Shown here: in pieces, positions 1-64,000 of the stretch
Position numbering within the stretch: position 1 is the stretch's first letter
How the letters are laid out: every line of letters begins with the position of its first letter
Position numbers and translations under genes: made by a program
Notes under the pieces: generated by a model
Database searches by the model: none
What the model was told of the DNA's origin: nothing
Seen by the model: only the letters and a program-made list of their open reading frames with translations
NCBI RefSeq assembly: GCF_000005825.2
Contig: NC_013791.2
Location: forward strand, 1,302,001 to 1,366,000
From: Alkalihalophilus pseudofirmus OF4
GTDB lineage: Bacteria > Bacillota > Bacilli > Bacillales > Bacillaceae_D
Reading direction: 5' to 3'
Length of the DNA stretch: 64,000 nucleotides

Positions 1-276
1 GTTGAGCGTATCAGAGTGGAACTCGGGGCAGATGATGTGTATATTGAAAAGGATTTTGCGATGATTATGATTGTCGGAGAAGGGATGCACAATACAGTTG
101 GCGTGTCAGCTCGTATGACTGCTGCTCTGGCCCGTGCGAATGTGAATATTGAGATGATTAACCAAGGCTCTTCTGAAGTGAGCTTAGTTATTGGAATTCA
201 TGAAAAAGATACAGACCGCGCAGTACGAGAACTGTATGCTGAATTTTTCGGTGCTGCAGTTGAAGTCGTTCAATAA
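1..276 (+). CDS. Aspartate kinase, C-terminal fragment (cut by window edge)
   Basis: The frame is open from the first base of the window and ends in TAA. It encodes about 91 residues of a C-terminal ACT-domain region. The segment around MIVGEGMHNTVGVSARMT and the NIEMINQGSSE motif are typical of the regulatory ACT domains of Bacillus monofunctional aspartokinases. These phosphorylate aspartate at the head of the lysine, threonine and methionine pathways. The true start lies upstream of the window, so the internal GTG at position 16 is not the start. Which isozyme it is (ThrD/YclM or LysC type) cannot be settled from the tail. A bidirectional terminator follows about 20 nt after the stop. Confidence 0.85.
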   Translation, partial: VERIRVELGADDVYIEKDFAMIMIVGEGMHNTVGVSARMTAALARANVNIEMINQGSSEVSLVIGIHEKDTDRAVRELYAEFFGAAVEVVQ

Positions 277-295
277 ATGGTAATACGCACACAGA

Positions 296-325
296 AAAGG
301 AGCTGTCTTTAGTCAGCTCCTTTTT
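296..325. terminator. Bidirectional terminator between aspartate kinase and sodium channel
   Basis: A perfect stem AAAGGAGCTG / CAGCTCCTTT with an 8-nt loop lies between two convergent genes and is followed by T-runs on both strands. The same GGAGCTG stem recurs at 28816, 41324 and 56572. Confidence 0.85.
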
Positions 326-326
326 G

Positions 327-1181
327 TTACCCTTTTTTTGTTTGCTGTTTATGCATTTGTTTAATGAGGTCTTTCATCTCTGCTACTTCATTACGCAGAG
401 AAGCAAGCTCTTCTTTTGTATCTGCCTCTTTATCATCTAATTCTGATTTGAGTTCTTCTTCGTTTGCTTTTTCAACGTTATTAACGATAACACCGATAAA
501 TAAGTTAAAGACAATAAATGTCCCTACTAAAATAAAAATGACAAAATAAATCCAAGACCACCAAACCTCTGCAAAAATCGGCCTCATGACACCGCTTGCC
601 CAAGATTCAAGTGTAACAACTTGGAATAATGTTAATAAAGAAAGCTGTAAGTTACCAAAGTACTCAGGTGCTACAGAAGCAAATAACATCGTTCCAATCA
701 CAGCGAAAATATAGAAAATAATTCCCATCAGGATCATAATGTTTCCTAAAGCCGGGATGGTCATCAGCAAAGCATCGACTAAACGACGCAGAGAAGGAAT
801 GACAGAAATGGCACGTAATACGCGAAGAACGCGCAGGATACGAAGAACCGTTACAAAATGAGCACCGGCAAAGACATGACCGGCAAGAACGATTAATAAA
901 TCAAACCAGTTCCAGCTGCTTTTAAAAAAAGATTTAGTCGGTCTCGCTGCGATAAAACGCAGTGTAATCTCAATTGTAAATATCCAAAGTAAGGCTAAAT
1001 CTGCTGCGTAGAACCAATCATTATAACCTTGATAAACAGTAGGATATGTTTCAAGGCCTACAATAATGGCATTAATGATAATCAAGGTAATAATAGTTGG
1101 GGTGAAGGCCTTATGAAAGACGATACGCTGAGCTAAGGCTACTAATGGTGGAACTTGTTGTTCGGCTGGATTGTTTTCCAT
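327..1181 (-). CDS. NaChBac-type voltage-gated sodium channel
   Basis: The 284-residue protein is a single-domain six-helix channel; four copies form the tetrameric pore. Helices S1-S3 lie in about residues 26-105. S4 (about 111-128) has arginines at every third position (R114, R117, R120, R123), followed by R124-like basic residues. The pore filter is L-E-S-W-A-S at 191-196, as in NaChBac of Bacillus halodurans. S6 spans about 211-236, and a charged heptad-like tail (238-284) should form the C-terminal coiled coil. In alkaliphilic Bacillus such channels admit Na+ for motility, chemotaxis and pH homeostasis; that role here is inference. It is a single-gene unit converging on the aspartate kinase. 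A GGAG sits about 11 nt before the ATG. Confidence 0.93.
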   Translation of the reverse strand: MENNPAEQQVPPLVALAQRIVFHKAFTPTIITLIIINAIIVGLETYPTVYQGYNDWFYAADLALLWIFTIEITLRFIAARPTKSFFKSSWNWFDLLIVLAGHVFAGAHFVTVLRILRVLRVLRAISVIPSLRRLVDALLMTIPALGNIMILMGIIFYIFAVIGTMLFASVAPEYFGNLQLSLLTLFQVVTLESWASGVMRPIFAEVWWSWIYFVIFILVGTFIVFNLFIGVIVNNVEKANEEELKSELDDKEADTKEELASLRNEVAEMKDLIKQMHKQQTKKG

Positions 1182-1415
1182 TTACATAATAACTCCTTCT
1201 TGCATTTTATTCTGCTATTTCGATATGCACACTTTCCTATTTTACTAGATAAGAAGTCAACAAGACAAGCTGACGTTTCTTTTTATATATGTGCAATCCC
1301 TTCAGCAGTAATTGAAAACCGAAATCGAAATAACCACTTCGAAAGCGAGGTAAATTATTTCGTCATTCGGATTTATTCTGCTATGATCAATAATAATAGA
1401 AAAGGGAGGGTGAAT

Positions 1416-2426
1416 ATGAAAAAAGAATCACCTATTATTATTCTAGGGGCAGGGTTAACAGGACTATTTGCTGCACAAGAATTAAAAAAGAAAGGCATCC
1501 CGTCTCTTCTCATTGAAAAAGGGAGAAGTGTAGGGGGCAGGATGGCTACAAGAAGAATCCAAGGCGGTAGAGCCGATCATGGAGCTCAATTTTTTACAGC
1601 AAGATCAGATGTTATGAAAAGTTTAGTAGACAGCTGGATGGAAGAGGGCACTGTTAATGAGTGGACAAAGGGCTTTCACCAAATGGACCTAGGCGGTCAA
1701 GTTCATCTAGAGGCAGATGGTTATCCGAGGTATGTAGGCTCAAGTGGTATGAACACGCTTACAAAATCACTTGTTGATGAGAATGATATTCTTTTAAATC
1801 ATCGTGCCGTTCATCTTGATTATCAAAAGCAACAATGGCAGTTGGAAGTCATAAATGAGCAGGATTCTGTAACAGAAACAATACAAGCGGCAGGAATTAT
1901 ATCAACCATTCCGATCCCTCAAGTCCTCACCTGGATGAACCTCGAGCTGCTAGAAAGTGATATAAAGATAGAGCTTGCAAATATTACGTATGATCCTTGC
2001 ATTTGTTTGATGGTTACGTTAAGAAATGACAGCAGAATTCCTCCTAAGGGCGGTATACAGGGAGAAGGAGATGTAGCTTTTATAGGGGACAATCAACAAA
2101 AAGGAATTTCGACCAAACCGATCATTACGATTCATGCCTCAGGAGAATGGAGTTCTAACAATTTCGATGCTGCCGATGACGAGGTCACTTCATCCTTATT
2201 AAAGCAAGTAGAATCACTCATCTCTCAAAATGAAGTAGAAGAAGTACAAGTAAAGAGGTGGAGGTATGCAAAGCCACGGTCACTATATCCAGACAGGGTG
2301 CTTGCTACAACGTATCCCAGTCCTATAGTGTTTGCAGGAGATTGCTTTAAAGAAGGGAAAGTAGAAGGTGCAGTATTATCTGGAATGGAAGCAGGAAAAC
2401 GAATGAGCAGGTACTTAAAGAAATAA
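1416..2426 (+). CDS. Renalase/amine-oxidase-like FAD-dependent oxidoreductase
   Basis: The start is the ATG behind AAAGGGAGGGTGAAT; the longer open frame upstream has no ribosome site and is not used. The 336-residue product opens with a Rossmann FAD motif (ILGAGLTGLFAA, from about residue 7) followed by the E-K-x3-VGGRMATRR dinucleotide-binding extension. The C-terminus has the FAGDCFKEGKVEGAVLSG motif that closes around FAD. This is the NAD(P)/FAD-dependent oxidoreductase family that includes renalase-like proteins. The substrate is unknown. The gene is followed directly by a long repeat element rather than by a simple terminator. Confidence 0.8.
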   Translation: MKKESPIIILGAGLTGLFAAQELKKKGIPSLLIEKGRSVGGRMATRRIQGGRADHGAQFFTARSDVMKSLVDSWMEEGTVNEWTKGFHQMDLGGQVHLEADGYPRYVGSSGMNTLTKSLVDENDILLNHRAVHLDYQKQQWQLEVINEQDSVTETIQAAGIISTIPIPQVLTWMNLELLESDIKIELANITYDPCICLMVTLRNDSRIPPKGGIQGEGDVAFIGDNQQKGISTKPIITIHASGEWSSNNFDAADDEVTSSLLKQVESLISQNEVEEVQVKRWRYAKPRSLYPDRVLATTYPSPIVFAGDCFKEGKVEGAVLSGMEAGKRMSRYLKK

Positions 2427-3072
2427 AGGCTGGGCATAACGGAATTGCTTAAATAAGAATAGAACAAAGCGCTTAAGTCACTGAAAATGCATCTTCCTAC
2501 AGTAGCTGTTGATTTCCGCTGCAAGGCACACGCTTCCCGCGGACGGCCCAGGAGCTCCTTGTCACTTAACTCCTGTGGGACCTCACTGGCCATGTACAGT
2601 ATGAAAAGGTTCTCCCCTGCAGTAATTGTTGATTTCCGCTGCAGGCGCACGCTTTCCGCGGGCGGCCCGGGAGCCTCCTCGTCGCAATTGGCTCCTGTGG
2701 GGTCTCCCTGGTCACGCGCATCCCGCTGGAGTCGGCGCCTTCCGCTCCAATCAACGTAGCATGTAGGTTAATAAGTGGTCCCTCACATTGCAAGATAGTA
2801 TTCAGTGACTTAGCTTTATAGTGAACATCATATAATTTGTGTTTCGATTGGTCTGATTCAAACGAAATCATCCAACTAAATCCGTCCCAAGCACATTACT
2901 TAGCGGATGAACTATGCGGAGACTCCCTGCGGTGCCTAGAGCAGGGCTGAGATCCCACAGGCAAAGCCCGAGGAGGCTCAGCAGCTTCCCATGGAAAGCG
3001 AAGGGTATTTCAGGATCGGGAATTCTCCTCTATCATACGTTCGTTTCAAAATGCTTTTGCCCCAGCCTCTAT
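2427..3072. repeat. Composite intergenic repeat element bounded by GGCTGGG / CCCAGCC
   Basis: This 648-base stretch has no credible gene. It begins with AGGCTGGGCATAA just after the oxidoreductase stop and ends with TTGCCCCAGCCTC just before the proC stop, so its ends are inverted relative to each other. Inside are two direct copies of a GC-rich unit starting GTTGATTTCCGCTGCA (about 2509-2595 and 2628-2757). A third unit lies in the opposite orientation (about 2898-3005), with blocks such as GAGATCCCACAGG and CCCGAGGAGGCTCA. The inverted unit is closely matched at about 22880-22985. Short open frames over these units are composition artefacts. Similar units are common between genes of Bacillaceae. 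Confidence 0.7.
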
Positions 3073-3074
3073 AT

Positions 3075-3908
3075 TTATTTTGATTCTGTAAACACAGATC
3101 CTAATTCCTTCGAACGGGCAATGGCTTTTAGGATAGCATCATGCATGGCATCCTGGCCGTTACGTTCACTTAAAAGCGTGATGCCAGCTTCCGTTGTTCC
3201 GTTTGGACTCATCACTTCTTCGTATAATTCCCGAGATGATTTTGATGTGTCTTGAAGTCGTTTTCCAACACCGACAACCGTTTGCGTAATTAAAGCTGTA
3301 GCTTCCTCACTTGTTAATCCACTCTCAACAGCCGCCTTTTCCATCGCTTCAATGAGATAATAAAAGTAAGCAGGGCCGCTGCCGGCTACGCCGGTGACAG
3401 CATCCATTTTTTCTTCAGGAACGACAGTTACCGTACCTACAGCTGAAAATAATAGGGACACCGTTTCTAAGTCATCACCTGTTGAATATCTGCCAGCACA
3501 GATGGCGGTTGCTGAAGCTCCTACCTTAGCAGAAGTATTTGGCATCGTCCGAACGACCCTGCTCTTTGTGCCAGATAAATCCTCTATATAACTAGAAGGG
3601 ATCCCTGCAATAACTGAAATAATCAGCTTATTGTTATTTACTTTCTCTTTAATTTCTCGTACAGCTTCTTCAATATTTTTAGGTTTCATCGCTAAAACAA
3701 TAATTTCCGCTTGTTCCACAGCCCAAGTTCGACTTGTGGTCGTTTGAATGTTGTATCTCATTTTTAATTTTTCAAGCTTATTTGTATCTGACAGGTTTGT
3801 GGCAATAATGTTATGTGGGTCTACGATTTGGTTTCGTATAAGTCCGCCAATGATTGCCTCTGCCATGGCACCTGCACCTAAAAAAGTAATCGTTTTATTT
3901 GTTAACAT
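3075..3908 (-). CDS. proC: Pyrroline-5-carboxylate reductase
   Basis: The 277-residue enzyme performs the last step of proline synthesis, reducing 1-pyrroline-5-carboxylate with NAD(P)H. The N-terminal Rossmann motif FLGAGAMAEAIIGG (residues about 9-22) and the conserved segment GVAGSGPAYFYYLIEA with the following ALITQTVVG helix are family signatures. Length is normal. The ATG is preceded by GGATAGGTGACTT. It is the third gene of proB-proA-proC, starting only 7 nt after proA, so it should be co-transcribed under the T-box upstream of proB. B. subtilis keeps its reductases apart from proBA, so this three-gene arrangement gives one switch for the whole glutamate-to-proline branch. Confidence 0.95.
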   Translation of the reverse strand: MLTNKTITFLGAGAMAEAIIGGLIRNQIVDPHNIIATNLSDTNKLEKLKMRYNIQTTTSRTWAVEQAEIIVLAMKPKNIEEAVREIKEKVNNNKLIISVIAGIPSSYIEDLSGTKSRVVRTMPNTSAKVGASATAICAGRYSTGDDLETVSLLFSAVGTVTVVPEEKMDAVTGVAGSGPAYFYYLIEAMEKAAVESGLTSEEATALITQTVVGVGKRLQDTSKSSRELYEEVMSPNGTTEAGITLLSERNGQDAMHDAILKAIARSKELGSVFTESK

Positions 3909-3915
3909 AAGTCAC

Positions 3916-5163
3916 CTATCCTTTAATTTGTCCGTTCCCTAAAATCAGGTATTTGTTTGAAGTCAGGGCGTTCAGTCCCATTGGCCCTCTAGCATGTAAT
4001 TTCTGTGTGCTTATTCCAATTTCGGCCCCAAAACCAAATTCAAATCCATCCGTAAACCTGGTTGAAGCGTTGTGATAAATAGCAGCTGCATCCACAAAAT
4101 TTTGGAATGTAAGGATATGTTCTTTAGTCTCGCTGATGATGGCTTCAGAATGTTTTGTGCCATATTTTCGTATATGTCCAATCGCTTCATCAATAGAAGG
4201 GACGATTCGAACAGCAAGTTTTAAATCTAAATATTCATCTGCCCAATCAGATTCTGTGGCTTCCTTAACACGCTCATCCATTGAACAAGCAGTCTGATCT
4301 CCGAAAAAGGTTACCCCTCTTTCTTCAAGTTGGTCAAGCAGACTTTGTAAATGTTCATTTGCAAAGTCTTGATGGATGATTACTGTTTCTGCTGCATTAC
4401 ATACAGATGGACGCTGTGTTTTCGCGTTGACGACAATTGATTTTGTTAGCTCGAAATCAGCTGAATGATCAACATAGATGTGACAATTTCCTACACCTGT
4501 CTCAATGACTGGGACGGTTGCTTTTTCAATGACTGCCTGGATTAAGGAAGCTCCCCCTCGTGGAATAAGTACATCTACATATTCGTTGCATGTAAATAGG
4601 TGTTCCGCCGTCGCTCGATTTGTATCTTCAATTAACTGAATCGTCTCTACAGGAAGTGAAGCCTTTTTAAGCGCGCCTTGTAATACATTGACTAGGGCTA
4701 TATTGGAATGAATGGCTGTAGAGCTGCCTCGTAAAATGACTGCATTTCCTGTTTTTAAACATAAGGCCGCTGCATCAACTGTGACATTCGGCCTTGCTTC
4801 ATAAATCATGCCGACAACTCCTAGCGGCACGCGTACGTTTTGAATATGAAGCCCGTTAGGTCTTTCCCATTCACTCGTCACCTCACCTACCGGGTCATTT
4901 AGTTCGGCTACTTGTTCAGCGGCAGAGGCAATTTCTTCTAAACGGTCTACAGTAAGAGTAAGGCGGTCAATCATTGTTTCACTCATCCCGTTTGCTCTTT
5001 GAGTTTCTACATCTTTTGCATTTTCATTTAATAAAAATTCCTGGTTTATTCTAAGTTCATCAGCAATGACTTTGAGAGCAGCATTTTTTTGATCTGTTGT
5101 TAAGTTTGCTAAAAGATGGGCAATTTCTTTTGCATTTTTTGCTTTTGTGTATACTTCATTCAT
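3916..5163 (-). CDS. proA: Gamma-glutamyl phosphate reductase
   Basis: This is the second enzyme of proline synthesis; it reduces glutamyl-5-phosphate to glutamate semialdehyde with NADPH. The 415-residue product has the aldehyde-dehydrogenase fold, the VPLGVVGMIYEARPNVT segment, the catalytic-Cys region around TQRPSVCNAAET, and the C-terminal ARGPMGL signature. I chose the ATG at 5163 (MNEVYTK) because AAAGGAGAGAAT lies just before it; a longer frame would run into proB without its own site. Only 2 nt separate it from the proB stop, which suggests translational coupling. Confidence 0.95.
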   Translation of the reverse strand: MNEVYTKAKNAKEIAHLLANLTTDQKNAALKVIADELRINQEFLLNENAKDVETQRANGMSETMIDRLTLTVDRLEEIASAAEQVAELNDPVGEVTSEWERPNGLHIQNVRVPLGVVGMIYEARPNVTVDAAALCLKTGNAVILRGSSTAIHSNIALVNVLQGALKKASLPVETIQLIEDTNRATAEHLFTCNEYVDVLIPRGGASLIQAVIEKATVPVIETGVGNCHIYVDHSADFELTKSIVVNAKTQRPSVCNAAETVIIHQDFANEHLQSLLDQLEERGVTFFGDQTACSMDERVKEATESDWADEYLDLKLAVRIVPSIDEAIGHIRKYGTKHSEAIISETKEHILTFQNFVDAAAIYHNASTRFTDGFEFGFGAEIGISTQKLHARGPMGLNALTSNKYLILGNGQIKG

Positions 5164-5165
5164 TT

Positions 5166-6287
5166 CTAGATTCTCTCCTTTGTGAGTGGGACCCATTGAT
5201 CCCGGTGAATGGCCACTGGTTTAGTCAGCTTGATTTGTTCATTGGCTTGAATGCTTTGCATGCCTTTAATCAACATTAAATCACTAGCAGACAGTGTCGT
5301 TTGTCCTTTGCCAATGACTGCATTTTTTTCATTTACAATTTCAACGACATCATTTTCGTGAAAACGTCCAATAACGTCTACTACACCAACTGGCAGCAGG
5401 CTTTTGCCTTCAAAAAGCAAGGCTCGCTCTGCTCCTTTATCGATTTTAATTTGGCCAGATGCCTCAGAGTGCACTGCCAGCCATTGTTTAGAAGCGGGCA
5501 TAACGCTCGCATGTTTGAATGATCCAATATACGTTCCATCACCTTTACCTAGCAAGAGATCTTCAAGTGTTGTCTCCCCGCTGGATTTTCCGATAAACAC
5601 ATTCACTCCAAAAGGGGTAGCTGTCTTAGCTGCCATTAGTTTAGATTTCATTCCACCTGTGCCGACCTTAGACCCTGAATCACCTGCATAAGCGAAAAGG
5701 TCTTCAGTTACTTCAGGAATATAGTGAAACTTTTTAGCATTAGGGTTTTGATTTGGATTGGAATCATATAGACCATTCACATCCGTAATCATACAAAGGG
5801 CATCTGCATGTATAAACCCGCTGACTAGAGCGGAAAGCATGTCATTATCACCGAAAGTTAACTCTTCTATCGAAGTTGAGTCGTTTTCATTAATGATCGG
5901 AATAGCTGAACGCTTCAATAATTCAGTTAACGTTTGCAAGGCATTTTGGTAACGCTTCTGATCTTTAAAGTCTTCTCTAGTTAATAGCAGCTGAGCAGCT
6001 GTAAGATCATGTGCTGCAAATTCTGCAAGATAAGCTTGCATTAACAATCCTTGACCAACTGCAGCAGCAGCTTGTTTGCCCGCTGTTGTGGAAGGACGGG
6101 ATGGATAACCGAGCGCAGAAAAACCTGCCGCTATTGCCCCAGAAGAAACTAATACGACTTCATGGCCAAGTTTTTTTGCATGAGCAATGGCCCTGACATG
6201 CTCGCGTAATTTTGTCAGACATAGCGCGCCATTAGCGCCTGTAAGGGAGCTGCTTCCTACTTTCATAACTAATCGTTGACGGTTCAT
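5166..6287 (-). CDS. proB: Glutamate 5-kinase with PUA domain
   Basis: This is the committed enzyme of proline synthesis; it phosphorylates glutamate with ATP. The amino-acid kinase domain carries MKVGSSSLT near the N-terminus, VSSGAIAAG, the INENDS substrate motif and the GTGGMKSK loop. The last about 90 residues form the PUA domain (KSLLPVGV region), so this is the long two-domain form of 373 residues. The ATG at 6287 follows AGAAGGCATTGATT; an upstream in-frame ATG at 6314 lacks a site at good distance. It is the first gene after the T-box leader, so proline starvation should raise its expression. Confidence 0.94.
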
Positions 6288-6329
6288 AATCAATGCCTTC
6301 TTTCTTTGGATCATTTATATTACATGCAT

Positions 6330-6597
6330 CTTGTTTTTACTAAATAAAAAACCCTTCCATCCTTATCTATAAATAAGGACGGAAGGGTTACATCCGCGGT
6401 ACCACCTTGATTGGCATAAAATTATGCCCGCTCTAACATCCGTATCGTGGATGAGACGGTCAGGCTTTTACCAGACTGCTCAAGGGCAGGTTCCGCTACA
6501 ACAGGGGTGATGGTCCTCTCAGCCGGTGAGACCACTCTCTTTTCACATGAAGTATGCGTACTATTCCCAATCAACGCACATTTGATTTAATTTTTAT
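6330..6597 (-). promoter_or_regulatory. Proline-responsive T-box leader of proBAC
   Basis: Read on the minus strand, the leader contains AGAGAG and GCTGAGAG of stem I. It then has a specifier-loop stretch GCGGAACCTGC in which CCT (6488-6490) is a proline codon followed by a purine. Downstream lies the T-box AGGTGGTACCGCGG (6394-6410). The CTTCC-type terminator with a T-run is at about 6340-6388. Uncharged tRNA-Pro would stabilise the antiterminator and allow read-through into proBAC. The T-box and terminator are unmistakable; the codon assignment comes from reading the loop by eye. Confidence 0.92.
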
Positions 6598-6598
6598 T

Positions 6599-6627
6599 AT
6601 TATAATCATGCAAGCTATTTTAGTCAA
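6599..6627 (-). promoter_or_regulatory. Sigma-A promoter of the proBAC T-box transcript
   Basis: On the minus strand TTGACT (6627-6622) and a perfect TATAAT (6604-6599) are separated by 17 nt. They lie immediately upstream of the T-box stem I. Confidence 0.8.
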
Positions 6628-6742
6628 GTAGAAATCTGAAGATTCACACAACTTTAAAGCGCTTTCATAGAAAACTTTTGCTACTCATAATGGACCGGGT
6701 TACACTAATAAAGGATCCTTTATTATATGTAGGAGTGAGATC

Positions 6743-7540
6743 ATGAGTGAGTTTACACGTCTAGAAAACAAAGTAATATGGATAACAGGCGCATCAAGCG
6801 GTCTAGGAAAACAATTAGCTATAGATGCGGCAGCCGCTGGTGCGGTGCTGGTGTTATTAGCTAGAAATGAAGCTAAGCTTAAAGAGGTGCAGCAAGTCAT
6901 CCAAGAAAATTCCGGTCAAGCTCATATTTATACACTTGATATTAGCAAACCTGAGGATATAGAAGCAAGTGTCAAAAACATAGTCGAAAAAGTCCAAAGA
7001 GTTGATATACTTATTAATAATGCTGGCTTTGGGGTATTTGATTATGCAGATCGAATGAGTTTAGCGGATACGAAAGAAATGTTTGATGTGAATGTTCTTG
7101 GTCTGATTGAAATGACGAGAGCAGTACTGCCATTGATGAAAAAAGCGAATCAAGGTCATATCATCAATGTCGCCTCTCAAGCAGCGAAACTCGCAACACC
7201 TAAATCAAGTGTATATGCTGCTACAAAGCATGCAGTATTAGGCTACACAAATGCTCTTCGTCTTGAGCTAGAAGAGACAAATATTCATGTGACAGCTGTG
7301 AACCCTGGTCCAATCCGCACACCTTTTTTTGACCGTGCTGATGAGGACGGGAGTTATGTGGCTAATATTGAAAAGTTCATGCTGGACCCGGAATACGTAT
7401 CAAATGAAATTTTAAAAGTGATTGAAAAGCCAAAACGGGAAATTAACCTTCCGAAATGGATGGGGTTTGGATCAAAACTATACCAATTGATGCCTGGTGT
7501 GGTAGAGAAGCTTGCAGGCAGTAAATTACGACAGAAATAA
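6743..7540 (+). CDS. Short-chain dehydrogenase, YqjQ-like
   Basis: This is a 265-residue classical SDR. It has the cofactor motif TGASSGLG (about residues 15-22), the NNAG motif, the catalytic Ser in the NVASQAA region and the Tyr-Lys pair in YAATKHA. It resembles the DltE/YqjQ-type dehydrogenases of Bacillus, and in B. subtilis yqjQ also lies close to a pyrroline-5-carboxylate reductase gene. The substrate is unknown. The start ATG follows TAGGAGTGAGATC. It is divergent from proBAC, with the T-box leader between them. Confidence 0.85.
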   Translation: MSEFTRLENKVIWITGASSGLGKQLAIDAAAAGAVLVLLARNEAKLKEVQQVIQENSGQAHIYTLDISKPEDIEASVKNIVEKVQRVDILINNAGFGVFDYADRMSLADTKEMFDVNVLGLIEMTRAVLPLMKKANQGHIINVASQAAKLATPKSSVYAATKHAVLGYTNALRLELEETNIHVTAVNPGPIRTPFFDRADEDGSYVANIEKFMLDPEYVSNEILKVIEKPKREINLPKWMGFGSKLYQLMPGVVEKLAGSKLRQK

Positions 7541-7553
7541 AATGGAGGTAACA

Positions 7554-7739
7554 GTGAAAAATACATTCCATTGCTGTGCGACCTGTATTCATTTTAAGGC
7601 AGCCAGGGTTAATGATCACATGCACTATTTTTGCCAAAGACTTGGGTATGAAACCAAGCCTTCTTATCAATTTTCATGCTGGGAGCCGAAAGAACAAGTA
7701 AAGAAGTTAATGAAGAAGCGTCTTTCCTCTGAAGAGTGA
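7554..7739 (+). CDS. Small cysteine-rich protein, putative zinc-binding
   Basis: A GTG start behind AATGGAGGTAACA gives a 61-residue product, only 13 nt after the dehydrogenase stop, so the two are probably co-transcribed. The sequence has HCCATCIHF near the N-terminus, then a lone Cys (YFCQRLG) and a further Cys-Trp (FSCWEP). This CC-x2-C ... C ... C spacing suggests metal coordination or a redox role. I do not recognise a named family. The longer frame beginning at 7512 would overlap the dehydrogenase and has no ribosome site. Confidence 0.65.
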   Translation: MKNTFHCCATCIHFKAARVNDHMHYFCQRLGYETKPSYQFSCWEPKEQVKKLMKKRLSSEE

Positions 7740-7808
7740 TAAAAGAACCTAGTAAAAACTATGGTAAATGAAACAGCCTCCCATAAACATGTGACTAACC
7801 ATGTAAAA

Positions 7809-7843
7809 CAAAAATCAAGGTCCATCTCGGACCTTGATTTTTG
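7809..7843. terminator. Bidirectional terminator
   Basis: A perfect 15-bp stem (CAAAAATCAAGGTCC and its complement) with a 5-nt loop ATCTC sits between two convergent small genes. It serves both strands. Confidence 0.9.
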
Positions 7844-7848
7844 TTTGT

Positions 7849-8007
7849 TTAGAAGAAATCTAAATCTCTTTGATGATTGATTTGCTCAGGCTTCTTTGCA
7901 GGATCATCATCCGGTGTATAAGCAATTAAAATGACACCGAGATCTTGCTCAAGCTGACGGACAGTTTGTAATTGATTTTGCTCTAAACGAGCTACGGGAT
8001 AATTCAT
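7849..8007 (-). CDS. Small conserved-looking protein, 52 aa
   Basis: The ATG at 8007 follows GGAGTAGAGGTGATTTTC, a good ribosome site, and the frame ends in TAA just before the bidirectional terminator. The product is acidic and polar. It starts MNYPVARLEQNQLQTVRQLE, continues with a hydrophobic strand (VILIAYT), then DDDPAKK and a polar tail ending DLDFF. No transmembrane segment or Cys is present. I do not recognise a function. The ribosome site, terminator and codon use support a real gene. Confidence 0.7.
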   Translation of the reverse strand: MNYPVARLEQNQLQTVRQLEQDLGVILIAYTPDDDPAKKPEQINHQRDLDFF

Positions 8008-8195
8008 GAAAATCACCTCTACTCCTATTATTTACTTAGAAGTACTCTCTATACAAAACACGAAGAATGAACTTCAATTAAAAAAATCGCACTTTTGGGT
8101 AATCGCCTGAATAACATAATTTATGGGTAGAGGACCTTAAGCTGTGCAGGTTTTAGAGAGAACATGTGATATTTCCCAAGAGGGGCTGATAAAAT

Positions 8196-10043
8196 ATGTG
8201 TGGTATTACTGGGTGGATTGACTGGCGGCGCGATATGAGAAAAGAAGAAGCGGAAGTATTAAAGATGGCTGAAACCCTCAATAGAAGGGGTCCAGATGAT
8301 ATGAATGTGTGGACTTCTAAGCATGTGGGCTTTGGTCACGCAAGGCTTATTGTTGTTGACCCAGAAGGCGGAATACAGCCGATGAGCAGAACGTATAAAA
8401 ATAAAACCTATACGATATGTTATAACGGTGAATTATACAATACAGAAGATATTCGTAAAGAGCTGCTATCAGCTGGTCATGACTTTAGCGGCCATTCCGA
8501 CACTGAGGTATTATTGAAGTCCTATATTGAATGGGGTTATCAATGCCTCGAGAAATTAAATGGAATTTTTGCATTTGCTATTTGGAATGATCAAGATGAA
8601 AGTCTGTTTATGGCAAGAGATAGACTTGGAGTGAAGCCCCTGTTTTACACCGTACGAAACGGATGTTTACTATTTGGTTCGGAGTTGAAAGCACTCCTGG
8701 CTCACCGTGATATAGAGCCTGTTGTTGACAGGGAAGGTATTGCAGAAATTATGGGGCTAGGTCCGTCGCGAACACCTGGTCATGGGGTGTTCAAAGATAT
8801 AAATGAGCTTCGACCTGCTCACATGTTAATTTATGACCGGAATGGTGCGAAAATCAGCCGTTACTGGACACTTAAAAGTAAACCCCACCCCCATTCAATG
8901 GAGGAAACCGCTGCACATATTCGTGAATTAATGGAAGATATTGTAGAGAGACAATTATTTGCTGACGTACCAGTCGGTTTATTTTTATCTGGGGGGGTAG
9001 ATTCAAGTGCATTAACAGCTCTAGCTGCAAAAGTACATGATAAGCAAGGCTTGGGTGCTGTTCGAAGTTATTCGGTTGATTATGATGAAAATGATAAATA
9101 CTTTAAAGCAAATGATTTTCAGCCAAATGCAGACGGCCCCTGGATAAAGCTCGTTTCTGATTCATTTAAAACAAAGCATTATAATGCCATTATTTCTATT
9201 GATGAACTAGCAAATCAACTGAAAGAAGCTGTTCGGGTACGGGATTTACCGGGCATGGCAGATATAGATTCATCTCTTCTATGGTTTTGCAGGGAAATAA
9301 AGAAAGATGTGACAGTGGGGCTCTCTGGCGAATGTGCGGATGAAATTTTCGGAGGATACCCGTGGTTTCATAAACCTGAGATCATGAATGTTGATATGTT
9401 TCCATGGATGCGCTCCATTGATGAGCGGCAAGATTTATTAAATGAAAAATGGCAGAAGAAAATTAATTTAAAAAGATATGTGTACGACAGGTATAAAGAA
9501 ACGATCTCTGAAACTCCAAGATTTAACGGTGATACGAAAGAAGAGGCAAGAAGGAGAGAGATCTCTTATTTAAATATCATTTGGTTTATGACCAATTTAT
9601 TAGATAGAAAAGATCGTATGAGTATGGGGGCAAGTCTTGAAGTTCGTGTTCCATTTTCAGATCACCGCTTAGTTGAGTATGTATGGAATATCCCGTGGGA
9701 GATGAAACAATTAGGCGGAAGAGAAAAAGGAATTCTGCGAAAATCATTAGAGGGCTTATTACCAGATGAGATTTTATATCGAAAGAAAAGTCCTTATCCT
9801 AAGACCCATCACCCTAGCTACACAGAAGCTGTTCAAAAAGGGATCCAAGAGATTCTAGATCATGATGACTCGCCCATTTTTGAATTTATTAATAAAGAAA
9901 AGCTGAGACAAATAGCTGATAGCGGAGGGCTTTCAACAGGCACACCTTATTTTGGGCAGTTGATGGCAGGACCGCAGCTTTTAGCACATTTTATTCAGAT
10001 GGACTTTTGGCTGAGAGAATACGGAGTCAAAATAGAAGGATAA
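8196..10043 (+). CDS. asnO: Asparagine synthetase (glutamine-hydrolysing), AsnO-like
   Basis: The 615-residue enzyme makes asparagine from aspartate, ATP and glutamine. It starts MCGITGW, so the nucleophile Cys is exposed after Met removal. The class II glutaminase domain (about 1-210, with RRGPDD and YNGELYN) is followed by the synthetase domain with the pyrophosphate loop LFLSGGVDSSAL and the SGECADEIFGGYPW motif. Length and both motifs match AsnO (YisO) of B. subtilis, which is linked to sporulation there. It stands alone, with its ribosome site AGAGGGG about 10 nt before ATG. Confidence 0.9.
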   Translation: MCGITGWIDWRRDMRKEEAEVLKMAETLNRRGPDDMNVWTSKHVGFGHARLIVVDPEGGIQPMSRTYKNKTYTICYNGELYNTEDIRKELLSAGHDFSGHSDTEVLLKSYIEWGYQCLEKLNGIFAFAIWNDQDESLFMARDRLGVKPLFYTVRNGCLLFGSELKALLAHRDIEPVVDREGIAEIMGLGPSRTPGHGVFKDINELRPAHMLIYDRNGAKISRYWTLKSKPHPHSMEETAAHIRELMEDIVERQLFADVPVGLFLSGGVDSSALTALAAKVHDKQGLGAVRSYSVDYDENDKYFKANDFQPNADGPWIKLVSDSFKTKHYNAIISIDELANQLKEAVRVRDLPGMADIDSSLLWFCREIKKDVTVGLSGECADEIFGGYPWFHKPEIMNVDMFPWMRSIDERQDLLNEKWQKKINLKRYVYDRYKETISETPRFNGDTKEEARRREISYLNIIWFMTNLLDRKDRMSMGASLEVRVPFSDHRLVEYVWNIPWEMKQLGGREKGILRKSLEGLLPDEILYRKKSPYPKTHHPSYTEAVQKGIQEILDHDDSPIFEFINKEKLRQIADSGGLSTGTPYFGQLMAGPQLLAHFIQMDFWLREYGVKIEG

Positions 10044-10050
10044 TTAGAGA

Positions 10051-10077
10051 ACGGCCTTACGTTGTAGGGCTGTTTTT
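10051..10077 (+). terminator. Terminator after asnO
   Basis: The stem ACGGCCTTAC / GTAGGGCTGT has two G-U pairs, a 3-nt loop and is followed by TTTTTT. Confidence 0.75.
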
Positions 10078-10146
10078 TCTATTGTAGATTTATTTAGAGG
10101 TTGCATGTATAGGTAAGGTGAAGTAAGATATTAAGTAATAAAAGAA

Positions 10147-10171
10147 ATGACTGTTTTCGTAAAATGGTCAT
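10147..10171. promoter_or_regulatory. Putative operator 1 of the TetR regulator
   Basis: This is a 25-bp inverted repeat with outer arms ATGAC and GTCAT and an inner TTTT/AAAA pair; 18 of the 24 paired positions are symmetric. It lies 17 nt upstream of the regulator's ATG. It is 20/25 identical to the reverse complement of the site at 10789-10813. Confidence 0.65.
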
Positions 10172-10188
10172 TTTTCAAGGGTGATGAT

Positions 10189-10764
10189 ATGTTAGCTAAT
10201 AAAAAAGAAATGATTTTAGAGGCTGCTGGTCAATCTTTTTCGATGTTTGGATACAAAGGAACAACGATCGATCAAGTTGCAAAGCTTGCCAATATTGGTA
10301 AAGGAACCATCTATACAGCGTTTAAAAGCAAGGAAGAATTATTTGAAGCAGTCTTAAATCAAATTATTATTGAAGTGAAAGATGTATTTGAGCGGGCTTT
10401 TCTAGACAGTAGAAGTATGGATGACAACATCAGTCATGCGCTGCATGATTTGCTTGAATTCAGGCAGCAGCATGTACTCTTAAATAAGTTGACTCAAGAA
10501 GCGTCTGCTATTCGTTCCATTCCTGCAAAAAATGCACTAACTGAAGTTGAAAAAGTCATTATTGAATCGATCACACAGCAAATTGAACGAGGGATCGAGC
10601 ACGGGAAAGTTAAGGTTTCAGACCCAAAGTTGACCGCATTTATGGTGTATAAGTCTTATATGGCATTAGCTATTGAATTTACAGAGATGTTTGAACCTAT
10701 CGATAAACAAAAGATTATCAAGTTATTTAAGAGTCATTTAACGAAAGGTCTGCTTAGTGACTAG
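10189..10764 (+). CDS. TetR/AcrR family transcriptional regulator
   Basis: The 191-residue product has a TetR helix-turn-helix in residues about 5-50. Its core is YKGTTIDQVAKLANIGKGTIY followed by FKSKEELFEAV, and the C-terminal half is a helical ligand-binding domain. The ATG at 10189 follows AAGGGTGAT; the frame upstream from 10147 runs through the operator and is not used. A similar 25-bp inverted repeat stands before this gene and before the next one, so it probably represses itself and the YhgE/Pip gene. The ligand is unknown. In Bacillaceae such pairs respond to toxic amphiphiles or drugs, but that is inference. Confidence 0.85.
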   Translation: MLANKKEMILEAAGQSFSMFGYKGTTIDQVAKLANIGKGTIYTAFKSKEELFEAVLNQIIIEVKDVFERAFLDSRSMDDNISHALHDLLEFRQQHVLLNKLTQEASAIRSIPAKNALTEVEKVIIESITQQIERGIEHGKVKVSDPKLTAFMVYKSYMALAIEFTEMFEPIDKQKIIKLFKSHLTKGLLSD

Positions 10765-10788
10765 GGGACCTTTTTATTTTAATCGAAA

Positions 10789-10813
10789 ATGACCAATTGA
10801 ACAAATCAGTCAT
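10789..10813. promoter_or_regulatory. Putative operator 2 of the TetR regulator
   Basis: A second 25-bp site with the same outer arms ATGAC ... GTCAT and the same spacing as 10147-10171. It lies between the TetR stop and the start of the YhgE/Pip gene, 16 nt before that ATG. Confidence 0.65.
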
Positions 10814-10829
10814 AAATTGGAGTGGTTGC

Positions 10830-13325
10830 ATGAAAGGTTATATAACTGAGCTGAAAGGTATATGGCGTCAAAAGAAAATGGTTATCGCTCTATTAGGAAT
10901 TATTCTTATGCCTTTACTTTATGGAGGTGTATTAGTTTGGTCTTTTTGGGATCCGTATGGTCAATTGGATCAGTTGCCAGTAGCTGTAGTAAATGAAGAC
11001 CTGGGGGCAGAGGTAGAAGGGGAACAAATAGAAGCCGGAGCAGAGTTTATTGAAGAGTTGAAAAAAGATCCAGCCTTAGACTTCCATTTCGTTTCAAAGA
11101 AAGAGGCAGAACAAGGATTAGCCAGTCACGATTATTATTTCTATGTTGAAATTCCTGAGAGCTTCTCAGAGGATCTTATTTCATTAAAAGAGTCAAACCC
11201 TGTGAAGGCAAACGTATTTTATGAAGTGAATGAAGAGTATAATTACGTATCATCACAAATAGCTTCAAATGTGATTGAAGAAATGGAAAAAGAATTATCA
11301 GAAACCCTGACATTAGCGTATGTAGAGGTCGCACATGATGCATTTAGTAAGTTGACAGAGGCAGTCATAGCGCTTGAAGAAGGATCCAATGAAATAGCTG
11401 ATGGAAATAAGACTGCGACTGAAAGCATGGAGCGCTTGTCTAAGGGGTTAGTCAGCCTAACATCTGGTTCAAAAGAGCTTACTACAGGGGTGAAAAAGGC
11501 TGCTGAAGGGTCGGATCAGTTAGTTAGTGGGATCGAGCAAGCAAAAAAAGAACTTCAAACATTCAATCAAGCAAATAATGTAGACGCTATATTTAATGAG
11601 ACAAGCCAACTTTTAGAACAAACCATTAATGAGCTAGAACAAGCCGATACAAAAGAAGCAGCTGTGATACTAGATAATCTAGATAACCGTCTCAAACATG
11701 TAAACAGGCAGTTAAACCAAGCAGACGAGCAAGTGCAATTGGTAGAAGAACAAATACGAGGCCTGAAAGACAGCATGGAGGGGATGGAACAGCAGATTAA
11801 TGAAGTCATTCATACGATAAATGATCATACTGACAAGCTGAATCAACAAATGGGAATGACTCATAAAGAGTTAGATGAATGGAATCAAAACGTGAAAGCA
11901 GCCTATGAAAAAGTAGAACAACCTTTGGCTGAACTTAAAAAAATTCAATCTCAAGTGGAGGAGCTTCCGGCCATTCTTAATAACCTATATCCCGAATGGA
12001 GGGAACATGAACATCTCGTTAGTTGGTATGAGGATATTCAAGCGAATGTGAAACGTGTGGAGGGGTTTTACAAAGAGACTGCAGGTTCAATAGAAACGAT
12101 TAATAATGGATTTCCTGAATTATTGAACGGACTCGAGTCACGTCAACTCGAATGGAAACAGTTTAATGAAGAGTTAAACATACAATTGGATCAATCTTCA
12201 ACAAAAATGAATCAATTCTTTGAAGAGGCGACATCTAAAACGGAAGAGCTTCTTATGATTTTAGATCAGCTCTCTAGTGCCTTACAAGAAGCTGAAGCTG
12301 CTATTCCAGATGGTTTAAATGGGGATCAACTAACTGCCTCATTTGAAGAAGAGTATATGAATGTTTTATCGGTTCTTAATAAAGTAAATGAAAAATTGAA
12401 TATGGCCGCTTCTCTTTATCAAAGAGGTGAGGCAGCAAGTGAACAAGCATATAAAGGGGTAGTAGATTTAAATGAAGGTCTGCATGAACTAGTCAATGGA
12501 TCAAATCTTCTGAGTGAGAGCTTAGTTGAAGCAAGTGATGGAGGAAACGAACTCTTTAGCGGTCTTCATACGTTACAAGATGGATCCATTGATTTAGCCC
12601 TTAATATGAATCAGCTTAAAGAAGCGCTGCTTGAGGTTGATCCAAATGAAAAACAAGAAAGCATGCTTGTGAGTCCAGTGCAGTCCAAGAATCAATCGCA
12701 GACTGAAGATTACTCATACGGTGTAGGTTTAAGCCCTTACTTTCTGTCCATTGGGTTATATGTTGGGGGGCTGACTTTATCGATCATTTATCCCTTTAGA
12801 GACCCATTAGGAGAGCATCAATCTGGATGGGAATGGTTTAGCGGAAAGCTAGGAGTTATCTATTCCGTTGGGGTTTTGCAGTCTTCGCTAGTTGCTGTAT
12901 TTCTGCTATATGGGCTTAAGCTTGATGTAGCAAGCAAGATTGGCTTTTTTAGCTTTACCATCTTTACGAGTTTAGCGTTTCTCTCACTTATTTTCTTTTT
13001 GGTAAGTGTCCTTGATAATCCTGGCCGGTTTGCAGCGATCATTTTATTAATCCTGCAATTAGGCGGAAGTGCGGGAAGCTTTCCGGTTGAATTGTTAGCA
13101 TCTCCCTTGCAAACTCTGCATGGCTGGCTGCCAATGACTTACTCTGTACTTGGATTTAGGTCGGTCATTTTTATGGGGGTGAATCCTTTGCTTTGGGACA
13201 GCGTTCGCTTTTTATGCATCTTATTAATGATTTGTACAGCAGGGGCTTTCGTTTATTTTATAGTTACACATCATAAGCGGAATAAAAAAGAATATCCTAC
13301 AACTTCAGCAGCTGATAAAGAATGA
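10830..13325 (+). CDS. YhgE/Pip family membrane protein
   Basis: The 831-residue protein has one N-terminal membrane segment (about residues 17-38), a long extracytoplasmic region and about five C-terminal membrane helices (about 640-815). The extracytoplasmic part is rich in coiled coil (about 170-550) and carries recurring ELxxGSxxLxxG blocks (for example LVNGSNLLSES, LQDGSIDLA). This is the YhgE/Pip architecture, with a C-terminal ABC-2-like membrane domain related to phage infection protein and Esx/type VII accessory proteins. The ATG at 10830 follows TTGGAGTGGTTGC; the earlier TTG at 10797 would overlap the operator. Its neighbour is the TetR repressor, a usual pairing. Confidence 0.88.
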   Translation: MKGYITELKGIWRQKKMVIALLGIILMPLLYGGVLVWSFWDPYGQLDQLPVAVVNEDLGAEVEGEQIEAGAEFIEELKKDPALDFHFVSKKEAEQGLASHDYYFYVEIPESFSEDLISLKESNPVKANVFYEVNEEYNYVSSQIASNVIEEMEKELSETLTLAYVEVAHDAFSKLTEAVIALEEGSNEIADGNKTATESMERLSKGLVSLTSGSKELTTGVKKAAEGSDQLVSGIEQAKKELQTFNQANNVDAIFNETSQLLEQTINELEQADTKEAAVILDNLDNRLKHVNRQLNQADEQVQLVEEQIRGLKDSMEGMEQQINEVIHTINDHTDKLNQQMGMTHKELDEWNQNVKAAYEKVEQPLAELKKIQSQVEELPAILNNLYPEWREHEHLVSWYEDIQANVKRVEGFYKETAGSIETINNGFPELLNGLESRQLEWKQFNEELNIQLDQSSTKMNQFFEEATSKTEELLMILDQLSSALQEAEAAIPDGLNGDQLTASFEEEYMNVLSVLNKVNEKLNMAASLYQRGEAASEQAYKGVVDLNEGLHELVNGSNLLSESLVEASDGGNELFSGLHTLQDGSIDLALNMNQLKEALLEVDPNEKQESMLVSPVQSKNQSQTEDYSYGVGLSPYFLSIGLYVGGLTLSIIYPFRDPLGEHQSGWEWFSGKLGVIYSVGVLQSSLVAVFLLYGLKLDVASKIGFFSFTIFTSLAFLSLIFFLVSVLDNPGRFAAIILLILQLGGSAGSFPVELLASPLQTLHGWLPMTYSVLGFRSVIFMGVNPLLWDSVRFLCILLMICTAGAFVYFIVTHHKRNKKEYPTTSAADKE

Positions 13326-13383
13326 ATGTCTCAACTTTAATTGGGCACATTACAGGTATCAGATTCGTATTGGAGGCAAATGT

Positions 13384-14391
13384 ATGAAGAATATCCAATT
13401 AACCGCATCAGAGATTGGTACTCTGTGGATGACCTATCAACAAAAAACGATGCTGCTAAGGATGATTGAACATTTTCTATTGCATACTGAAGATAAGAAA
13501 TCCAAGAAAATAATGATGGGGCTCCATAAAGATATATCTACATTTACAATAAAAATTGAAAAATTATTTATCCAAGAAGGGCATTCTATTCCATTAGGAT
13601 ACACTGAGCAAGATGTTAATTTAGAAGCTCCTAAGTTATTTGATCAACATTTTGATATTATGTGTATGAAACTGATGAAGGCTATTAGTATGGGGATACA
13701 TGTATTGCATGTAAATATGGCCTATAGAGAAGATTTATTAATCCTTTTTAGGGATCTTACCGCCCTGACTCAAAAATATTACAATCAATGCTCTATGTAT
13801 TTAGCAGAGAAGGGCTTGCTTACAAGACCGCCTTATTTATCAAATGATCAAGGGATCCAATTTGTTCAAGATAAAGATTACTTCAGGGGAAACAAGCTGG
13901 TTGGGGATGAACGTGTGCTAAATGCCATTGAAGTGGCCCATCTGTATCATGCCATTGAAAATAACACCATTGGATTAACCTTAATGATTGGCTTTGCTCA
14001 ATCTGCTAAAGAAAAAGATATTCAAGACTACTTTCTTAAAGGAAAAAAGTTAGCTAATCAAGTGGTTGATGACATTAGTCAAATCATGAAAAATGATGAC
14101 ATCCAATTTACAAAGCCACCAAACGGAGCGTTGACTTCATCTACTATTTCACCATTTTCAGATAAGCTTATGATGTATTGTACAAGCTTGTTATGCAGCT
14201 TTTCACTAGGGAGCAACGCATTTGGTACGGCATTTAGTCTTAGAAACGACCTGCCATTAAAGGTTGCATCACTTGGAAAGTCAATTTTTGATTTTGCCTC
14301 AGAAGGTGCTAAGTTAATGGCCAAGCATGGCTGGATGGAAGAGCCTCCGCAAATGATTGATCGCAGAGCTATTATAAAGTCAAAAAAATAA
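13384..14391 (+). CDS. DUF3231 family protein
   Basis: This 335-residue soluble protein is predicted to be almost all helix and contains two related halves of roughly 165 residues. Each half opens with a similar block (LTASEIGTLWMTYQQKTM and LNAIEVAHLYHAIENNTI). This tandem helical-bundle layout is that of DUF3231, a family common in Bacillus and thought to be ferritin-like. Function is unknown. Start ATG follows TTGGAGGCAAATGT. The gene stands alone and shares its terminator with the convergent peroxiredoxin-like gene. Confidence 0.8.
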   Translation: MKNIQLTASEIGTLWMTYQQKTMLLRMIEHFLLHTEDKKSKKIMMGLHKDISTFTIKIEKLFIQEGHSIPLGYTEQDVNLEAPKLFDQHFDIMCMKLMKAISMGIHVLHVNMAYREDLLILFRDLTALTQKYYNQCSMYLAEKGLLTRPPYLSNDQGIQFVQDKDYFRGNKLVGDERVLNAIEVAHLYHAIENNTIGLTLMIGFAQSAKEKDIQDYFLKGKKLANQVVDDISQIMKNDDIQFTKPPNGALTSSTISPFSDKLMMYCTSLLCSFSLGSNAFGTAFSLRNDLPLKVASLGKSIFDFASEGAKLMAKHGWMEEPPQMIDRRAIIKSKK

Positions 14392-14394
14392 ATC

Positions 14395-14434
14395 AAAAAA
14401 CCAGCAGCATATCATGTTATGCCGCTGGTTTTTT
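14395..14434. terminator. Bidirectional terminator
   Basis: The stem AAAAAACCAGC / GCTGGTTTTTT contains one internal A-C mismatch and is extended by GCATA/TATGC. It sits between two convergent genes. Confidence 0.85.
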
Positions 14435-15004
14435 CTATACGGAATTTGCTTTTTCTATTAGGGTAGAGATGTCTGCGTGATCATTTGGAGACTTGTCTAT
14501 GTGATGCCAGACTACTTCATTATTTGAATCAAACAACCAAGCGCCGCCTTGAACTTCAACATCAGATTTCTTAATGGCTTCTTTAACAGCTTTTTTGTCT
14601 TGAGCATTTGAGGGAAGAGTAAAATTCCCTTTAAATAAGCTGGATACAGAATGAATGAATAGTTTCCATTTAGACAGGGATTGGTGACCTAGTTTGTTAT
14701 ACAAAGAAAGCGTTGAATCACCGTAAAAAGGAAATGGGTACGAAGAGAGTGTATCTTTGTATTTCGTAAGATACTCTTCGTCGTGTGGAGTGACAATGAA
14801 TATCTCTACATTTCTCTTTTTGAATTGTTCGTAAGACTCACGCACCTGCGTGAGGAAATCTCTATAAATTGGTCAACCAAGGTGACGAACGAATAATACA
14901 TAACAAGGACTTTCTTTGACCAACTCATGAAATGTAATGTCAGTCCCATCGGCCGCCTCAAGCTTTGTATTTAATTGATCTTCAGTCATTTTAGTAGTCA
15001 TCAT
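14435..15004 (-). CDS. Peroxiredoxin-like protein with in-frame TGA at the catalytic Cys (candidate selenoprotein)
   Basis: Reading begins at ATG 15004 behind a near-perfect AAAGGAGGTCAAGC. It continues in one frame to 14435 (189 residues), broken only by TGA at 14873-14875, codon 44. The context is YVLFVRHLG-TGA-PIYRDFL; thioredoxin-fold Prx-like2/AhpC-TSA-type proteins have RH[FL]GCPxC here, so TGA replaces the attacking Cys. The second Cys of CxxC is Tyr in this copy. Downstream the fold continues normally (FIVTPHDEEY, a PFPFYGD motif and the GGAWLFDSN strand). An 18-nt spacer follows the TGA, then a 7-bp hairpin with loop AGGU that fits a bacterial SECIS. I favour a selenocysteine-containing redox enzyme; the alternative is a nonsense mutation. 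No frameshift or other damage is visible. Confidence 0.72.
14837..14854 (-). promoter_or_regulatory. Candidate bacterial SECIS hairpin
   Basis: On the minus strand CTCACGC-AGGT-GCGTGAG forms seven Watson-Crick pairs with a four-base loop. G is at loop position 2. The loop begins 25 nt after the TGA, inside the 16-37 nt window described for bacterial SECIS elements. The GCAGGT core resembles the E. coli fdhF SECIS apex. Confidence 0.65.
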
Positions 15005-15201
15005 GCTTGACCTCCTTTTCTAGAGGATAAAAGTTTTAGCAAATAATAGCAACTAATCCCCCTTCAGCACATATTTTTGTTAAAGGAGAAGCGGATTGAG
15101 ATATGGTCCTATAGTCATAAGAAATGATATGTGAGAAAATGAAATGAAAAATAAGGAATATACATGTGAAATATGGTGGTAATGGGCTACAGGGGGGTAT
15201 T

Positions 15202-16830
15202 ATGCAAAAATATCAAGAAAAATTTAAACAAAGGTTGAAACAACAGGTTGAAAAGTGGCAGCCAGGGGATACCATTTCAAGAGATCAGATCTATCGTTTT
15301 CTTCATTCTGTTAATGGTACTGCCGCTTCTATCGGACTGCCGGACTACTCACAAGCTGCTTCAGAAAAATTAACAGAACTTAATAAGGAACTGAAGGATA
15401 AATGGTCATTTGAAGAAGTAATGACCGGATATTTTTCCCCTTTTATAAAAGATATGACAGAGCAAGCAGAAGGTTTAAGGGAGTCAACTCTTGTTCCTGT
15501 TTCAACATTGGAAACGATCGAAGAACAGGATGCTAAAGCAGTTGTCTTAATGATTGATGAAGACCTAGACTTTCTTTCTGGGATGAAGAGCGGGTTAGAG
15601 CAGCGAGGTTTTATCGTTTTATTAGCTACATCTCCTGAAAAGGGTCTTGAAATGTTTCTTAATGAAAGACCTAACTGTGTGATTGTAGATTATGTACGCC
15701 CGTATGAACGAGGGTATGAGTCTGCTCAATCGCTATTATCGAAAGCGACCTCTGAATTTATCCCCGTTCTAATGATAAGCAGCAGTATGGATAAACATAT
15801 CGAGTTAAATGCTTATAAATCGGGTGTAGCTGATTTTATAAAAAAACCAGTAAATAGTGAAGAGTTAGAAGTACGTATGAACAATCGTCTAAGATACCAA
15901 AAGGTTATTCAACAAACAATCATGACTGATGATTTAACAGGTGTCTATACTAGACGCTATCTTTCTACAGAAGGTAAAAAACAATTGAGTCAAGCACTAC
16001 GATCCAAGCAAACATTAACTGCTGCTATGTTTGATTTAGATTTTTTTAAGAAGGTGAATGATACGTATGGCCACCCTGCTGGTGATAACGTACTAAAGTC
16101 TTTTGCAAATATTATTACTCAGTTAAAACGAGAGTATGATTTATTGTTTAGGTTAGGGGGCGAAGAATTTTTATTGCTTCTTCCAAATACAACACCTGCT
16201 GAAGCAAAGAAGGTGGTGGAGAGGATTCGCATTAAACTCCGACTAACAGAGTACCAAGAAGGCTCCTCCTCCTTTAATGTTACGTTCTCAAGCGGTATCG
16301 CAGGTTCTACAATCGAAACTAAAAATTTGGAAGAGTTAGTTGAACAGGCAGATCAAGCTTTATATATGGCTAAGCAAACAGGCAGAAATCAAACCGTTCT
16401 TTTTGAAAATAAGAATATGGTAGCTTCAAAACGTACAATCTATGTATCTATTATTGATGATGATGAAGTGTTACGAAGAATATTATTTGACCGGGTATGT
16501 GAGCTCGTTACGGATCAAGTAAATCTTGAAGTGACTGCCTATAAAAATGGTGAAGAATTTCTTTTAGCAGATTGGTATAAAACAAGGGAAAAACACCTAG
16601 TGATTCTTGACCGCATTATGCCTAAAATGGATGGTTTAGAAGTGTTATCTATCCTTCGCAGCAAGTACCCTGAACATGAAGTTATGGTGTTAATGCTGAC
16701 GGGGCGCAAGCAGGAACAAGAAATTGTCAAAGCACTAGAATTAGGTGCTGATGATTATTTAACAAAACCATTTAAGGTTGATGAAGTGACTGCTAGAATT
16801 AAACGGCTTATTAAGCGCTCATTACTTTAG
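15202..16830 (+). CDS. HPt-REC-GGDEF-REC diguanylate cyclase/response regulator
   Basis: This 542-residue protein should make cyclic di-GMP under phosphorelay control. Residues about 1-110 look like an HPt domain (RFLHSVNGTAASIG, H35). The first REC follows (MIDEDLDF, phospho-acceptor Asp in IVDYVRP). Next is a GGDEF domain with the active motif RLGGEEF and DLTGVYTRRY at its start. A second complete REC ends the protein (IIDDDEV, Asp in ILDRIMPKMDG, Lys in LTKPF). The ATG at 15202 stands behind CAGGGGGGTATT; an upstream GTG at 15166 has no good site. It heads a same-strand run with the HEAT protein, the GT2 synthase, a REC protein and a hybrid kinase, so it may set c-di-GMP-dependent polysaccharide output (inference). 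Confidence 0.88.
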   Translation: MQKYQEKFKQRLKQQVEKWQPGDTISRDQIYRFLHSVNGTAASIGLPDYSQAASEKLTELNKELKDKWSFEEVMTGYFSPFIKDMTEQAEGLRESTLVPVSTLETIEEQDAKAVVLMIDEDLDFLSGMKSGLEQRGFIVLLATSPEKGLEMFLNERPNCVIVDYVRPYERGYESAQSLLSKATSEFIPVLMISSSMDKHIELNAYKSGVADFIKKPVNSEELEVRMNNRLRYQKVIQQTIMTDDLTGVYTRRYLSTEGKKQLSQALRSKQTLTAAMFDLDFFKKVNDTYGHPAGDNVLKSFANIITQLKREYDLLFRLGGEEFLLLLPNTTPAEAKKVVERIRIKLRLTEYQEGSSSFNVTFSSGIAGSTIETKNLEELVEQADQALYMAKQTGRNQTVLFENKNMVASKRTIYVSIIDDDEVLRRILFDRVCELVTDQVNLEVTAYKNGEEFLLADWYKTREKHLVILDRIMPKMDGLEVLSILRSKYPEHEVMVLMLTGRKQEQEIVKALELGADDYLTKPFKVDEVTARIKRLIKRSLL

Positions 16831-16838
16831 GTGAGGAG

Positions 16839-17915
16839 TTGGTCATCATATCTATTTCAACTATTTTCTCTGTGTTTATCCTGCTCCTTATCATCCATAT
16901 TTTCACCCTCATCTATTTACTTTTCATTAAAGGAAAATGGATGAGGAAGCAAAAAAGAAAAGAGCACCTTAGGTTCACAGTAGATAAAGCAGTATCAACC
17001 TACTTGTTTAATGATTCGATATCACTTAATGAAGTAGGGCTGACACGACATTTAAAAGGACAATCGATTACGTATGAGCTCCTTGAAGAATCACTAGAGA
17101 CGTACCAAAAATTAATTGATCATGAAGAAACAAGAGAAAAGGTTGTTGTATTAGCTGAACACTATTTAAGAGATTATTATAAGGACCAGCTGTTAAAAGG
17201 TAGATGGAGTAAGAGGATGAATACACTCTACTATATCGAGGACTTTAAGATGAGAAGTCTTGCCGATACAATTTGGATGCTCTTTCAAACGCATTCAAAA
17301 TGGGATGAAGAAAAAGAACAAATCATCCGAACTCTTGCAGCTCTGCAAGACGTGAGGCTGTTTGGAATGTTAGTAGAGGAGCAGCCTGATTGGTCTGTGG
17401 GCTTATATAAAGAAATATTTAGAAGGATGGATAGAGATCAATTTAAATATAACGTTTCAGAACTAGATTCATTCGAGCACCCTGTCGGCCATGCGATGCT
17501 TGATGTGGCGAGGGAAGAACGGGATGAAGATCTGCTTCCGTTATTTGAAGATCTTCTTAGCAGTCACTCTCTTGAAGTAAGGATTAGAGCCTTAAAAGGT
17601 ATATTAGCTTTAGAGAGAATAACTAAGGTTGAGCTCCTCACTTCCTTTGCTTCCTCAAGTGAATGGGTGGAGAGAATGTTATTTGCAAGAATAGCAGGGA
17701 AGTTAAAGCAGTCTCGCTATATCTCCATACTAAACGAATTAATGGGGGATTCAAATTGGTGGGTAAGACAAGGGGCTGCAGAGGCTTTATTCCATTATCG
17801 AGACGGCGTGCTTATTTTAGAGCATATTCACACTAATCACCCCGATCCATTTGCAAGAGATATGGCTAGACAATGGGTAGGAAGCAGGGACAGTGTGAGT
17901 GATGGAGGATGTTAG
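16839..17915 (+). CDS. Membrane-anchored HEAT-repeat protein
   Basis: One N-terminal membrane helix (about residues 2-29) is followed by a basic stretch (KGKWMRKQKRK) and a helical cytoplasmic part of 358 residues in total. The C-terminal half has HEAT-like repeats, for instance SLEVRIRALKGILAL and NWWVRQGAAEALFHY. This suggests a scaffold for protein contacts. It begins 9 nt after the GGDEF gene. The start is uncertain: TTG at 16839 lies close to AGGTGAGGAG and no better codon precedes the membrane helix. The 18-nt gap to the GT2 gene suggests one operon; it may dock the synthase to the c-di-GMP machinery (inference). Confidence 0.78.
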   Translation: MVIISISTIFSVFILLLIIHIFTLIYLLFIKGKWMRKQKRKEHLRFTVDKAVSTYLFNDSISLNEVGLTRHLKGQSITYELLEESLETYQKLIDHEETREKVVVLAEHYLRDYYKDQLLKGRWSKRMNTLYYIEDFKMRSLADTIWMLFQTHSKWDEEKEQIIRTLAALQDVRLFGMLVEEQPDWSVGLYKEIFRRMDRDQFKYNVSELDSFEHPVGHAMLDVAREERDEDLLPLFEDLLSSHSLEVRIRALKGILALERITKVELLTSFASSSEWVERMLFARIAGKLKQSRYISILNELMGDSNWWVRQGAAEALFHYRDGVLILEHIHTNHPDPFARDMARQWVGSRDSVSDGGC

Positions 17916-17933
17916 AAAAGGAGGGAGGGGAGT

Positions 17934-19343
17934 GTGATCGAATCATTAGAATCAGTCTTTTATGTAATCGGTATTCTGCTCATAAGTTATATGGCTTTCG
18001 CCTCACTTTTTTACACGGTGCTCTTGCTTCTCTCTGCAGGGATGCTTAGACGGGAGAGAGGATTAAATAAAGGAGAGCCATACGAAGATATCCTGCATTC
18101 GACAGACACAAAGCCTATTTCCATTCTTGTACCAGCTTTTAATGAAGAAGCAGGGGTCGTTGGCAGTATCCGTTCACTCCTCAGTATGAATTATCCCGAA
18201 TATGAAATTATCGTGGTAAATGACGGGTCAACTGATGACACATTGAATCGTTTAATAGAAGCTTTTAGTATGAAGGAAACTGTGCAAATTTGCAGAAAAC
18301 AGCTTGAAACGAAAGAAATTAAGGCCGTTTATAAATCAGAGCTATTCCATAATATTTATGTGGTTGATAAAGAAAATGGAGGAAAAGCTGATGCATTAAA
18401 TGCGGGAATTAATGTTTCAAAATATCCGTATATATGTTCACTTGATGGAGATTCCATTTTAGAGGGCGATGCTTTATTAAAAGTAATGAAGCCGATTGTT
18501 GATTCAAATGAGAAGGTAATTGCTGCAGGAGGAAGCGTACGAATTGCTAATGGAAGTGAAATTGAACGCGGGCAGGTAGAAAAAATAAATCTTCCTACAC
18601 ACCCTTTAGCAATCATGCAGGTGATTGAATACTTACGTGCATTTTTAATGGGAAGAATCGGGTTGTCAAAATATAACTTGCTTCTTATTATTTCTGGAGC
18701 CTTCGGAGTCTTTAATAAAAGCTGGGTCATTAAAGCAGGCGGATATAAAGTAGGGACCGTAGGGGAAGATATGGAGCTGGTTGTCAGACTTCACCGTCAA
18801 ATCAAAAAAGAAGGGGTTAAACGATCTATCCGCTATATTCCGGACCCCGTATGCTGGACAGAAGCACCAGAAAGCTTAACAATTCTTAGAAGGCAGCGAA
18901 CTAGATGGCAAAGAGGATTATTTGAAACGCTCCGCCTTCATTGGAAGTTGATTTTTAATCCTAAATATAAACAAGTGGGTTTGATTTCTATGCCCTATTT
19001 CCTTTTAATAGAGCTGCTCGGAGCGGTTGTTGAATTTTTTGCCTACCTCTATATCATACTAGGTTTGTTTTTTGCTTTTGTACCTATTGATATAACCGTC
19101 CTTCTATTTTTACTTACATGGGTGTATGGTTCTTATTTATCCATGTGGGGTGTTTTGCTAGAAGAATGGAGTTCTCGCAGATATCCAAGAAAAAGAGATC
19201 TAATCATTCTATTTTTGTATGCTTCAAGCGAAGTATTTTGGTACCGGCCGTTAACTGTTTTCTGGAGGTTAGAAGGTATTTGGCAGGCGTTAAGGAAGCG
19301 CTCGGATTGGGGTGTTATGACTCGAAAAGGAGTATCTAAATAA
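17934..19343 (+). CDS. Processive GT2 family glycosyltransferase
   Basis: The 469-residue membrane glycosyltransferase is of the cellulose/chitin/hyaluronan-synthase type. It has an N-terminal helix (about 9-35), then the GT-A domain with VNDGSTDD (95-102), DGDS (171-174), GEDME (277-281) and QRTRW (321-325), the D,D,D,QxxRW signature of processive enzymes. Three or four C-terminal helices end the protein. The GTG start follows GGAGGGAGGGGAGT. Such enzymes polymerise sugar nucleotides and extrude the chain; the polymer here is unknown. It lies in the signalling run between a diguanylate cyclase and a two-component pair. Confidence 0.88.
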   Translation: MIESLESVFYVIGILLISYMAFASLFYTVLLLLSAGMLRRERGLNKGEPYEDILHSTDTKPISILVPAFNEEAGVVGSIRSLLSMNYPEYEIIVVNDGSTDDTLNRLIEAFSMKETVQICRKQLETKEIKAVYKSELFHNIYVVDKENGGKADALNAGINVSKYPYICSLDGDSILEGDALLKVMKPIVDSNEKVIAAGGSVRIANGSEIERGQVEKINLPTHPLAIMQVIEYLRAFLMGRIGLSKYNLLLIISGAFGVFNKSWVIKAGGYKVGTVGEDMELVVRLHRQIKKEGVKRSIRYIPDPVCWTEAPESLTILRRQRTRWQRGLFETLRLHWKLIFNPKYKQVGLISMPYFLLIELLGAVVEFFAYLYIILGLFFAFVPIDITVLLFLLTWVYGSYLSMWGVLLEEWSSRRYPRKRDLIILFLYASSEVFWYRPLTVFWRLEGIWQALRKRSDWGVMTRKGVSK

Positions 19344-19371
19344 TAAATGTAAAAACAGGAGGGGAGCTTGG

Positions 19372-19734
19372 TTGAAAAAGATATTAATCGCTGATGATGA
19401 AGAAGTATTACGGATGTTAATTGTTGATACTTTAGAGGAAGATCATCTTCAATTAGATGAGGCAGAAGATGGTATTGAAGCCCTGTCTTTAATAAAGAAA
19501 GAACAGTATGATTTGCTTATCCTAGATTATATGATGCCTGAGAAATCAGGCATAGAAGTATTAATGGAGACAAGAAAGTTGACTATTCCTCAACCAAAAG
19601 TGTTAATGTTAACAGCTAAAAGCCAGCAAAAAGATCAGGATGAAATGTATAAAGAGGGTGCGAACTATTTTTTAGCAAAGCCGTTTAGCCCAATTGAACT
19701 GCTCTCGATCGTGGAGGATATGTTAAGTGACTAA
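19372..19734 (+). CDS. Single-domain response regulator (CheY-like)
   Basis: The product is 120 residues of REC domain only. The acidic pair D9-D10, phospho-acceptor D52 in LLILDYMMPEKSG, Thr/Ser in VLMLTAK and Lys in LAKPF are all present. No output domain is attached, so it must act through protein contact. TTG start with GGAGGGGAGCTTGG before it. It overlaps the next gene, a hybrid histidine kinase, by 8 nt, which ties the two as a phosphorelay pair. Confidence 0.9.
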   Translation: MKKILIADDEEVLRMLIVDTLEEDHLQLDEAEDGIEALSLIKKEQYDLLILDYMMPEKSGIEVLMETRKLTIPQPKVLMLTAKSQQKDQDEMYKEGANYFLAKPFSPIELLSIVEDMLSD

Positions 19735-22609
19735 TTATTTCAAGAGGACACTCAATAGGCAATTCACTTTCTTATTACTTGTTGTATCTTTAGTTATTGT
19801 TCTAGTAGGTGGAGTTCTAGCTGTTTATGGTATGTCGATCCAATCAAGCTATCAGGCTGAAAGGGAGCGGAAATTAGAAAAACAGGAAATTGTATTTGAG
19901 ATTGATTCACACGCTAAGCAGATGTTAATAAGGGCAAGGGGTTACTTTGCTTTTCAAAATAATGAAGAGTTAAATGCTCTCTACAGAGAAATAGATGCCC
20001 TGAATGTGTATATCGAGAGGTTTTCCTCTTTAGATCTCTCAGCAGAAGAGCTTGCTTTATTAACTGAAATTAAAACAACCATTCATTTATATCAGACGAT
20101 TCACCTGCCTGAAGCTTTAAGCTTAGTAAGTAACAATGAGCTTGACCGCTTAAGTGCTTATGCCAACAGCGGAGCTAGTGATACAGTAAATCAGTTAATT
20201 GAGAACACATCTAATTATGTCTTAACAATCTCTGAAAAGGCGGCAGAAATAAGCAGCAGCTACACGCAAAAAGTAAGTATACTAGTCTCATTATTTGTTA
20301 TTTTTTTAGGTGTTGTACTTCTCATTCTTTTCATCGTTCTGTACAAAATGATTAAACAAATTGGAAAGCCGATTCAAGATGTTACGGTTGCAGCAGCTGA
20401 GCTTGCAATCGGTAAAGATGTTTCTTTGAAAAGCCATCAAAGGGAAGATGAAATTGGAGTGTTATCTAGAACGTTTCTTGATATGGTGGAGATCATTCAA
20501 CAAAAAGAAGATGAGATGACTCAGCAAAATATTGAATTGAAAACCCAGCAAGAAGAACTTGAACATAAGCAGGATCAGTTAATAAAGTCCCTTCATGAAA
20601 CAGAAGAGATGCAAAACGTATTACTAAAATACAACTCACTCAACCATGCTATATCTGTCACTCTTAATAAAGAGGATTTATTTGATGAATTACTTACTCA
20701 TTTAAGTGACATTTATCCTGTTGATAAGATGCTTTTATTCTTAACGGAGGAAACATTTTACCGTTCTAGAGGGATTTATGATAAGCACGTCACTCAGCTA
20801 TTGAATCATTTCGATCAAGGGATTGGACTTATATTAAGAGAGAAAAATAACTATCATCTCGTGGAAAGAGAAGTGACCGATGTTGAGAGAGGGTTAGCAG
20901 AGGGAGTGCTGACTGCTTACGATCTCTACATTCCTATTTATTCTTCCGGCGGGGAACTACGGGCTGTTTTTGCAACCAATAGAGTCGGTAAACCTTTTTT
21001 GCAAACTGAGATCAATGAATTAAGCGGAGTTATGAATCATATGTCTATAGCTATTGAGAAAGTTCTTATGCACGAAGAAACAGAAAAAGAAAGACAGCTA
21101 AATCAAGATATCATAGATAATGTAAATGAAGCGATTCAGTTTGTAGACAATGAGGGGCATCTCTTACAGTTTAACCAGTCATTTTGTCAATTGATTGAAT
21201 GTGAACAGAAGGCTCAATTAAAAGCGCCTTTTTCGATGTGGTTTCAGGCACTAGAACATGTGGTGGGTGGTAACGAGGCAGTAGCCAGTTTTTACAATGA
21301 GGCTTTAAAACAAGATAATAGCTCCGTGTTATCAATGAATTATGAGATTCACACCAAGCAAAAACGTATATTCAAAGTGTATGCCGAGCCTGTATACCAT
21401 GGATATAATAAAGTAGGGACCATTTTTGTACACCGTGATATTACTAAGCAGCATGAAGTAGAGCAAATGAAATCAGAGCTTGTTAGTACAGTAAGCCATG
21501 AGCTGAGGACACCTTTATCTAGTATTTTAGGATTTACGGAATTAATGCTTCATCGCAAGCTGAAGCCTGAAAAACAAGAAAAATACTTAAAAACGATCCA
21601 TAAAGAAGCCAACCGTTTAACGAATCTGATCAATGATTTCTTAGATTTACAACGGATGGAATCGGGCGGGCAGATGTATACAAACGAGAGTTTAGATATA
21701 AGGGATCTTATATCTGAAGTGTTAACAAGATTTGAGGCGTATTCAGAGAAGCATACGCTGCATTTTATCAACCTTGCAGAAAAGACGATCATACAAGGGG
21801 ATAGTGAGAGGATCCAACAAGTCATTACAAACATTATTAGCAATGCCATTAAATTTTCCCCCAATGGCGGTGACATCACAACGACATTAGCTAGTAATTC
21901 CACCTCCCTCTTCGTATCTGTTAAGGATGATGGGCTTGGTATTCCAGAGAACGAGATGAAAAATTTATTTAGAAAGTTTTACAGAATCGATAACTCAGAT
22001 CGAAAGAAAATTGGGGGAACAGGGCTTGGACTTCCTATTTGTAAAGAAATAGTCGAAGCTCATAACGGTACGATAAGCGTAGAATCAAAAGAAAATGAGG
22101 GAAGTACATTTATCATCGAGCTCCCTTTAAATGATTGTTCCCAAACGCTGAAGGCGGAAGGGGACAGCCCTAAAACTATATTGTTGTTAGAAGATGATCA
22201 GAGCCTGGCATTATTATTAGCTGAAGAATTAAAGAATTATGGGTTTAATGTTGAACATTTCTCAAACCCTGCCACAGCTATCACGTTTGTGGATACAATG
22301 GCTAGTCATCTTAACTCAACTCATTCGCCCCCTCTAGATGCAATGGTTGTAGATATTATGCTTGGAGATGAGCTGACGGGCTGGGACTTTATCCATAAGA
22401 TAAAAGCAAATAATCTTTGGAGTGACTTACCTATTTTTATTTCTTCAGCACTAGATGAAACCGAGCAGCTTACAAGACACTCTGAGATTGAGAGCTATTT
22501 GACAAAACCCTACCCTCCTAGCGAACTATCAAAAACAATAATTAAAACTCTTAATCAAGATAAGACAAGGGGTGAAATACTTATACCTAAGAGAAAGAGT
22601 GAAATATAA
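19727..22609 (+). CDS. Hybrid sensor histidine kinase (HAMP-GAF-PAS-HisKA-HATPase-REC)
   Basis: The 960-residue membrane kinase has two N-terminal helices (about 12-34 and 184-208) flanking a helical CHASE3-like sensor. A HAMP domain with coiled coil (about 209-300), a GAF-like domain (about 305-445) and a PAS domain (about 460-580) follow. The kinase core has H591 in VSHELRTP, the N box IISNAIKFSPNGG and the G boxes DDGLGIPE and GGTGLGLP. A C-terminal REC (LLLEDDQSL, Asp in VVDIMLGDE, LTKPY) completes it. The GTG start overlaps the REC gene. The signal is unknown. With the HPt in the first gene of the run, all parts of a phosphorelay are present. Confidence 0.9.
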   Translation: MTNYFKRTLNRQFTFLLLVVSLVIVLVGGVLAVYGMSIQSSYQAERERKLEKQEIVFEIDSHAKQMLIRARGYFAFQNNEELNALYREIDALNVYIERFSSLDLSAEELALLTEIKTTIHLYQTIHLPEALSLVSNNELDRLSAYANSGASDTVNQLIENTSNYVLTISEKAAEISSSYTQKVSILVSLFVIFLGVVLLILFIVLYKMIKQIGKPIQDVTVAAAELAIGKDVSLKSHQREDEIGVLSRTFLDMVEIIQQKEDEMTQQNIELKTQQEELEHKQDQLIKSLHETEEMQNVLLKYNSLNHAISVTLNKEDLFDELLTHLSDIYPVDKMLLFLTEETFYRSRGIYDKHVTQLLNHFDQGIGLILREKNNYHLVEREVTDVERGLAEGVLTAYDLYIPIYSSGGELRAVFATNRVGKPFLQTEINELSGVMNHMSIAIEKVLMHEETEKERQLNQDIIDNVNEAIQFVDNEGHLLQFNQSFCQLIECEQKAQLKAPFSMWFQALEHVVGGNEAVASFYNEALKQDNSSVLSMNYEIHTKQKRIFKVYAEPVYHGYNKVGTIFVHRDITKQHEVEQMKSELVSTVSHELRTPLSSILGFTELMLHRKLKPEKQEKYLKTIHKEANRLTNLINDFLDLQRMESGGQMYTNESLDIRDLISEVLTRFEAYSEKHTLHFINLAEKTIIQGDSERIQQVITNIISNAIKFSPNGGDITTTLASNSTSLFVSVKDDGLGIPENEMKNLFRKFYRIDNSDRKKIGGTGLGLPICKEIVEAHNGTISVESKENEGSTFIIELPLNDCSQTLKAEGDSPKTILLLEDDQSLALLLAEELKNYGFNVEHFSNPATAITFVDTMASHLNSTHSPPLDAMVVDIMLGDELTGWDFIHKIKANNLWSDLPIFISSALDETEQLTRHSEIESYLTKPYPPSELSKTIIKTLNQDKTRGEILIPKRKSEI

Positions 22610-23110
22610 GCAGAGGGGCTGGGACATGATTAATATGCTTTATTCTGGATACGAAGGAAGTACTGAATATAGCGACTGAAATATATGAAGACTGTGGGAG
22701 GAAAAAAAGGATACTGAAAATGGATCTACCTGCAGCGAGGTCAACTGAGCGAGCATGCTGTAAAGTGCTCCTTCATTGTATTTGTTCGTTGTTCAGTGAT
22801 TTTAGCAAACGATGGCTTAGTTTATTATTTGAACTGAACCATAACTTAATCGCTCCACATAATAGGTACAAAAAGCAATAACTTAGCGGATGAACTATAC
22901 GTAGACTTCTACGGGGCCTAGAGCAGGAGTGAGATCCCACAGGGCAATAGCCCGAGGAAGCTCACCAGCTCCCCGCGAAAAGCGCAGTATAGTTCAGAAG
23001 CGGCGAATCCGCTATATCCCATGTTTGAATCACTGTCATGTAAACAATATTTCCCCTTAATTTTTGCATAAAATCACTAGCTCCCCGCGAAAAGGAGTTT
23101 AGTTTAGAAA
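22610..23110. repeat. Second copy of the intergenic repeat element
   Basis: The 715-base gap before the chemoreceptor has no credible gene. GGGGCTGGGACATGAT at 22615 marks one end. A block at about 22880-22985 (ACTTAGCGGATGAACTAT, GCCTAGAGCAGG, TGAGATCCCACAGGGC, CCCGAGGAAGCTCA) matches the inverted unit at 2898-3005. A partial second copy, CTAGCTCCCCGCGAAAAG, is at 23079-23096. The opposite CCCAGCC end seen in the first element is not clear here, so this copy seems degraded. Confidence 0.6.
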
Positions 23111-23324
23111 CGGTATACATAAGACGCTTATGTAACGTTTGTACCATACAAGTTAAAGATACTATTCTAATAGGCTTTATTAGAAGGAAGAAAATTCTGA
23201 AAAGGTAATTGTAGGATGCAAATGAACTGTGGTATGATCACAGTAATCAGACTAATTTATCATGACAATTGTTTTGGTTTTTATGTGAATGACTATTCAT
23301 TCATAATAAGGGGGAGTGGAAGAG

Positions 23325-24806
23325 TTGCTCGATTCAACAATCGTACTTAAAAAACGTAACAGGCTATTAACGAAGCTTATTTGGGCCTTATTTAGCTTAG
23401 GGTTGCTTAGTAATTTCATAAGCTCGGTTCCAATGGAAGGGATCATAGCTTATGCAGTGTGCGGGGCAGTTTTATCAACTGTGATCACTTTATTAACCTT
23501 TCAAGAAAAAGCACAAATGTATGTTCCATATGCTGTAACTGTTTCATTTTCTATTCTAACATTTGTACTCGGGACTACCTCACCAAAATTATCGAATTAT
23601 CTTTTAGTATATGTCAGTTTAGCAATCGTCACTTTATATCATCAATATCATCTCATTGCTATTTCTGGATTGCTTGGGCTCGTATTAACCAACTATTTCT
23701 TCCTTAATCTAAATGAAGCTATGTTCAGTGGATTAGGCAGTGAAGTGTTAATTTCTCTAAATCTGTATGTATTGTTATTAACTCTTATTCTAATTGCACA
23801 GGCTAGGATTGGGACTAGTATGCAAAAAGATGTTGAAATGCAGGCAGAAGATGCGACGAAAGCTAAAGAAAAAGCTGAAAACTTATTACATAAAGTGGCA
23901 CAATCTCAAGCTGTCATCACACAATTCAGCGGAAAAGTAAAAGACGATATTCATTCTACAAAAGCTGTATCTACACAGCTTTATCAGACATTTAAAGAAG
24001 TTTCCGGGGGAATAGAAGATCAAGCAATGAGTGTAAGTGAAATGAACGAATTAATAAAGGAGCAAGACCAATCAGTGACATATGTTTCAACATATGCTGA
24101 GACGGTTCATACAACCGCTCATGACAGTCTCAAAGAAACTGAGTCTGGTTATCAGCGTTTAAATGAATTAACCAAGGAAATGAATGATGTTCAGAAGATG
24201 GTAGAAAGTACGACAGTTAATATGAGTGACCTAACAGATAAAACGAAAAATATTGGTGCCATCTTAACGACGATCGATCAAATTGCCGAACAGACAAACT
24301 TACTAGCATTAAATGCTGCAATTGAAGCTGCCAGGGCCGGAGAACATGGGAGAGGATTTGCTGTTGTCGCTGATGAAGTAAGAAAGCTTGCCACACATTC
24401 ACAGCAGTCTACAAAAGAAATCACCAATCTTTTATTTGATATTCAGAAAAAAACTGAATCCGTCTCATTAGAGGTAAACCTTAGTGAACAAGCAATCAAC
24501 AGAGGAATGCTTGCGACCGAACAAACGGAAACGAGCTTACAGTTTCTTTTATCAAAAATGAAGCAAATGGCTGAAGCAGCTAGTGCATTTAATGAGCTGG
24601 TGAAAAAATTAAAATCATCATCTGCGATTATAACCGAGGAACTTGCAACAGTTACAAGCGGGACCGAGCAATCACATGCGATGGTTGAAGAAGTTTTTGC
24701 AAGTGTCGAGGAACAAAATGAGTATATCGCATCCATAACGGACCGCTTTAAAGAATTAGAAAAACTAACAAATGAATTATCTTCTTTAATAGATAGAACA
24801 GAATAA
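23325..24806 (+). CDS. Methyl-accepting chemotaxis protein with polytopic N-terminus
   Basis: The 493-residue receptor has about six N-terminal membrane helices (residues about 12-165) instead of a periplasmic ligand domain, and no clear HAMP. The signalling domain has the hairpin-tip sequence [19 protein letters not shown] and flanking heptads with EQ-rich methylation-type segments. It should feed CheA through CheW. The compact membrane sensor suggests detection of membrane state, light or energy, but the signal is unknown. TTG at 23325 lies 8 nt after GGGGGAG; GTG at 23316 abuts that site and is less likely. It stands alone. Confidence 0.87.
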
Positions 24807-24893
24807 CACTGATAAAAAGGCACATGAAGAAAAGGTTTCTACATGGGTCTTTTTTGCTTTATTTTGGTAAGTGTTGAATTGGAGTGATATTGT

Positions 24894-24922
24894 TTGAAAA
24901 AGAACCGTTTCAAGGTTATACT
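24894..24922 (+). promoter_or_regulatory. Sigma-A promoter of the crtN-crtN-crtM operon
   Basis: TTGAAA (24894-24899) and TATACT (24917-24922) are separated by 17 nt, upstream of the first desaturase. Confidence 0.6.
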
Positions 24923-24925
24923 GTT

Positions 24926-24942
24926 TGTATAATATATGTACA
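24926..24942. promoter_or_regulatory. Phased TGTA(C/T)A boxes, CarH/LitR-like operator candidate
   Basis: TGTATA (24926-24931) and TGTACA (24937-24942) start exactly 11 nt apart, just downstream of the -10 box. The same 11-nt phasing occurs at the second carotenoid promoter (32994 and 33005). B12-dependent CarH/LitR photoreceptors bind 11-bp repeats with a TnTACA core. Confidence 0.45.
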
Positions 24943-24987
24943 ATTTATTTTTAAGTTATGATTAGTGATTAAGAGAGGGTGGATACG

Positions 24988-26487
24988 ATGGCAAGAAAAA
25001 AGATTTTCGTCATCGGTGCGGGCCCTGGCGGTTTGGCAGCAGCTATGCTCTTAGCCGGTAGAGGGTATCACGTAGAAGTATTTGAAAAACAATCTTATCT
25101 TGGGGGCAGAACCTCTTCTTTTACAAAAGATGGATATACGTTTGACAGAGGGCCTACATTTCTAAGCATGCCCTATATTTTAGAAGAGTTATTTGATGCA
25201 GTGGGACGTAGAATGAAAGACTATCTTTCTATGCTAGAAATTGATCCGATGTATGAATTGAAATTTGATACCCTCTCTGTCTTTCCTTCAAGAGATTCTT
25301 CGATCACAAAAGAGAGAATTGATCAAACTTTTCCAGGTGAGGGCGAAGGATATTTGCAGTTTATGAGGGAAACAGAGAAAAAAATGAATGCCTTAATGCC
25401 TGTTCTGCAAAATAGACATAGTTCTTTGCTTGATTATACGAGATGGAGAACAATTAAGGCGCTTCCAGAATTATCACTTGGCCAAAGCCTTTATCAAGTC
25501 TTATCTAAATACTTCAAGGATGAACGTCTTAAACTCGCATTCACATTCCAATCAAAATATTTAGGAATGTCACCGTGGGATTGTCCAGGGGCATTCAGCA
25601 TACTATCTTATATGGAACATAAATACGGTGTATTCCATCCAACAGGGGGGTTAAATCAAATACCTAAAGCGATGGCTAAAGTCGTTCAGGAATTTGGCGG
25701 AAGCATCCACCTGAATACCGGAGTAGAAAAACTGATTACTAAAAATAAAAAAATTATCGGGATTGAAACAACTAGCGGGGATCGTCTTCAGTGCGATGAT
25801 GTGGTGATTAATGCTGACTTCGCTAAAGCAATGACTACGATTGTAGAAGATCGTGACTTAAAACTTTATACAAAAAAGCGCTTGGAAAAAAAGAAATACT
25901 CTTGCTCTACTTTTATGATCTACGCAGGGGTAAAGAAAACATTTGATCTTCCTCACCATACAATCCTTTTTTCAAATGATTATAAAAAGAATGTGGAGGA
26001 AATTACCCATTCTAAAATCATTTCAGACGATCCATCAATATACATTCAAAATGCCAGTGTGACAGACGGCAAATTAGCAGAGAAAGGGAAATCTGCTATG
26101 TATCTATTAGCCCCTGTACCAAATAATTTTAGTTTAATCGATTGGGAAGAGAACAAACATGCTTTTAAGCAGCTTGTATACGAGCAGGTAGAAAAGAAGA
26201 CAGGGTTTAAAGGGCTAAGGGAGAATCTTGAGGTAGAAGAGATTATTACACCGCTTGACTGGGAAGAAAAACATTATGTTTATAAAGGGGCGACGTTTAA
26301 TTTAGCCCATAATTTAGGACAGATGATGTATTTCAGGCCTCATAATAAATTTCAGGAACTTGAGAATTGCTGGCTTGTAGGAGGCGGTACTCATCCAGGG
26401 AGCGGGCTGCCTACAATCTTTGAATCGGCAAGAATAACAGCTAACTTAATCTTTGATGCTGATAAGGAGGTGTTGGTGTCCACGTGA
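24988..26487 (+). CDS. CrtN-type carotenoid desaturase (diapophytoene desaturase family)
   Basis: This 499-residue FAD enzyme has VIGAGPGGLAAAMLLAGRG at the N-terminus, then the EKQ..LGGRT motif and the C-terminal GGGTHPGSGLPTIFESA signature of bacterial phytoene desaturases. As first gene of an operon ending in crtM, it probably introduces double bonds into 4,4'-diapophytoene, giving diapolycopene-type pigments. Three CrtN-family paralogues occur in this cluster, as in Bacillus firmus and B. indicus (crtNa, Nb, Nc). Which step each takes cannot be told from sequence alone. The ATG at 24988 follows AGAGAGGGTGGATACG. It overlaps the next gene by 4 nt. Confidence 0.87.
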   Translation: MARKKIFVIGAGPGGLAAAMLLAGRGYHVEVFEKQSYLGGRTSSFTKDGYTFDRGPTFLSMPYILEELFDAVGRRMKDYLSMLEIDPMYELKFDTLSVFPSRDSSITKERIDQTFPGEGEGYLQFMRETEKKMNALMPVLQNRHSSLLDYTRWRTIKALPELSLGQSLYQVLSKYFKDERLKLAFTFQSKYLGMSPWDCPGAFSILSYMEHKYGVFHPTGGLNQIPKAMAKVVQEFGGSIHLNTGVEKLITKNKKIIGIETTSGDRLQCDDVVINADFAKAMTTIVEDRDLKLYTKKRLEKKKYSCSTFMIYAGVKKTFDLPHHTILFSNDYKKNVEEITHSKIISDDPSIYIQNASVTDGKLAEKGKSAMYLLAPVPNNFSLIDWEENKHAFKQLVYEQVEKKTGFKGLRENLEVEEIITPLDWEEKHYVYKGATFNLAHNLGQMMYFRPHNKFQELENCWLVGGGTHPGSGLPTIFESARITANLIFDADKEVLVST

Positions 26488-27929
26488 AGACAGCAATTAT
26501 TGGCGGTGGTGTCGGAGGAATGCTCTCTGCTTTGTATGAAAGACAGCGAGGCAATGAAGTAGTCTTGTATGAAAAAGAATCCTCATTAGGTGGAAGGTTA
26601 AATTTTGTCTCCAAAGATGGTTTTAAAATCGATAAAGGTCCAACAATTGTTTTACTTCCAGAAATGATTTATTCCATCTTAGAAGAAGTAGGGATCCAAA
26701 AGGACGAGGTTGAGATGATTCGGATTGACCCTCTCTACAAACTACAATTTCCTGATGGGATGGAATTTTTCAAATGGAGTCATATCGAAAAACAACAACA
26801 AGAGATCAAAAAATGGTTTCCAGGAGAAGAAGAATCCTTTGTTCATTATTTAAATGAAATGAAATGGAGATTTGAAGAAGGAAAAGAAGCGTTTCTAGAT
26901 CGAGACTTTGTGAGAAAACGAGATTTCTTTTCTCCTTCAAATGTACAGACATTATGGAAGCTAAAAGCATATCAAACAGTGAAAAAACAGGCAAGCCGGT
27001 ATTTCATTAATCCGAGACTTGTAGAGGCTTTTTCGTTTCAAACCTTATATATAGGCGGGGCGCCAAACAAGTCTCCTGCGCTTTATTCATTAGTTCCGTT
27101 TAGTGAACACCATCATGGCATTTGGTATGTAAAAGGCGGATATGCAAGTCTCGTTTCACTTTTTGAGGAAAAGCTTCGTGCTAGAGGAGTTGAGATCAAG
27201 CTTTCTTCAGAAGTAAGTGAACTGATCATTGATGGTAAAAGATGTACAGGTGTACGTGCAGGGGATAACTTAGATAAGGTTGATCGAGTAATTGTAAATG
27301 GAGACTTTCCGCTTGCTGAGCGGTTAGTGACCAGTAAACAGAAATCGTATACCCCTTCATCAGGGTGTCTCCTGCTCTATTTTGGGCTCAATCGTACGTA
27401 TAGTGAGTCCTCTGTTCATCAGTTTTTGATGACAGAAGACTTTGAAACTCATATGAATGAAGTATTTGAAAAGAAGACTTTGCCGGCTTCTCCCTCCATG
27501 TATGTATTTCATCCGTCTTTGATTGATGAATCGCTCGCTCCTAAGAATAAAGGGGTCATGTATGTGTTAATTCCAGTTCCATCTAACGGAAATGTGGATT
27601 GGGATTCAATTGATGACTATGTAGATGAGCGGATTAAGGAGCTAGAGGAAAGAGCATTTCCTAATTTAAGAGAAGCGATTGAATGGATGGAAGTCCGGAC
27701 TCCAAAAGATGCGATGCAGGACGGTTTGTATGCGGGAGGAAGCTTTGGAATTGCTCCTACCCTTATGCAATCAGGAGTATTTAGACCTCAATTAAAACCC
27801 TTTCAATATGAAAATGTGTATGCCGTAGGAGCATCAACTCATCCAGGCGGGGGCATCCCAATTGTGATGCAAGGTGCTAAGCTGTTAAATGAGTATATTG
27901 AAACAGAAGAGTTGGTCCAATCATGGTGA
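26484..27929 (+). CDS. CrtN-type carotenoid desaturase paralogue 2
   Basis: The 481-residue product carries IIGGGVGGMLSALY at the N-terminus, LGGRLNFVSKDGF, and a C-terminal GASTHPGGGIPIVMQGA motif. It belongs to the same amine-oxidase/phytoene-desaturase family as its upstream neighbour but is clearly diverged. The GTG start overlaps the previous stop in GTGA, with GGAGG about 13 nt before, so it is translationally coupled. It probably shares successive desaturation of the C30 backbone or acts on a different end of the molecule (inference). Confidence 0.85.
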   Translation: MKTAIIGGGVGGMLSALYERQRGNEVVLYEKESSLGGRLNFVSKDGFKIDKGPTIVLLPEMIYSILEEVGIQKDEVEMIRIDPLYKLQFPDGMEFFKWSHIEKQQQEIKKWFPGEEESFVHYLNEMKWRFEEGKEAFLDRDFVRKRDFFSPSNVQTLWKLKAYQTVKKQASRYFINPRLVEAFSFQTLYIGGAPNKSPALYSLVPFSEHHHGIWYVKGGYASLVSLFEEKLRARGVEIKLSSEVSELIIDGKRCTGVRAGDNLDKVDRVIVNGDFPLAERLVTSKQKSYTPSSGCLLLYFGLNRTYSESSVHQFLMTEDFETHMNEVFEKKTLPASPSMYVFHPSLIDESLAPKNKGVMYVLIPVPSNGNVDWDSIDDYVDERIKELEERAFPNLREAIEWMEVRTPKDAMQDGLYAGGSFGIAPTLMQSGVFRPQLKPFQYENVYAVGASTHPGGGIPIVMQGAKLLNEYIETEELVQSW

Positions 27930-27943
27930 AAAGGAGTGAGACG

Positions 27944-28783
27944 ATGGATAGGATAGAACAAGCCTATAATGATTGTTACGAGGTCATTCGCCGTCATTCT
28001 AAAACATTTACAAAAGCCTTTGGTACACTTCCGAAAGAAAAACGAAATGCCGTATGGGCTGTATATGCTTTTTGCCGTGAAGTGGACGATATTGTTGATG
28101 AAGGTGACAACCCAAAAGAAGAGTTAACACATTTTGAAGAAACATTTGAGCTGTTTTTGCAAAGAAAGCTGCCGCTTGTAGAATCTAAATGGATTGCACT
28201 AGACGATGTATTTTCTCGTTTTGAAATGGATCAAGTAGCTTTCTATGATATGATTCGCGGACAGAGAATGGATTTAGAGAAAACAAAATATACGACATTA
28301 GAAGAGTTAGAACACTATTCTTATCACGTGGCTAGTACCGTTGGGCTGATGCTGCTTCCTATTCTTGCTCCTAAGAACCACGAATCTCTTAGAGCGGGTG
28401 GAGTTGCGCTCGGGCTTGCGATGCAATTAACGAACATTCTCCGTGATGTGCAGGAAGATTTAGATAGAGACCGTATCTATCTGCCATACGATTTAATGAA
28501 GAAGCATGGCTATTCTCTAGTCGATTTGCATATGGGAATCAATAATTCTTCTTTTGTGAAGGTTTTTGAAGAGGTCGCTGAAAGAGCAGAAATGCTGTAT
28601 GAACAAGCCTTAGATACTATGGAAGGATACCCTCTTGATTCGAGACTCCAAGTAAAAGGGTCTGCCTTATTGTATCGAGCGATTCTCCAATCGATCCGCA
28701 AAAATAACTACAATGTTTTTAAGACCCGTCATTATGTGACGCAAGAAGAAAAAGATGCGATTTTGTTAGAGATGGAAGCATAA
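27944..28783 (+). CDS. crtM: Diapophytoene synthase (squalene/phytoene synthase family)
   Basis: The 279-residue enzyme would condense two farnesyl diphosphates to 4,4'-diapophytoene, the first step of C30 carotenoid synthesis. Both aspartate-rich motifs are visible: YAFCREVDDIVDE (about residues 44-56) and the second, LRDVQEDLDRDRIYLP (about 165-180). The ATG at 27944 follows AAAAGGAGTGAGACG; the ATG at 27923 overlaps the previous gene and lacks a site. The C30 rather than C40 assignment rests on the CrtN-type partners. It is the last gene of its operon and meets the opposite carotenoid operon at a shared terminator. Confidence 0.88.
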   Translation: MDRIEQAYNDCYEVIRRHSKTFTKAFGTLPKEKRNAVWAVYAFCREVDDIVDEGDNPKEELTHFEETFELFLQRKLPLVESKWIALDDVFSRFEMDQVAFYDMIRGQRMDLEKTKYTTLEELEHYSYHVASTVGLMLLPILAPKNHESLRAGGVALGLAMQLTNILRDVQEDLDRDRIYLPYDLMKKHGYSLVDLHMGINNSSFVKVFEEVAERAEMLYEQALDTMEGYPLDSRLQVKGSALLYRAILQSIRKNNYNVFKTRHYVTQEEKDAILLEMEA

Positions 28784-28815
28784 CTTTTTCATTGCATTAT
28801 CTGCTATACGCTAAG

Positions 28816-28841
28816 AAGGAGCTGTCAAAAGACAGCTCCTT
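28816..28841. terminator. Bidirectional terminator between the two carotenoid operons
   Basis: A perfect 11-bp stem AAGGAGCTGTC / GACAGCTCCTT with loop AAAA. It abuts the stop codon of the minus-strand desaturase. Confidence 0.88.
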
Positions 28842-30318
28842 AACCATGTTTATCTATGAGTACCTTCGCTATATTCTTGCCGCTTAATGTGACCATTGGA
28901 GACCCGCCTCCTGGATGAGTCGAGCCGCCGACAAAGTATAGGTTGCTCAAGTCTTTTGCTTTATTTGCTGGCCTTAAATATGCATCTTTTCGTTTATTAG
29001 ATGCTGGCCCGTACAATGCCCCGCGATATGCATTAAATGTGGAAGCAATCCAATTAGGCTCTATTATTTTTTCTTCTAAAATATAGGGTCTGATCTCTAC
29101 ACCAAAAGCCTCAAGTTTATCATAGATTACTTCTTTATATGTTTCTAAATCTAGCGGATCCTTTTCATTTGTGATGGCTGGTGCATTCACTAAAATGAAT
29201 AAATTATCTCCATCAGGTGAGACAGCAGGGTCCGTATAAGATGAATTACATATATACACTGTAGGATCTTTCGGGAGCTGTTTTTTGGTGAATAATTCAT
29301 TGAATTCTTTTTCGTACGATTCGCTAAAATAAACCTGATGGTGAATAAGTGAATCAAGCCGTTTATTTAAAGAAACTAAGAGAACGAGCGCAGAAATTGA
29401 GGGCTCATAGGAATCTCTTTTTCGATCTTTAAAAGAAGGGCGGTACTTTTCTTTTACTAAGGAAGGATATACGGATAAAAGGTCCCCGTTCATAATCACT
29501 TCATCTACATCAATCATCTCATCAGTTGATAAAGCCATTGCTGTTACACGGCTGTCTTTCACTTCAAGATGATTCACTTCTGTGTCTTTCTTAATGTTCA
29601 CACCAAGCTCCACTGCTCTTGTAGTTAGAGCTTCCGCAATGACAGGGTTTCCCCCTTTAACGTAATACACTCCCTCGATCAACTCTAAGTAAGCAATCAT
29701 CGCAAATGTAGCAGGGGCAACATACGGAGAGGAGCCGATATAGGTTGCATATCGGTTAAACATTTGGATTACCTGCTCATTGGTAAAGTATTTTCTATGA
29801 AATGAATCAAGGGTTTGGTGCGGCCTTACTTGGATAAGTGCACGAGCAAGCTCTGGTGAAAGATAATCAGTCCAGCTGGTGAAGGTTCGATGAAAGAAGT
29901 AGCGCTCTGACAATCCGTATAAACGCTTGATTTCAGTTAAATAATTTGAATAACAAGACCGAGCATCTGGCTCAAATGAAGTGAGCTGACTGCTTACCTC
30001 AGATACATCAGTAGACAAATCTAGCGTTGTCCCATTTGTGAAATGATTTCTGGTGTGGGTTTTTAGTTGAATAAACTCAAGATAATCATCCGGGTTGACA
30101 CCAGTCTCTTTAAAGATACTTTTAAACACATCAGGCATGGTTATGGTATTTGGACCAAAGTCAAATTGAGCACGACCTAACTGATGGCGCATCATCTTTC
30201 CACCTAAATGTTGATTCTTTTCTACTAAATGCACCTCAAAACCATGATAGGCAAGCAGTACTGCACTAGCTAAACCGCCCAGTCCCCCGCCAACAATCCC
30301 TACAACTTTCTTTTTCAT
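28840..30318 (-). CDS. CrtN-family carotenoid desaturase/oxygenase paralogue 3
   Basis: The 492-residue FAD protein begins MKKKVVGIVGGGLGGLASA, with LGGKMMRHQLG and a C-terminal VGGSTHPGGGSPMVTLSG motif. The FDFGPNTITMPDVF segment resembles the CrtP/CrtNb oxygenases that oxidise the terminal methyl of diaponeurosporene or diapolycopene. That would prepare a carboxyl for the glycosyltransferase encoded next to it. The ATG at 30318 overlaps the glycosyltransferase stop in ATGA; ATG at 30339 has no support. It is the last gene of the minus-strand operon. Confidence 0.84.
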   Translation of the reverse strand: MKKKVVGIVGGGLGGLASAVLLAYHGFEVHLVEKNQHLGGKMMRHQLGRAQFDFGPNTITMPDVFKSIFKETGVNPDDYLEFIQLKTHTRNHFTNGTTLDLSTDVSEVSSQLTSFEPDARSCYSNYLTEIKRLYGLSERYFFHRTFTSWTDYLSPELARALIQVRPHQTLDSFHRKYFTNEQVIQMFNRYATYIGSSPYVAPATFAMIAYLELIEGVYYVKGGNPVIAEALTTRAVELGVNIKKDTEVNHLEVKDSRVTAMALSTDEMIDVDEVIMNGDLLSVYPSLVKEKYRPSFKDRKRDSYEPSISALVLLVSLNKRLDSLIHHQVYFSESYEKEFNELFTKKQLPKDPTVYICNSSYTDPAVSPDGDNLFILVNAPAITNEKDPLDLETYKEVIYDKLEAFGVEIRPYILEEKIIEPNWIASTFNAYRGALYGPASNKRKDAYLRPANKAKDLSNLYFVGGSTHPGGGSPMVTLSGKNIAKVLIDKHG

Positions 30319-31424
30319 GAATAACGCCGTCCTTTCCAAACAAATCCCTTCCCATTAAAGCTTAAGAACATAGATCGATATAATACTAATAACAGGCTTA
30401 CTGCGGAGAGGGGCATGAAGAGCCACAGCCACTTTTCTTGATTCATGGAACGATCAATAAAGAATTTGATCATCCAAGTTAGAGTTAACGGTAACAAGTA
30501 ATAAAATTGCAAAGTAAATAGACCGTATAAGGCAAGAGGGAGTGGCACAATAAACAACATAAAATAAAAAATAGAGAGAAAAACGGCTAGTATTACTGAC
30601 CTGCCTATACCGGGAAAAATATTTTTTGAAAACCCTTCCCATACTTCTTTATTACTGTCGTACATATGGCATGTTACATCAGTTGTCACATTCGCAATGA
30701 TTGCTTTGCTGCCGCTTTTTTTTACAGCGCGGGTAAGATGGACATCTTCGACAAGAGAATTTTGAACTGTCTGATGCCCGCCGGCTTTCTCATAGGCTGC
30801 ACGGCTAAAGAACATGAAAGCACCATGGGCAGCAGTAAAAGCAGGCTTCATTGTATAGTTAGCCATAAAAAGCGGCAGGTGCATAAGTACAATCATATGC
30901 TGCATAGGAACAAGCAGTTTACTAAGAAAGCTTGTTGTAGGGAAAAACGGAAACCCTGTAAGCAATCCTGCTTTATGTTTCTCCAATAGCTGTAAAGCTT
31001 TATGAAGTGTGTTTGGCTTTATTCGAATGTCTGCATCAATAAAAACGAGAAATTCTCCCCGCGCTTTTGCTCCAAGTTGATAACATGCATGAACCTTTCC
31101 CACCCATCCTTTTGGAAGCGGTTTTCCGTCGATTATAGTTACGTTGGTAAGAGATTGACTGTATGTTTCTAGAAGAGGTCGAGTCTGATCAGTTGAACCG
31201 TCGTCTAGAAAAATAAATTCTACATTTGGGTACGTTACCTTCGATAAAGAAGAAAGTAAGTCACCTACATTGCGCTCTTCGTTTCTAAGCGGCACCAAAA
31301 CAGAAAGCAAGGGGTAGGTGACACGTTTCTCACTTTTATCTGGAAGCTTCGGGATAAATAAGCGATTGATCGTGGCCCATATTAGTATGACGAAAAGAAT
31401 GAAGCAGAGGATCAATATCATCAT
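30315..31424 (-). CDS. crtQ: Carotenoid glycosyltransferase, CrtQ-like (GT2)
   Basis: The 369-residue protein has one N-terminal membrane helix (about 2-18), a GT2 domain with LDDGSTDQT (about 76-84) and the metal motif FIDADIRI. Two or three C-terminal helices follow. CrtQ of the staphyloxanthin pathway glucosylates the carotenoid carboxylate, and the neighbours here (CrtN-type oxygenase, acyltransferase, CruF-like protein) fit that role. ATG with AAAGGGAGGAATTAA before it, overlapping the acyltransferase stop by 4 nt. Confidence 0.84.
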   Translation of the reverse strand: MMILILCFILFVILIWATINRLFIPKLPDKSEKRVTYPLLSVLVPLRNEERNVGDLLSSLSKVTYPNVEFIFLDDGSTDQTRPLLETYSQSLTNVTIIDGKPLPKGWVGKVHACYQLGAKARGEFLVFIDADIRIKPNTLHKALQLLEKHKAGLLTGFPFFPTTSFLSKLLVPMQHMIVLMHLPLFMANYTMKPAFTAAHGAFMFFSRAAYEKAGGHQTVQNSLVEDVHLTRAVKKSGSKAIIANVTTDVTCHMYDSNKEVWEGFSKNIFPGIGRSVILAVFLSIFYFMLFIVPLPLALYGLFTLQFYYLLPLTLTWMIKFFIDRSMNQEKWLWLFMPLSAVSLLLVLYRSMFLSFNGKGFVWKGRRYS

Positions 31425-32146
31425 TTAATTCCTCCCTTTAAAGTGAATGTTTGCAGCCACTCACTGACTGTTTTTCCACTTTGCAAAAGAGGTTGGTACT
31501 CTGATGGATTCTCAAGAACCAACTCCTCCTTTTGCTCCTCAAGCTGCCTTGTAAGTGTTTTTTCTAATGAACATGTGATCTCTTTTCTATTTCTCCCTAG
31601 ACCACCGTTATTCTCAATAGCAGTCCCGATATGAATATATAGCTCAGGTTTTTGCTCGTGTCTAAAGGTGTAGTAATAGGTGAGCGGAACGACTAATACA
31701 TCTTTCTTATCTTTTAATAAGTAGCCGACACCAGATTTAAATTCAAGCGGCCGTTTTTCAAGATGTTGTTCAGCCCCTTGAGGGAAAAACCACAGGGCTT
31801 GTTTAGTTGTCAACTTGGTCCGGGAATAGTTTAACGAGTCTAGGAGAGAGCGAGAATCGGATGGGTTGACTGAAAAAGCACCTATTTTTCTAAAAAAGGA
31901 ATAGGACTTCATCCCTTCCTCACTCATCATCGCAAACGATTCATGACGTAAGCACTCGTTGGATAAATAAAAGGAAACGAGACCATCCCACCAGCTGCTG
32001 TGATTGGCAATTAACAGAAGAGGTCTGTCAGTTTTAGGGAAGGTTCCCTTTAGATTGACTGAATAAAAGGATCTTTTTAGAAGCCAATGAGTGGTATAAA
32101 AATGAAACACTTTTGAAAACCAGACACTCTTCTTATCTTTAATCAT
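31421..32146 (-). CDS. 1-acylglycerol-phosphate-type acyltransferase for glycosyl-carotenoid
   Basis: The 241-residue PlsC-like acyltransferase has the H-x4-D block NHSSWWDG (about residues 48-55) and a downstream FPQGAEQ motif equivalent to the family FPEGTR. In C30 pathways of Bacillus a gene of this family, between a glycosyltransferase and a CruF-like gene, acylates the sugar of the glycosyl carotenoid; I infer that role. Start and stop overlap both neighbours by 4 nt, with AAGAAGGTGAGTCTAG as ribosome site. An ordinary phospholipid acyltransferase is possible but less likely here. Confidence 0.78.
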   Translation of the reverse strand: MIKDKKSVWFSKVFHFYTTHWLLKRSFYSVNLKGTFPKTDRPLLLIANHSSWWDGLVSFYLSNECLRHESFAMMSEEGMKSYSFFRKIGAFSVNPSDSRSLLDSLNYSRTKLTTKQALWFFPQGAEQHLEKRPLEFKSGVGYLLKDKKDVLVVPLTYYYTFRHEQKPELYIHIGTAIENNGGLGRNRKEITCSLEKTLTRQLEEQKEELVLENPSEYQPLLQSGKTVSEWLQTFTLKGGIK

Positions 32147-32943
32147 CTAGACTCACCTTCTTCTTTCTGTAGTGAGAGGAGATAGCTCCATAAAATAATT
32201 ATGGCAGGGATGGCAGTGACAATAATAGCCAGCCAAAGCTGTTCAGTTGCAGCGATGACCATAAACATGAAAATCATTAATCCAAATAGCCAGACCATAC
32301 GTATCTTCCAATAAGGTGATTGATCAATGTGGTAAACCTTTTTATAAGAAAGCAGAAGATAAATAATAGCATGAAGTAAAAAAGCAAGCCAAAACCATCC
32401 TGCAAAATTTGAAAAAGGAATGTCATAATACAACCCGCCCTGATCCCATATCCAATATTCTTTAATATGGAAAGCCACTGGATCAATGATTAAGTCAATC
32501 ACAACAGCGAATATACTGCCAGCTACAACGTAAGTCAGTCCCCTAATCCAAGTATTAGAAATGACTTTTGTCAGTTGTTTGCTGATGCCATGGGTTGTTG
32601 CTATAACCATCAACCAAGCAAAGCCGATCGTTAAAGGAAGGTCGAATACGACAAGTCCAAAATCTGGATTGTAATAATAGTGTCCAAAAAACAGCCCGTA
32701 ATGAACTCCTGCGCCTTCAACAAGAAGTGTAATCAAAAAGATAGCAGCACTGATCACACTCCCAAGAGCCGCACCATAATTTCGGATAAAGTAAACGACT
32801 CCAAGAGTTCCGGATAAGATGAGAAACACTGCATTAGCCCACTCAAGAGCAGGGGGCAGAATATCAAAGGTTAATAGAATGACTCCGTTTATGTACCAAA
32901 AAATAAATAAACCGAATAGTATACGGTCGAATGTGTGTGACAT
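32143..32943 (-). CDS. CruF-like carotenoid biosynthesis membrane protein (DUF422)
   Basis: The 266-residue protein has about seven membrane helices over its length, and conserved polar motifs between helices (LVEGAGVHYGLFFGHYYY and IDLIIDPVAFHIKEYW). This is the CruF/DUF422 family, known as carotenoid 1,2-hydratases. ATG at 32943 follows AAGGAGGATAAAGTC, a strong site; the longer frame to 33000 runs into the promoter. It heads the minus-strand carotenoid operon. Presence of a hydratase suggests a hydroxylated acyclic end group (inference). Confidence 0.82.
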   Translation of the reverse strand: MSHTFDRILFGLFIFWYINGVILLTFDILPPALEWANAVFLILSGTLGVVYFIRNYGAALGSVISAAIFLITLLVEGAGVHYGLFFGHYYYNPDFGLVVFDLPLTIGFAWLMVIATTHGISKQLTKVISNTWIRGLTYVVAGSIFAVVIDLIIDPVAFHIKEYWIWDQGGLYYDIPFSNFAGWFWLAFLLHAIIYLLLSYKKVYHIDQSPYWKIRMVWLFGLMIFMFMVIAATEQLWLAIIVTAIPAIIILWSYLLSLQKEEGESR

Positions 32944-32971
32944 GACTTTATCCTCCTTATCTACTATGATC

Positions 32972-33000
32972 ATTATAAAGTGATTTAGATAATTGTACAA
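32972..33000 (-). promoter_or_regulatory. Sigma-A promoter of the cruF-like operon
   Basis: On the minus strand TTGTAC (33000-32995) and TATAAT (32977-32972) are separated by exactly 17 nt. The -35 box lies inside a TGTACA operator candidate. Confidence 0.8.
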
Positions 33001-33027
33001 ATATTGTACAACGCGTTAAAATGTACA
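32994..33027. promoter_or_regulatory. Triple TGTACA boxes over the cruF-like promoter (CarH/LitR-like operator candidate)
   Basis: TGTACA occurs at 32994-32999, 33005-33010 and 33022-33027. The first two are 11 nt apart and the first covers the -35 box. CarH-type photoreceptors bind 11-bp TnTACA repeats overlapping -35, so repression in the dark is a possible model. No regulator gene lies in the window. Confidence 0.5.
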
Positions 33028-33076
33028 GCATGTTAAATTACACAATTTGTTATTTAAATAGAACGGAGGCATTATC

Positions 33077-33820
33077 ATGAGAAATGAAGTCGTCATTGTA
33101 ACAGGAGCAGGACAGGGTATAGGGAAAGTGATTGCATTAGAGTATATAAAAAGGGGAGCGACCGTAATTGCTTGTGATCTCAATCAAGAGGCAGTTGAAA
33201 AAACGGCTCGAGAAATAGATGAAAAAGACAAACACCTTTATTATCCTATGGCATGTGATGTCAGGTCTGAAGATCAAATACAAGAATTGACCGGCCATGT
33301 GAAACAACAATTTGAGCGCATTGATGTTCTAATTAATAATGCAGGTGTTTCTTCGTTTAAATCTCCCTTTGAATTAGATGTAAGCGAATGGGATGATGTG
33401 ATTCACACGAATTTACGAAGTGTGTTTATTTTTACAAAAGAAGCAGCAAAGGTAATGCAGGAAACTCAGTATGGAGCGATTGTCAATATCGCCTCTACAA
33501 GAGCAATGATGTCTGAACCAAATTCTGAGGCTTACGCTGCTTCAAAAGGGGGTATCATCTCCCTAACACATGCTTTTGCGGCGAGTCTTCAAGATTCAGG
33601 GATCCGTGTAAATGCTATCAGCCCTGGATGGATTCATACAGGAGATGCAGGGGAACTAAGAGAGGTTGATCACAACCAGCATTTTTCAAAAAGAGTCGGC
33701 GTACCAGAAGATATTGCGCGTGCATGCCTGTTTTTAACTCAAAAAGAGAATTCGTTCATCACTGGTGAGAATGTCGTTATTGACGGTGGCATGACTCGGA
33801 AAATGATTTATGAACATTAA
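33077..33820 (+). CDS. Short-chain dehydrogenase/reductase
   Basis: This 247-residue classical SDR shows TGAGQGIGK (about residues 8-16), NNAG, a Ser in IASTRAM, YAASKGG with the catalytic Tyr-Lys, and the terminal VIDGGMTRK. The C-terminal ITGENVVIDGG block is typical of glucose/3-oxoacyl-type dehydrogenases. Substrate unknown. It is divergent from the carotenoid operon and shares the 130-bp intergenic region carrying the TGTACA boxes, so joint regulation is possible. ATG follows AACGGAGGCATTATC. Confidence 0.85.
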   Translation: MRNEVVIVTGAGQGIGKVIALEYIKRGATVIACDLNQEAVEKTAREIDEKDKHLYYPMACDVRSEDQIQELTGHVKQQFERIDVLINNAGVSSFKSPFELDVSEWDDVIHTNLRSVFIFTKEAAKVMQETQYGAIVNIASTRAMMSEPNSEAYAASKGGIISLTHAFAASLQDSGIRVNAISPGWIHTGDAGELREVDHNQHFSKRVGVPEDIARACLFLTQKENSFITGENVVIDGGMTRKMIYEH

Positions 33821-33921
33821 AACAATAGTGGGAACTTCAAAAGGGTTATTCATTTTCGAGTGATAGAAGCCTCATGATTTTTCTCATTAGTGAGAAGCTA
33901 ATGGAAAAGGAGTGTTGCTAT

Positions 33922-34788
33922 ATGACAAATAAATCGTATCCAACTAGTCAGCCAGCCCAGCATCAAAATCGCCAGCCAGGCTTTGAGGAGGAAATGAACC
34001 CAAAACCTGTGTATGACCGGACGGAATACAAGGGGAGCGGGAAGCTTGAAGGTAAAGTAGCTCTCATTACAGGAGGAGACAGCGGAATTGGACGAGCGGT
34101 TGCTGTAGCATTCGCTAGAGAGGGAGCAGACCTTGTAATTGGGTATTTAGATGAACATGAAGATGCCCAGATTACCAAAGGATTAGTCGAAAAAGAAGGG
34201 AAGCAATGTTTATTATTCACTGGAGATATTGGGGAGGAAAGCATTGCTAAGCAGCTTGTTCAAAAAACGATCGAAACCTATAATAAGCTAGATATTCTAG
34301 TAAATAATGCAGCAGAGCAGCATCCTCAAACATCACTTGAAGCGATCACTGCAGAGCAGTTAGAGAGAACATTTAAAACAAATATTTTCTCCTTTTTCCA
34401 TGTAACAAAAGTAGCACTGCCTCACTTGAAATCTGGTGCGAGTATTATTAACACAGCATCTATTACGGCATATCAAGGAAATGATCAATTAATCGATTAC
34501 TCCTCAACAAAAGGGGCGATCGTCAGCTTTACCCGTTCTTTATCAGAATCATTAATTAAACGAGGCATACGAGTAAATGGGGTAGCGCCTGGTCCTATTT
34601 GGACGCCGCTTATCCCAGCAAGCTTTGATGCGAGCCACGTCGCTTCTTTTGGGCAAAACTCCCCTTTAGGACGTGCCGGGCAGCCGGAAGAATTGGCACC
34701 TTCCTATGTTTATCTAGCATCTGATGATTCCTCTTATGTCAGCGGACAGATGCTTCATGTAAACGGCGGGACCATTGTAAACGGTTAA
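33922..34788 (+). CDS. SDR family oxidoreductase, YdaD/YhxC type
   Basis: The 288-residue protein has an N-terminal extension of about 40 polar residues (QPAQHQNRQPG, then PKPVYDR) before the SDR core. That layout is typical of the general-stress dehydrogenases YdaD, YhdF and YhxC of Bacillus. Core motifs are TGGDSGIGRA, NNAAEQ and YSSTKGA, ending with HVNGGTIVNG. The ATG at 33922 is preceded by AAAAGGAGTGTTGCT; the longer frame upstream is unsupported. Substrate unknown; a stress role is inferred from family only. Confidence 0.85.
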   Translation: MTNKSYPTSQPAQHQNRQPGFEEEMNPKPVYDRTEYKGSGKLEGKVALITGGDSGIGRAVAVAFAREGADLVIGYLDEHEDAQITKGLVEKEGKQCLLFTGDIGEESIAKQLVQKTIETYNKLDILVNNAAEQHPQTSLEAITAEQLERTFKTNIFSFFHVTKVALPHLKSGASIINTASITAYQGNDQLIDYSSTKGAIVSFTRSLSESLIKRGIRVNGVAPGPIWTPLIPASFDASHVASFGQNSPLGRAGQPEELAPSYVYLASDDSSYVSGQMLHVNGGTIVNG

Positions 34789-34845
34789 AGGTGTTGCCAT
34801 CATAGAGTCACATCCGCTAAACTAATAAATACGAGGAGTGATGAC

Positions 34846-34995
34846 ATGAGACCTTTACAAATTTCAGCCGAGACTGCACAGAAATTATCTAAATCATTGA
34901 ATGTGCCGATTGAACAAATTATGCATATGCCTCAGCATATTCTAATTGCAAAACTGGCTGAGCTTGAGAAAAAAAATGATAGCACAGAAAAATAA
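34846..34995 (+). CDS. YycC-like small protein
   Basis: The 49-residue product reads MRPLQISAETAQKLSKSL near the start and MPQHILIAKLAELE later, which I recognise as the YycC-like family of Bacillus. Its function is unknown. ATG at 34846 follows ACGAGGAGTGATGAC. A bidirectional terminator lies directly after the stop. The gene was too short for a length-filtered scan but has ribosome site, family match and terminator. Confidence 0.82.
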   Translation: MRPLQISAETAQKLSKSLNVPIEQIMHMPQHILIAKLAELEKKNDSTEK

Positions 34996-34996
34996 A

Positions 34997-35030
34997 AAGA
35001 CGTATCCGCACTGAACGGCGGATACGTCTT
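34997..35030. terminator. Bidirectional terminator
   Basis: Perfect 13-bp stem AAGACGTATCCGC / GCGGATACGTCTT with an 8-nt loop, between convergent genes. Confidence 0.88.
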
Positions 35031-35038
35031 TCATTTTA

Positions 35039-36568
35039 TTAAGAGGCTACTTGTTGTTTTGTTTTCGTTAAAGCAGGCTCTGTGACTTCTTGTGCCGATG
35101 CTTGTTTATACGCACAATATACAAAGAAAACGGCAACTAGTACATATCCTATAGCATAATCTGGGGCAGCATTAACAGCAAGAGCCGGTGCATGCATAAA
35201 TCCGACAAAAGATAAGAAGGCAGCAATCAGAGAGAAAATGGTTGCTTGTTTAAAATTCCGATCAATAATAGCAACCGTCATAGCCCCAAGTAAAATAGCT
35301 GTAAACATAGCTCCTTGTCCGAGTGGAACGATCCCCTCAGAAATCCCAGCAACGACTTCACCTGCTCCGTTATTAAATCGTGTCATAACATAGTTAGCGA
35401 AATACGGCAGCATTGCGATCGCCACAGCAGGATAGTATTTCTTATCATTAGATTGAAAGGCTGTTGTGACCATTGATAAGCCGACAAATACAAGAATTGG
35501 TGCGATCGCAGCTAATGGAATGATCGCGGCTAATGCAGCAATCACACCTGTTACAGCTGCTGCACCAAAAACAACGGCATTTAATATACTGTACCCTCGT
35601 CCGGCTCCCATTTGTTTTGAGCCGACTGTTGCAATATAAACAGTTGTAGGAAACAATCCTCCAAAAATGGCACCAAGCATCGTCCCTGTGCCGTCCACAG
35701 CTTGGCATTCACGAACATCATAAGAATCACCTGCAGCTGCCATCGCATCGACGTTATTCATCGTTTCAATCGCATTATAAAGTGTGATAGGCAGTAATAC
35801 GGCAAGTAATCCAATAAGTGCTCCAAATAAATAAGTCATTCCTTCAAATGCAGCTAGTGAAGGGACGATTGGGTAAAATCCCATGTTTGAGATACCTTCA
35901 GCAATACTTCCAGGAGATTGATACCCTAAGGCAAAAGCTAGAGCAGTACCGATGATTACGGCGAATAATGATGCAGGGATATTGAATGGCATTGCGACTT
36001 TACCAACTACACCAACTAAAATAATAGCTAATGCAACAAGACCTACAACCGGAATGGAGAACGTATTAAATAACATTTCACCAGCAATAAATGTGATTGC
36101 CACACCCGCAAGAGCTCCTAACATGGCTGCGCGCGGCAGGTGGTCACGGACCCAGTTTCCAGATAAGCTGACTACAGCTTCAATCAAACCACTTAAAAAG
36201 GCTGCGGCAACAGCAATTTTCCAAGCAAGTTCAGGGTCACCTGTAAGAGCGTTAGCAGGCGCAAGAACCCCAAATAAAAAGACAAACATAACAGGAGTGC
36301 TGATCCCATAAGACAGGGCGGTTACATCAGTTCGGTTTTCTTTAACGGCCAAGCGCTTTGCCATGTACGCATAATATAAATTTCCGGCCATAACAGCAAC
36401 AGCAGCACCAGGAATAACTTTTCCAAACACAATACTAGCAGGGAATCCCATACCAAGCATAGTGACCGCTATAATCACAAAGTTTGCTAAGTTATTTTGG
36501 AATAAGGCAAAAAATGCATCTGTATCCTCTCTTTTATAAAGGGGATAATGAATAGGTTTAGTCGTCAT
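35039..36568 (-). CDS. NCS2-family nucleobase permease
   Basis: The 509-residue protein is polytopic with roughly 12-14 helices. Diagnostic blocks are DVTALSYGISTPVMFVF near helix 3, YDVRECQAVDGTGTMLGAIFGG in the middle and the QMGAGRGYS loop. It belongs to the NCS2 superfamily but does not look like the classical 438-residue PbuX of B. subtilis. Following xpt under a guanine riboswitch, it most likely imports xanthine, guanine or hypoxanthine; the exact substrate is inference. Start ATG 12 nt after xpt, with CATAAGGAGGCTGCATC before it. Confidence 0.8.
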   Translation of the reverse strand: MTTKPIHYPLYKREDTDAFFALFQNNLANFVIIAVTMLGMGFPASIVFGKVIPGAAVAVMAGNLYYAYMAKRLAVKENRTDVTALSYGISTPVMFVFLFGVLAPANALTGDPELAWKIAVAAAFLSGLIEAVVSLSGNWVRDHLPRAAMLGALAGVAITFIAGEMLFNTFSIPVVGLVALAIILVGVVGKVAMPFNIPASLFAVIIGTALAFALGYQSPGSIAEGISNMGFYPIVPSLAAFEGMTYLFGALIGLLAVLLPITLYNAIETMNNVDAMAAAGDSYDVRECQAVDGTGTMLGAIFGGLFPTTVYIATVGSKQMGAGRGYSILNAVVFGAAAVTGVIAALAAIIPLAAIAPILVFVGLSMVTTAFQSNDKKYYPAVAIAMLPYFANYVMTRFNNGAGEVVAGISEGIVPLGQGAMFTAILLGAMTVAIIDRNFKQATIFSLIAAFLSFVGFMHAPALAVNAAPDYAIGYVLVAVFFVYCAYKQASAQEVTEPALTKTKQQVAS

Positions 36569-36580
36569 GATGCAGCCTCC

Positions 36581-37186
<606 letters not shown>

Positions 37187-37200
37187 TTAATAATGAAAAA

Positions 37201-37252
37201 ACCCGAATATCAAGGCACCTGTAGACTACAAGTGATACCTTGACATTCGGGT
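37201..37252 (-). terminator. Riboswitch-controlled terminator of xpt
   Basis: On the minus strand CCCGAATGTCAAGGTATCAC pairs with a complementary GTGCCTTGATATTCGGG arm, followed by TTTTTT. It lies between the guanine aptamer and xpt. Confidence 0.85.
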
Positions 37253-37356
37253 TTTTTGTCAAAAGAAAAGTTAGGCAATGTATATTGCTAAATAAGCAGT
37301 AATATACATAAAACACCTGTTCAATTGAACTATTATTTGATCCGATTGTCATCATC

Positions 37357-37425
37357 ACTCATAGTCAAGCCATTTACGGCAGCTTGGTAGAAACTTGTGA
37401 GCCATATCCTCACGATTATACGAGT
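37357..37425 (-). ncRNA. Guanine riboswitch aptamer (purine class)
   Basis: The minus strand reads ACTCGTATAATCG, GGATATGGCTCAC, a loop with TTTCTACC and ACCGTAAAT-like GCCGTAAATGGC, closing with GACTATGAGT. P1 pairs ACTCGTAT with ATGAGT. C in the CTATGAGT junction marks guanine rather than adenine specificity. Ligand binding should favour the terminator at 37201-37252. Confidence 0.92.
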
Positions 37426-37494
37426 TTGTTTTATATTGTTTGTGTATAGGGGTTAGTATAGAGTATCATGTCTATTTTTTAAAGAGTTTTTTGA

Positions 37495-37540
37495 AAAAAA
37501 CGAATAAAAAACTTAAATTTAGAAAATTCATTCGTTTTTT
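37495..37540. terminator. Inverted repeat, possible terminator
   Basis: AAAAAACGAAT (37495-37505) and ATTCGTTTTTT (37530-37540) form an 11-bp stem around a 24-nt AT-rich loop. It lies between the purine riboswitch promoter region and the oligopeptide-binding protein fragment. Confidence 0.4.
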
Positions 37541-37584
37541 AGAGTGCTCAAAATCTTTTAATTGATGGTCCTTAATGAACATAA

Positions 37585-37998
37585 ATCTTAGCTGAGATCG
37601 GGATCCGAGCTGATATTCGTGCGATGGAATATGGTGCATTTTTAGACAGTATCACGAATGCAGAGCATGATATGATGATTGGTGCTTGGGGAACGGTGAC
37701 AGCTGATGCTGATTACGGACTTTATCCGATGTTTCATTCATCTAACTTCGGTATGACTGGCAACCGTACGTTCTATGCAAATGATGAAGTAGATGAGCTG
37801 CTTGTATTAGGCCGCCAAGAAACTGATGAGGGCGAGCGATTAAACATTTACAAACGTGCACAGGAAATTATTATCGAAGAAGCTCCTCTAGTGCCTCTTT
37901 ATCATACAGAGCATCTAGCTGGTCTTCGTGATGAGGTAGAAGGTTTTTGGATTCATCCAAGCAGCTTATATTACCTCCGTGATGTGACGATTCAATAG
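37585..37998 (+). pseudogene. C-terminal fragment of an oligopeptide ABC transporter binding protein
   Basis: The frame opens at 37585 right after an in-frame TAA and runs 137 codons. It matches only the last quarter of DppE/OppA-type substrate-binding proteins: EIGIRADIRAMEYGAFLD, then GAWGTVTADADY, FYANDEVDELL and the EAPLVPLYH motif. Full proteins are about 500-550 residues with a lipoprotein signal; all that is missing. There is no ribosome site at 37624. It is therefore a remnant of a deletion or recombination. It still has a strong terminator downstream (38061). No other opp/dpp genes are nearby. Confidence 0.8.
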
Positions 37999-38060
37999 TA
38001 TAAAACCATAGTATAAAACCATAGCATAACTCCATAATTTAACGACTATGTAAATCCACT

Positions 38061-38092
38061 AACCCCCCAGTTTATAAACTGGGGGGTTATAT
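38061..38092 (+). terminator. Terminator
   Basis: Perfect palindromic hairpin AACCCCCCAGTTTA / TAAACTGGGGGGTT downstream of the binding-protein fragment. It has only a short T-run. Confidence 0.7.
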
Positions 38093-38127
38093 GCGTTCAC
38101 AATAAGGAGGGGGTTCTTAAAGTTTAA

Positions 38128-38214
38128 TTAGCATACGTAAGCGGAACCGACAATGACTAATAAGATGAATAATACGACAATTAACGTAAACCCACCTTGA
38201 TAAGAGTAACCCAT
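38128..38214 (-). CDS. YjcZ-family sporulation micropeptide
   Basis: The 28-residue peptide begins MGYSYQGGFTL, continues with a hydrophobic helix (IVVLFILLVIVG) and ends SAYVC. This is the YjcZ/SscA-like family of tiny spore-associated membrane peptides in Bacillus, often annotated as sporulation protein YjcZ. ATG at 38214 follows AAAGGAGTTGACAGCT. It is far too short for normal gene calling but the family match is clear. It lies alone between the binding-protein fragment and the PTS gene. Confidence 0.85.
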   Translation of the reverse strand: MGYSYQGGFTLIVVLFILLVIVGSAYVC

Positions 38215-38390
38215 AGCTGTCAACTCCTTTCTGCTCTGTTCCATACATACTATGTCAATTAGCTGATATTGGTTGGGCTAATCATCATTTTTTAGGTGAA
38301 AATCATAAATCCAGGCATGAGATGTTTTCTTGTTTGAGAAATGGTAAACAAGGGAATAGTACAAACAACGCTTCCCCTAAGCGAGATCAT

Positions 38391-38419
38391 TTGACAAGGT
38401 CTATTGTTCATATTAAAAT
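38391..38419 (+). promoter_or_regulatory. Sigma-A promoter of the PTS IIA gene
   Basis: TTGACA (38391-38396), 17 nt, TAAAAT (38414-38419), just upstream of the RAT antiterminator. Confidence 0.75.
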
Positions 38420-38442
38420 GTGTTAGCGAAATGAATATGGCA

Positions 38443-38530
38443 GGATTGTAACTGATTAGATCAGGCAAGACCTTGAGAAACGAATGGGGAGCACTAAGCT
38501 ATCTTTATGCGTTTTTTTAGGTCTTTTTCT
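38443..38530 (+). promoter_or_regulatory. RAT antiterminator and overlapping terminator before PTS IIA
   Basis: Positions 38443-38472 read GGATTGTAACTG ... CAGGCAAGACC, the ribonucleic antiterminator bound by SacT/SacY/LicT/GlcT proteins and close to the sacB/sacP RAT. Its 3' end (AAGACCT, 38467-38473) is also the left arm of a terminator closing at AGGTCTT (38519-38525) followed by TTTCT. The two structures are mutually exclusive. The cognate regulator is probably the antiterminator gene at 39430. Confidence 0.85.
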
Positions 38531-38603
38531 ATTTCCTGAAAAAAAGCATCATTTCCAGTCATGTAATTAGTAATTATGAAATTAATTGAGAGGTGTATTT
38601 AAC

Positions 38604-39122
38604 ATGTTAAAAAAATTATTCGGACTAGATAAGAAGGAAGCAGCACCAGTTCAACCAACTCAAGAAATTGTTCACTCTCCAATGACGGGGAAATATGTTG
38701 CTATTGAAAATGTTCCAGACCCAACTTTTGCAGAGAAAATGATGGGTGACGGTGTTGCCGTGGAACCTGCTAATGGAACAGTTGTTGCTCCTGTATCAGG
38801 AGAAATCATGCAGGTTTTCCCGACAAAACATGCGATTGGAATCAAAACGCCAGGCGGAGCAGAGATCTTACTTCACATTGGTCTTGAAACGGTCAATATG
38901 AAAGGTGAAGGTTTCACAGCTCATGTTAAAGAAGGAGATAAAGTGAAAGTAGGAGATCCTTTAGTTGACTTTGACCTTGCACTTGTAAAAGAAAAAGCGG
39001 CAAGCATCATTACGCCAATTGTTGTTACAAATCAAGACGACCTAGATAGCGTCATCAAAGAAACAGCAACCGATGTGGTTGCAGGTGAAACTCCTCTTCT
39101 TACATTAAAGATGAAGGGCTAA
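38604..39122 (+). CDS. PTS glucose-type EIIA component
   Basis: The 172-residue cytosolic EIIA relays phosphate from HPr to an EIIB domain. The fold is shown by IVHSPMTGKYVAIENVPDP, VFPTKHAIGI (H76) and the active-site ILLHIGLETVNMKG (H91), ending with TPLLTLK. Length is that of free-standing IIA-Glc proteins. ATG at 38604 follows GAGAGGTGTATTTAAC. It sits behind a RAT element, so sugar-dependent antitermination controls it. No EIIB/EIIC gene lies in the window, so it must serve permeases encoded elsewhere, for instance a sucrose or trehalose transporter lacking IIA (inference). Confidence 0.9.
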   Translation: MLKKLFGLDKKEAAPVQPTQEIVHSPMTGKYVAIENVPDPTFAEKMMGDGVAVEPANGTVVAPVSGEIMQVFPTKHAIGIKTPGGAEILLHIGLETVNMKGEGFTAHVKEGDKVKVGDPLVDFDLALVKEKAASIITPIVVTNQDDLDSVIKETATDVVAGETPLLTLKMKG

Positions 39123-39148
39123 TCTTAAATTAATAGTTGAATGAGAAA

Positions 39149-39180
39149 AGTGAAGCCGTCAAACAGCTTCACTTTTTTTA
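39149..39180 (+). terminator. Terminator after PTS IIA
   Basis: Stem AGTGAAGC / GCTTCACT with a 9-nt loop followed by TTTTTTT. Confidence 0.85.
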
Positions 39181-39190
39181 CATCTGCTCC

Positions 39191-39234
39191 CCTCATTTAC
39201 CTGCAATGCCAAAGCATTCACTTTCGCTTTTCGT
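39191..39234. repeat. 44-nt direct repeat, copy 1
   Basis: CCTCATTTACCTGCAATGCC ... TTTCGCTTTTCGT is repeated exactly at 39312-39355. It contains the small hairpin AATGC-CAAA-GCATT. The 307-base gap between PTS IIA and the antiterminator holds only the terminator and these repeats. Confidence 0.85.
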
Positions 39235-39311
39235 GTCTAGCTACAGTTCATTGGCCTGCTAGATAAAACGGTGAATCAAATAAAGTCAAAAAGCGACTTC
39301 ATATTGCTTCT

Positions 39312-39355
39312 CCTCATTTACCTGCAATGCCAAAGCATTCACTTTCGCTTTTCGT
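39312..39355. repeat. 44-nt direct repeat, copy 2
   Basis: Identical to 39191-39234, with start points 121 bp apart. It lies upstream of the antiterminator gene. Confidence 0.85.
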
Positions 39356-39429
39356 TTCATTTCGTTACAATGGTAGGGTGTTATTCGGATGATATATTGT
39401 TGATGGCGGATTAATTAGGGAGCATGATG

Positions 39430-40269
39430 ATGAGGATTAATAAAGTGTTAAATAATAATGTAGTGGTCGTAAAAGAGGGGCAAGAAGAAATTATTGTTAT
39501 GGGCTCTGGATTAGCTTTTGGTAAGCGGAAGAATGATTTAATTAACCCTGAGAAAATTGAGAAAGTGTTTGTCATGAAAGATAAGAATGAATATGAAAAA
39601 TTTACTCAAATGCTCAATATGCTGCCTGAAGCACATATTTCTTTAGCTGAGCAAATCATTTCGTATGCCGAGAAGAAGTTAAAAGCCAGTCTAAATGAGC
39701 ATGTTCATGTGGCTTTAGCCGATCATCTTTCGTTTGCCATTGAACGTATAAAACAGGGATTCAGCCTACATAATAAATTATTACACGAAATTAAAGCACT
39801 GTACCCTGCTGAATTTGAAATTGGTAAATGGGCTGTCGACTTGGTTTTCGAAAAAACGGGTGTTCGATTACCGGAAGATGAAGCAGGACATTTAGCTCTT
39901 CACATTCATACAGCCAAGATGAATGCCTCTACCATGAATGAAGTGATGAATACAACCGTTATCCTTCATGAGCTCATTTCATTAATTGAAAATACACTGC
40001 AAGTCAAAGTTGAAGAAGACTCGATATCATATCAACGATTAATGACTCACTTAAATTTCGCTTTGAAACGAGTAGTAGAAAATGAACCGTTTCAAGATGT
40101 AGACCCAGACATGCATGCGCTTGTAAAGGAGAAATACAACAGATCCTATCAAACGGCCTTGCTGCTGAGAGATCATGTAAAGGATCGTTTGGAACAGGAC
40201 CTTCCCTCATCAGAACTTGTTTATTTAACATTACACATTCAACGAATTGATAAAAAAGAACGAAGTTAA
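39430..40269 (+). CDS. BglG/SacT-family transcription antiterminator
   Basis: The 279-residue protein has the RNA-binding CAT domain at residues 1-56, with KVLNNNVVVV and MGSGLAFGKRKNDLI. Two PTS-regulation domains (PRDs, about 65-170 and 175-279) follow. Conserved histidines are visible in the first PRD (HVALADHLSFAIER, HLALHIHTA) and second (LMTHLNFALKR, LTLHIQR). Such proteins bind RAT RNA when their sugar is present. The third of three tandem ATGs (39430) gives the usual MRINKVL start at good distance from TTAGGGAGC. The RAT before PTS IIA is its likely target. The following fructokinase suggests sucrose or another fructoside as signal (inference). Confidence 0.88.
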   Translation: MRINKVLNNNVVVVKEGQEEIIVMGSGLAFGKRKNDLINPEKIEKVFVMKDKNEYEKFTQMLNMLPEAHISLAEQIISYAEKKLKASLNEHVHVALADHLSFAIERIKQGFSLHNKLLHEIKALYPAEFEIGKWAVDLVFEKTGVRLPEDEAGHLALHIHTAKMNASTMNEVMNTTVILHELISLIENTLQVKVEEDSISYQRLMTHLNFALKRVVENEPFQDVDPDMHALVKEKYNRSYQTALLLRDHVKDRLEQDLPSSELVYLTLHIQRIDKKERS

Positions 40270-40293
40270 AGAAAAAATAAGGTGTGATTGAAT

Positions 40294-41238
40294 ATGAAAG
40301 GGATTATATCCTTAGGTGAAGCATTAATTGATTTTATTCCATTAGACAAAGAGAATATCACTTATCAAAAAAGTCCTGGCGGTGCTCCGGCAAATGTGGC
40401 TGTTGCAGCAGCTAAATTAGGTGCGAAATCCACCTTTGTTGGTAAAGTTGGGCAAGATGTATTGGGAGAGTTCCTCAAAGAAACGTTGCAAAGCCACGGG
40501 GTAGATGTTACTTCTATGATCTTAACTGAGGAAGCAAGAACTGGAGTCGTTTTTGTAACGTTAGATGAATCGGGTGAGCGTAATTTCAGCTTTTATATTG
40601 ATCCTAGTGCAGATCGTTTTCTTTCAATAGATAACTTAGATTCCGAGTTATTTACAGGACATAATGTTCTTCATTATGGGTCCATTTCAATGATTTCCGA
40701 GCCGAGCAGAAGTGCTACTCTACAAGCAGTAAAAATGGCTAAGGAGCAAAATATGATTGTGTCATATGACCCTAACTTAAGATTAGGGTTATGGCCGTCA
40801 GAAAAGGACGCGAGAGAAACGATTAGTTCAATGTTAAAAGAAGCAAGCATTGTGAAAATCTCAGACGAGGAACTTACATTTTTGACTGGTGAAATAGAAC
40901 TTGAAGCAGGTATAAAAAAGCTTTCAAAGTACAACATTCCAGTGTTGCTTGTTACTTATGGCAGCAAGGGGAGTTATGTACATGTTGATAATGAAACGAT
41001 TCATGTGCCGGCAATGAAAGTTGAAACAGTTGACACTACAGGAGCAGGGGATGCTTTTGTTTCAGGAATCTTATATCAACTGAGCGAAAGAAATACGGCT
41101 CTAGGAGAGATTGCTCTTGATCAGTGGAAGGAAATTGTTGAGTTTGCTTCGGTATCAGGGGCGCTTGCGGCTTCTACAAGAGGGGCAATGACTGCCCTTC
41201 CTACGCTTGATGAAGTGAAAGCTACATTACAAAAGTAG
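40294..41238 (+). CDS. PfkB-family fructokinase
   Basis: The 314-residue sugar kinase has GGAPANVAVAAAKLG (about residues 32-46), a SYDPNLRLGLW substrate-domain motif typical of fructokinases and the ATP-binding DTTGAGDAFVSG near residue 250. It would convert fructose released from sucrose or similar sugars to fructose-6-phosphate. Only 24 nt separate it from the antiterminator gene, so both are co-transcribed. ATG at 40294 follows AAGGTGTGATTGAAT. No sucrase or EIIBC is present, so this is a partial sucrose-type locus. Confidence 0.87.
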   Translation: MKGIISLGEALIDFIPLDKENITYQKSPGGAPANVAVAAAKLGAKSTFVGKVGQDVLGEFLKETLQSHGVDVTSMILTEEARTGVVFVTLDESGERNFSFYIDPSADRFLSIDNLDSELFTGHNVLHYGSISMISEPSRSATLQAVKMAKEQNMIVSYDPNLRLGLWPSEKDARETISSMLKEASIVKISDEELTFLTGEIELEAGIKKLSKYNIPVLLVTYGSKGSYVHVDNETIHVPAMKVETVDTTGAGDAFVSGILYQLSERNTALGEIALDQWKEIVEFASVSGALAASTRGAMTALPTLDEVKATLQK

Positions 41239-41323
41239 AGTGTGTGTCAGGTAATCTTAATGTATTTTTATGGGAAATAAGCCGATCGTAGCGTTGGCTG
41301 ACCTAATTTTATAAGACAAAAGA

Positions 41324-41356
41324 AGGAGCTGTTCAACCTAGAACAGCTCTTTTTAT
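41324..41356 (+). terminator. Terminator after fructokinase
   Basis: Stem GAGCTGTTC / GAACAGCTC, 6-nt loop, then TTTTT; one of the recurring GGAGCTG hairpins. The rest of the 327-base gap to 41566 is AT-rich and holds a promoter candidate. Confidence 0.82.
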
Positions 41357-41427
41357 ACGAAATGTACTCTAGAAACATATAATTTAATGGAATTGTTAGA
41401 AAATCGAACAAATTAGTGAACTTACTC

Positions 41428-41455
41428 TTGTTTTCTATTTCTATTTTTGTATAAT
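41428..41455 (+). promoter_or_regulatory. Promoter candidate of the CC/Se-motif-cstA operon
   Basis: A perfect TATAAT (41450-41455) stands 16 nt after TTGTTT (41428-41433). Confidence 0.45.
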
Positions 41456-41565
41456 GATAAATAGTTGGTAGAAAAGTTCGAAAATTGTTAATACTATTAA
41501 GGATTAAATAATAACATTCATTAGATGAGTGTTTTAGAAGGTACACTGATAATGGGGGGATCTAC

Positions 41566-41871
41566 ATGAAAGATTCGAACATTCCTATCACCATTTCAAA
41601 ACGTGCCTATGACTTTATAAAAAAGCACGGAGGTACAGTAAGCATTTCATTATTTCACGGAAATTCTTCCTGCTGTACAGGGGGGATTACTGAACTTATT
41701 TTATCTTATAAGGCACCTTTTGATAGAAATAAGTTTCAGAAAATTCAGCATAATGAAATTGAGTTGTTAATTGAACCGAACCTTCCTCTAAAAGATACAG
41801 GTTTAAAAATTGATCTATCTACATTCGGCTGGATCAAACAACTACAAGCAACAGGACTCGAGAGATTTTAA
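41566..41871 (+). CDS. CC/Se motif family protein (Cys-Cys form)
   Basis: The 101-residue soluble protein has a glycine-flanked Cys pair in GNSSCCTGG (C36-C37), encoded by TGC-TGT. It resembles the CC/Se-motif family, in which the second Cys can be selenocysteine in other genomes; here no TGA is used. The family function is not established; the motif suggests metal or redox chemistry. ATG follows AATGGGGGGATCTAC. It is the first of three closely spaced genes leading to cstA (20-nt gap, then a 4-nt overlap). Confidence 0.7.
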   Translation: MKDSNIPITISKRAYDFIKKHGGTVSISLFHGNSSCCTGGITELILSYKAPFDRNKFQKIQHNEIELLIEPNLPLKDTGLKIDLSTFGWIKQLQATGLERF

Positions 41872-41891
41872 AGGGGAGTAAGGTGAAGGGA

Positions 41892-42440
41892 ATGAACAAG
41901 ACTAAAGTCAGCACAAAGGAAATGAAAGAATTTATTAATGATATGGCTAATCAATATACGATGCAGTTTAATGTGTACCGGGAGGAAAGAATAGGCGATA
42001 CACTGCTTGATTTTTATGCTGAATTTAAAAGGCGTGATGAGAAATATCTAATGAGTAAGTCAATTAAGGTATGGAGTGTTGAAAATCAGCAATATGCATT
42101 TGTCAAACATCAAGAACAAGCCATCACTCCAACAGATATAAAGAAGTTCGCCAAAGATATTGATGCTAGAATCAAAGAATTTGTACCATCTAAACGTGAA
42201 CATATGTCGACATTTTTTATTGGATTTATTGTAACCAATCAACCAATAGATAAAGCTGTTTTGAAGGAGGTGAGGAAGGCACGGAAGCTGCAGTTTTTAA
42301 AGTTTGGTTTACATGGCTGGGCAGATCGCTACATTGCGATTGTTGACCTTACAGAGAGAAAAGTATTCGTAAACAACAAAGGGAGAGAATTTGTAAAGGG
42401 ATTTCAGGATGCCTTATTGAAGGGGGAAGCTAGGGTATGA
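41892..42440 (+). CDS. Unknown protein upstream of cstA
   Basis: The 182-residue soluble product has no Cys-rich or membrane segment. It begins MNKTKVSTKEMKEF, has a central strand-rich part (STFFIGFIVTNQ) and a distinctive FLKFGLHGWADRYIAIVDL block followed by a basic tail. I do not recognise the family. The start may be ATG 41892 (AGGTGA before) or GTG 41883 (GGGGAG before). Its stop overlaps the cstA ATG by 4 nt, a strong sign of coupling, so it may assist or regulate the CstA transporter (inference). Confidence 0.72.
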   Translation: MNKTKVSTKEMKEFINDMANQYTMQFNVYREERIGDTLLDFYAEFKRRDEKYLMSKSIKVWSVENQQYAFVKHQEQAITPTDIKKFAKDIDARIKEFVPSKREHMSTFFIGFIVTNQPIDKAVLKEVRKARKLQFLKFGLHGWADRYIAIVDLTERKVFVNNKGREFVKGFQDALLKGEARV

Positions 42441-44056
42441 ACTTTTTAACATTAATGATGATCTCAGGGGTCATTTTCTTACTTGCTTATCGTATTTATG
42501 GTCGTTTTCTAGAAAAAGAATTAAAAGTGGATCCAAACCGTGTCACTCCAGCAGTAGAAGTAAATGACGGGGTAGAATATGTTCCTGCAAAGAAGCCGGT
42601 ATTGCTAGGACATCACTTTGCAACCATTGCTGGTGGAGGTCCGATTACAGGCCCTATTACAGCAGTAGCATTTGGCTGGCTGCCTGCGGTATTATGGATT
42701 ATCATTGGTAGTATTTTCATTGGCGGGGTACATGATTATACTTCACTTCAAGCTTCTATCCGCCATAAAGCAAAGTCAATTGGTGCGGTGATTAAAGAAT
42801 ATATGGGTGGACGAGGTCAGGTATTATTTCTTACATTCTCTATTGCTACATTAATTTTAGTTGTCGGTGTATTTATGATTCTTGTAGCAAATACGTTTGT
42901 ATCCGTTCCTGAAGCTGCTACAGCGTCGATTTTATTTTTAGGTGTTGCTATTATTTTTGGATTCTTTGTAAACCAGCTTCGTGTCAATTTAGCGATTGCA
43001 AGCGTGTTTGGTGTTATTGCCATGTTATTATCGATTTGGGTAGGAATTAACTTCCCAATCCATTTAAGTGCACCGACATGGTCGCTCATTTTACTAGGCT
43101 ATGCTTATGCAGCTTCTGTTATGCCTGTATGGCTGCTTCTTCAGCCGCGTGATTATTTAAATGCCTTCTTATTATATGGGTTAATTATTGGAGCAGTAGT
43201 GGGGATCTTAATTGCCGCTCCATCTATTCAATTACCAGCTTACACTGGTTTCCGTCATGAGACGATGGGCTTTTTATTCCCAATCTTGTTTATTACGATT
43301 GCATGTGGAGCTATTTCAGGTTTCCATTCATTAGTATCATCAGGTACAACGGCAAAACAGCTTGATAATGAGAAAAATGGTAAATTTATTGCTTACGGCG
43401 GTATGCTCCTTGAAGGTTTCTTAGCGATTATTGCTATTGGCTCTGTTGCTTATTTATCACAAGCAGACTTTGCAGCAAGAATGGATGCATTAGGCGGACC
43501 GATTGGAACATTTGCTGCGGGTATCGGATACTTCATGTCATTTTGGGGAATCAGCGAAACGGTTGCCGTTACATTTGCTGCCCTGACTGCATCTGCTTTC
43601 TTACTAACAACACTAGATTCTGCTACGCGCCTTATGCGCTATGCAGTCCAAGAAATCACTGAAGACCGTGCGCCAAAAGCGTTCCAAAATTCACATGTGG
43701 CTACAGCATCTGGTCTTGTCTTTGCAGCTGCACTAGCTCTATCAGGAACGTGGAGTCAAATTTGGCCGCTGTTCGGCTCAGCTAATCAAATGCTTGGTGC
43801 GCTTGCTCTGCTTGCAGTAGCTGTCTGGCTTAAAAAGACTGGAGCTCGTACCTTCTATGTCGTTATACCGATGTACTTCATGTTCTTTGTCACAGTAGCA
43901 GCACTTGGGGTATTAATGTATAACAACTTTATCGCAAGCAATTGGCTGTTATTTGTTTCAGCATTCATCTTATTTATTCTATGTATCTTCCTAGCCATTG
44001 AAGGTTGGAGAGCATTAGGAGAGAAAGAAGAACAAGATCGTACGGTTAAAATGTAA
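42437..44056 (+). CDS. cstA: CstA-family carbon starvation transporter
   Basis: The 539-residue membrane protein has about 14-16 helices. The family blocks HHFATIAGGGPITGP near residue 55 and SGFHSLVSSGTTAKQ near residue 295 identify CstA, an importer of pyruvate or peptides under carbon limitation. It is shorter than the roughly 600-residue CstA of B. subtilis and E. coli YjiY but retains the core. ATG overlaps the preceding gene. A rho-independent terminator follows. Regulation is not evident from the sequence. Confidence 0.9.
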   Translation: MNFLTLMMISGVIFLLAYRIYGRFLEKELKVDPNRVTPAVEVNDGVEYVPAKKPVLLGHHFATIAGGGPITGPITAVAFGWLPAVLWIIIGSIFIGGVHDYTSLQASIRHKAKSIGAVIKEYMGGRGQVLFLTFSIATLILVVGVFMILVANTFVSVPEAATASILFLGVAIIFGFFVNQLRVNLAIASVFGVIAMLLSIWVGINFPIHLSAPTWSLILLGYAYAASVMPVWLLLQPRDYLNAFLLYGLIIGAVVGILIAAPSIQLPAYTGFRHETMGFLFPILFITIACGAISGFHSLVSSGTTAKQLDNEKNGKFIAYGGMLLEGFLAIIAIGSVAYLSQADFAARMDALGGPIGTFAAGIGYFMSFWGISETVAVTFAALTASAFLLTTLDSATRLMRYAVQEITEDRAPKAFQNSHVATASGLVFAAALALSGTWSQIWPLFGSANQMLGALALLAVAVWLKKTGARTFYVVIPMYFMFFVTVAALGVLMYNNFIASNWLLFVSAFILFILCIFLAIEGWRALGEKEEQDRTVKM

Positions 44057-44066
44057 ATAAAGAAAC

Positions 44067-44097
44067 AAAAAAGGCGGCTCATAAGAGCTGCCTTTTT
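44067..44097. terminator. Bidirectional terminator
   Basis: Stem AAAAAGGCGGCTC / GAGCTGCCTTTTTT (one G-U pair), loop ATAA, between the convergent cstA and ycgQ-type genes. Confidence 0.85.
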
Positions 44098-44099
44098 TG

Positions 44100-45053
44100 T
44101 TAGATCCCAAAGCTTGGGAAGACATATGGAGTGTCTGGTTCTGGAACTTCGTTAATCGTATCGAGCTGGATTAAAGGTATGTGAAAATCATTGTACATTG
44201 TTTTGTCAATCGTACCTACTACGTTGACCCATGTATCGTTTTCAAATGCAGTTGCTTCAGTCGTTTCAATCATCGTTCCATAAACCGATGCATCGGCAAC
44301 ACAGCAAGTCATTCCAAACCGGGCAACGACTAATTGATTATCATCAAAATCAGGTTCCCTGTACACAAATCCTACTATATGAATTTCTTTCCCGACAAAG
44401 CGGTCTAAGTGTAAATCTAGGACAGTCATAATATCTAAATAATTTTCTTCTGTAACTACAATCCGTTCTTCTGCAAGTAACTCTTGTGCCATTTCGTCGT
44501 AATAGGAGTTAAACCCTTCCTCAGTATAAAATTCTTCTGTGCTGAATTCGTCACTGGAGCTTGTTTCTGACTCGAGACTTTCCATATAACCATCAGGATC
44601 ATTTAAATAGGCTTCAGCTCGAGAAGTCTGTGATCCTTCTTCTGACACTTGAGCTGTTGGTTTTGTTAGAATGCCTGAACCGTATTGGATCCCTCGGTTT
44701 TGCGCGACAGTTGAGTCTAATACTTTATCCGGCAGCACAAACCCTAAAACAATAGGTGCAATGAAAATAGAGTAAATAAGTAATTTAGTAACAGGAGAAC
44801 CTTCCATACTGTGGTCGGTTCCGCAATCGCATAACAGCTCTTCCTCTTGGCCTTTTGATGTGCTTCTTATAATCTGAACGACACCGAGCAAGAGAAAAAC
44901 GCCCGTAGCAAAGTAGATAAACGGCATCATATTTACGGCAATATAGTAACGTATGTTGCCAGTAATGATAAATGCCAATATTAATAAAGCAAAACCGATT
45001 AAAATAATTCCTCGAATATAGGCATGAAATCCTAAGTCTGTTTCTTTCTTCAA
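44100..45053 (-). CDS. TIGR03943-type permease subunit, YcgQ-like
   Basis: The 317-residue protein has four membrane helices in the first half (about residues 10-30, 34-56, 85-105), a Cys-containing loop LLCDCGTDH, and an acidic extracytoplasmic C-terminal domain with the GMTCCVADA Cys pair near residue 260. It is the YcgQ/TIGR03943 family. Its partner at 45092 is the YcgR-type permease, and the two together are regarded as a putative metal or small-solute exporter/importer. The TTG start at 45053 follows GAGGTGAAAGGAT. It is second gene of a two-gene operon. Confidence 0.82.
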   Translation of the reverse strand: MKKETDLGFHAYIRGIILIGFALLILAFIITGNIRYYIAVNMMPFIYFATGVFLLLGVVQIIRSTSKGQEEELLCDCGTDHSMEGSPVTKLLIYSIFIAPIVLGFVLPDKVLDSTVAQNRGIQYGSGILTKPTAQVSEEGSQTSRAEAYLNDPDGYMESLESETSSSDEFSTEEFYTEEGFNSYYDEMAQELLAEERIVVTEENYLDIMTVLDLHLDRFVGKEIHIVGFVYREPDFDDNQLVVARFGMTCCVADASVYGTMIETTEATAFENDTWVNVVGTIDKTMYNDFHIPLIQLDTINEVPEPDTPYVFPSFGI

Positions 45054-45091
45054 ATCCTTTCACCTCATTTATTTTAAAAACTGAGTACTTT

Positions 45092-46120
45092 TTACAATAT
45101 GAATAACTGAAGAGTCATCACTGCCGCAAAAACAGCCACTGTAACAACGATCATAAATGTAACAACAAAGCGAGCTTTAAAGAACGCAAATAACATAATT
45201 GTATTTTTTAGGTCCAACATAGGTCCGTATACTAAAAAGGCTATAAGTGATCCAGTAGTAAATGTATTTCCAAATGATGAAGCTACAAAAGCATCTGCCT
45301 CAGAGCATAATGAAAGCAAGAAGGCGAAAGCCATCATTACAGCCGTTGAAGACCATTCGTTGCTTCCAATTGTAAGAAGAAGCTCACGATCTAGGAACGT
45401 TTGAAATAACGAGGCAATAAATGCCCCAAGAATCAGATATTTTCCCATTAAGAAAAATTCGTCTGAAGCGTGATAGAGGGTTTGTTTAAACCGATTCATC
45501 TTGCGCCCAGGGCTTTCAATAGTAACAGGGGTAATGCCTACTAGCTCTTCTTTAGATAACTTTAGCTGATCACTATTTTTGAAGATGATATACAAGATGC
45601 CTCCGATAATTATAGCAAGTATGAACGCTAGTCCCATTCTTGCATATAAAACAGTTAAATCTGTTCTAAAGGCATAATAAGTCGATGCAGCTACAACCGG
45701 ATTTAAGATTGGTGCCCCGACTAGAAAGACCACACCCACATGCAGGGGCATTCCTTTTTTGATGAGTCGTCTGACGATAGGAACGATGGCACATTCACAA
45801 ATAGGGAAGATCGCTCCTAAAAAGGCAGCGGGCAGAAGGGCTGCATAAGCATTTTTCGGAAGGTAACGATGAATCCATTCTTCTTTTACATAGATTTGAA
45901 TTAAAGCAGACACGAAGACTCCAAGTAAAATAAAGGGTACCGCTTCAATTACTATACTTAAGAAGATTGTATTAACCGTTAACCATGTATCAGGGACAGC
46001 GATAGAGGCTTCCGTATTTTTAAATGATTCAATATTGAAAAATAAAATTAAGAACAACAGCAGCAAGACAAAGCCGATCATGTCTTTCCCAAAACCTATT
46101 AATTTTTTACCTGCTTTCAT
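45092..46120 (-). CDS. YcgR-like permease (DUF318)
   Basis: The 342-residue protein has about eight membrane helices. The conserved blocks FPICECAIVPIVRRL and FLVGAPILNPVVAASTYYA identify the DUF318 permease family (YcgR in B. subtilis). The CEC motif in the first block is notable and may bind metal. A second Cys region LLSLCSEADAFVA lies near residue 265. It is the first gene of the pair with the YcgQ-like protein, 38 nt upstream. A COG0523 metal chaperone gene lies 1 kb away, fitting a metal-related role (inference). Confidence 0.83.
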   Translation of the reverse strand: MKAGKKLIGFGKDMIGFVLLLLFLILFFNIESFKNTEASIAVPDTWLTVNTIFLSIVIEAVPFILLGVFVSALIQIYVKEEWIHRYLPKNAYAALLPAAFLGAIFPICECAIVPIVRRLIKKGMPLHVGVVFLVGAPILNPVVAASTYYAFRTDLTVLYARMGLAFILAIIIGGILYIIFKNSDQLKLSKEELVGITPVTIESPGRKMNRFKQTLYHASDEFFLMGKYLILGAFIASLFQTFLDRELLLTIGSNEWSSTAVMMAFAFLLSLCSEADAFVASSFGNTFTTGSLIAFLVYGPMLDLKNTIMLFAFFKARFVVTFMIVVTVAVFAAVMTLQLFIL

Positions 46121-46387
46121 TTCTTTTAAATCGACTCCTTTATTAGATGGTTCTATTTATTCTTATGTAAGTGACTTTGGCTTTAGTAGAAATAGAATAA
46201 CTTTGCTAGAAAAAAGTTCCCTAGCTAGTTTATCACAAACAGCTTCACAACAGGGGAAACCGTTGCATTCGTAATAAAATTGAAAAAATATCGAAAGAAG
46301 TAGAAAAAAAGTGGTAGATTCATGGTGGTTTTCCTGTTAAACTACGGGAGTTGCCTGATGGATAATAGTAAAGGAAGGTGATTGAAT

Positions 46388-46936
46388 ATGGTTCAGGCTT
46401 TAATTATTTTTGTTGCCCAGCTTTTATTTGTACCAGTCTTAACCTTACGTACGATTATGATGGTTAAGGGGATGAAAGAGAAAGCTGCTGCTATGGGTAT
46501 ACTTGAGGGGATTATTTATGTTGGAGCACTTGGACTCGTGTTCAGTGATCTATCCAACTATTTAAATATGGCTTCGTATGCATTGGGCTTTGGTGTTGGA
46601 CTTTATATCGGAGCAATTATTGAACAAAAGCTCGCGATTGGTTATGTAACAATTGAAGTCAACATTATGCAGCGTAATGAGGAATTAACAAATCGTTTAA
46701 GAGAGGTAGGATTCAGTGTTTCGACTGCTGAAGTAGAAGGAATGAATTCTTCTCGTTTTAGACTAGATTGCACAGCTCGGAGAGATCGTGAGCGAGAGTT
46801 TATTGAAATTGTAAATGCTTATGAGCCAAGTGCGTTTATCGTTTCCTTTGAACCGCGTAATTTTAAAGGCGGTTACATTACAAAAGCGATGAAAAAGCGT
46901 AAAGAAAAATTCTTGAAGAAGAAAATGAGTGCATAA
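46388..46936 (+). CDS. yebE: UPF0316/DUF2179 membrane protein, YebE-like
   Basis: The 182-residue protein has three N-terminal membrane helices (to about residue 80) and a C-terminal DUF2179 domain of alternating strands and helices (about 90-165). It ends with a basic tail [14 protein letters not shown]. It matches the UPF0316 family represented by YebE of B. subtilis; function unknown, although related DUF2179 domains bind nucleotides. ATG at 46388 follows GGAAGGTGATTGAAT. Divergent from the ycgR-like gene. Confidence 0.85.
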
Positions 46937-46954
46937 TATAAATGATAGAGGAAG

Positions 46955-46981
46955 ACGTAAGGGGAACCTTATGTTTTTTTC
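46955..46981 (+). terminator. Terminator after yebE-like gene
   Basis: Stem ACGTAAGG / CCTTATGT with loop GGAA and one G-U pair, followed by TTTTTT. Confidence 0.8.
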
Positions 46982-46988
46982 TTTGTGT

Positions 46989-47009
46989 AAATAAGAATGA
47001 TTTTGATTT
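46989..47009. promoter_or_regulatory. Zur-like palindrome before the COG0523 gene
   Basis: AAATAAGAAT-G-ATTTTGATTT is a 10-1-10 inverted repeat with 8 of 10 pairs. It has the architecture of the Bacillus Zur box (AAATCGTAAT-N-ATTACGATTT) and matches it in the outer AAAT and inner AAT positions. It lies 51 nt upstream of the GTPase start. Confidence 0.5.
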
Positions 47010-47060
47010 GTGAGGTGATTTATGATATTTTTGTAGAAAAGGAGAGAAGGAGACAGGTCA

Positions 47061-48011
47061 ATGAAACAAATTCCTGCATATGTGTTAACGGGATTCCTTG
47101 GCAGCGGAAAAACCACTGTCCTGCAGCGTATGATCCAATCAGCTAAAGATGACGGCTTAAGACCAATTATTGTCTTGAATGAGCTAGGTGAAACGAATGT
47201 AGAACGTCATTTATTTACTGATGTTGAAATGGTTGAATTATTGAATGGATGCATTTGCTGTACGATTCAAGAAGATATGAGAACCGAACTAGAGGAGCTT
47301 TTACGCTCAGACGATCCAGGAGATATATTATTTATAGAAGGGACAGGCATTGCTAATCCCCAAGAAATAATGGAAGCACTCACACACCCACATTTAGTTG
47401 AGGCCGTTCAATTACAGTCGATTATAAGTGTATTAGATACTAGTAAATTTCTCGAGTATCAAAGCCGGTTTCAAAGTTCTAAAGAAGTAAGACAGTTATT
47501 AAATCAACAGGTTGAGTTTGCCTCATTACTCTTATTTAATAAGATGGATTTAACAGACGGCCGTACGCTTAACAAAGTTAAAAAGAAAGTGGAAGTTTTG
47601 AAGCAGAAAAACACTCCTATTATTGAAACTGAGATGGGAAATGTAGCTCATACTGAGTTGTTCGCCTCAAGATTTAAGTGGGAATTAGAGGAGTCTGAAA
47701 AAAGTCAAAACAACCATCACCATCACCATCAACATACTTTCCAAGCTGTTCGAGTAAAAGATGTGCCGAATATAGAGAGGGTAGCTTTTGAGAAGTGGCT
47801 GAAGAAAAATGATGAGCTGATCATTCGAGCTAAAGGAGTGGTTCGCTTAACTGAAACACCAAGACTCTTTCACTTTCAATATGCATCCAAGACTTTGCAG
47901 TTAACGCCTGCTGAAAGGGAAGATGAACCTGTTATCATTTTGATTGGCACAGATTTTCATGAAGAGGAACTCTTGGATTCCATAAAAGCAGAAGTGTTAA
48001 TGAAAGGGTGA
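47061..48011 (+). CDS. COG0523 (CobW/ZagA-like) GTP-dependent metal chaperone
   Basis: The 316-residue GTPase has Walker A GFLGSGKTT (11-19), the family metal motif CxCC (C64, C66, C67 in NGCICCTI), the FIEGTGIANP switch motif and an NKMD guanine motif. A His-rich loop HHHHHHQHT near residue 220 precedes the CobW C-terminal domain. Such proteins deliver zinc when it is scarce (ZagA/YciC in B. subtilis, under Zur). A Zur-like palindrome 51 nt upstream fits this. ATG follows GGAGAAGGAGACAGGTCA. It converges on mtnA. Confidence 0.88.
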   Translation: MKQIPAYVLTGFLGSGKTTVLQRMIQSAKDDGLRPIIVLNELGETNVERHLFTDVEMVELLNGCICCTIQEDMRTELEELLRSDDPGDILFIEGTGIANPQEIMEALTHPHLVEAVQLQSIISVLDTSKFLEYQSRFQSSKEVRQLLNQQVEFASLLLFNKMDLTDGRTLNKVKKKVEVLKQKNTPIIETEMGNVAHTELFASRFKWELEESEKSQNNHHHHHQHTFQAVRVKDVPNIERVAFEKWLKKNDELIIRAKGVVRLTETPRLFHFQYASKTLQLTPAEREDEPVIILIGTDFHEEELLDSIKAEVLMKG

Positions 48012-48012
48012 G

Positions 48013-48042
48013 AAGAAGCGTAGTGATTGCACTACGCTTCTT
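48013..48042. terminator. Bidirectional terminator
   Basis: Perfect 13-bp stem AAGAAGCGTAGTG / CACTACGCTTCTT with loop ATTG, between the convergent GTPase and mtnA genes. Confidence 0.9.
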
Positions 48043-48048
48043 TACGTT

Positions 48049-49101
48049 CTATACATGGACGGATTCGTTTTGGAGTGCTTGCAATCGATCTTTAAAATCT
48101 CCTCTAATAAGTCCTTTTTCGGTAATAATTCCGCTAATAAGCTCATTAGGTACAACATCAAAAGCAGGGTTAAATACCTTGGTGCCATCAGGTGCAAGCG
48201 CCACACCTTGAAGGTGAGTCACTTCCTCAGCAGCTCGTTCTTCAATAGGTATATCTTCCCCGGATACAGTGTTAAGGTCAATGGTTGAATAAGGTGCTGC
48301 TACATAAAAAGGAATATCATGAGCTTTAGCCAAGATGGCAAGACCGTATGTACCTATCTTATTTGCAGTATCTCCATTAGCGGCGATTCGGTCCGCTCCA
48401 ACAATCACCGCAGTAATGTTTTTTGTTTTTAATACATGAGCAGCCATACTGTCAGTAATTAAGGTTACGTCAATACCTAGCTGCTGCAACTCCCAAGCAG
48501 TTAGTCTTGCACCTTGTAAAACGGGTCTTGTCTCACACGCATAAGCTTTTAATTCTATATCACTTTCTTTTGCGAGATAAAAGGGAGCCAGAGCTGTACC
48601 GTATTGCGCCGTTGCGATCCCTCCAGCGTTACAGATCGTTAGTACTGTATCTCCATCTTCCAAGAGCTCTAGACCAAATTCTCCAATTTTTCTACACGTA
48701 TTCCTATCTTCCTCTTGGATCGCTAGTGCCTCTAATACACACCGCTCTTTAGCTTCCTCGACACTTTTAGCTTGAATAGCTGCTTCAATCACTCGGTCTG
48801 TGGCCCAGAATAAATTAACAGCAGTAGGGCGGCTTGTGGCAAGATAATCTCGTTTGGCCTGAAGCTCATTTAAAAAGAGTTCAAGTTGATTAGATTGCTT
48901 TCCTTCGCTCCATAAAATAAGTCCAAAAGCTGCGGCAATACCAATCGCAGGTGCACCTCTTACTTTAAGAAACGTGATGGCCTCCCAAACTTCCTCAATG
49001 GAAACGGCATCTATAAAGATCACTTTATGAGGTAATTGTCTTTGGTCTAGGATACGGAGTACGTTTGTTTCTTGATTCCACTCAACAGATTGAATGGTCA
49101 T
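48049..49101 (-). CDS. mtnA: S-methyl-5-thioribose-1-phosphate isomerase
   Basis: The 350-residue enzyme converts methylthioribose-1-phosphate to methylthioribulose-1-phosphate in methionine salvage. It has [13 protein letters not shown] (about residues 50-62), the catalytic Cys in [15 protein letters not shown], and the Asp in [21 protein letters not shown] at 49101 (MTIQSVEWN) overlaps the mtnK stop by 4 nt; longer frames lie inside mtnK and are not used. Second gene of mtnKA under a SAM riboswitch. Confidence 0.95.
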
Positions 49102-50312
49102 TTTAACACATCCTTTGTTTCTTGAATTAATTGATGAATCGTACGAAAATTTCGTCTTTTTAGGATAAAGGTGCTTCCTAATTCCAACGCATTTTTCTGA
49201 GCGCATAAACGCTTTTGACAATCTGAAATGTTATCAATATCAGCCACATGAGCAAGTCCAATAATCCTTCTAATTAATTCACAGCCAGCAAAGCCAACAG
49301 CATCTTCAAAAATGGTAGCTAGCATATAATCGACGTAGCCTTCTGTTTGTATAAAAGCTTCTACATGGTGGTTTTGACATAGCTTTTTATATTCTTCTTT
49401 AAATACCTCTACTGTTTCGGTGATGGTTTGATACAGGTCAGAATGCTGCTGTTCATCTATAGCCGTTTTTGAGATGGTATTTAATAGTATATTAGCAATA
49501 AATAAACCTAAATCAAAACCAGCAGGACCATAAAATGCAAATTCCGGATCAATCACTTTTGTTTCTTCTGCAGTAACAAACACACTCCCTGTGTGGAGAT
49601 CCCCGTGAATGAGAGCTTCTGATTTTGTAAGAAATGTATATTTGAGTTTGGCAGCTTCTAGCTTAAGCTCTTCGTTTTTCCATAGTTCATTCACAGTATC
49701 TTTCAAATGATCTTCGAAGTCATTTGTATCATGATCAAAGAAAGGATCTGTGAACACGAGATCTTCTGTGATTTTACAAAGCTCAGGATTTGTAAATCTA
49801 ACTGAGATTTCTTTTATCTCCTGCTGGCTTTCACCAAAAGGAGAGGAATGAAAGATCGTTTTTGCTAGATATATCCCAATATGCCTGCCAAGATTAGGGT
49901 AGGTCTCACCATCAATTAGTCCTTTTCTTAAAATAGTATAGTCAGATAAATCTTCCATGATAGTGATAGCTAAGTCATCATCAGTATGTATCACGTTAGG
50001 AACCAATGATGGGACAGTTTCTGCAGCTTTTTGCAAGGCTTCTGCTTCAATTTTTGCTCGTCTTAAAGTGAGGGGCCAGCTTTCCCCTACCACTTTTGCA
50101 TAAGGTAGTGCTTGTTTGATAATGAGAGATTGTCCGCTTAGTGAGTCGCTCAAGTGAAATACATAATTAAGATTACCATCACCAATCTCTTTGCATAGAA
50201 GAAGAGAAGGTGCAGGGAAGAGGCCGAGCTTTTGATTAAGCTTTTCGATGTAGGCGATAGCCGTTTCTTCTGTTAATGGTTCATAACTTGTCGTGGCAAT
50301 GCTTGTACTCAT
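49098..50312 (-). CDS. mtnK: 5-methylthioribose kinase
   Basis: The 404-residue kinase phosphorylates methylthioribose with ATP. It has the choline-kinase-like fold with [13 protein letters not shown] as catalytic loop, [17 protein letters not shown] as metal-binding segment and GDGNLNYVF as the nucleotide loop. Start ATG follows TTTTAGGAGATGATCTA. It is the first gene behind the minus-strand SAM riboswitch, so it is expressed when S-adenosylmethionine is low. The arrangement mtnKA divergent from mtnWXBD is the same as in B. subtilis. Confidence 0.95.
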
Positions 50313-50341
50313 TAGATCATCTCCTAAAATAATAAAAATAA

Positions 50342-50372
50342 AAAACCTCTTTTCTGATCGAAAAGAGGTGGA
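50342..50372 (-). terminator. SAM-riboswitch terminator of mtnKA
   Basis: On the minus strand CCTCTTTT-CGATCAG-AAAAGAGG, followed by TTTTTTA. Confidence 0.88.
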
Positions 50373-50387
50373 TGTATGATCGCATCT

Positions 50388-50518
50388 CTCTTATCTCTCA
50401 GACAAAGTCTGTTGGATGTAGCACCGTGCCATTGATTAGTTTAAATCATCAATTATAAAAGAAAGGTCGGTTGCTGGGCGTCATAGGGCCAATTCCCTCA
50501 GCCTACTCGTAATAAGAG
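50388..50518 (-). ncRNA. SAM riboswitch (S-box) of mtnKA
   Basis: Minus-strand reading: CTCTTAT of P1, the GGCTGAGGGA and GGCCCTATGACGCC blocks, CAGCAACC, then GGTGCTACATCC and a closing GATAAGAG. These are the S-box consensus elements in order. SAM binding should favour the terminator at 50342-50372. Confidence 0.95.
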
Positions 50519-50562
50519 TGGAATATGAAGTTTTTGGAAAAATGTAAGATCACTTGATGAAA

Positions 50563-50592
50563 ACTATAAAACAAGTATCTGCAATTCGTCAA
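50563..50592 (-). promoter_or_regulatory. Promoter of the mtnKA leader
   Basis: Minus strand: TTGACG (50592-50587), 18 nt, TATAGT (50568-50563). Confidence 0.65.
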
Positions 50593-50637
50593 TATTTTTT
50601 TGAAATAAATAATTTTCAAATCTGATTAAAATAATTA

Positions 50638-50667
50638 TTGACAAGTTAAGTTAGTACCTGTCATGAT
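50638..50667 (+). promoter_or_regulatory. Promoter of the mtnWXBD leader
   Basis: TTGACA (50638-50643), 18 nt, then CATGAT (50662-50667) with a TGn extension before it. Confidence 0.6.
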
Positions 50668-50748
50668 AGTAACAATAAATTGATTGTTCAGTTTATTCTT
50701 CTGGAAATTTTTAGATTTAAGTGAGTTTAATTAGAATTTTATACAAAT

Positions 50749-50852
50749 CTCTTATCAAGAGCAGGCGGAGGGACAAGCCCAGTGAAGCCCGGCAACCGGT
50801 TTGAAAAACACGGTGCTAATTCTTGCAGCGATTATTAGCTGATAGATAAGAG
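50749..50852 (+). ncRNA. SAM riboswitch (S-box) of mtnWXBD
   Basis: CTCTTATC-AAGAG, GGCGGAGGGAC, AAGCCCAGTGAAGCCC, GGCAACC, GGTGCTAATTC and the closing GATAAGAG occur in canonical order. With the terminator at 50869 it forms the second S-box of this divergent region. Confidence 0.95.
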
Positions 50853-50868
50853 GGAGTTTAAACTATAC

Positions 50869-50901
50869 AAACCTCTCCCTCTTTAGGAAGAGGTTTTTTT
50901 G
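50869..50901 (+). terminator. SAM-riboswitch terminator of mtnWXBD
   Basis: Stem AACCTCTCC / GGAAGAGGTT with a short CTCTTTA-type loop, followed by TTTTTT. It lies 28 nt before the mtnW start. Confidence 0.88.
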
Positions 50902-50928
50902 TTTACTATTCATGCAGGAGGTCTAAAA

Positions 50929-52143
50929 ATGACAGTTATCGCTCAGTATTTAGTTCATGATAAAAATGGTGAATTTGAAAAAAAAGCAGAAAAAATTGCA
51001 ATAGGACTAACGGTTGGTTCGTGGACCGATCTGCCAGAACTTGAAAAAGCACAACTGCTTGCTCATAAAGGTGAGGTTGTTGAAGTGAGGGAAATAGAGG
51101 AATCAGCAGATGGGGTCAGAAGAGGGTTAATTAGTATTTCTTTTCCTGCTGCTAACTACAGCTTTGATCTGCCGGCTATTTTAACAACGACCTTTGGCAA
51201 ACTATCTTTAGACGGCTCAATCAAACTGATCGATCTACATTTCAGCAATGAAATTCAACGCCATTTCAAAGGACCGCGTTTTGGTATTCAAGGGGTGAGA
51301 GAATTAACAGGTGCTTATGATCGTCCATTGGTGATGAGTATATTTAAGGCAGCTATTGGAAGGTCACTCGACTCGCTTCATGAGCAAATGCTTCATCAAG
51401 CGTTAGGCGGGGTTGATTTAGTGAAAGACGATGAAATTCTATTTGAAAATGAATTAACTCCCCTTGAACAAAGAGTTCCGGTTGGGCTTGCAGCGATTGC
51501 TGAAGCAGCAGAAGAAACTGGAAATCGACCTTTATATGCTGTGAATTTAACAGGAAAGACATTTGAGTTGAAAGAGCGGGCAAAAACAGCGATTGAACTC
51601 GGAGCACCGGCCTTACTGTTTAACGTATTTACATATGGACTCGATGTTCTTCAAGGGTTAAGAGAAGACCCGGAAATTGATGTGCCGATCTTAGCACATC
51701 CAGCCTTTTCAGGGGCTATAACCTCTTCTACTAGATACGGGGTGAGCAATCCATTACTTTTAGGGAAATTACTACGTATGGCTGGTGCAGACCTAGTCTT
51801 ATTTCCGTCACCTTATGGCAGTGTAGCGATGCCTAAACAAGAAACATTACAAATCGCTCAAGCTTTGCGAACAGCAGATGAGCCATACGCGCAAGCATTT
51901 CCTGTCCCATCAGCAGGCATTCACCCAGGTATGACAGCGCAATTAATTGAAGATTTTGGAATTGATACTGTCATTAATGCAGGCGGAGGCATTCATGGTC
52001 ATCCAGATGGAGCGAGCGCAGGCGGTGCGGCTTTTAGAGAAGCTATAGATGGTGTTCTTTCTGGCCGGACGTTAGAAGAGAAGGCTGAATCAAGTTTAAA
52101 CTTGAGAAAGGCACTAGATACGTGGGGGCTCGTAAAAGTATGA
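50929..52143 (+). CDS. mtnW: 2,3-diketo-5-methylthiopentyl-1-phosphate enolase (RuBisCO-like)
   Basis: The 404-residue RuBisCO-like protein enolises diketomethylthiopentyl phosphate in methionine salvage. The segment [10 protein letters not shown] holds the Lys-x2-Asp-Glu region equivalent to the carbamylated Lys and metal ligands of RuBisCO, and [13 protein letters not shown] is near the C-terminus. It lacks the complete RuBisCO signature, as expected for MtnW. The ATG at 50929 follows GCAGGAGGTCTAAAA. First gene of mtnWXBD; its stop overlaps the mtnX start by 4 nt. Confidence 0.93.
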
Positions 52144-52805
52144 AGAAACCGATTATTTTCTGTGACTTTGACGGGACCATTACAGAATCAGACAACATTA
52201 TTGCTCTAATGAAGCAGTTTGCCCCTCCTGAATGGGAAGAGATCAAAGATCAGATTTTAAATCAAACCATTACGATACAAGAAGGGGTCGGGAAATTATT
52301 CTCCTATATTCCCTCTTCTAAAAAGCAAGACATGCTTGAATTTCTCAGGGAGAACGCACACTATCGGGAGGGTTTTGCTTCGCTGTTAACTTATGCGAAT
52401 GACAATGATATCCCATTTTACGTAGTGAGCGGAGGCATTGATTTTTTTGTTTATCCAATGCTTGCAGAATTTGATGTGCCACTAGAGCAGATCTATTGTA
52501 ATAAAGCCGATTTTTCAGGTGAGAAAATCCTGATTAAATGGCCGTATTCTTGTGATACGCATTGCACTAATGGGTGCGGCTGCTGCAAACCAAGTATTAT
52601 ACGATCATTCGATGAGACATTGCATGAGCGTATTGTCATTGGCGATTCAATAACTGATCTTGAAGCAGCAAAGTTAGCAGACTTAGTTTTTGCGCGAGGC
52701 TATCTAAAAGAAAAATGCGAGGAATTAAATATTACCTATCAGCCTTTTGAAGATTTTCATCAGATTATGAATTACTTAGAAGGGAGGAAGTTAGTTTGTC
52801 GATAG
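52140..52805 (+). CDS. mtnX: 2-hydroxy-3-keto-5-methylthiopentenyl-1-phosphate phosphatase
   Basis: The 221-residue HAD phosphatase removes phosphate from the MtnW product. HAD motif I is FCDFDGTI at residues 6-13, motif II the YVVSGG region, and motif [30 protein letters not shown] cysteine cluster in the C-terminal half is conserved in MtnX. ATG overlaps mtnW in ATGA and its end overlaps mtnB by 10 nt. Confidence 0.92.
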
Positions 52806-53455
52806 ATGAGTGGAACGAATTAGCTGATATTAAAGATGAATTAGCTGCTCGTGATTGGTTTCCTGGAACAAGCGGCAACCTTTCTATAAAGGTAAATAAT
52901 GAGCCATTATCTTTTTATGTGACAGCTAGCGGAGTAGATAAGCGTAAACGAACGGAAAAAGATTTTTTGTTAGTGGATCAATGGGGTCAATCTATCGAAC
53001 AAACATCCTTAAAACCTTCTGCAGAAACGCTCCTTCATGCACAAGTATACCGGTTAACGAACGCTGGCTGCTCGCTGCATGTGCATACAGTTGATAATAA
53101 TTTAATTTCAAATATGTACGGTGATACAGGAGCCGTAACGTTTAGAGGCAATGAACTAATTAAAGCATTCAATATTTGGGAAGAGGACGGGGAATTAACG
53201 ATCCCTATTGTTCGTAATTGTGCAGATATCCCTACACTTAGCCAAGTTGTTGCTGATGTTATTAAACCAGAAACGAAAGCTGTTTTAATTAGAAATCACG
53301 GAATCACTGTCTGGGGGCGTGACGGCCTAGAAGCTAAAAAGCATCTGGAAGCACTTGAATTTTTGTTCAGCTTTCATGTGAAGCAGCTGCTTCTCACACA
53401 ACAAGTACAAGCGATTAAGGGAGGAATGAACTATGGCAACATTGAGATTTCATGA
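52796..53455 (+). CDS. mtnB: Methylthioribulose-1-phosphate dehydratase
   Basis: The 219-residue class II aldolase-like enzyme dehydrates methylthioribulose-1-phosphate. GTSGNLS near residue 24, the zinc-binding HVHTVDN (His-x-His) and the later RNHGITVWG are family marks. The TTG start at 52796 lies behind GGGAGGAAGTTAGT and inside the mtnX end. The gene continues 23 nt into mtnD, so the four genes are tightly packed. Confidence 0.92.
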   Translation: MSIDEWNELADIKDELAARDWFPGTSGNLSIKVNNEPLSFYVTASGVDKRKRTEKDFLLVDQWGQSIEQTSLKPSAETLLHAQVYRLTNAGCSLHVHTVDNNLISNMYGDTGAVTFRGNELIKAFNIWEEDGELTIPIVRNCADIPTLSQVVADVIKPETKAVLIRNHGITVWGRDGLEAKKHLEALEFLFSFHVKQLLLTQQVQAIKGGMNYGNIEIS

Positions 53456-53963
53456 TACGAACGAGAGACTAGAAGGAGGAAAGGTAGAAACATATTTAAA
53501 TGATCAAGGTGTTATCTATGAAAACTGGTCAACAGATAAACTACCGTCTCCCTTAGTTGAAAAGTATACATTATCAGAGGTTGAGAAAGAAAAAATTCTA
53601 GAAGTTTATGCAAATGAAATTGCTGATATTTCAGAGAGAAGAGGCTATCTAACTGCAGATGTAATTTCATTGTCTTCTGCTACGCCCAAGCTTGAAGATT
53701 TACTTAAAAACTTTAAGCAAGAACACCATCATACTGATGACGAAGTGCGATATATTGTGAGCGGACATGGGATATTTGCTATTGAGGGGAAAGATGGCCG
53801 TTTCTTTGATGTAGAGTTAGAACCGGGCGATTTAATTTCTGTACCTGAAAATTATCGTCACTATTTCACGCTGCAAGAAGATCGTCAAGTCGTAGCCATT
53901 CGCATTTTTAAAACAAAAGAAGGATGGGTGCCAGTATATGATCGAAAAGAGGAAGTAAAATAA
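53433..53963 (+). CDS. mtnD: Acireductone dioxygenase
   Basis: The 176-residue cupin oxidises acireductone to the keto acid precursor of methionine (Fe form) or off-pathway products (Ni form). The metal ligands are visible: His-His and Glu in HHHTDDEVRYIVSG, and His in ENYRHYF. ATG follows AAGGGAGGAATGAACT. It is the last gene of mtnWXBD; a repeat element with GGGAC/GTCCC ends follows and may act as terminator. Confidence 0.94.
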   Translation: MATLRFHDTNERLEGGKVETYLNDQGVIYENWSTDKLPSPLVEKYTLSEVEKEKILEVYANEIADISERRGYLTADVISLSSATPKLEDLLKNFKQEHHHTDDEVRYIVSGHGIFAIEGKDGRFFDVELEPGDLISVPENYRHYFTLQEDRQVVAIRIFKTKEGWVPVYDRKEEVK

Positions 53964-53965
53964 AA

Positions 53966-54107
53966 AAGCTGGGACGGAAGTATTTAACTGAGAGCGAACA
54001 AAATGCCAATTCATCTGAAGCATAGTAGGAAGCGGAGTGTTGAATAAACTTTACTTCTTTGGGGTTATTGTTTGCAAGACTCATTAAATACTTTGTCCCC
54101 TTTTCTT
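53966..54107. repeat. Short relic of the GCTGGGAC ... GTCCCC intergenic element
   Basis: AAAAAGCTGGGACGGAA at 53964-53980 and TTTGTCCCCTTTTC at about 54092-54105 are inverted ends of the same kind as at 2427 and 3072. Between them is unremarkable AT-rich DNA. It lies between the convergent mtnD and flavoprotein genes and may double as a terminator. Confidence 0.5.
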
Positions 54108-54110
54108 TTT

Positions 54111-54737
54111 TTAATAGAGGCGCTGCGTGTAGCTTTCTTCAAGCTGCTGCTGAATTGTTTCTGTGTCACGCTTCAATGTCTTTGCATGACTTGATAAAAT
54201 AGAGGCTGGATTTGGAAGTTCACTATCATACGAAGTTGAATCCCATAAGTTTGAACGAATAAAAGCTTTGGCACAGTGTATGAAGCACTCTTCTACCTCA
54301 ACGACTATTCCTAAAATGGGGATTTTCCCTTTTACACTCATTGATTCTAATAAATTTTGATCATTCGTTACTCTAGCCTTCCCGTTGATTCGTAGAGTTT
54401 CATTAAGTCCAGGAATGATACATAACAAGCCTATCTGAGAGTTCTGAAGAATGTTTTTGATGGAATCAAGCCGCTTATTGCCTGGTCTCTCAGGAATAAT
54501 CAATGTTTTTGAATCAAGGATGGATACAAAGCCCGGAGCATCTCCTCGTGGTGATGCGTCACATAAACCAGCTGCATTAGCTGTAGATATTACAACAAAG
54601 GGAGATTTAGAAAGAAACTCGCTCACATGTCGATCAATGTGATCAATAACTTTTCGCTGAGCTAAAAGACTAGGCTCCCCAAGCATATTTACAAGCTCAT
54701 TTTCTGTATGAATAAAAGAACAATCAGACAACATCAT
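54111..54737 (-). CDS. PPOX-type FMN flavoprotein (MSMEG_1061-like)
   Basis: The 208-residue protein belongs to the pyridoxamine-phosphate-oxidase-like split-barrel family. The segment STANAAGLCDASPRGDAPGFV (quoted in part: CDASPRGDAPG) and the IPERPGNKRLDS block are the FMN-binding marks of this subgroup, also present in MSMEG_1061-like proteins. The C-terminal part has a conserved FIHCAKAFIRS helix. Physiological substrate is unknown. ATG at 54737 follows AAAGGAGCTTTAATCT. A single-gene unit. Confidence 0.82.
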   Translation of the reverse strand: MMLSDCSFIHTENELVNMLGEPSLLAQRKVIDHIDRHVSEFLSKSPFVVISTANAAGLCDASPRGDAPGFVSILDSKTLIIPERPGNKRLDSIKNILQNSQIGLLCIIPGLNETLRINGKARVTNDQNLLESMSVKGKIPILGIVVEVEECFIHCAKAFIRSNLWDSTSYDSELPNPASILSSHAKTLKRDTETIQQQLEESYTQRLY

Positions 54738-54882
54738 AGATTAAAGCTCCTTTGGTTGATTTTACTATTTTTATCATACTAACTTCCTTGTCGTTCGTAA
54801 ATGCTTTAATGCTTATTTCTGATGTTTATGAAAAACTGAATTAGGGAAAAGATTTATTGAGATAGTAAAAGGAGTGAATGAA

Positions 54883-55521
54883 ATGAATATACTAGTAGTT
54901 GGAGCAAATGGAAATGTAGCAAAGCAAGCTATTAAAGAATTAAGCAAAAGTGATCATAAGGCAGTAGCGATGATTAGAGATGACAAACAGACAGAATCAC
55001 TTATGGATGCAGGCGCAGACAGAGTGGTCATTGCTGATTTAGAGGAAAATATCGATCATGCCTTTGACGGGATAGATGCTGTCATCTTTGCAGCTGGTTC
55101 CGGAGGTCATACCGGGGCAGATAAAACGATTTTAATTGACATGTGGGGTGCGATGAAAGCAGTAGATGCTGCGAAAAAACATAAGGTCGACCGCTTTGTT
55201 CTGCTTAGCTCAATGGGGACTGTTGATCCTGATAAGAGTGATCGCATCAAACATTACCTTGTTGCTAAAAAAATAGCAGACGATCATCTAAAACAATCAG
55301 GTTTAAATTATACAATCGTACGACCAGGCACTCTCACAGATGATGAGGCTCTTGGAAAAATTAAACTAGAGCAGGAAATTGAAGTGCGCGATACCACGAT
55401 CACTAGAGCGGATGTTGCTAAGGTTTTAGCTGAGGTTGTAGATCGGGTGAATACCTATGGTAAAACGTTTGAAATTTTAAATGGTGATACACCAATTAAT
55501 GAAGCTCTAGATCGAGTGTAA
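54883..55521 (+). CDS. NAD(P)H-binding SDR-like protein, YhfK/YwnB type
   Basis: The 212-residue atypical SDR starts MNILVVGANGNVAKQAIKEL with the NAD(P) loop G-A-N-G-N-V. It contains AAGSGGHTGADKT, a SSMGTV segment and YTIVRPGTLTDD. It resembles B. subtilis YhfK and YwnB, NAD-dependent epimerase/dehydratase-like proteins without known substrate. ATG at 54883 follows AAAGGAGTGAATGA. A strong terminator follows. Confidence 0.83.
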   Translation: MNILVVGANGNVAKQAIKELSKSDHKAVAMIRDDKQTESLMDAGADRVVIADLEENIDHAFDGIDAVIFAAGSGGHTGADKTILIDMWGAMKAVDAAKKHKVDRFVLLSSMGTVDPDKSDRIKHYLVAKKIADDHLKQSGLNYTIVRPGTLTDDEALGKIKLEQEIEVRDTTITRADVAKVLAEVVDRVNTYGKTFEILNGDTPINEALDRV

Positions 55522-55533
55522 AAAGGAATCTTT

Positions 55534-55570
55534 AGGTGAGTGAACAATATTTGTTCACTCACCTTTTTTA
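55534..55570 (+). terminator. Terminator
   Basis: Perfect 14-bp palindrome AGGTGAGTGAACAA / TTGTTCACTCACCT followed by TTTTT. Confidence 0.9.
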
Positions 55571-55604
55571 TTTTTCCTCATACACATAGGGTGAGGTGAG
55601 GGCT

Positions 55605-56540
55605 ATGACAGGAAGTGCATTTCTCTTTTATGAGATGCTTGGGCTGTTAGTTATTGGATTGATAGGCTTTACAGCGCGGAAGGTGAGAATTCTGCCAGTT
55701 GAAGCAAATAGGGTTTTGACCCAAGTGATTTTATACATTACTCTTCCTTCTTTGATCCTTTATGCTATGGACATTAACTTATCAACTGAAATCATGTTTG
55801 AACTCCTATGGTTAATAGGTTTATCGATATATGCTATGGCAGTTGCCATCTTAGTAGGAAGAGAAATGCGAAGGAGTGCGACATTACCTGAGAATAAGCA
55901 AGGTGTGTATGAAGGGTTAATTGTATTTGGAAATCAAGGGTTCATCGGATACGCTGTTACTTTTTATTTGTTTGGAGAAATAGGAGTGTTATATACAGCT
56001 GTTTTTATGATATTTTATCTATTTTTAATTTGGTCGTATGCCATCTACTTAGTGGCGAGAAACTATCAAAAAATTAACCTATCCTTATTATTCTGGAATC
56101 CTGGTATAATCGCAACTACTCTTGGATTGGTCATTATGCTATTGCCTTTCGGCTGGCCTTCTCCTGTATCCTCCTTGCTTTTAACACTAGGAGAATTAAC
56201 AATGCCCTTATCAATGTTATTGATAGGCAGCTTATTAGCTGGTTTGACGGCGTCTGCTTGCCGGCAATTAATGACATCGAAGTATGTATGGCTTGCCGTG
56301 CTGGCAAAATTAGTTGTCATTCCTGTTTTTCTTTTACCTTTTATCTATTTGCCTGTTTCTATGACTGTTATCGGTGTAGCTATCCTTGTGACAGCAACAC
56401 CCTCTGCACCAACCATTACAATGTATGCAGAGAAATATGGAGGCGATACTAAGTTTGCGGCAGTTATAGTGGCAGCGGGGACAATTCTTTGTGTGCTGAC
56501 GATTCCGTTATTGTACAGCTTGATCATATGGCTTTCATAA
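55605..56540 (+). CDS. AEC family transporter
   Basis: The 311-residue protein has ten predicted helices in two groups of five, the layout of the auxin-efflux-carrier family. Typical blocks are ILYITLPSLILYAM near residue 45 and VILVTATPSAPTITMYAEKYGGD near residue 265. The substrate is probably a small organic acid, but none can be assigned. ATG at 55605 follows GGTGAGGTGAGGGCT. It converges on uppP. Confidence 0.85.
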   Translation: MTGSAFLFYEMLGLLVIGLIGFTARKVRILPVEANRVLTQVILYITLPSLILYAMDINLSTEIMFELLWLIGLSIYAMAVAILVGREMRRSATLPENKQGVYEGLIVFGNQGFIGYAVTFYLFGEIGVLYTAVFMIFYLFLIWSYAIYLVARNYQKINLSLLFWNPGIIATTLGLVIMLLPFGWPSPVSSLLLTLGELTMPLSMLLIGSLLAGLTASACRQLMTSKYVWLAVLAKLVVIPVFLLPFIYLPVSMTVIGVAILVTATPSAPTITMYAEKYGGDTKFAAVIVAAGTILCVLTIPLLYSLIIWLS

Positions 56541-56571
56541 TATAGTTAGTTTTAGAAACGTTAGAACGAAG

Positions 56572-56602
56572 AAGGAGCTGTCCCAGCAGGGCAGCTCCTT
56601 TT
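56572..56602. terminator. Bidirectional terminator
   Basis: Stem AAGGAGCTGTCCC / GGGCAGCTCCTT with a short AGCA loop; a fourth GGAGCTG hairpin of this window. Confidence 0.87.
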
Positions 56603-56611
56603 AAATGTTTT

Positions 56612-57448
56612 CTATTCAAGTTCCATAATGAAGTTAGCATCAAAATAGAAAAAGATGAAGATGGCAGCAACAAAGCAATAAATCGCAAAGTAAATAAGTT
56701 TGCTACGTTTTAAGAACTCAATCAGCCATACAATACCTAGCCATGAAAAAATGAATGTAGCGATGAAAGCAACGACTAATGCCAGGACCCCTGTTTCAGC
56801 AACTAGTGTGCCGTCTGTAAAATCACCAATAGCTAACACTGTTGATCCTAGGATTACAGGAATAGATAAAAGGAACGAGTAGCGTACAGCCGTTTCTTTA
56901 TTTAATCCTGCAAATAACCCTGTAATTAGAGTCGCTCCAGACCTTGATATTCCTGGAATAACAGCAAGTGTCTGTCCTAAACCTACGATAATTGCATCGA
57001 TAAATGTCATGTCTTTTTCTGTTCGGTTTCCGTGTTTAACAAAACGTTCAATAATAATCAAGAAGATTCCCGTTGTAGCAAGAGCTAAGGCGATAAAAGG
57101 TGGTGTTTTTAAAACACTGCCAATCGAATCTTCTAGTAATACGCCTAACACACCTGTAATTCCAGTTGCTACGATAATATAGAGTGCAAATAAAAATTGC
57201 ACACGGTTTTCTTTTGAACGATTCCCAAAAAATGAGAAGAATCCAATAATGACTTCAACGATATCTTTTCTGAAATAGATGACAACCGCTAAGATGGAAG
57301 CGAGGTGTAAAAAGATCTCAAATCCAAATCCTGGAAAAGAGTAATTAAAAACCATTTGTGTAATGATAATATGAGCCGTACTTGATATAGGAAGAAATTC
57401 AGTAATTCCCTGAACAATTCCAAAAATGATTGCTTCAATTATTGACAT
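56612..57448 (-). CDS. uppP: Undecaprenyl-diphosphatase
   Basis: The 278-residue membrane enzyme (BacA/UppP family) recycles undecaprenyl diphosphate for wall synthesis and confers bacitracin tolerance. It has about eight helices, the N-terminal GIVQGITEFLPISSTAH block (residues about 10-26) and the PGISRSGAT motif near 160, both catalytic. The usual SSTAH histidine and Arg-Ser-Gly-Ala are intact. Ribosome site AAGGAAGGAACCTACT before ATG. It stands alone. Confidence 0.94.
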   Translation of the reverse strand: MSIIEAIIFGIVQGITEFLPISSTAHIIITQMVFNYSFPGFGFEIFLHLASILAVVIYFRKDIVEVIIGFFSFFGNRSKENRVQFLFALYIIVATGITGVLGVLLEDSIGSVLKTPPFIALALATTGIFLIIIERFVKHGNRTEKDMTFIDAIIVGLGQTLAVIPGISRSGATLITGLFAGLNKETAVRYSFLLSIPVILGSTVLAIGDFTDGTLVAETGVLALVVAFIATFIFSWLGIVWLIEFLKRSKLIYFAIYCFVAAIFIFFYFDANFIMELE

Positions 57449-57649
57449 AGTAGGTTCCTTCCTTTTTATGAATAGTCATTTTTTATTGGGTAATAACTGC
57501 TTCATTCTAGCAAACTTTTCATTTTTAGAAAAGAGTATTTAGTAGAAATACATCGTACGTTCACTTTATTGTTTATTGCGGCTTCGTTTTTTAAATTCTA
57601 TAATGTAGGGAGAAAATAGAGTAAGTGATTTTAGAATGGATGTGTAAAA

Positions 57650-58165
57650 ATGAAACGGAAAAGAACCTTTTTGGTTTTAGCTATAGCGTGTATTTTAGCA
57701 GTTGTGACGGTTGTAACAATGGACAGGCAAGAGGTAGGTAATGAAGTTGGGATGGTTGCTGAAGATTTTGAACTGCCGACCTATCAAGGCGGTCAAGAAT
57801 CATTTAATCAGTACGAGGGTCAAGTTGTAATCCTTAATATGTGGGCCTCATGGTGTGAGCCTTGCCGTGATGAAATGCCAGACTTTATGGAACTACAGCA
57901 AGATTATCATCAAGAGGGCTTAGACATAGTGACTGTAAATATGCAGACGTACGAACGAACGCTAAATGATGCCCCTGAATTTATAGAAGAAATGAATCTC
58001 ACACTTCCTGTTTTTTTTGATGCAGATGGGCTTGTATCAGATCGTTACGGAATAAGAGTTCTGCCGACGACTTTTGTTATTGACCGTGAAGGTGTCATTG
58101 CCCATGTGATTCCTGGTGAAGTGAATTATGAAAGATTAGAAGAATTGATTAAACCCTTATTATAA
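57650..58165 (+). CDS. ResA/TlpA-like membrane-anchored thiol-disulfide oxidoreductase
   Basis: The 171-residue protein has an N-terminal membrane anchor (about residues 6-24) and an extracytoplasmic thioredoxin fold. The active site is WCEPC near residue 72 (WASWCEPCRDEMP) and the cis-Pro is in VLPTTFVID. This is the ResA/TlpA type that reduces apocytochrome c or spore-coat thiols outside the membrane. A specific partner cannot be named: no cytochrome maturation genes lie nearby. ATG follows GAATGGATGTGTAAAA, a weak site. Confidence 0.87.
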   Translation: MKRKRTFLVLAIACILAVVTVVTMDRQEVGNEVGMVAEDFELPTYQGGQESFNQYEGQVVILNMWASWCEPCRDEMPDFMELQQDYHQEGLDIVTVNMQTYERTLNDAPEFIEEMNLTLPVFFDADGLVSDRYGIRVLPTTFVIDREGVIAHVIPGEVNYERLEELIKPLL

Positions 58166-58178
58166 GTGGATCTAGTGT

Positions 58179-58206
58179 AAGTCGAGCCTATGCTCGGCTT
58201 TTTGTG
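58179..58206 (+). terminator. Terminator after the ResA-like gene
   Basis: Stem AAGTCGAGC / GCTCGGCTT (one G-U pair), loop CTAT, then TTTT. Confidence 0.8.
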
Positions 58207-58293
58207 TTAAAGAAGAGGAATTAGTAATTTATGAATAATTTGGAAGGGAAACTTCATACTAAGAGCAAAGGAAAAGAACGGAGCTGAAGTGAG

Positions 58294-59382
58294 ATGTTTG
58301 CAGAAGTGCGAGATCAGATCAAAGCTATTGTGTTTGAAGATAATCATATACAGATTTTGCAGACATCTCGCACACAACAAGCTGTTTTATATAAAGCGCT
58401 GACAAAAAAAGGCCGGATAGGAGATACGGTTTTATTAAATACCACAGCGAGCGAATTGAATCTAGGTACCGGAGGATATGATTTTGTTAAATCAGCGGGA
58501 GAGAATGCCCATGTGACTCCTTGTCTAAACAGGGATGACGGTCATATTCTGAAATTACGATATACTCCGATGCAGCATCAAGTCTTATCTGTAGAATCAC
58601 AGGAAAGTCCATATCATTCAATGTTTCAAACCGCGTTTTCTCTAGAGAAGAAGCCTGTTTTAGTCGGTGAATTGCATAGTATGATTCCCATTCTCTACGC
58701 AGGTTCTAAAGTTTTACACAAAGGGGCTACTGTATGTATTATCATTGATGATCAAGCAGCTTTGCCTCTTACGCTGAGTGAACACATTAGAGCACTTGAA
58801 GGAGAAGAGACATTTGTAACCATTACGGTAGGTCAGGCTTTTGGAGGGACATATGAAGCAATTACCATCCAAACTGCTCTTCAATTTGCTCATGAACATC
58901 TAAAAGCTGACATTATTATGATAACTGTCGGCCCTGGAGTTGTAGGCACAGGAAGTTATTACGGATTTACAGGAATGTCTTTGGCGAATTGGTCTAATAA
59001 TGTGGCGGCTTTAGGGGGGGTTCCTGTATGGATTCCGCGCTTGTCCTTTGCTGATAAAAGGAAGCGGCATAGAGGGATTAGTCATCATACATTAACGCCG
59101 CTAAAAGAAGCAGTCCTGACGAAGGTTATCTTGCCCCTGCCACTTTTAAATGGAGATAGGCTTGAAATGATTGAAAACCAGCTTTCTATGCTGCAAGAAG
59201 CAAAAGTGTACCCTGAAATAAAGTGGATCGAAGAACAGGAAGTACAACAAAAGACAGAGCAAGCTCTTCGTACGTTAGGAAAAGATATTAAGACTATGGG
59301 AAGAGGCTATCAGGAAGATCCTGTTTTTTTCTGGGCAGTGGTGGCAGCATTATGGACCAGTCTTAATTTAGGCCGTGAATGA
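58294..59382 (+). CDS. DUF3866 family protein
   Basis: The 362-residue soluble protein matches DUF3866, a family confined mainly to Firmicutes and of unknown function. Features are GTGGYDFVKSA near residue 65, a glycine-rich VGPGVVGTGSYYGFTGM block near 210 and the RHRGISHHTLTPL segment near 250. There is no signal peptide or membrane helix. ATG follows AACGGAGCTGAAGTGAG. Its 3' end overlaps the antisense mciZ-like gene by 73 nt. Confidence 0.82.
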   Translation: MFAEVRDQIKAIVFEDNHIQILQTSRTQQAVLYKALTKKGRIGDTVLLNTTASELNLGTGGYDFVKSAGENAHVTPCLNRDDGHILKLRYTPMQHQVLSVESQESPYHSMFQTAFSLEKKPVLVGELHSMIPILYAGSKVLHKGATVCIIIDDQAALPLTLSEHIRALEGEETFVTITVGQAFGGTYEAITIQTALQFAHEHLKADIIMITVGPGVVGTGSYYGFTGMSLANWSNNVAALGGVPVWIPRLSFADKRKRHRGISHHTLTPLKEAVLTKVILPLPLLNGDRLEMIENQLSMLQEAKVYPEIKWIEEQEVQQKTEQALRTLGKDIKTMGRGYQEDPVFFWAVVAALWTSLNLGRE

Positions 59383-59501
59383 ACAGTCTTAACCCAGTCT
59401 TCTACGTACTCAAAATGCTGCATAGACTCTTTCAGCTTGGCATTAATTTCCCAAGCTTTACCTGCTAAAACGATTCCTTGATTGTGTACATAGACTTTCA
59501 T
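59310..59501 (-). CDS. mciZ: MciZ-like Z-ring inhibitor, extended C-terminus
   Basis: The 63-residue product begins MKVYVHNQGIVLAGKAWEI and continues AKLKESMQHFEYVEDWV. It matches the 40-residue MciZ of B. subtilis (GVVLVGKAWEIRAKLKE, FQYVKDW), the mother-cell peptide that binds FtsZ and blocks Z-ring formation after sporulation begins. The position beside nudF also fits B. subtilis. Here the protein runs about 23 residues further with a basic-polar tail, and its 3' end lies antisense inside the DUF3866 gene. Ribosome site GAGGATGTGTGAGAT is somewhat distant. Confidence 0.82.
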   Translation of the reverse strand: MKVYVHNQGIVLAGKAWEINAKLKESMQHFEYVEDWVKTVHSRPKLRLVHNAATTAQKKTGSS

Positions 59502-59583
59502 ATCTCACACATCCTCGAATGATAGATTATATGGTACACTTCTATGTAATAACTATGTCAAAAAGAACCTAGGAGTGAGATCG

Positions 59584-60129
59584 TTGAATCATCTTTACGA
59601 AAAAACAATCAAATCTAACTCGATATACAGCGGCAAGATCATTGACTTGCAAGTGGATGAAGTAGAACTGCCTAACGGAAAAACAAGTAAAAGAGAGATT
59701 ATTAAACACCCAGGAGCTGTAGCTATTCTTCCTATTACAACAGAAGGAAAGTTGATTTTAGTTAGGCAATTTCGAAAAGCACTTGAAAAAACGATTATTG
59801 AAATACCAGCAGGCAAGTTGGACGCGGGGGAAGAGCCTGCTGATTGTGCGAAAAGAGAGCTCGCAGAAGAAACAGGTTATGTAACAGACAATCTTGACTT
59901 TTTACTTTCATTTTATACATCGCCTGGATTTGCTGATGAGCTCATTTATATGTATGCGGCTACTGGTCTTACAGCAGGGGAAGTAAGCCGGGATGAAGAT
60001 GAATTTCTAGATGTGATTGAGGCAACACTTGAGGAAGCAGAAGAGATGGTGCGAGATGAACGGATTCATGATGCCAAAACAGCCTATGCCATTCAATATA
60101 TGCGGTTAATGAAATATCTTGATAAATAA
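59584..60129 (+). CDS. nudF: ADP-ribose pyrophosphatase (Nudix)
   Basis: The 181-residue Nudix hydrolase cleaves ADP-ribose to AMP and ribose-5-phosphate. The Nudix box GKLDAGEEPADCAKRELAEETGY is complete (about residues 81-103, G-x5-E-x7-REL-x-EE), and the upstream PAGKL and later YTSPGFADE match NudF/YqkG of B. subtilis. TTG at 59584 lies 7 nt after AGGAGTG; the GTG at 59575 sits within that site. A strong terminator follows. Confidence 0.92.
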   Translation: MNHLYEKTIKSNSIYSGKIIDLQVDEVELPNGKTSKREIIKHPGAVAILPITTEGKLILVRQFRKALEKTIIEIPAGKLDAGEEPADCAKRELAEETGYVTDNLDFLLSFYTSPGFADELIYMYAATGLTAGEVSRDEDEFLDVIEATLEEAEEMVRDERIHDAKTAYAIQYMRLMKYLDK

Positions 60130-60133
60130 GAGG

Positions 60134-60167
60134 AGCGCTCCTGCTTTGAGAGTAGGAGCGCTTTTAT
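60134..60167. terminator. Bidirectional terminator
   Basis: Perfect 12-bp stem AGCGCTCCTGCT / AGTAGGAGCGCT with a 5-nt loop, between the convergent nudF and lyase genes. Confidence 0.88.
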
Positions 60168-60195
60168 TGTGTAATTAACATATCACCGAACTTGT

Positions 60196-61386
60196 TTACG
60201 ATAGTGCTTGCTCTAGATCATAAATAATATCTTCAACGTTCTCTATTCCTACAGACAGACGAATTAGACCATCTGCAATCCCCATTTTTATCCGTTCTTC
60301 CCGAGGGACAACAGAGTGAGTCATAGAAGCAGGGTGCTGAATCAATGAGTCAACATCCCCTAGGCTGACAGCACATTTAAGTAATTCAAGTTTGTTCATC
60401 ATGTTAAGTCCAGCTTCAAGTCCTTCTTTTAATTCAAAGCTGATAAGTCCGCCGAAACCGTCCATTTGTCTTTTTGCGAGTTCGTGTTGTGGGAAGCTTT
60501 TTAACCCAGGGTACATGACATTCGTCACTTTTGGGTGGGATTCTAGGAATTCGGCAACCTTTTGAGCATTTTCAGAGTGCCGGTCCATTCGTACACCTAA
60601 TGTTTTTATTCCTCTGACAAGTAAAAAGGCATCAAATGGAGCAAGGATTCCGCCAATATCTTTTTGAGTTGTAAATTGAATATGCTCAAGAAATTCTTTT
60701 GTACCAACAGCGACACCAGCTACAAGGTCCCCATGTCCACCTAAATATTTTGTTGCACTATGGACAACCACATCACACCCATATTCTAGGGGACGCTGCA
60801 AGTAAGGAGACATAAATGTGTTATCTACTACTGTAGTCACATTATGCTCTTTTCCTATTTGACCTATAAGTGCTAAGTCAATAATTTGCATCGTTGGATT
60901 AATCGGGGTTTCAATATAGATAACTTTCGTATTTTCTTTTATTTCACGGAGGATGCTTTCTTTATCTCGCATGTCACATAATGTGTAATCCACATTAAAC
61001 TTATCTTTTAAAATCGATAAAAAGCCAAATGTACAACCATAAAGACCTCGTGAGCATAAAATATGATCTCCGGAGCGCACAAGGCCTAGAAGCACAGCTG
61101 AAATAGCAGCCATACCAGACGCGAATGCTAATGCTTTTTCTCCTTTCTCAAGAGCTGCGATTTTTTCTTCTAATGCGGTAACTGTCGGGTTTCCAAGTCT
61201 TGAATATACATAACCTTCCTCTTCGCCGGCAAACCGCCTTCCGCCTGTCTCTGCACTAGGAAAGACGAAAGTAGACGTTTGGTGAATAGGTAGAGCAAGT
61301 GAACCGGTAAGAGGATCTGGTTTGTACCCTTTATGGACAGCTAATGTTTGAAAGCCTTGCTCTCGGTTGGATTCTTTTGATGACAT
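60196..61386 (-). CDS. Methionine gamma-lyase-type PLP enzyme
   Basis: The 396-residue Cys/Met-metabolism PLP enzyme has YSRLGNPTV, the PLP Lys in HSATKYLGGHGD and ETPINPT. RGLYGCTFGF places a Cys in the substrate pocket, as in methionine gamma-lyases, rather than the residue of cystathionine lyases or synthases. It would split methionine to methanethiol, ammonia and 2-oxobutyrate. A cystathionine gamma-lyase or homocysteine lyase cannot be ruled out. Ribosome site AAGAGGGATATC before ATG. It stands alone. Confidence 0.85.
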   Translation of the reverse strand: MSSKESNREQGFQTLAVHKGYKPDPLTGSLALPIHQTSTFVFPSAETGGRRFAGEEEGYVYSRLGNPTVTALEEKIAALEKGEKALAFASGMAAISAVLLGLVRSGDHILCSRGLYGCTFGFLSILKDKFNVDYTLCDMRDKESILREIKENTKVIYIETPINPTMQIIDLALIGQIGKEHNVTTVVDNTFMSPYLQRPLEYGCDVVVHSATKYLGGHGDLVAGVAVGTKEFLEHIQFTTQKDIGGILAPFDAFLLVRGIKTLGVRMDRHSENAQKVAEFLESHPKVTNVMYPGLKSFPQHELAKRQMDGFGGLISFELKEGLEAGLNMMNKLELLKCAVSLGDVDSLIQHPASMTHSVVPREERIKMGIADGLIRLSVGIENVEDIIYDLEQALS

Positions 61387-61582
61387 GATATCCCTCTTCT
61401 CTTTTTGTAAACGTTTTCATAATGAACGAAAAAAATAGCACACGTAATGGATGCCCCTCATTATTACTATACTAAAAAAGAGCAAGTTTAAAAAGAAGAA
61501 AAAATCTATCATTTTATCTGCAGGCATAGATTGCAGCTTGTCTTCATAGAGTAGAGTAAGAGTGTACAGAGGAGGGATGCGG

Positions 61583-62221
61583 ATGTTTAAGTATGGGGTA
61601 AGAGATATGATCTCATTTCACATCCAAGAAAATAGATCGATTTATTTATTCATAACTGTATTATTTTTAATCGGAATTATTTTTGGTGCCATCGTCGTTA
61701 ATAGCTTGAGTTTGACACAAAAGCATGACTTATATATGTATTTGGGGCAATTTTTTGGACAGGTATCAGAGGGGAACCTAGCACAATCATCTGCTATTTT
61801 CAGTCAAAGCTTCGCTCATTATGCTAAATACTTTGGACTCATGTGGCTGCTTGGACTCTCAGTAATCGGGCTGCCGGTTATACTAATATTGTTATTTTTA
61901 AAGGGAGTCGTTGTTGGGTTTACGGTCGGCTTTCTTGTCAATCAAATGGGAATGTCAGGCTTTCTTCTTTCCTTTGTAGCAATCATGCCCCAAAATTTTA
62001 TCCTTGTACCAGCTTTCTTAATAGCAGGTACCGCAAGTGTAGCTTTTTGTTTGAAAATGATCCGTCATCAATTTTTAAAAAAATCAAGTACGCCTTTCTT
62101 TCCGATTTTCATTAAGTATTCTGCATTAATACTATGTGTGGGGGCAGCGCTTGCTGCAGCGTCTGCTGTAGAGGCATATCTTTCACCTTTATTAATGAGG
62201 TTTGTACTAACTACTTTTTAA
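61583..62221 (+). CDS. spoIIM: Stage II sporulation protein M
   Basis: The 212-residue membrane protein has about five helices, including one following SIYLFITVLF and one at GFLLSFVAIMPQNFI. It is a subunit of the DMP machine (SpoIID-M-P) that drives engulfment. Synteny with fur, yqzK and xerD downstream supports SpoIIM. The ATG at 61583 is 6 nt after AGGAGGG; the ATG at 61577 abuts that site and GTG 61562 precedes it. The stop codon is inside an AT-rich palindrome. Confidence 0.92.
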   Translation: MFKYGVRDMISFHIQENRSIYLFITVLFLIGIIFGAIVVNSLSLTQKHDLYMYLGQFFGQVSEGNLAQSSAIFSQSFAHYAKYFGLMWLLGLSVIGLPVILILLFLKGVVVGFTVGFLVNQMGMSGFLLSFVAIMPQNFILVPAFLIAGTASVAFCLKMIRHQFLKKSSTPFFPIFIKYSALILCVGAALAAASAVEAYLSPLLMRFVLTTF

Positions 62222-62235
62222 TAATTATTATTAAA
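62217..62235. promoter_or_regulatory. Fur/PerR-type box candidate overlapping the spoIIM stop
   Basis: A perfect 19-nt palindrome with core TAATAAT-T-ATTATTA. It agrees with the 7-1-7 Fur/PerR consensus (T-x-ATAAT-N-ATTAT-x-A) except at the second symmetric position. AT-richness weakens the call. Confidence 0.4.
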
Positions 62236-62259
62236 TAAGAGTGTGTGATTAACTTTAAA

Positions 62260-62274
62260 TAATAATCATTATTG
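62260..62274. promoter_or_regulatory. Fur/PerR-type box upstream of fur
   Basis: TAATAAT-C-ATTATTG, a 7-1-7 inverted repeat, ends just before the -35 box of the fur promoter. In B. subtilis fur is under PerR control. Confidence 0.6.
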
Positions 62275-62275
62275 A

Positions 62276-62304
62276 TTGACGCTATTTTTTTAGATGATTA
62301 TAAT
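62276..62304 (+). promoter_or_regulatory. Sigma-A promoter of fur
   Basis: TTGACG (62276-62281), 17 nt, TATAAT (62299-62304). Confidence 0.8.
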
Positions 62305-62341
62305 GATAGGAGGTTAAAGGCTTGGGAGGGACACACATACA

Positions 62342-62842
62342 ATGGAGAAAAGACTAGAAAGAATTAAAAAGCATTTGCACTCACAAAGCTATAAATTAAC
62401 ACCGCAGCGTGAAGCAACCGTTCGTGTGTTACTTGAGCATGAAGAGGATCACTTGAGTGCAGAAGATGTATACCTCCTTGTCAAAGATAAAGCACCGGAA
62501 ATTGGACTAGCTACGGTATACCGCACGCTAGAATTACTAGCTGAACTTAAAATTGTTGATAAAATTAATTTTGGTGATGGCGTATCGAGATTTGATCTCA
62601 GACAAGAAGGAGCCGCTCACTTTCACCATCATTTAGTATGTATAGAATGTGGTGCAGTAGACGAAATTCAAGAAGATTTACTTGGTGATGTGGAAGAGAT
62701 CGTTGAGCGTGATTGGAACTTTAAAATTAAAGATCATCGTTTGACTTTCCATGGAATTTGTTATCGCTGTAACGATAAAGACGAAACAAGTGAAAATGAA
62801 ACTTCTAATGAACCTTCTAATGAAGAATCAAATAACGAATAA
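62342..62842 (+). CDS. fur: Ferric uptake regulator Fur
   Basis: The 166-residue metalloregulator closely follows B. subtilis Fur (YqkL): YKLTPQREATVRVLLE, then LATVYRTLELL in the winged helix, the sensor-site AHFHHHLVC and structural CxxC pairs (CIECG and CYRC). It represses iron-uptake genes with Fe2+ as cofactor. The C-terminal 20 residues are an acidic Asn/Ser/Glu tail (ETSNEPSNEE), longer than in B. subtilis. Order spoIIM-fur-yqzK-xerD is conserved. A Fur-family box and a good promoter lie upstream, suggesting autoregulation or PerR control. Confidence 0.96.
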   Translation: MEKRLERIKKHLHSQSYKLTPQREATVRVLLEHEEDHLSAEDVYLLVKDKAPEIGLATVYRTLELLAELKIVDKINFGDGVSRFDLRQEGAAHFHHHLVCIECGAVDEIQEDLLGDVEEIVERDWNFKIKDHRLTFHGICYRCNDKDETSENETSNEPSNEESNNE

Positions 62843-62844
62843 CT

Positions 62845-62879
62845 AAAGTGCCGTTCACGAGGTGAATGGGCACTTTTTA
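62845..62879 (+). terminator. Terminator after fur
   Basis: Stem AAAGTGCC / GGCACTTT extended by GTTCAC/GTGAAT, followed by TTTTT. Confidence 0.85.
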
Positions 62880-63022
62880 TATTGTGCAGACACTTAATAC
62901 AGGAACCTAATGCAAGCACCTAATCACTCGTTTGTTAAGACAGGTATAATCCTCACACTTTTTGGCATAGCTTGATAGTAACAGCTAATCCAAAATGGAT
63001 TTAACTTTATCGAGGTGAGGAT

Positions 63023-63253
63023 ATGAAACAGTGGTTTTTGCTCGTTTTACAAAGTATTAAAGTTTTTCTGCTATTTATAGGATGCACAGTTCTCTTTTAT
63101 TATGGTATCCTATGGGTGAGTGCTGAGTATGAAAGCTATCATCGATATGATGAACCAAAAGGAAAAGCGGTCAAAGTGATGAGTTATGAATCAAATGAGA
63201 TAGAGATGACATGGGTCGATCGTTTAATGATGTACTATCATTTTGGTGAATAG
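63023..63253 (+). CDS. yqzK: YqzK-like protein (DUF4227)
   Basis: The 76-residue protein has one membrane helix (about residues 9-31) and a polar C-terminal part ending TWVDRLMMYYHFGE. It lies exactly where B. subtilis has yqzK, between fur and xerD, and matches DUF4227 in size and layout. Function is unknown. ATG follows ATCGAGGTGAGGAT. Confidence 0.85.
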   Translation: MKQWFLLVLQSIKVFLLFIGCTVLFYYGILWVSAEYESYHRYDEPKGKAVKVMSYESNEIEMTWVDRLMMYYHFGE

Positions 63254-63335
63254 TTTCTTAGTTTTGATTGACTTATTTGTGGTTCTCATTTTATAGACAA
63301 TTCATCAAGGGCTTTAAATAAAGGAGAGGGTGTAT

Positions 63336-64000
63336 ATGCAAAAAGATGTAAGCGAATTCCTGCACTACATCCAGATTGAGAGAGGCCTTGCTGAGAATAC
63401 GATTCAATCGTATCGCCGTGACCTGTTAAATTATGCGAAATTTTTACAGAACGTCATTGATATTCAAACGTTTAAGGATGTTACACGTCACATGATTGTA
63501 GATTACCTTTTCTTCTTAAAGGAGCAGGGACGAGCTGAAGCGACGATTGCCAGAACGATAGCGTCGATTCGTGCTTTTCATCAATTTTTGCTTAGAGAAA
63601 AATTAAGTGAGCAAGATCCTTCTGTTCACCTTGACATACCTAAAGCTTCAAAGCGCCTGCCAAAAGTGTTATCATTGGAAGAGGTAGAAGCGTTGTTAAC
63701 GATTTCTGGACAAGATCATTTATCTATTCGCAACCGTGCAATGATGGAGACATTATATGCAACAGGCATGCGCGTCTCAGAATTGATTAATCTAAAGTTA
63801 ACAGATACCCATCTATCAATGGGATTTGTGCGATGTATAGGAAAAGGGAATAAAGAAAGAATCATTCCTTTAGGTCAGCAAGCAACGAAAGCGCTTCAAC
63901 TCTATTTAGAGCAAGCAAGGTCTACTATGCTGAAAAAGAATAGACATGAATATGTTTTTGTAAATCACTACGGGAGACCGCTGACAAGACAGGGGTTCTG
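63336..64000 (+). CDS. xerD: Tyrosine recombinase XerD (partial, cut by window end)
   Basis: The open frame runs from ATG 63336 (after AAAGGAGAGGGTGTAT) to the window edge, giving about 221 residues of a usual 295. The N-terminal SAM-like domain (EFLHYIQIERGLAENTI) and the first part of the catalytic domain, with the Arg in YATGMRVSELINL and the Lys in GKGNKERIIPL, are present. The remaining HxxR, His and Tyr lie beyond the window. XerD with XerC resolves chromosome dimers at dif; the context (fur-yqzK-xerD) matches ripX of B. subtilis. Confidence 0.94.
   Translation, partial: MQKDVSEFLHYIQIERGLAENTIQSYRRDLLNYAKFLQNVIDIQTFKDVTRHMIVDYLFFLKEQGRAEATIARTIASIRAFHQFLLREKLSEQDPSVHLDIPKASKRLPKVLSLEEVEALLTISGQDHLSIRNRAMMETLYATGMRVSELINLKLTDTHLSMGFVRCIGKGNKERIIPLGQQATKALQLYLEQARSTMLKKNRHEYVFVNHYGRPLTRQGF

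Follow-up and report, generated by a model that had tools for sequence, protein, structure and literature searches.

The window, i.e., the whole stretch of 64,000 nucleotides analysed here, lies within contig C1 (3,858,997 bases) of the 4.25-Mb genome of Alkalihalophilus pseudofirmus OF4. On its minus strand, ORF reading gives a frame that opens with an ATG at 15004, closes with a TAG at 14437-14435 and contains a single internal stop, a TGA in the context RHLG-U-PIYR (Table 1). The preliminary description of this locus had reported a strong Shine-Dalgarno sequence, a 189-codon frame broken only by this TGA in this residue context and a perfect 7-bp hairpin downstream, and re-reading of the sequence bears out each of these. 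It had also expected conventional gene calling to truncate the gene, and with translation table 11 the call is indeed a GTG-started ORF of 136 residues (14435-14845), a fragment that lacks the active site. The first ATG is missing in another genome of the same genus (G008), so that translation probably starts at the second ATG (15001), which would give a protein of 188 amino acids with Sec at residue 43. Beyond the stop codon, the terminator-like hairpin suggests that transcription ends there.

Table 1. Features of the TGA-containing redoxin gene, in window coordinates
Feature	Position	Strand	Basis
Putative selenoprotein gene, SelL/PRXL2-like redoxin, 189 codons including one UGA	14435..15004	-	ORF reading, relatives
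TGA predicted to be read as selenocysteine, residue 44 (43 from second ATG)	14873..14875	-	homologous TGA in 91/91 loci
Shine-Dalgarno AAAGGAGG	15011..15018	-	begins 14 nt upstream of ATG
Predicted SECIS hairpin CTCACGC-AGGT-GCGTGAG, within coding sequence	14837..14854	-	fold and conservation
Intrinsic-terminator-like hairpin and T run, directly after stop codon	14395..14434	-	1 found; shuffles' mean 0.5

Over both strands of the window, 8 of 2812 TGAs are followed by a 7-bp Watson-Crick hairpin at SECIS spacing with a G at loop base 1 or 2, and two TGAs are preceded by 40 or more open codons and followed by 100 or more. The TGA of this gene is the only one with both the hairpin and the long, otherwise open frame. 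Elsewhere the window holds a T-box leader (6372-6583), a purine riboswitch (37342-37443) and a pair of SAM riboswitches, one on each strand (50388-50518 and 50749-50852).

Conservation of the TGA codon and of the hairpin

When the window's protein (P0001) was used as query, 4 of the 41 genomes of a family sample gave a match, each with TGA; the four comprise the source genome, a second genome of its species and two others. A three-row alignment (A1) matched 70 of the 397 genomes of an order sample, again counting its own, and all 70 carry the in-frame TGA. Three of these 70 rows have a further stop beside it, a TAA in G042 and G043 and a TAG in G210, where the copy is cut short, indicating that this gene can decay. 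A scan of named genome contigs gave 18 loci, the closest named relative found being Alkalihalophilus marmarensis with a protein 96% identical. The TGA stands at the homologous codon in all 91 loci that were read, several of which repeat one gene. Since the search models had Cys at the Sec column, close Cys forms of the gene would have been detected; none occurs among the matches obtained at order level (397 genomes). A class sample of 398 genomes gave matches in 14: 12 show TGA, four of which had already turned up at order level, and the other two are weak matches (E 4.9e-12 and 1.1e-11) to Cys proteins. The phylum sample gave 19 matches in 14 of 398 genomes. Two were strong, the own genome and G123, both with TGA, and among the 17 weak ones three have Cys and no stop and 14 have TGA; 13 of these 14 could be read, one locus (L125) giving no reading, and all 13 have the homologous TGA in more distant Prx-like proteins. 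The plasmid collection held no match to P0001, and one weak match (E 3e-4) to a relative.

Downstream of the TGA, dN was lower than dS in nine of ten hand-picked pairs, and the tenth differed by one nonsynonymous change only; pairs within the window's own genus hold few changes, too few for a selection test. At the level of these sequence comparisons, purifying selection after the TGA is shown for the relatives.

The hairpin begins 18 nt after the TGA and has a 7-bp stem and an AGGT loop that starts 25 nt after the TGA, with G at loop position 2, precisely the geometry first described for this locus. The predicted fold of 57 nt contains this stem at -14.8 kcal/mol, with a z of only -2.09 and 6 of 200 shuffles equally stable. 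The bSECIS criteria given in PMC13188914 are a loop of 3-9 nt, a stem of 4-16 bp, a G at one of the first two loop positions, a spacing of 16-37 nt and an MFE of at most -7.5, and the hairpin falls within all of them. It agrees with the bSECIS consensus in its loop of 4 nt, whose first positions carry G followed by G/U, in the 7-bp stem, in the 25 nt from UGA to loop and in an energy below -7.5 kcal/mol. The order-sample hairpin differs from that consensus in being nearly invariant, CTBRYGC-AGTT-GCGYRAG, with AGGT in the window's genus.

The preliminary description had pointed to an alignment of orthologues as a check, and in it both elements are kept: the codon that is TGA does not shift, and all 76 distinct 60-nt stretches have the hairpin at an identical offset. 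AGTT forms the loop in 74 of them and AGGT in the two from the window's genus; all seven pairs are complete in 69, while seven lack one pair, four at the stem end and three inside the stem. In an alignment made for covariation (A3; 75 distinct 48-nt rows from the 91 loci, the truncated L101 included) 98.7% of stem cells are paired, compared with at most 61.5% in slid controls. Changes on both sides were found at three pairs and in 32 cells (CG/UA in 18 sequences, AU/GC in 13 and CG/UA in one). None of 500 shuffles reached the number of cells paired, the number of doubly changed cells or the covariation score; three reached the number of double-change pairs and 30 that of further pair types.

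The hairpin lies within the coding sequence and encodes the peptide LxQLRE, among the best conserved parts of the redoxin protein, so that it might be asked whether its conservation merely follows from that of the peptide. Against this, the synonymous choice is fixed where the protein would allow freedom: Gln is CAG in 76 of 76 cases (45% elsewhere in these genes), Leu is TTG in 74 of 74 (14%), Arg is CGY in 75 of 75 (39%), Thr is ACG in 38 of 38 (27%), Glu is GAG in 54 of 57 (32%) and Lys is AAG in 16 of 16 (33%), counts that come from related, non-independent sequences and are not probabilities. The variable positions, moreover, change jointly and keep their pairs. Fixed codons together with compensatory changes mean that constraint on the protein fails to explain the conservation of the hairpin, and we regard conservation through the peptide alone as very improbable.

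A SECIS covariance model built from this gene (R1) gave 12 matches at E <=1 in its own genome, with 150 of 961 candidates scored. The best was the gene itself (E 1.4e-16). The second (E 2.9e-4) lies in a DHH-type phosphoesterase-like frame with the TGA out of frame, and was judged by eye to be a chance match.

Selenocysteine machinery and the reading of the UGA

The own genome codes for a complete set of Sec genes, whose lack had been named beforehand as a reason to abandon the selenoprotein reading. We found selA (570.9 bits against a cut-off of 267.9), selB (352 against 242), selD (424 against 125) and a tRNA-Sec gene (RF01852, 58 bits against 47) with anticodon TCA, the only one of 19 matches to exceed its cut-off. 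All four lie within about 9.1 kb. The other observations that would have spoken against Sec were looked for as well, and there is no further stop in the window's frame and no close Cys relative was seen.

Several genes of this cluster deserve mention in their own right. The selD gene (L002:8487-9539, plus strand, C1 about 2.19 Mb) is itself a selenoprotein candidate, with an in-frame TGA in GUGCK followed by TGACGCAAGTTTTGCGTCA; the lowest-energy fold of this stretch is a structure other than a simple hairpin. Between selA and selD there is a SelW/Rdx-like ORF (L002:8120-8365, minus strand; TIGR02174, 58.8 bits against a cut-off of 34.2) that has both an in-frame TGA, in CMMU, and a hairpin of 6 bp, CCGTGA-GTC-TCACGG. 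Neither the selD hairpin nor the SelW-like one was found in the R1 run on this genome. Between selD and selB are genes for a phosphonate-type ABC transporter and a glycosyltransferase (L002:9576-12028 and 12509-13534, minus strand). The binding protein of the former scores 141.1 against 250 for the putative selenate binding protein TIGR04553, and the glycosyltransferase 72.6 against 300 for the selenosugar synthase SenB (TIGR04348), and in both cases another family fits better; a role in selenium uptake or in a further selenium product is possible. Formate dehydrogenase (TIGR01591) gave six matches in the genome, none over the cut-off and none with an internal stop.

Across the order sample the gene goes with SelB. 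SelB exceeded its cut-off in 179 of the 397 genomes, all 70 gene carriers among them (best E <=2.1e-97, compared with about 1e-49 to 1e-59 for background elongation factors), and the gene is absent from all 218 genomes in which SelB did not exceed the cut-off (hypergeometric 6e-29, a value that ignores kinship). SelB over the cut-off with the gene absent was seen in 109 of the 397 genomes, including G010 of the same genus (best E 2.9e-104).

These data bear on the possibility that the TGA is read not as Sec but as Trp, by general reassignment of the codon or by leaky termination. The frame would be open whichever residue is inserted. However, TGA terminates 9 of the window's 36 stop-to-stop frames that reach 250 codons or more, so the codon is not generally reassigned; all 70 carriers are SelB-positive, a SECIS-like hairpin follows the TGA, and the best solved relative has the first Cys of a CxxC motif at the aligned position. 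Little credence can be given to such a reading. The best explanation, of which we are close to certain on the sequence evidence, is that this would be a genuine bacterial selenoprotein gene with its UGA read as Sec, a reading strongly supported by the conserved TGA and hairpin, the co-occurrence with SelB and the Sec machinery. Less probable than any other is a pseudogene, i.e., a Cys codon recently turned into a stop by mutation, with a hairpin formed by chance: nonsense changes in genes are common, another genome (G210) has a truncated copy and the window's branch is long, but the TGA at one codon in every locus read and in all order carriers, the covariation and codon constraint of the hairpin, the purifying selection in relatives and the co-occurrence with SelB all contradict it. 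The preliminary description had argued that such a mutation would not explain the hairpin or the intact frame. All three alternatives were rejected: a pseudogene, a reassigned codon and a hairpin conserved for its peptide alone.

The pathway formed by SelD, SelA, SelB and tRNA-Sec is established in other bacteria. In A. pseudofirmus SelD would produce selenophosphate and SelA would convert Ser-tRNA-Sec into Sec-tRNA-Sec; SelB with Sec-tRNA-Sec would then bind the hairpin downstream of the UGA, and the ribosome would insert Sec in place of stopping. With selenium absent, the product would end after 42-43 residues.

Family, active-site motif and proposed mechanism

Pfam places the window's protein in the Prx-like2/AhpC-TSA superfamily, with scores above gathering for AhpC-TSA_2 (52.4 against 27), AhpC-TSA (37.2 against 26) and Redoxin (26.7 against 26.6). 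The profile of an alignment of 45 sequences (A2, in which each group of loci at 80% identity, out of the 91, has one representative, the truncated L101 being left out) had as its best solved relative the prostamide/prostaglandin F synthase (PDB 9us9), a member of the PRXL2/SelU type, in a match of almost full length (positions 11-180 of 185) at a similarity that is low (40.5 bits). The Sec column aligns to the first Cys of GCVVC in that enzyme, i.e., the UGA stands at the position of the redox Cys of homologues, and the solved protein has Cys where the window's family is predicted to have Sec. All 45 members of A2 also match NCBIfam NF040769 (SelL-related redox protein) at E <=0.001 (best E 3.3e-33), yet nine of nine members scored singly remained below its cut-off of 120 bits (80.7-109.9 bits; P0001 82.6). 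The assignment to a Prx-like2/SelL/SelU-type family made in the preliminary description therefore holds at superfamily level, by Pfam and the solved-structure profile, and falls short of the NF040769 cut-off. On this evidence we class the predicted protein as a Prx-like2/SelL-like redoxin with a thioredoxin fold.

Of the 91 loci, 79 have the motif UPxC and 12 have UPxY; the window's gene, with UPIY, is one of the latter. One Cys is left in the window's protein, C34, and seven UPYY proteins are without any Cys. In a tree of 81 rows, from which loci with duplicate or short proteins were dropped, the UPxY label requires two changes, which suggests that the partner Cys was lost twice. The tree has long branches, that of the window's clade (1.9 changes per column) among them, and this length together with the lost partner Cys could reflect an altered function.

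Read through in full, the gene would yield a redoxin of 188-189 amino acids with a thioredoxin fold, placed in the Prx-like2 superfamily together with SelL, SelU/PRXL2 and prostamide synthase. Sec would take the place of the first Cys of CxxC and would most likely act as the nucleophile in the reduction of a peroxide or a disulfide. The UPxC pair of most relatives would form a selenenylsulfide. With the partner Cys replaced by Tyr in the window's lineage, the oxidised Sec would have to be resolved by C34 or by an external thiol (bacillithiol, thioredoxin), and we infer a one-selenol mechanism for the UPxY lineages.

Taking the results together, we consider it rather more probable than otherwise that Sec-obligate PRXL2/SelL-type redoxins have spread through the Bacilli, with TGA and a near-identical SECIS in every close member found; that with SelD and SelW they may keep the Sec machinery in genomes whose formate dehydrogenase-like genes are without in-frame TGA; and that two lineages, the window's included, would work with one selenol and no partner Cys in the motif, seven sequences being Cys-free. 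If this is true, ordinary gene calls in many bacilli would have missed a redox function together with its active-site residue, and there would be a concrete protein behind the use of selenium by these organisms. The Cys-free members would be natural redoxins relying on one selenol, in which the question of why selenium rather than sulfur is used becomes directly testable.

Described selenoproteins, gene neighbourhoods and further candidates

SelL, which is defined by a UxxU diselenide, has in common with the window's family the thioredoxin fold, the Prx-like character and Sec at the redox motif. It differs in that motif, UxxU being absent from the 91 loci read, all of which have UPxC or UPxY. 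In the parts of PMC2398784 consulted, several Prx-like selenoproteins are described and SelL is listed among the families of both prokaryotes and eukaryotes, so that bacterial selenoproteins of SelL type are already in print. The 2026 catalogue of 119 selenoprotein families (PMC13188914) has, in the portion available, no entry named NF040769 or SelL, and the terms 'Bacill', 'Bacillota' and 'Firmicutes' are absent from its main text. Its nearest entries are a Prx-like thiol:disulfide oxidoreductase (PF00578, UxxC), a Redoxin (PF08534, UxxC) and an AhpC/TSA protein (cd02970, UxxS), which have the broad fold and a UxxC-type motif in common with the window's family. Three selenoproteins in three families are given for Firmicutes/Bacillales in the excerpt of PMC1794560, and the family is not named in the passages and table section seen of PMC5029168 or in the passages seen of PMC9312934, and a term search of PMC12013277 gave no hits. 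Our literature search found no paper that mentions NF040769 and none under phrases for Bacillus or Bacillales selenoproteins; the sole match for pseudofirmus and selenocysteine concerns, in the part retrieved, gut metabolic networks. The family may already be named in RefSeq, and as far as we have seen this is a Sec-only redoxin subfamily of Bacilli, of a known kind and without a name of its own.

The gene neighbourhoods of 44 loci have no widely shared partner, the largest cluster occurring in 7 of them. In four neighbourhoods (L071, L074, L085 and L087) a divergent gene of one cluster adjoins the selenoprotein gene; of these four, the L087 copy was compared with Pfam and identified as a Sulf_transp protein (PF04143) of the YeeE/YedE type.

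The searches also brought up other TGA-containing redoxins. L132 (G123:C55:163126-163395) has the context LRGTW-U-PNCR and a hairpin CAGCTG-GTC-CAGCTG, and is in frame with a long C-terminal part, giving 459 residues from stop to stop when the TGA is read through. Finally, L116 and L117 (in G1138 and G1009) each consist of two adjacent Prx-like genes, both with an in-frame TGA and a similar hairpin, and these pairs are candidates for tandem selenoprotein genes outside the class.
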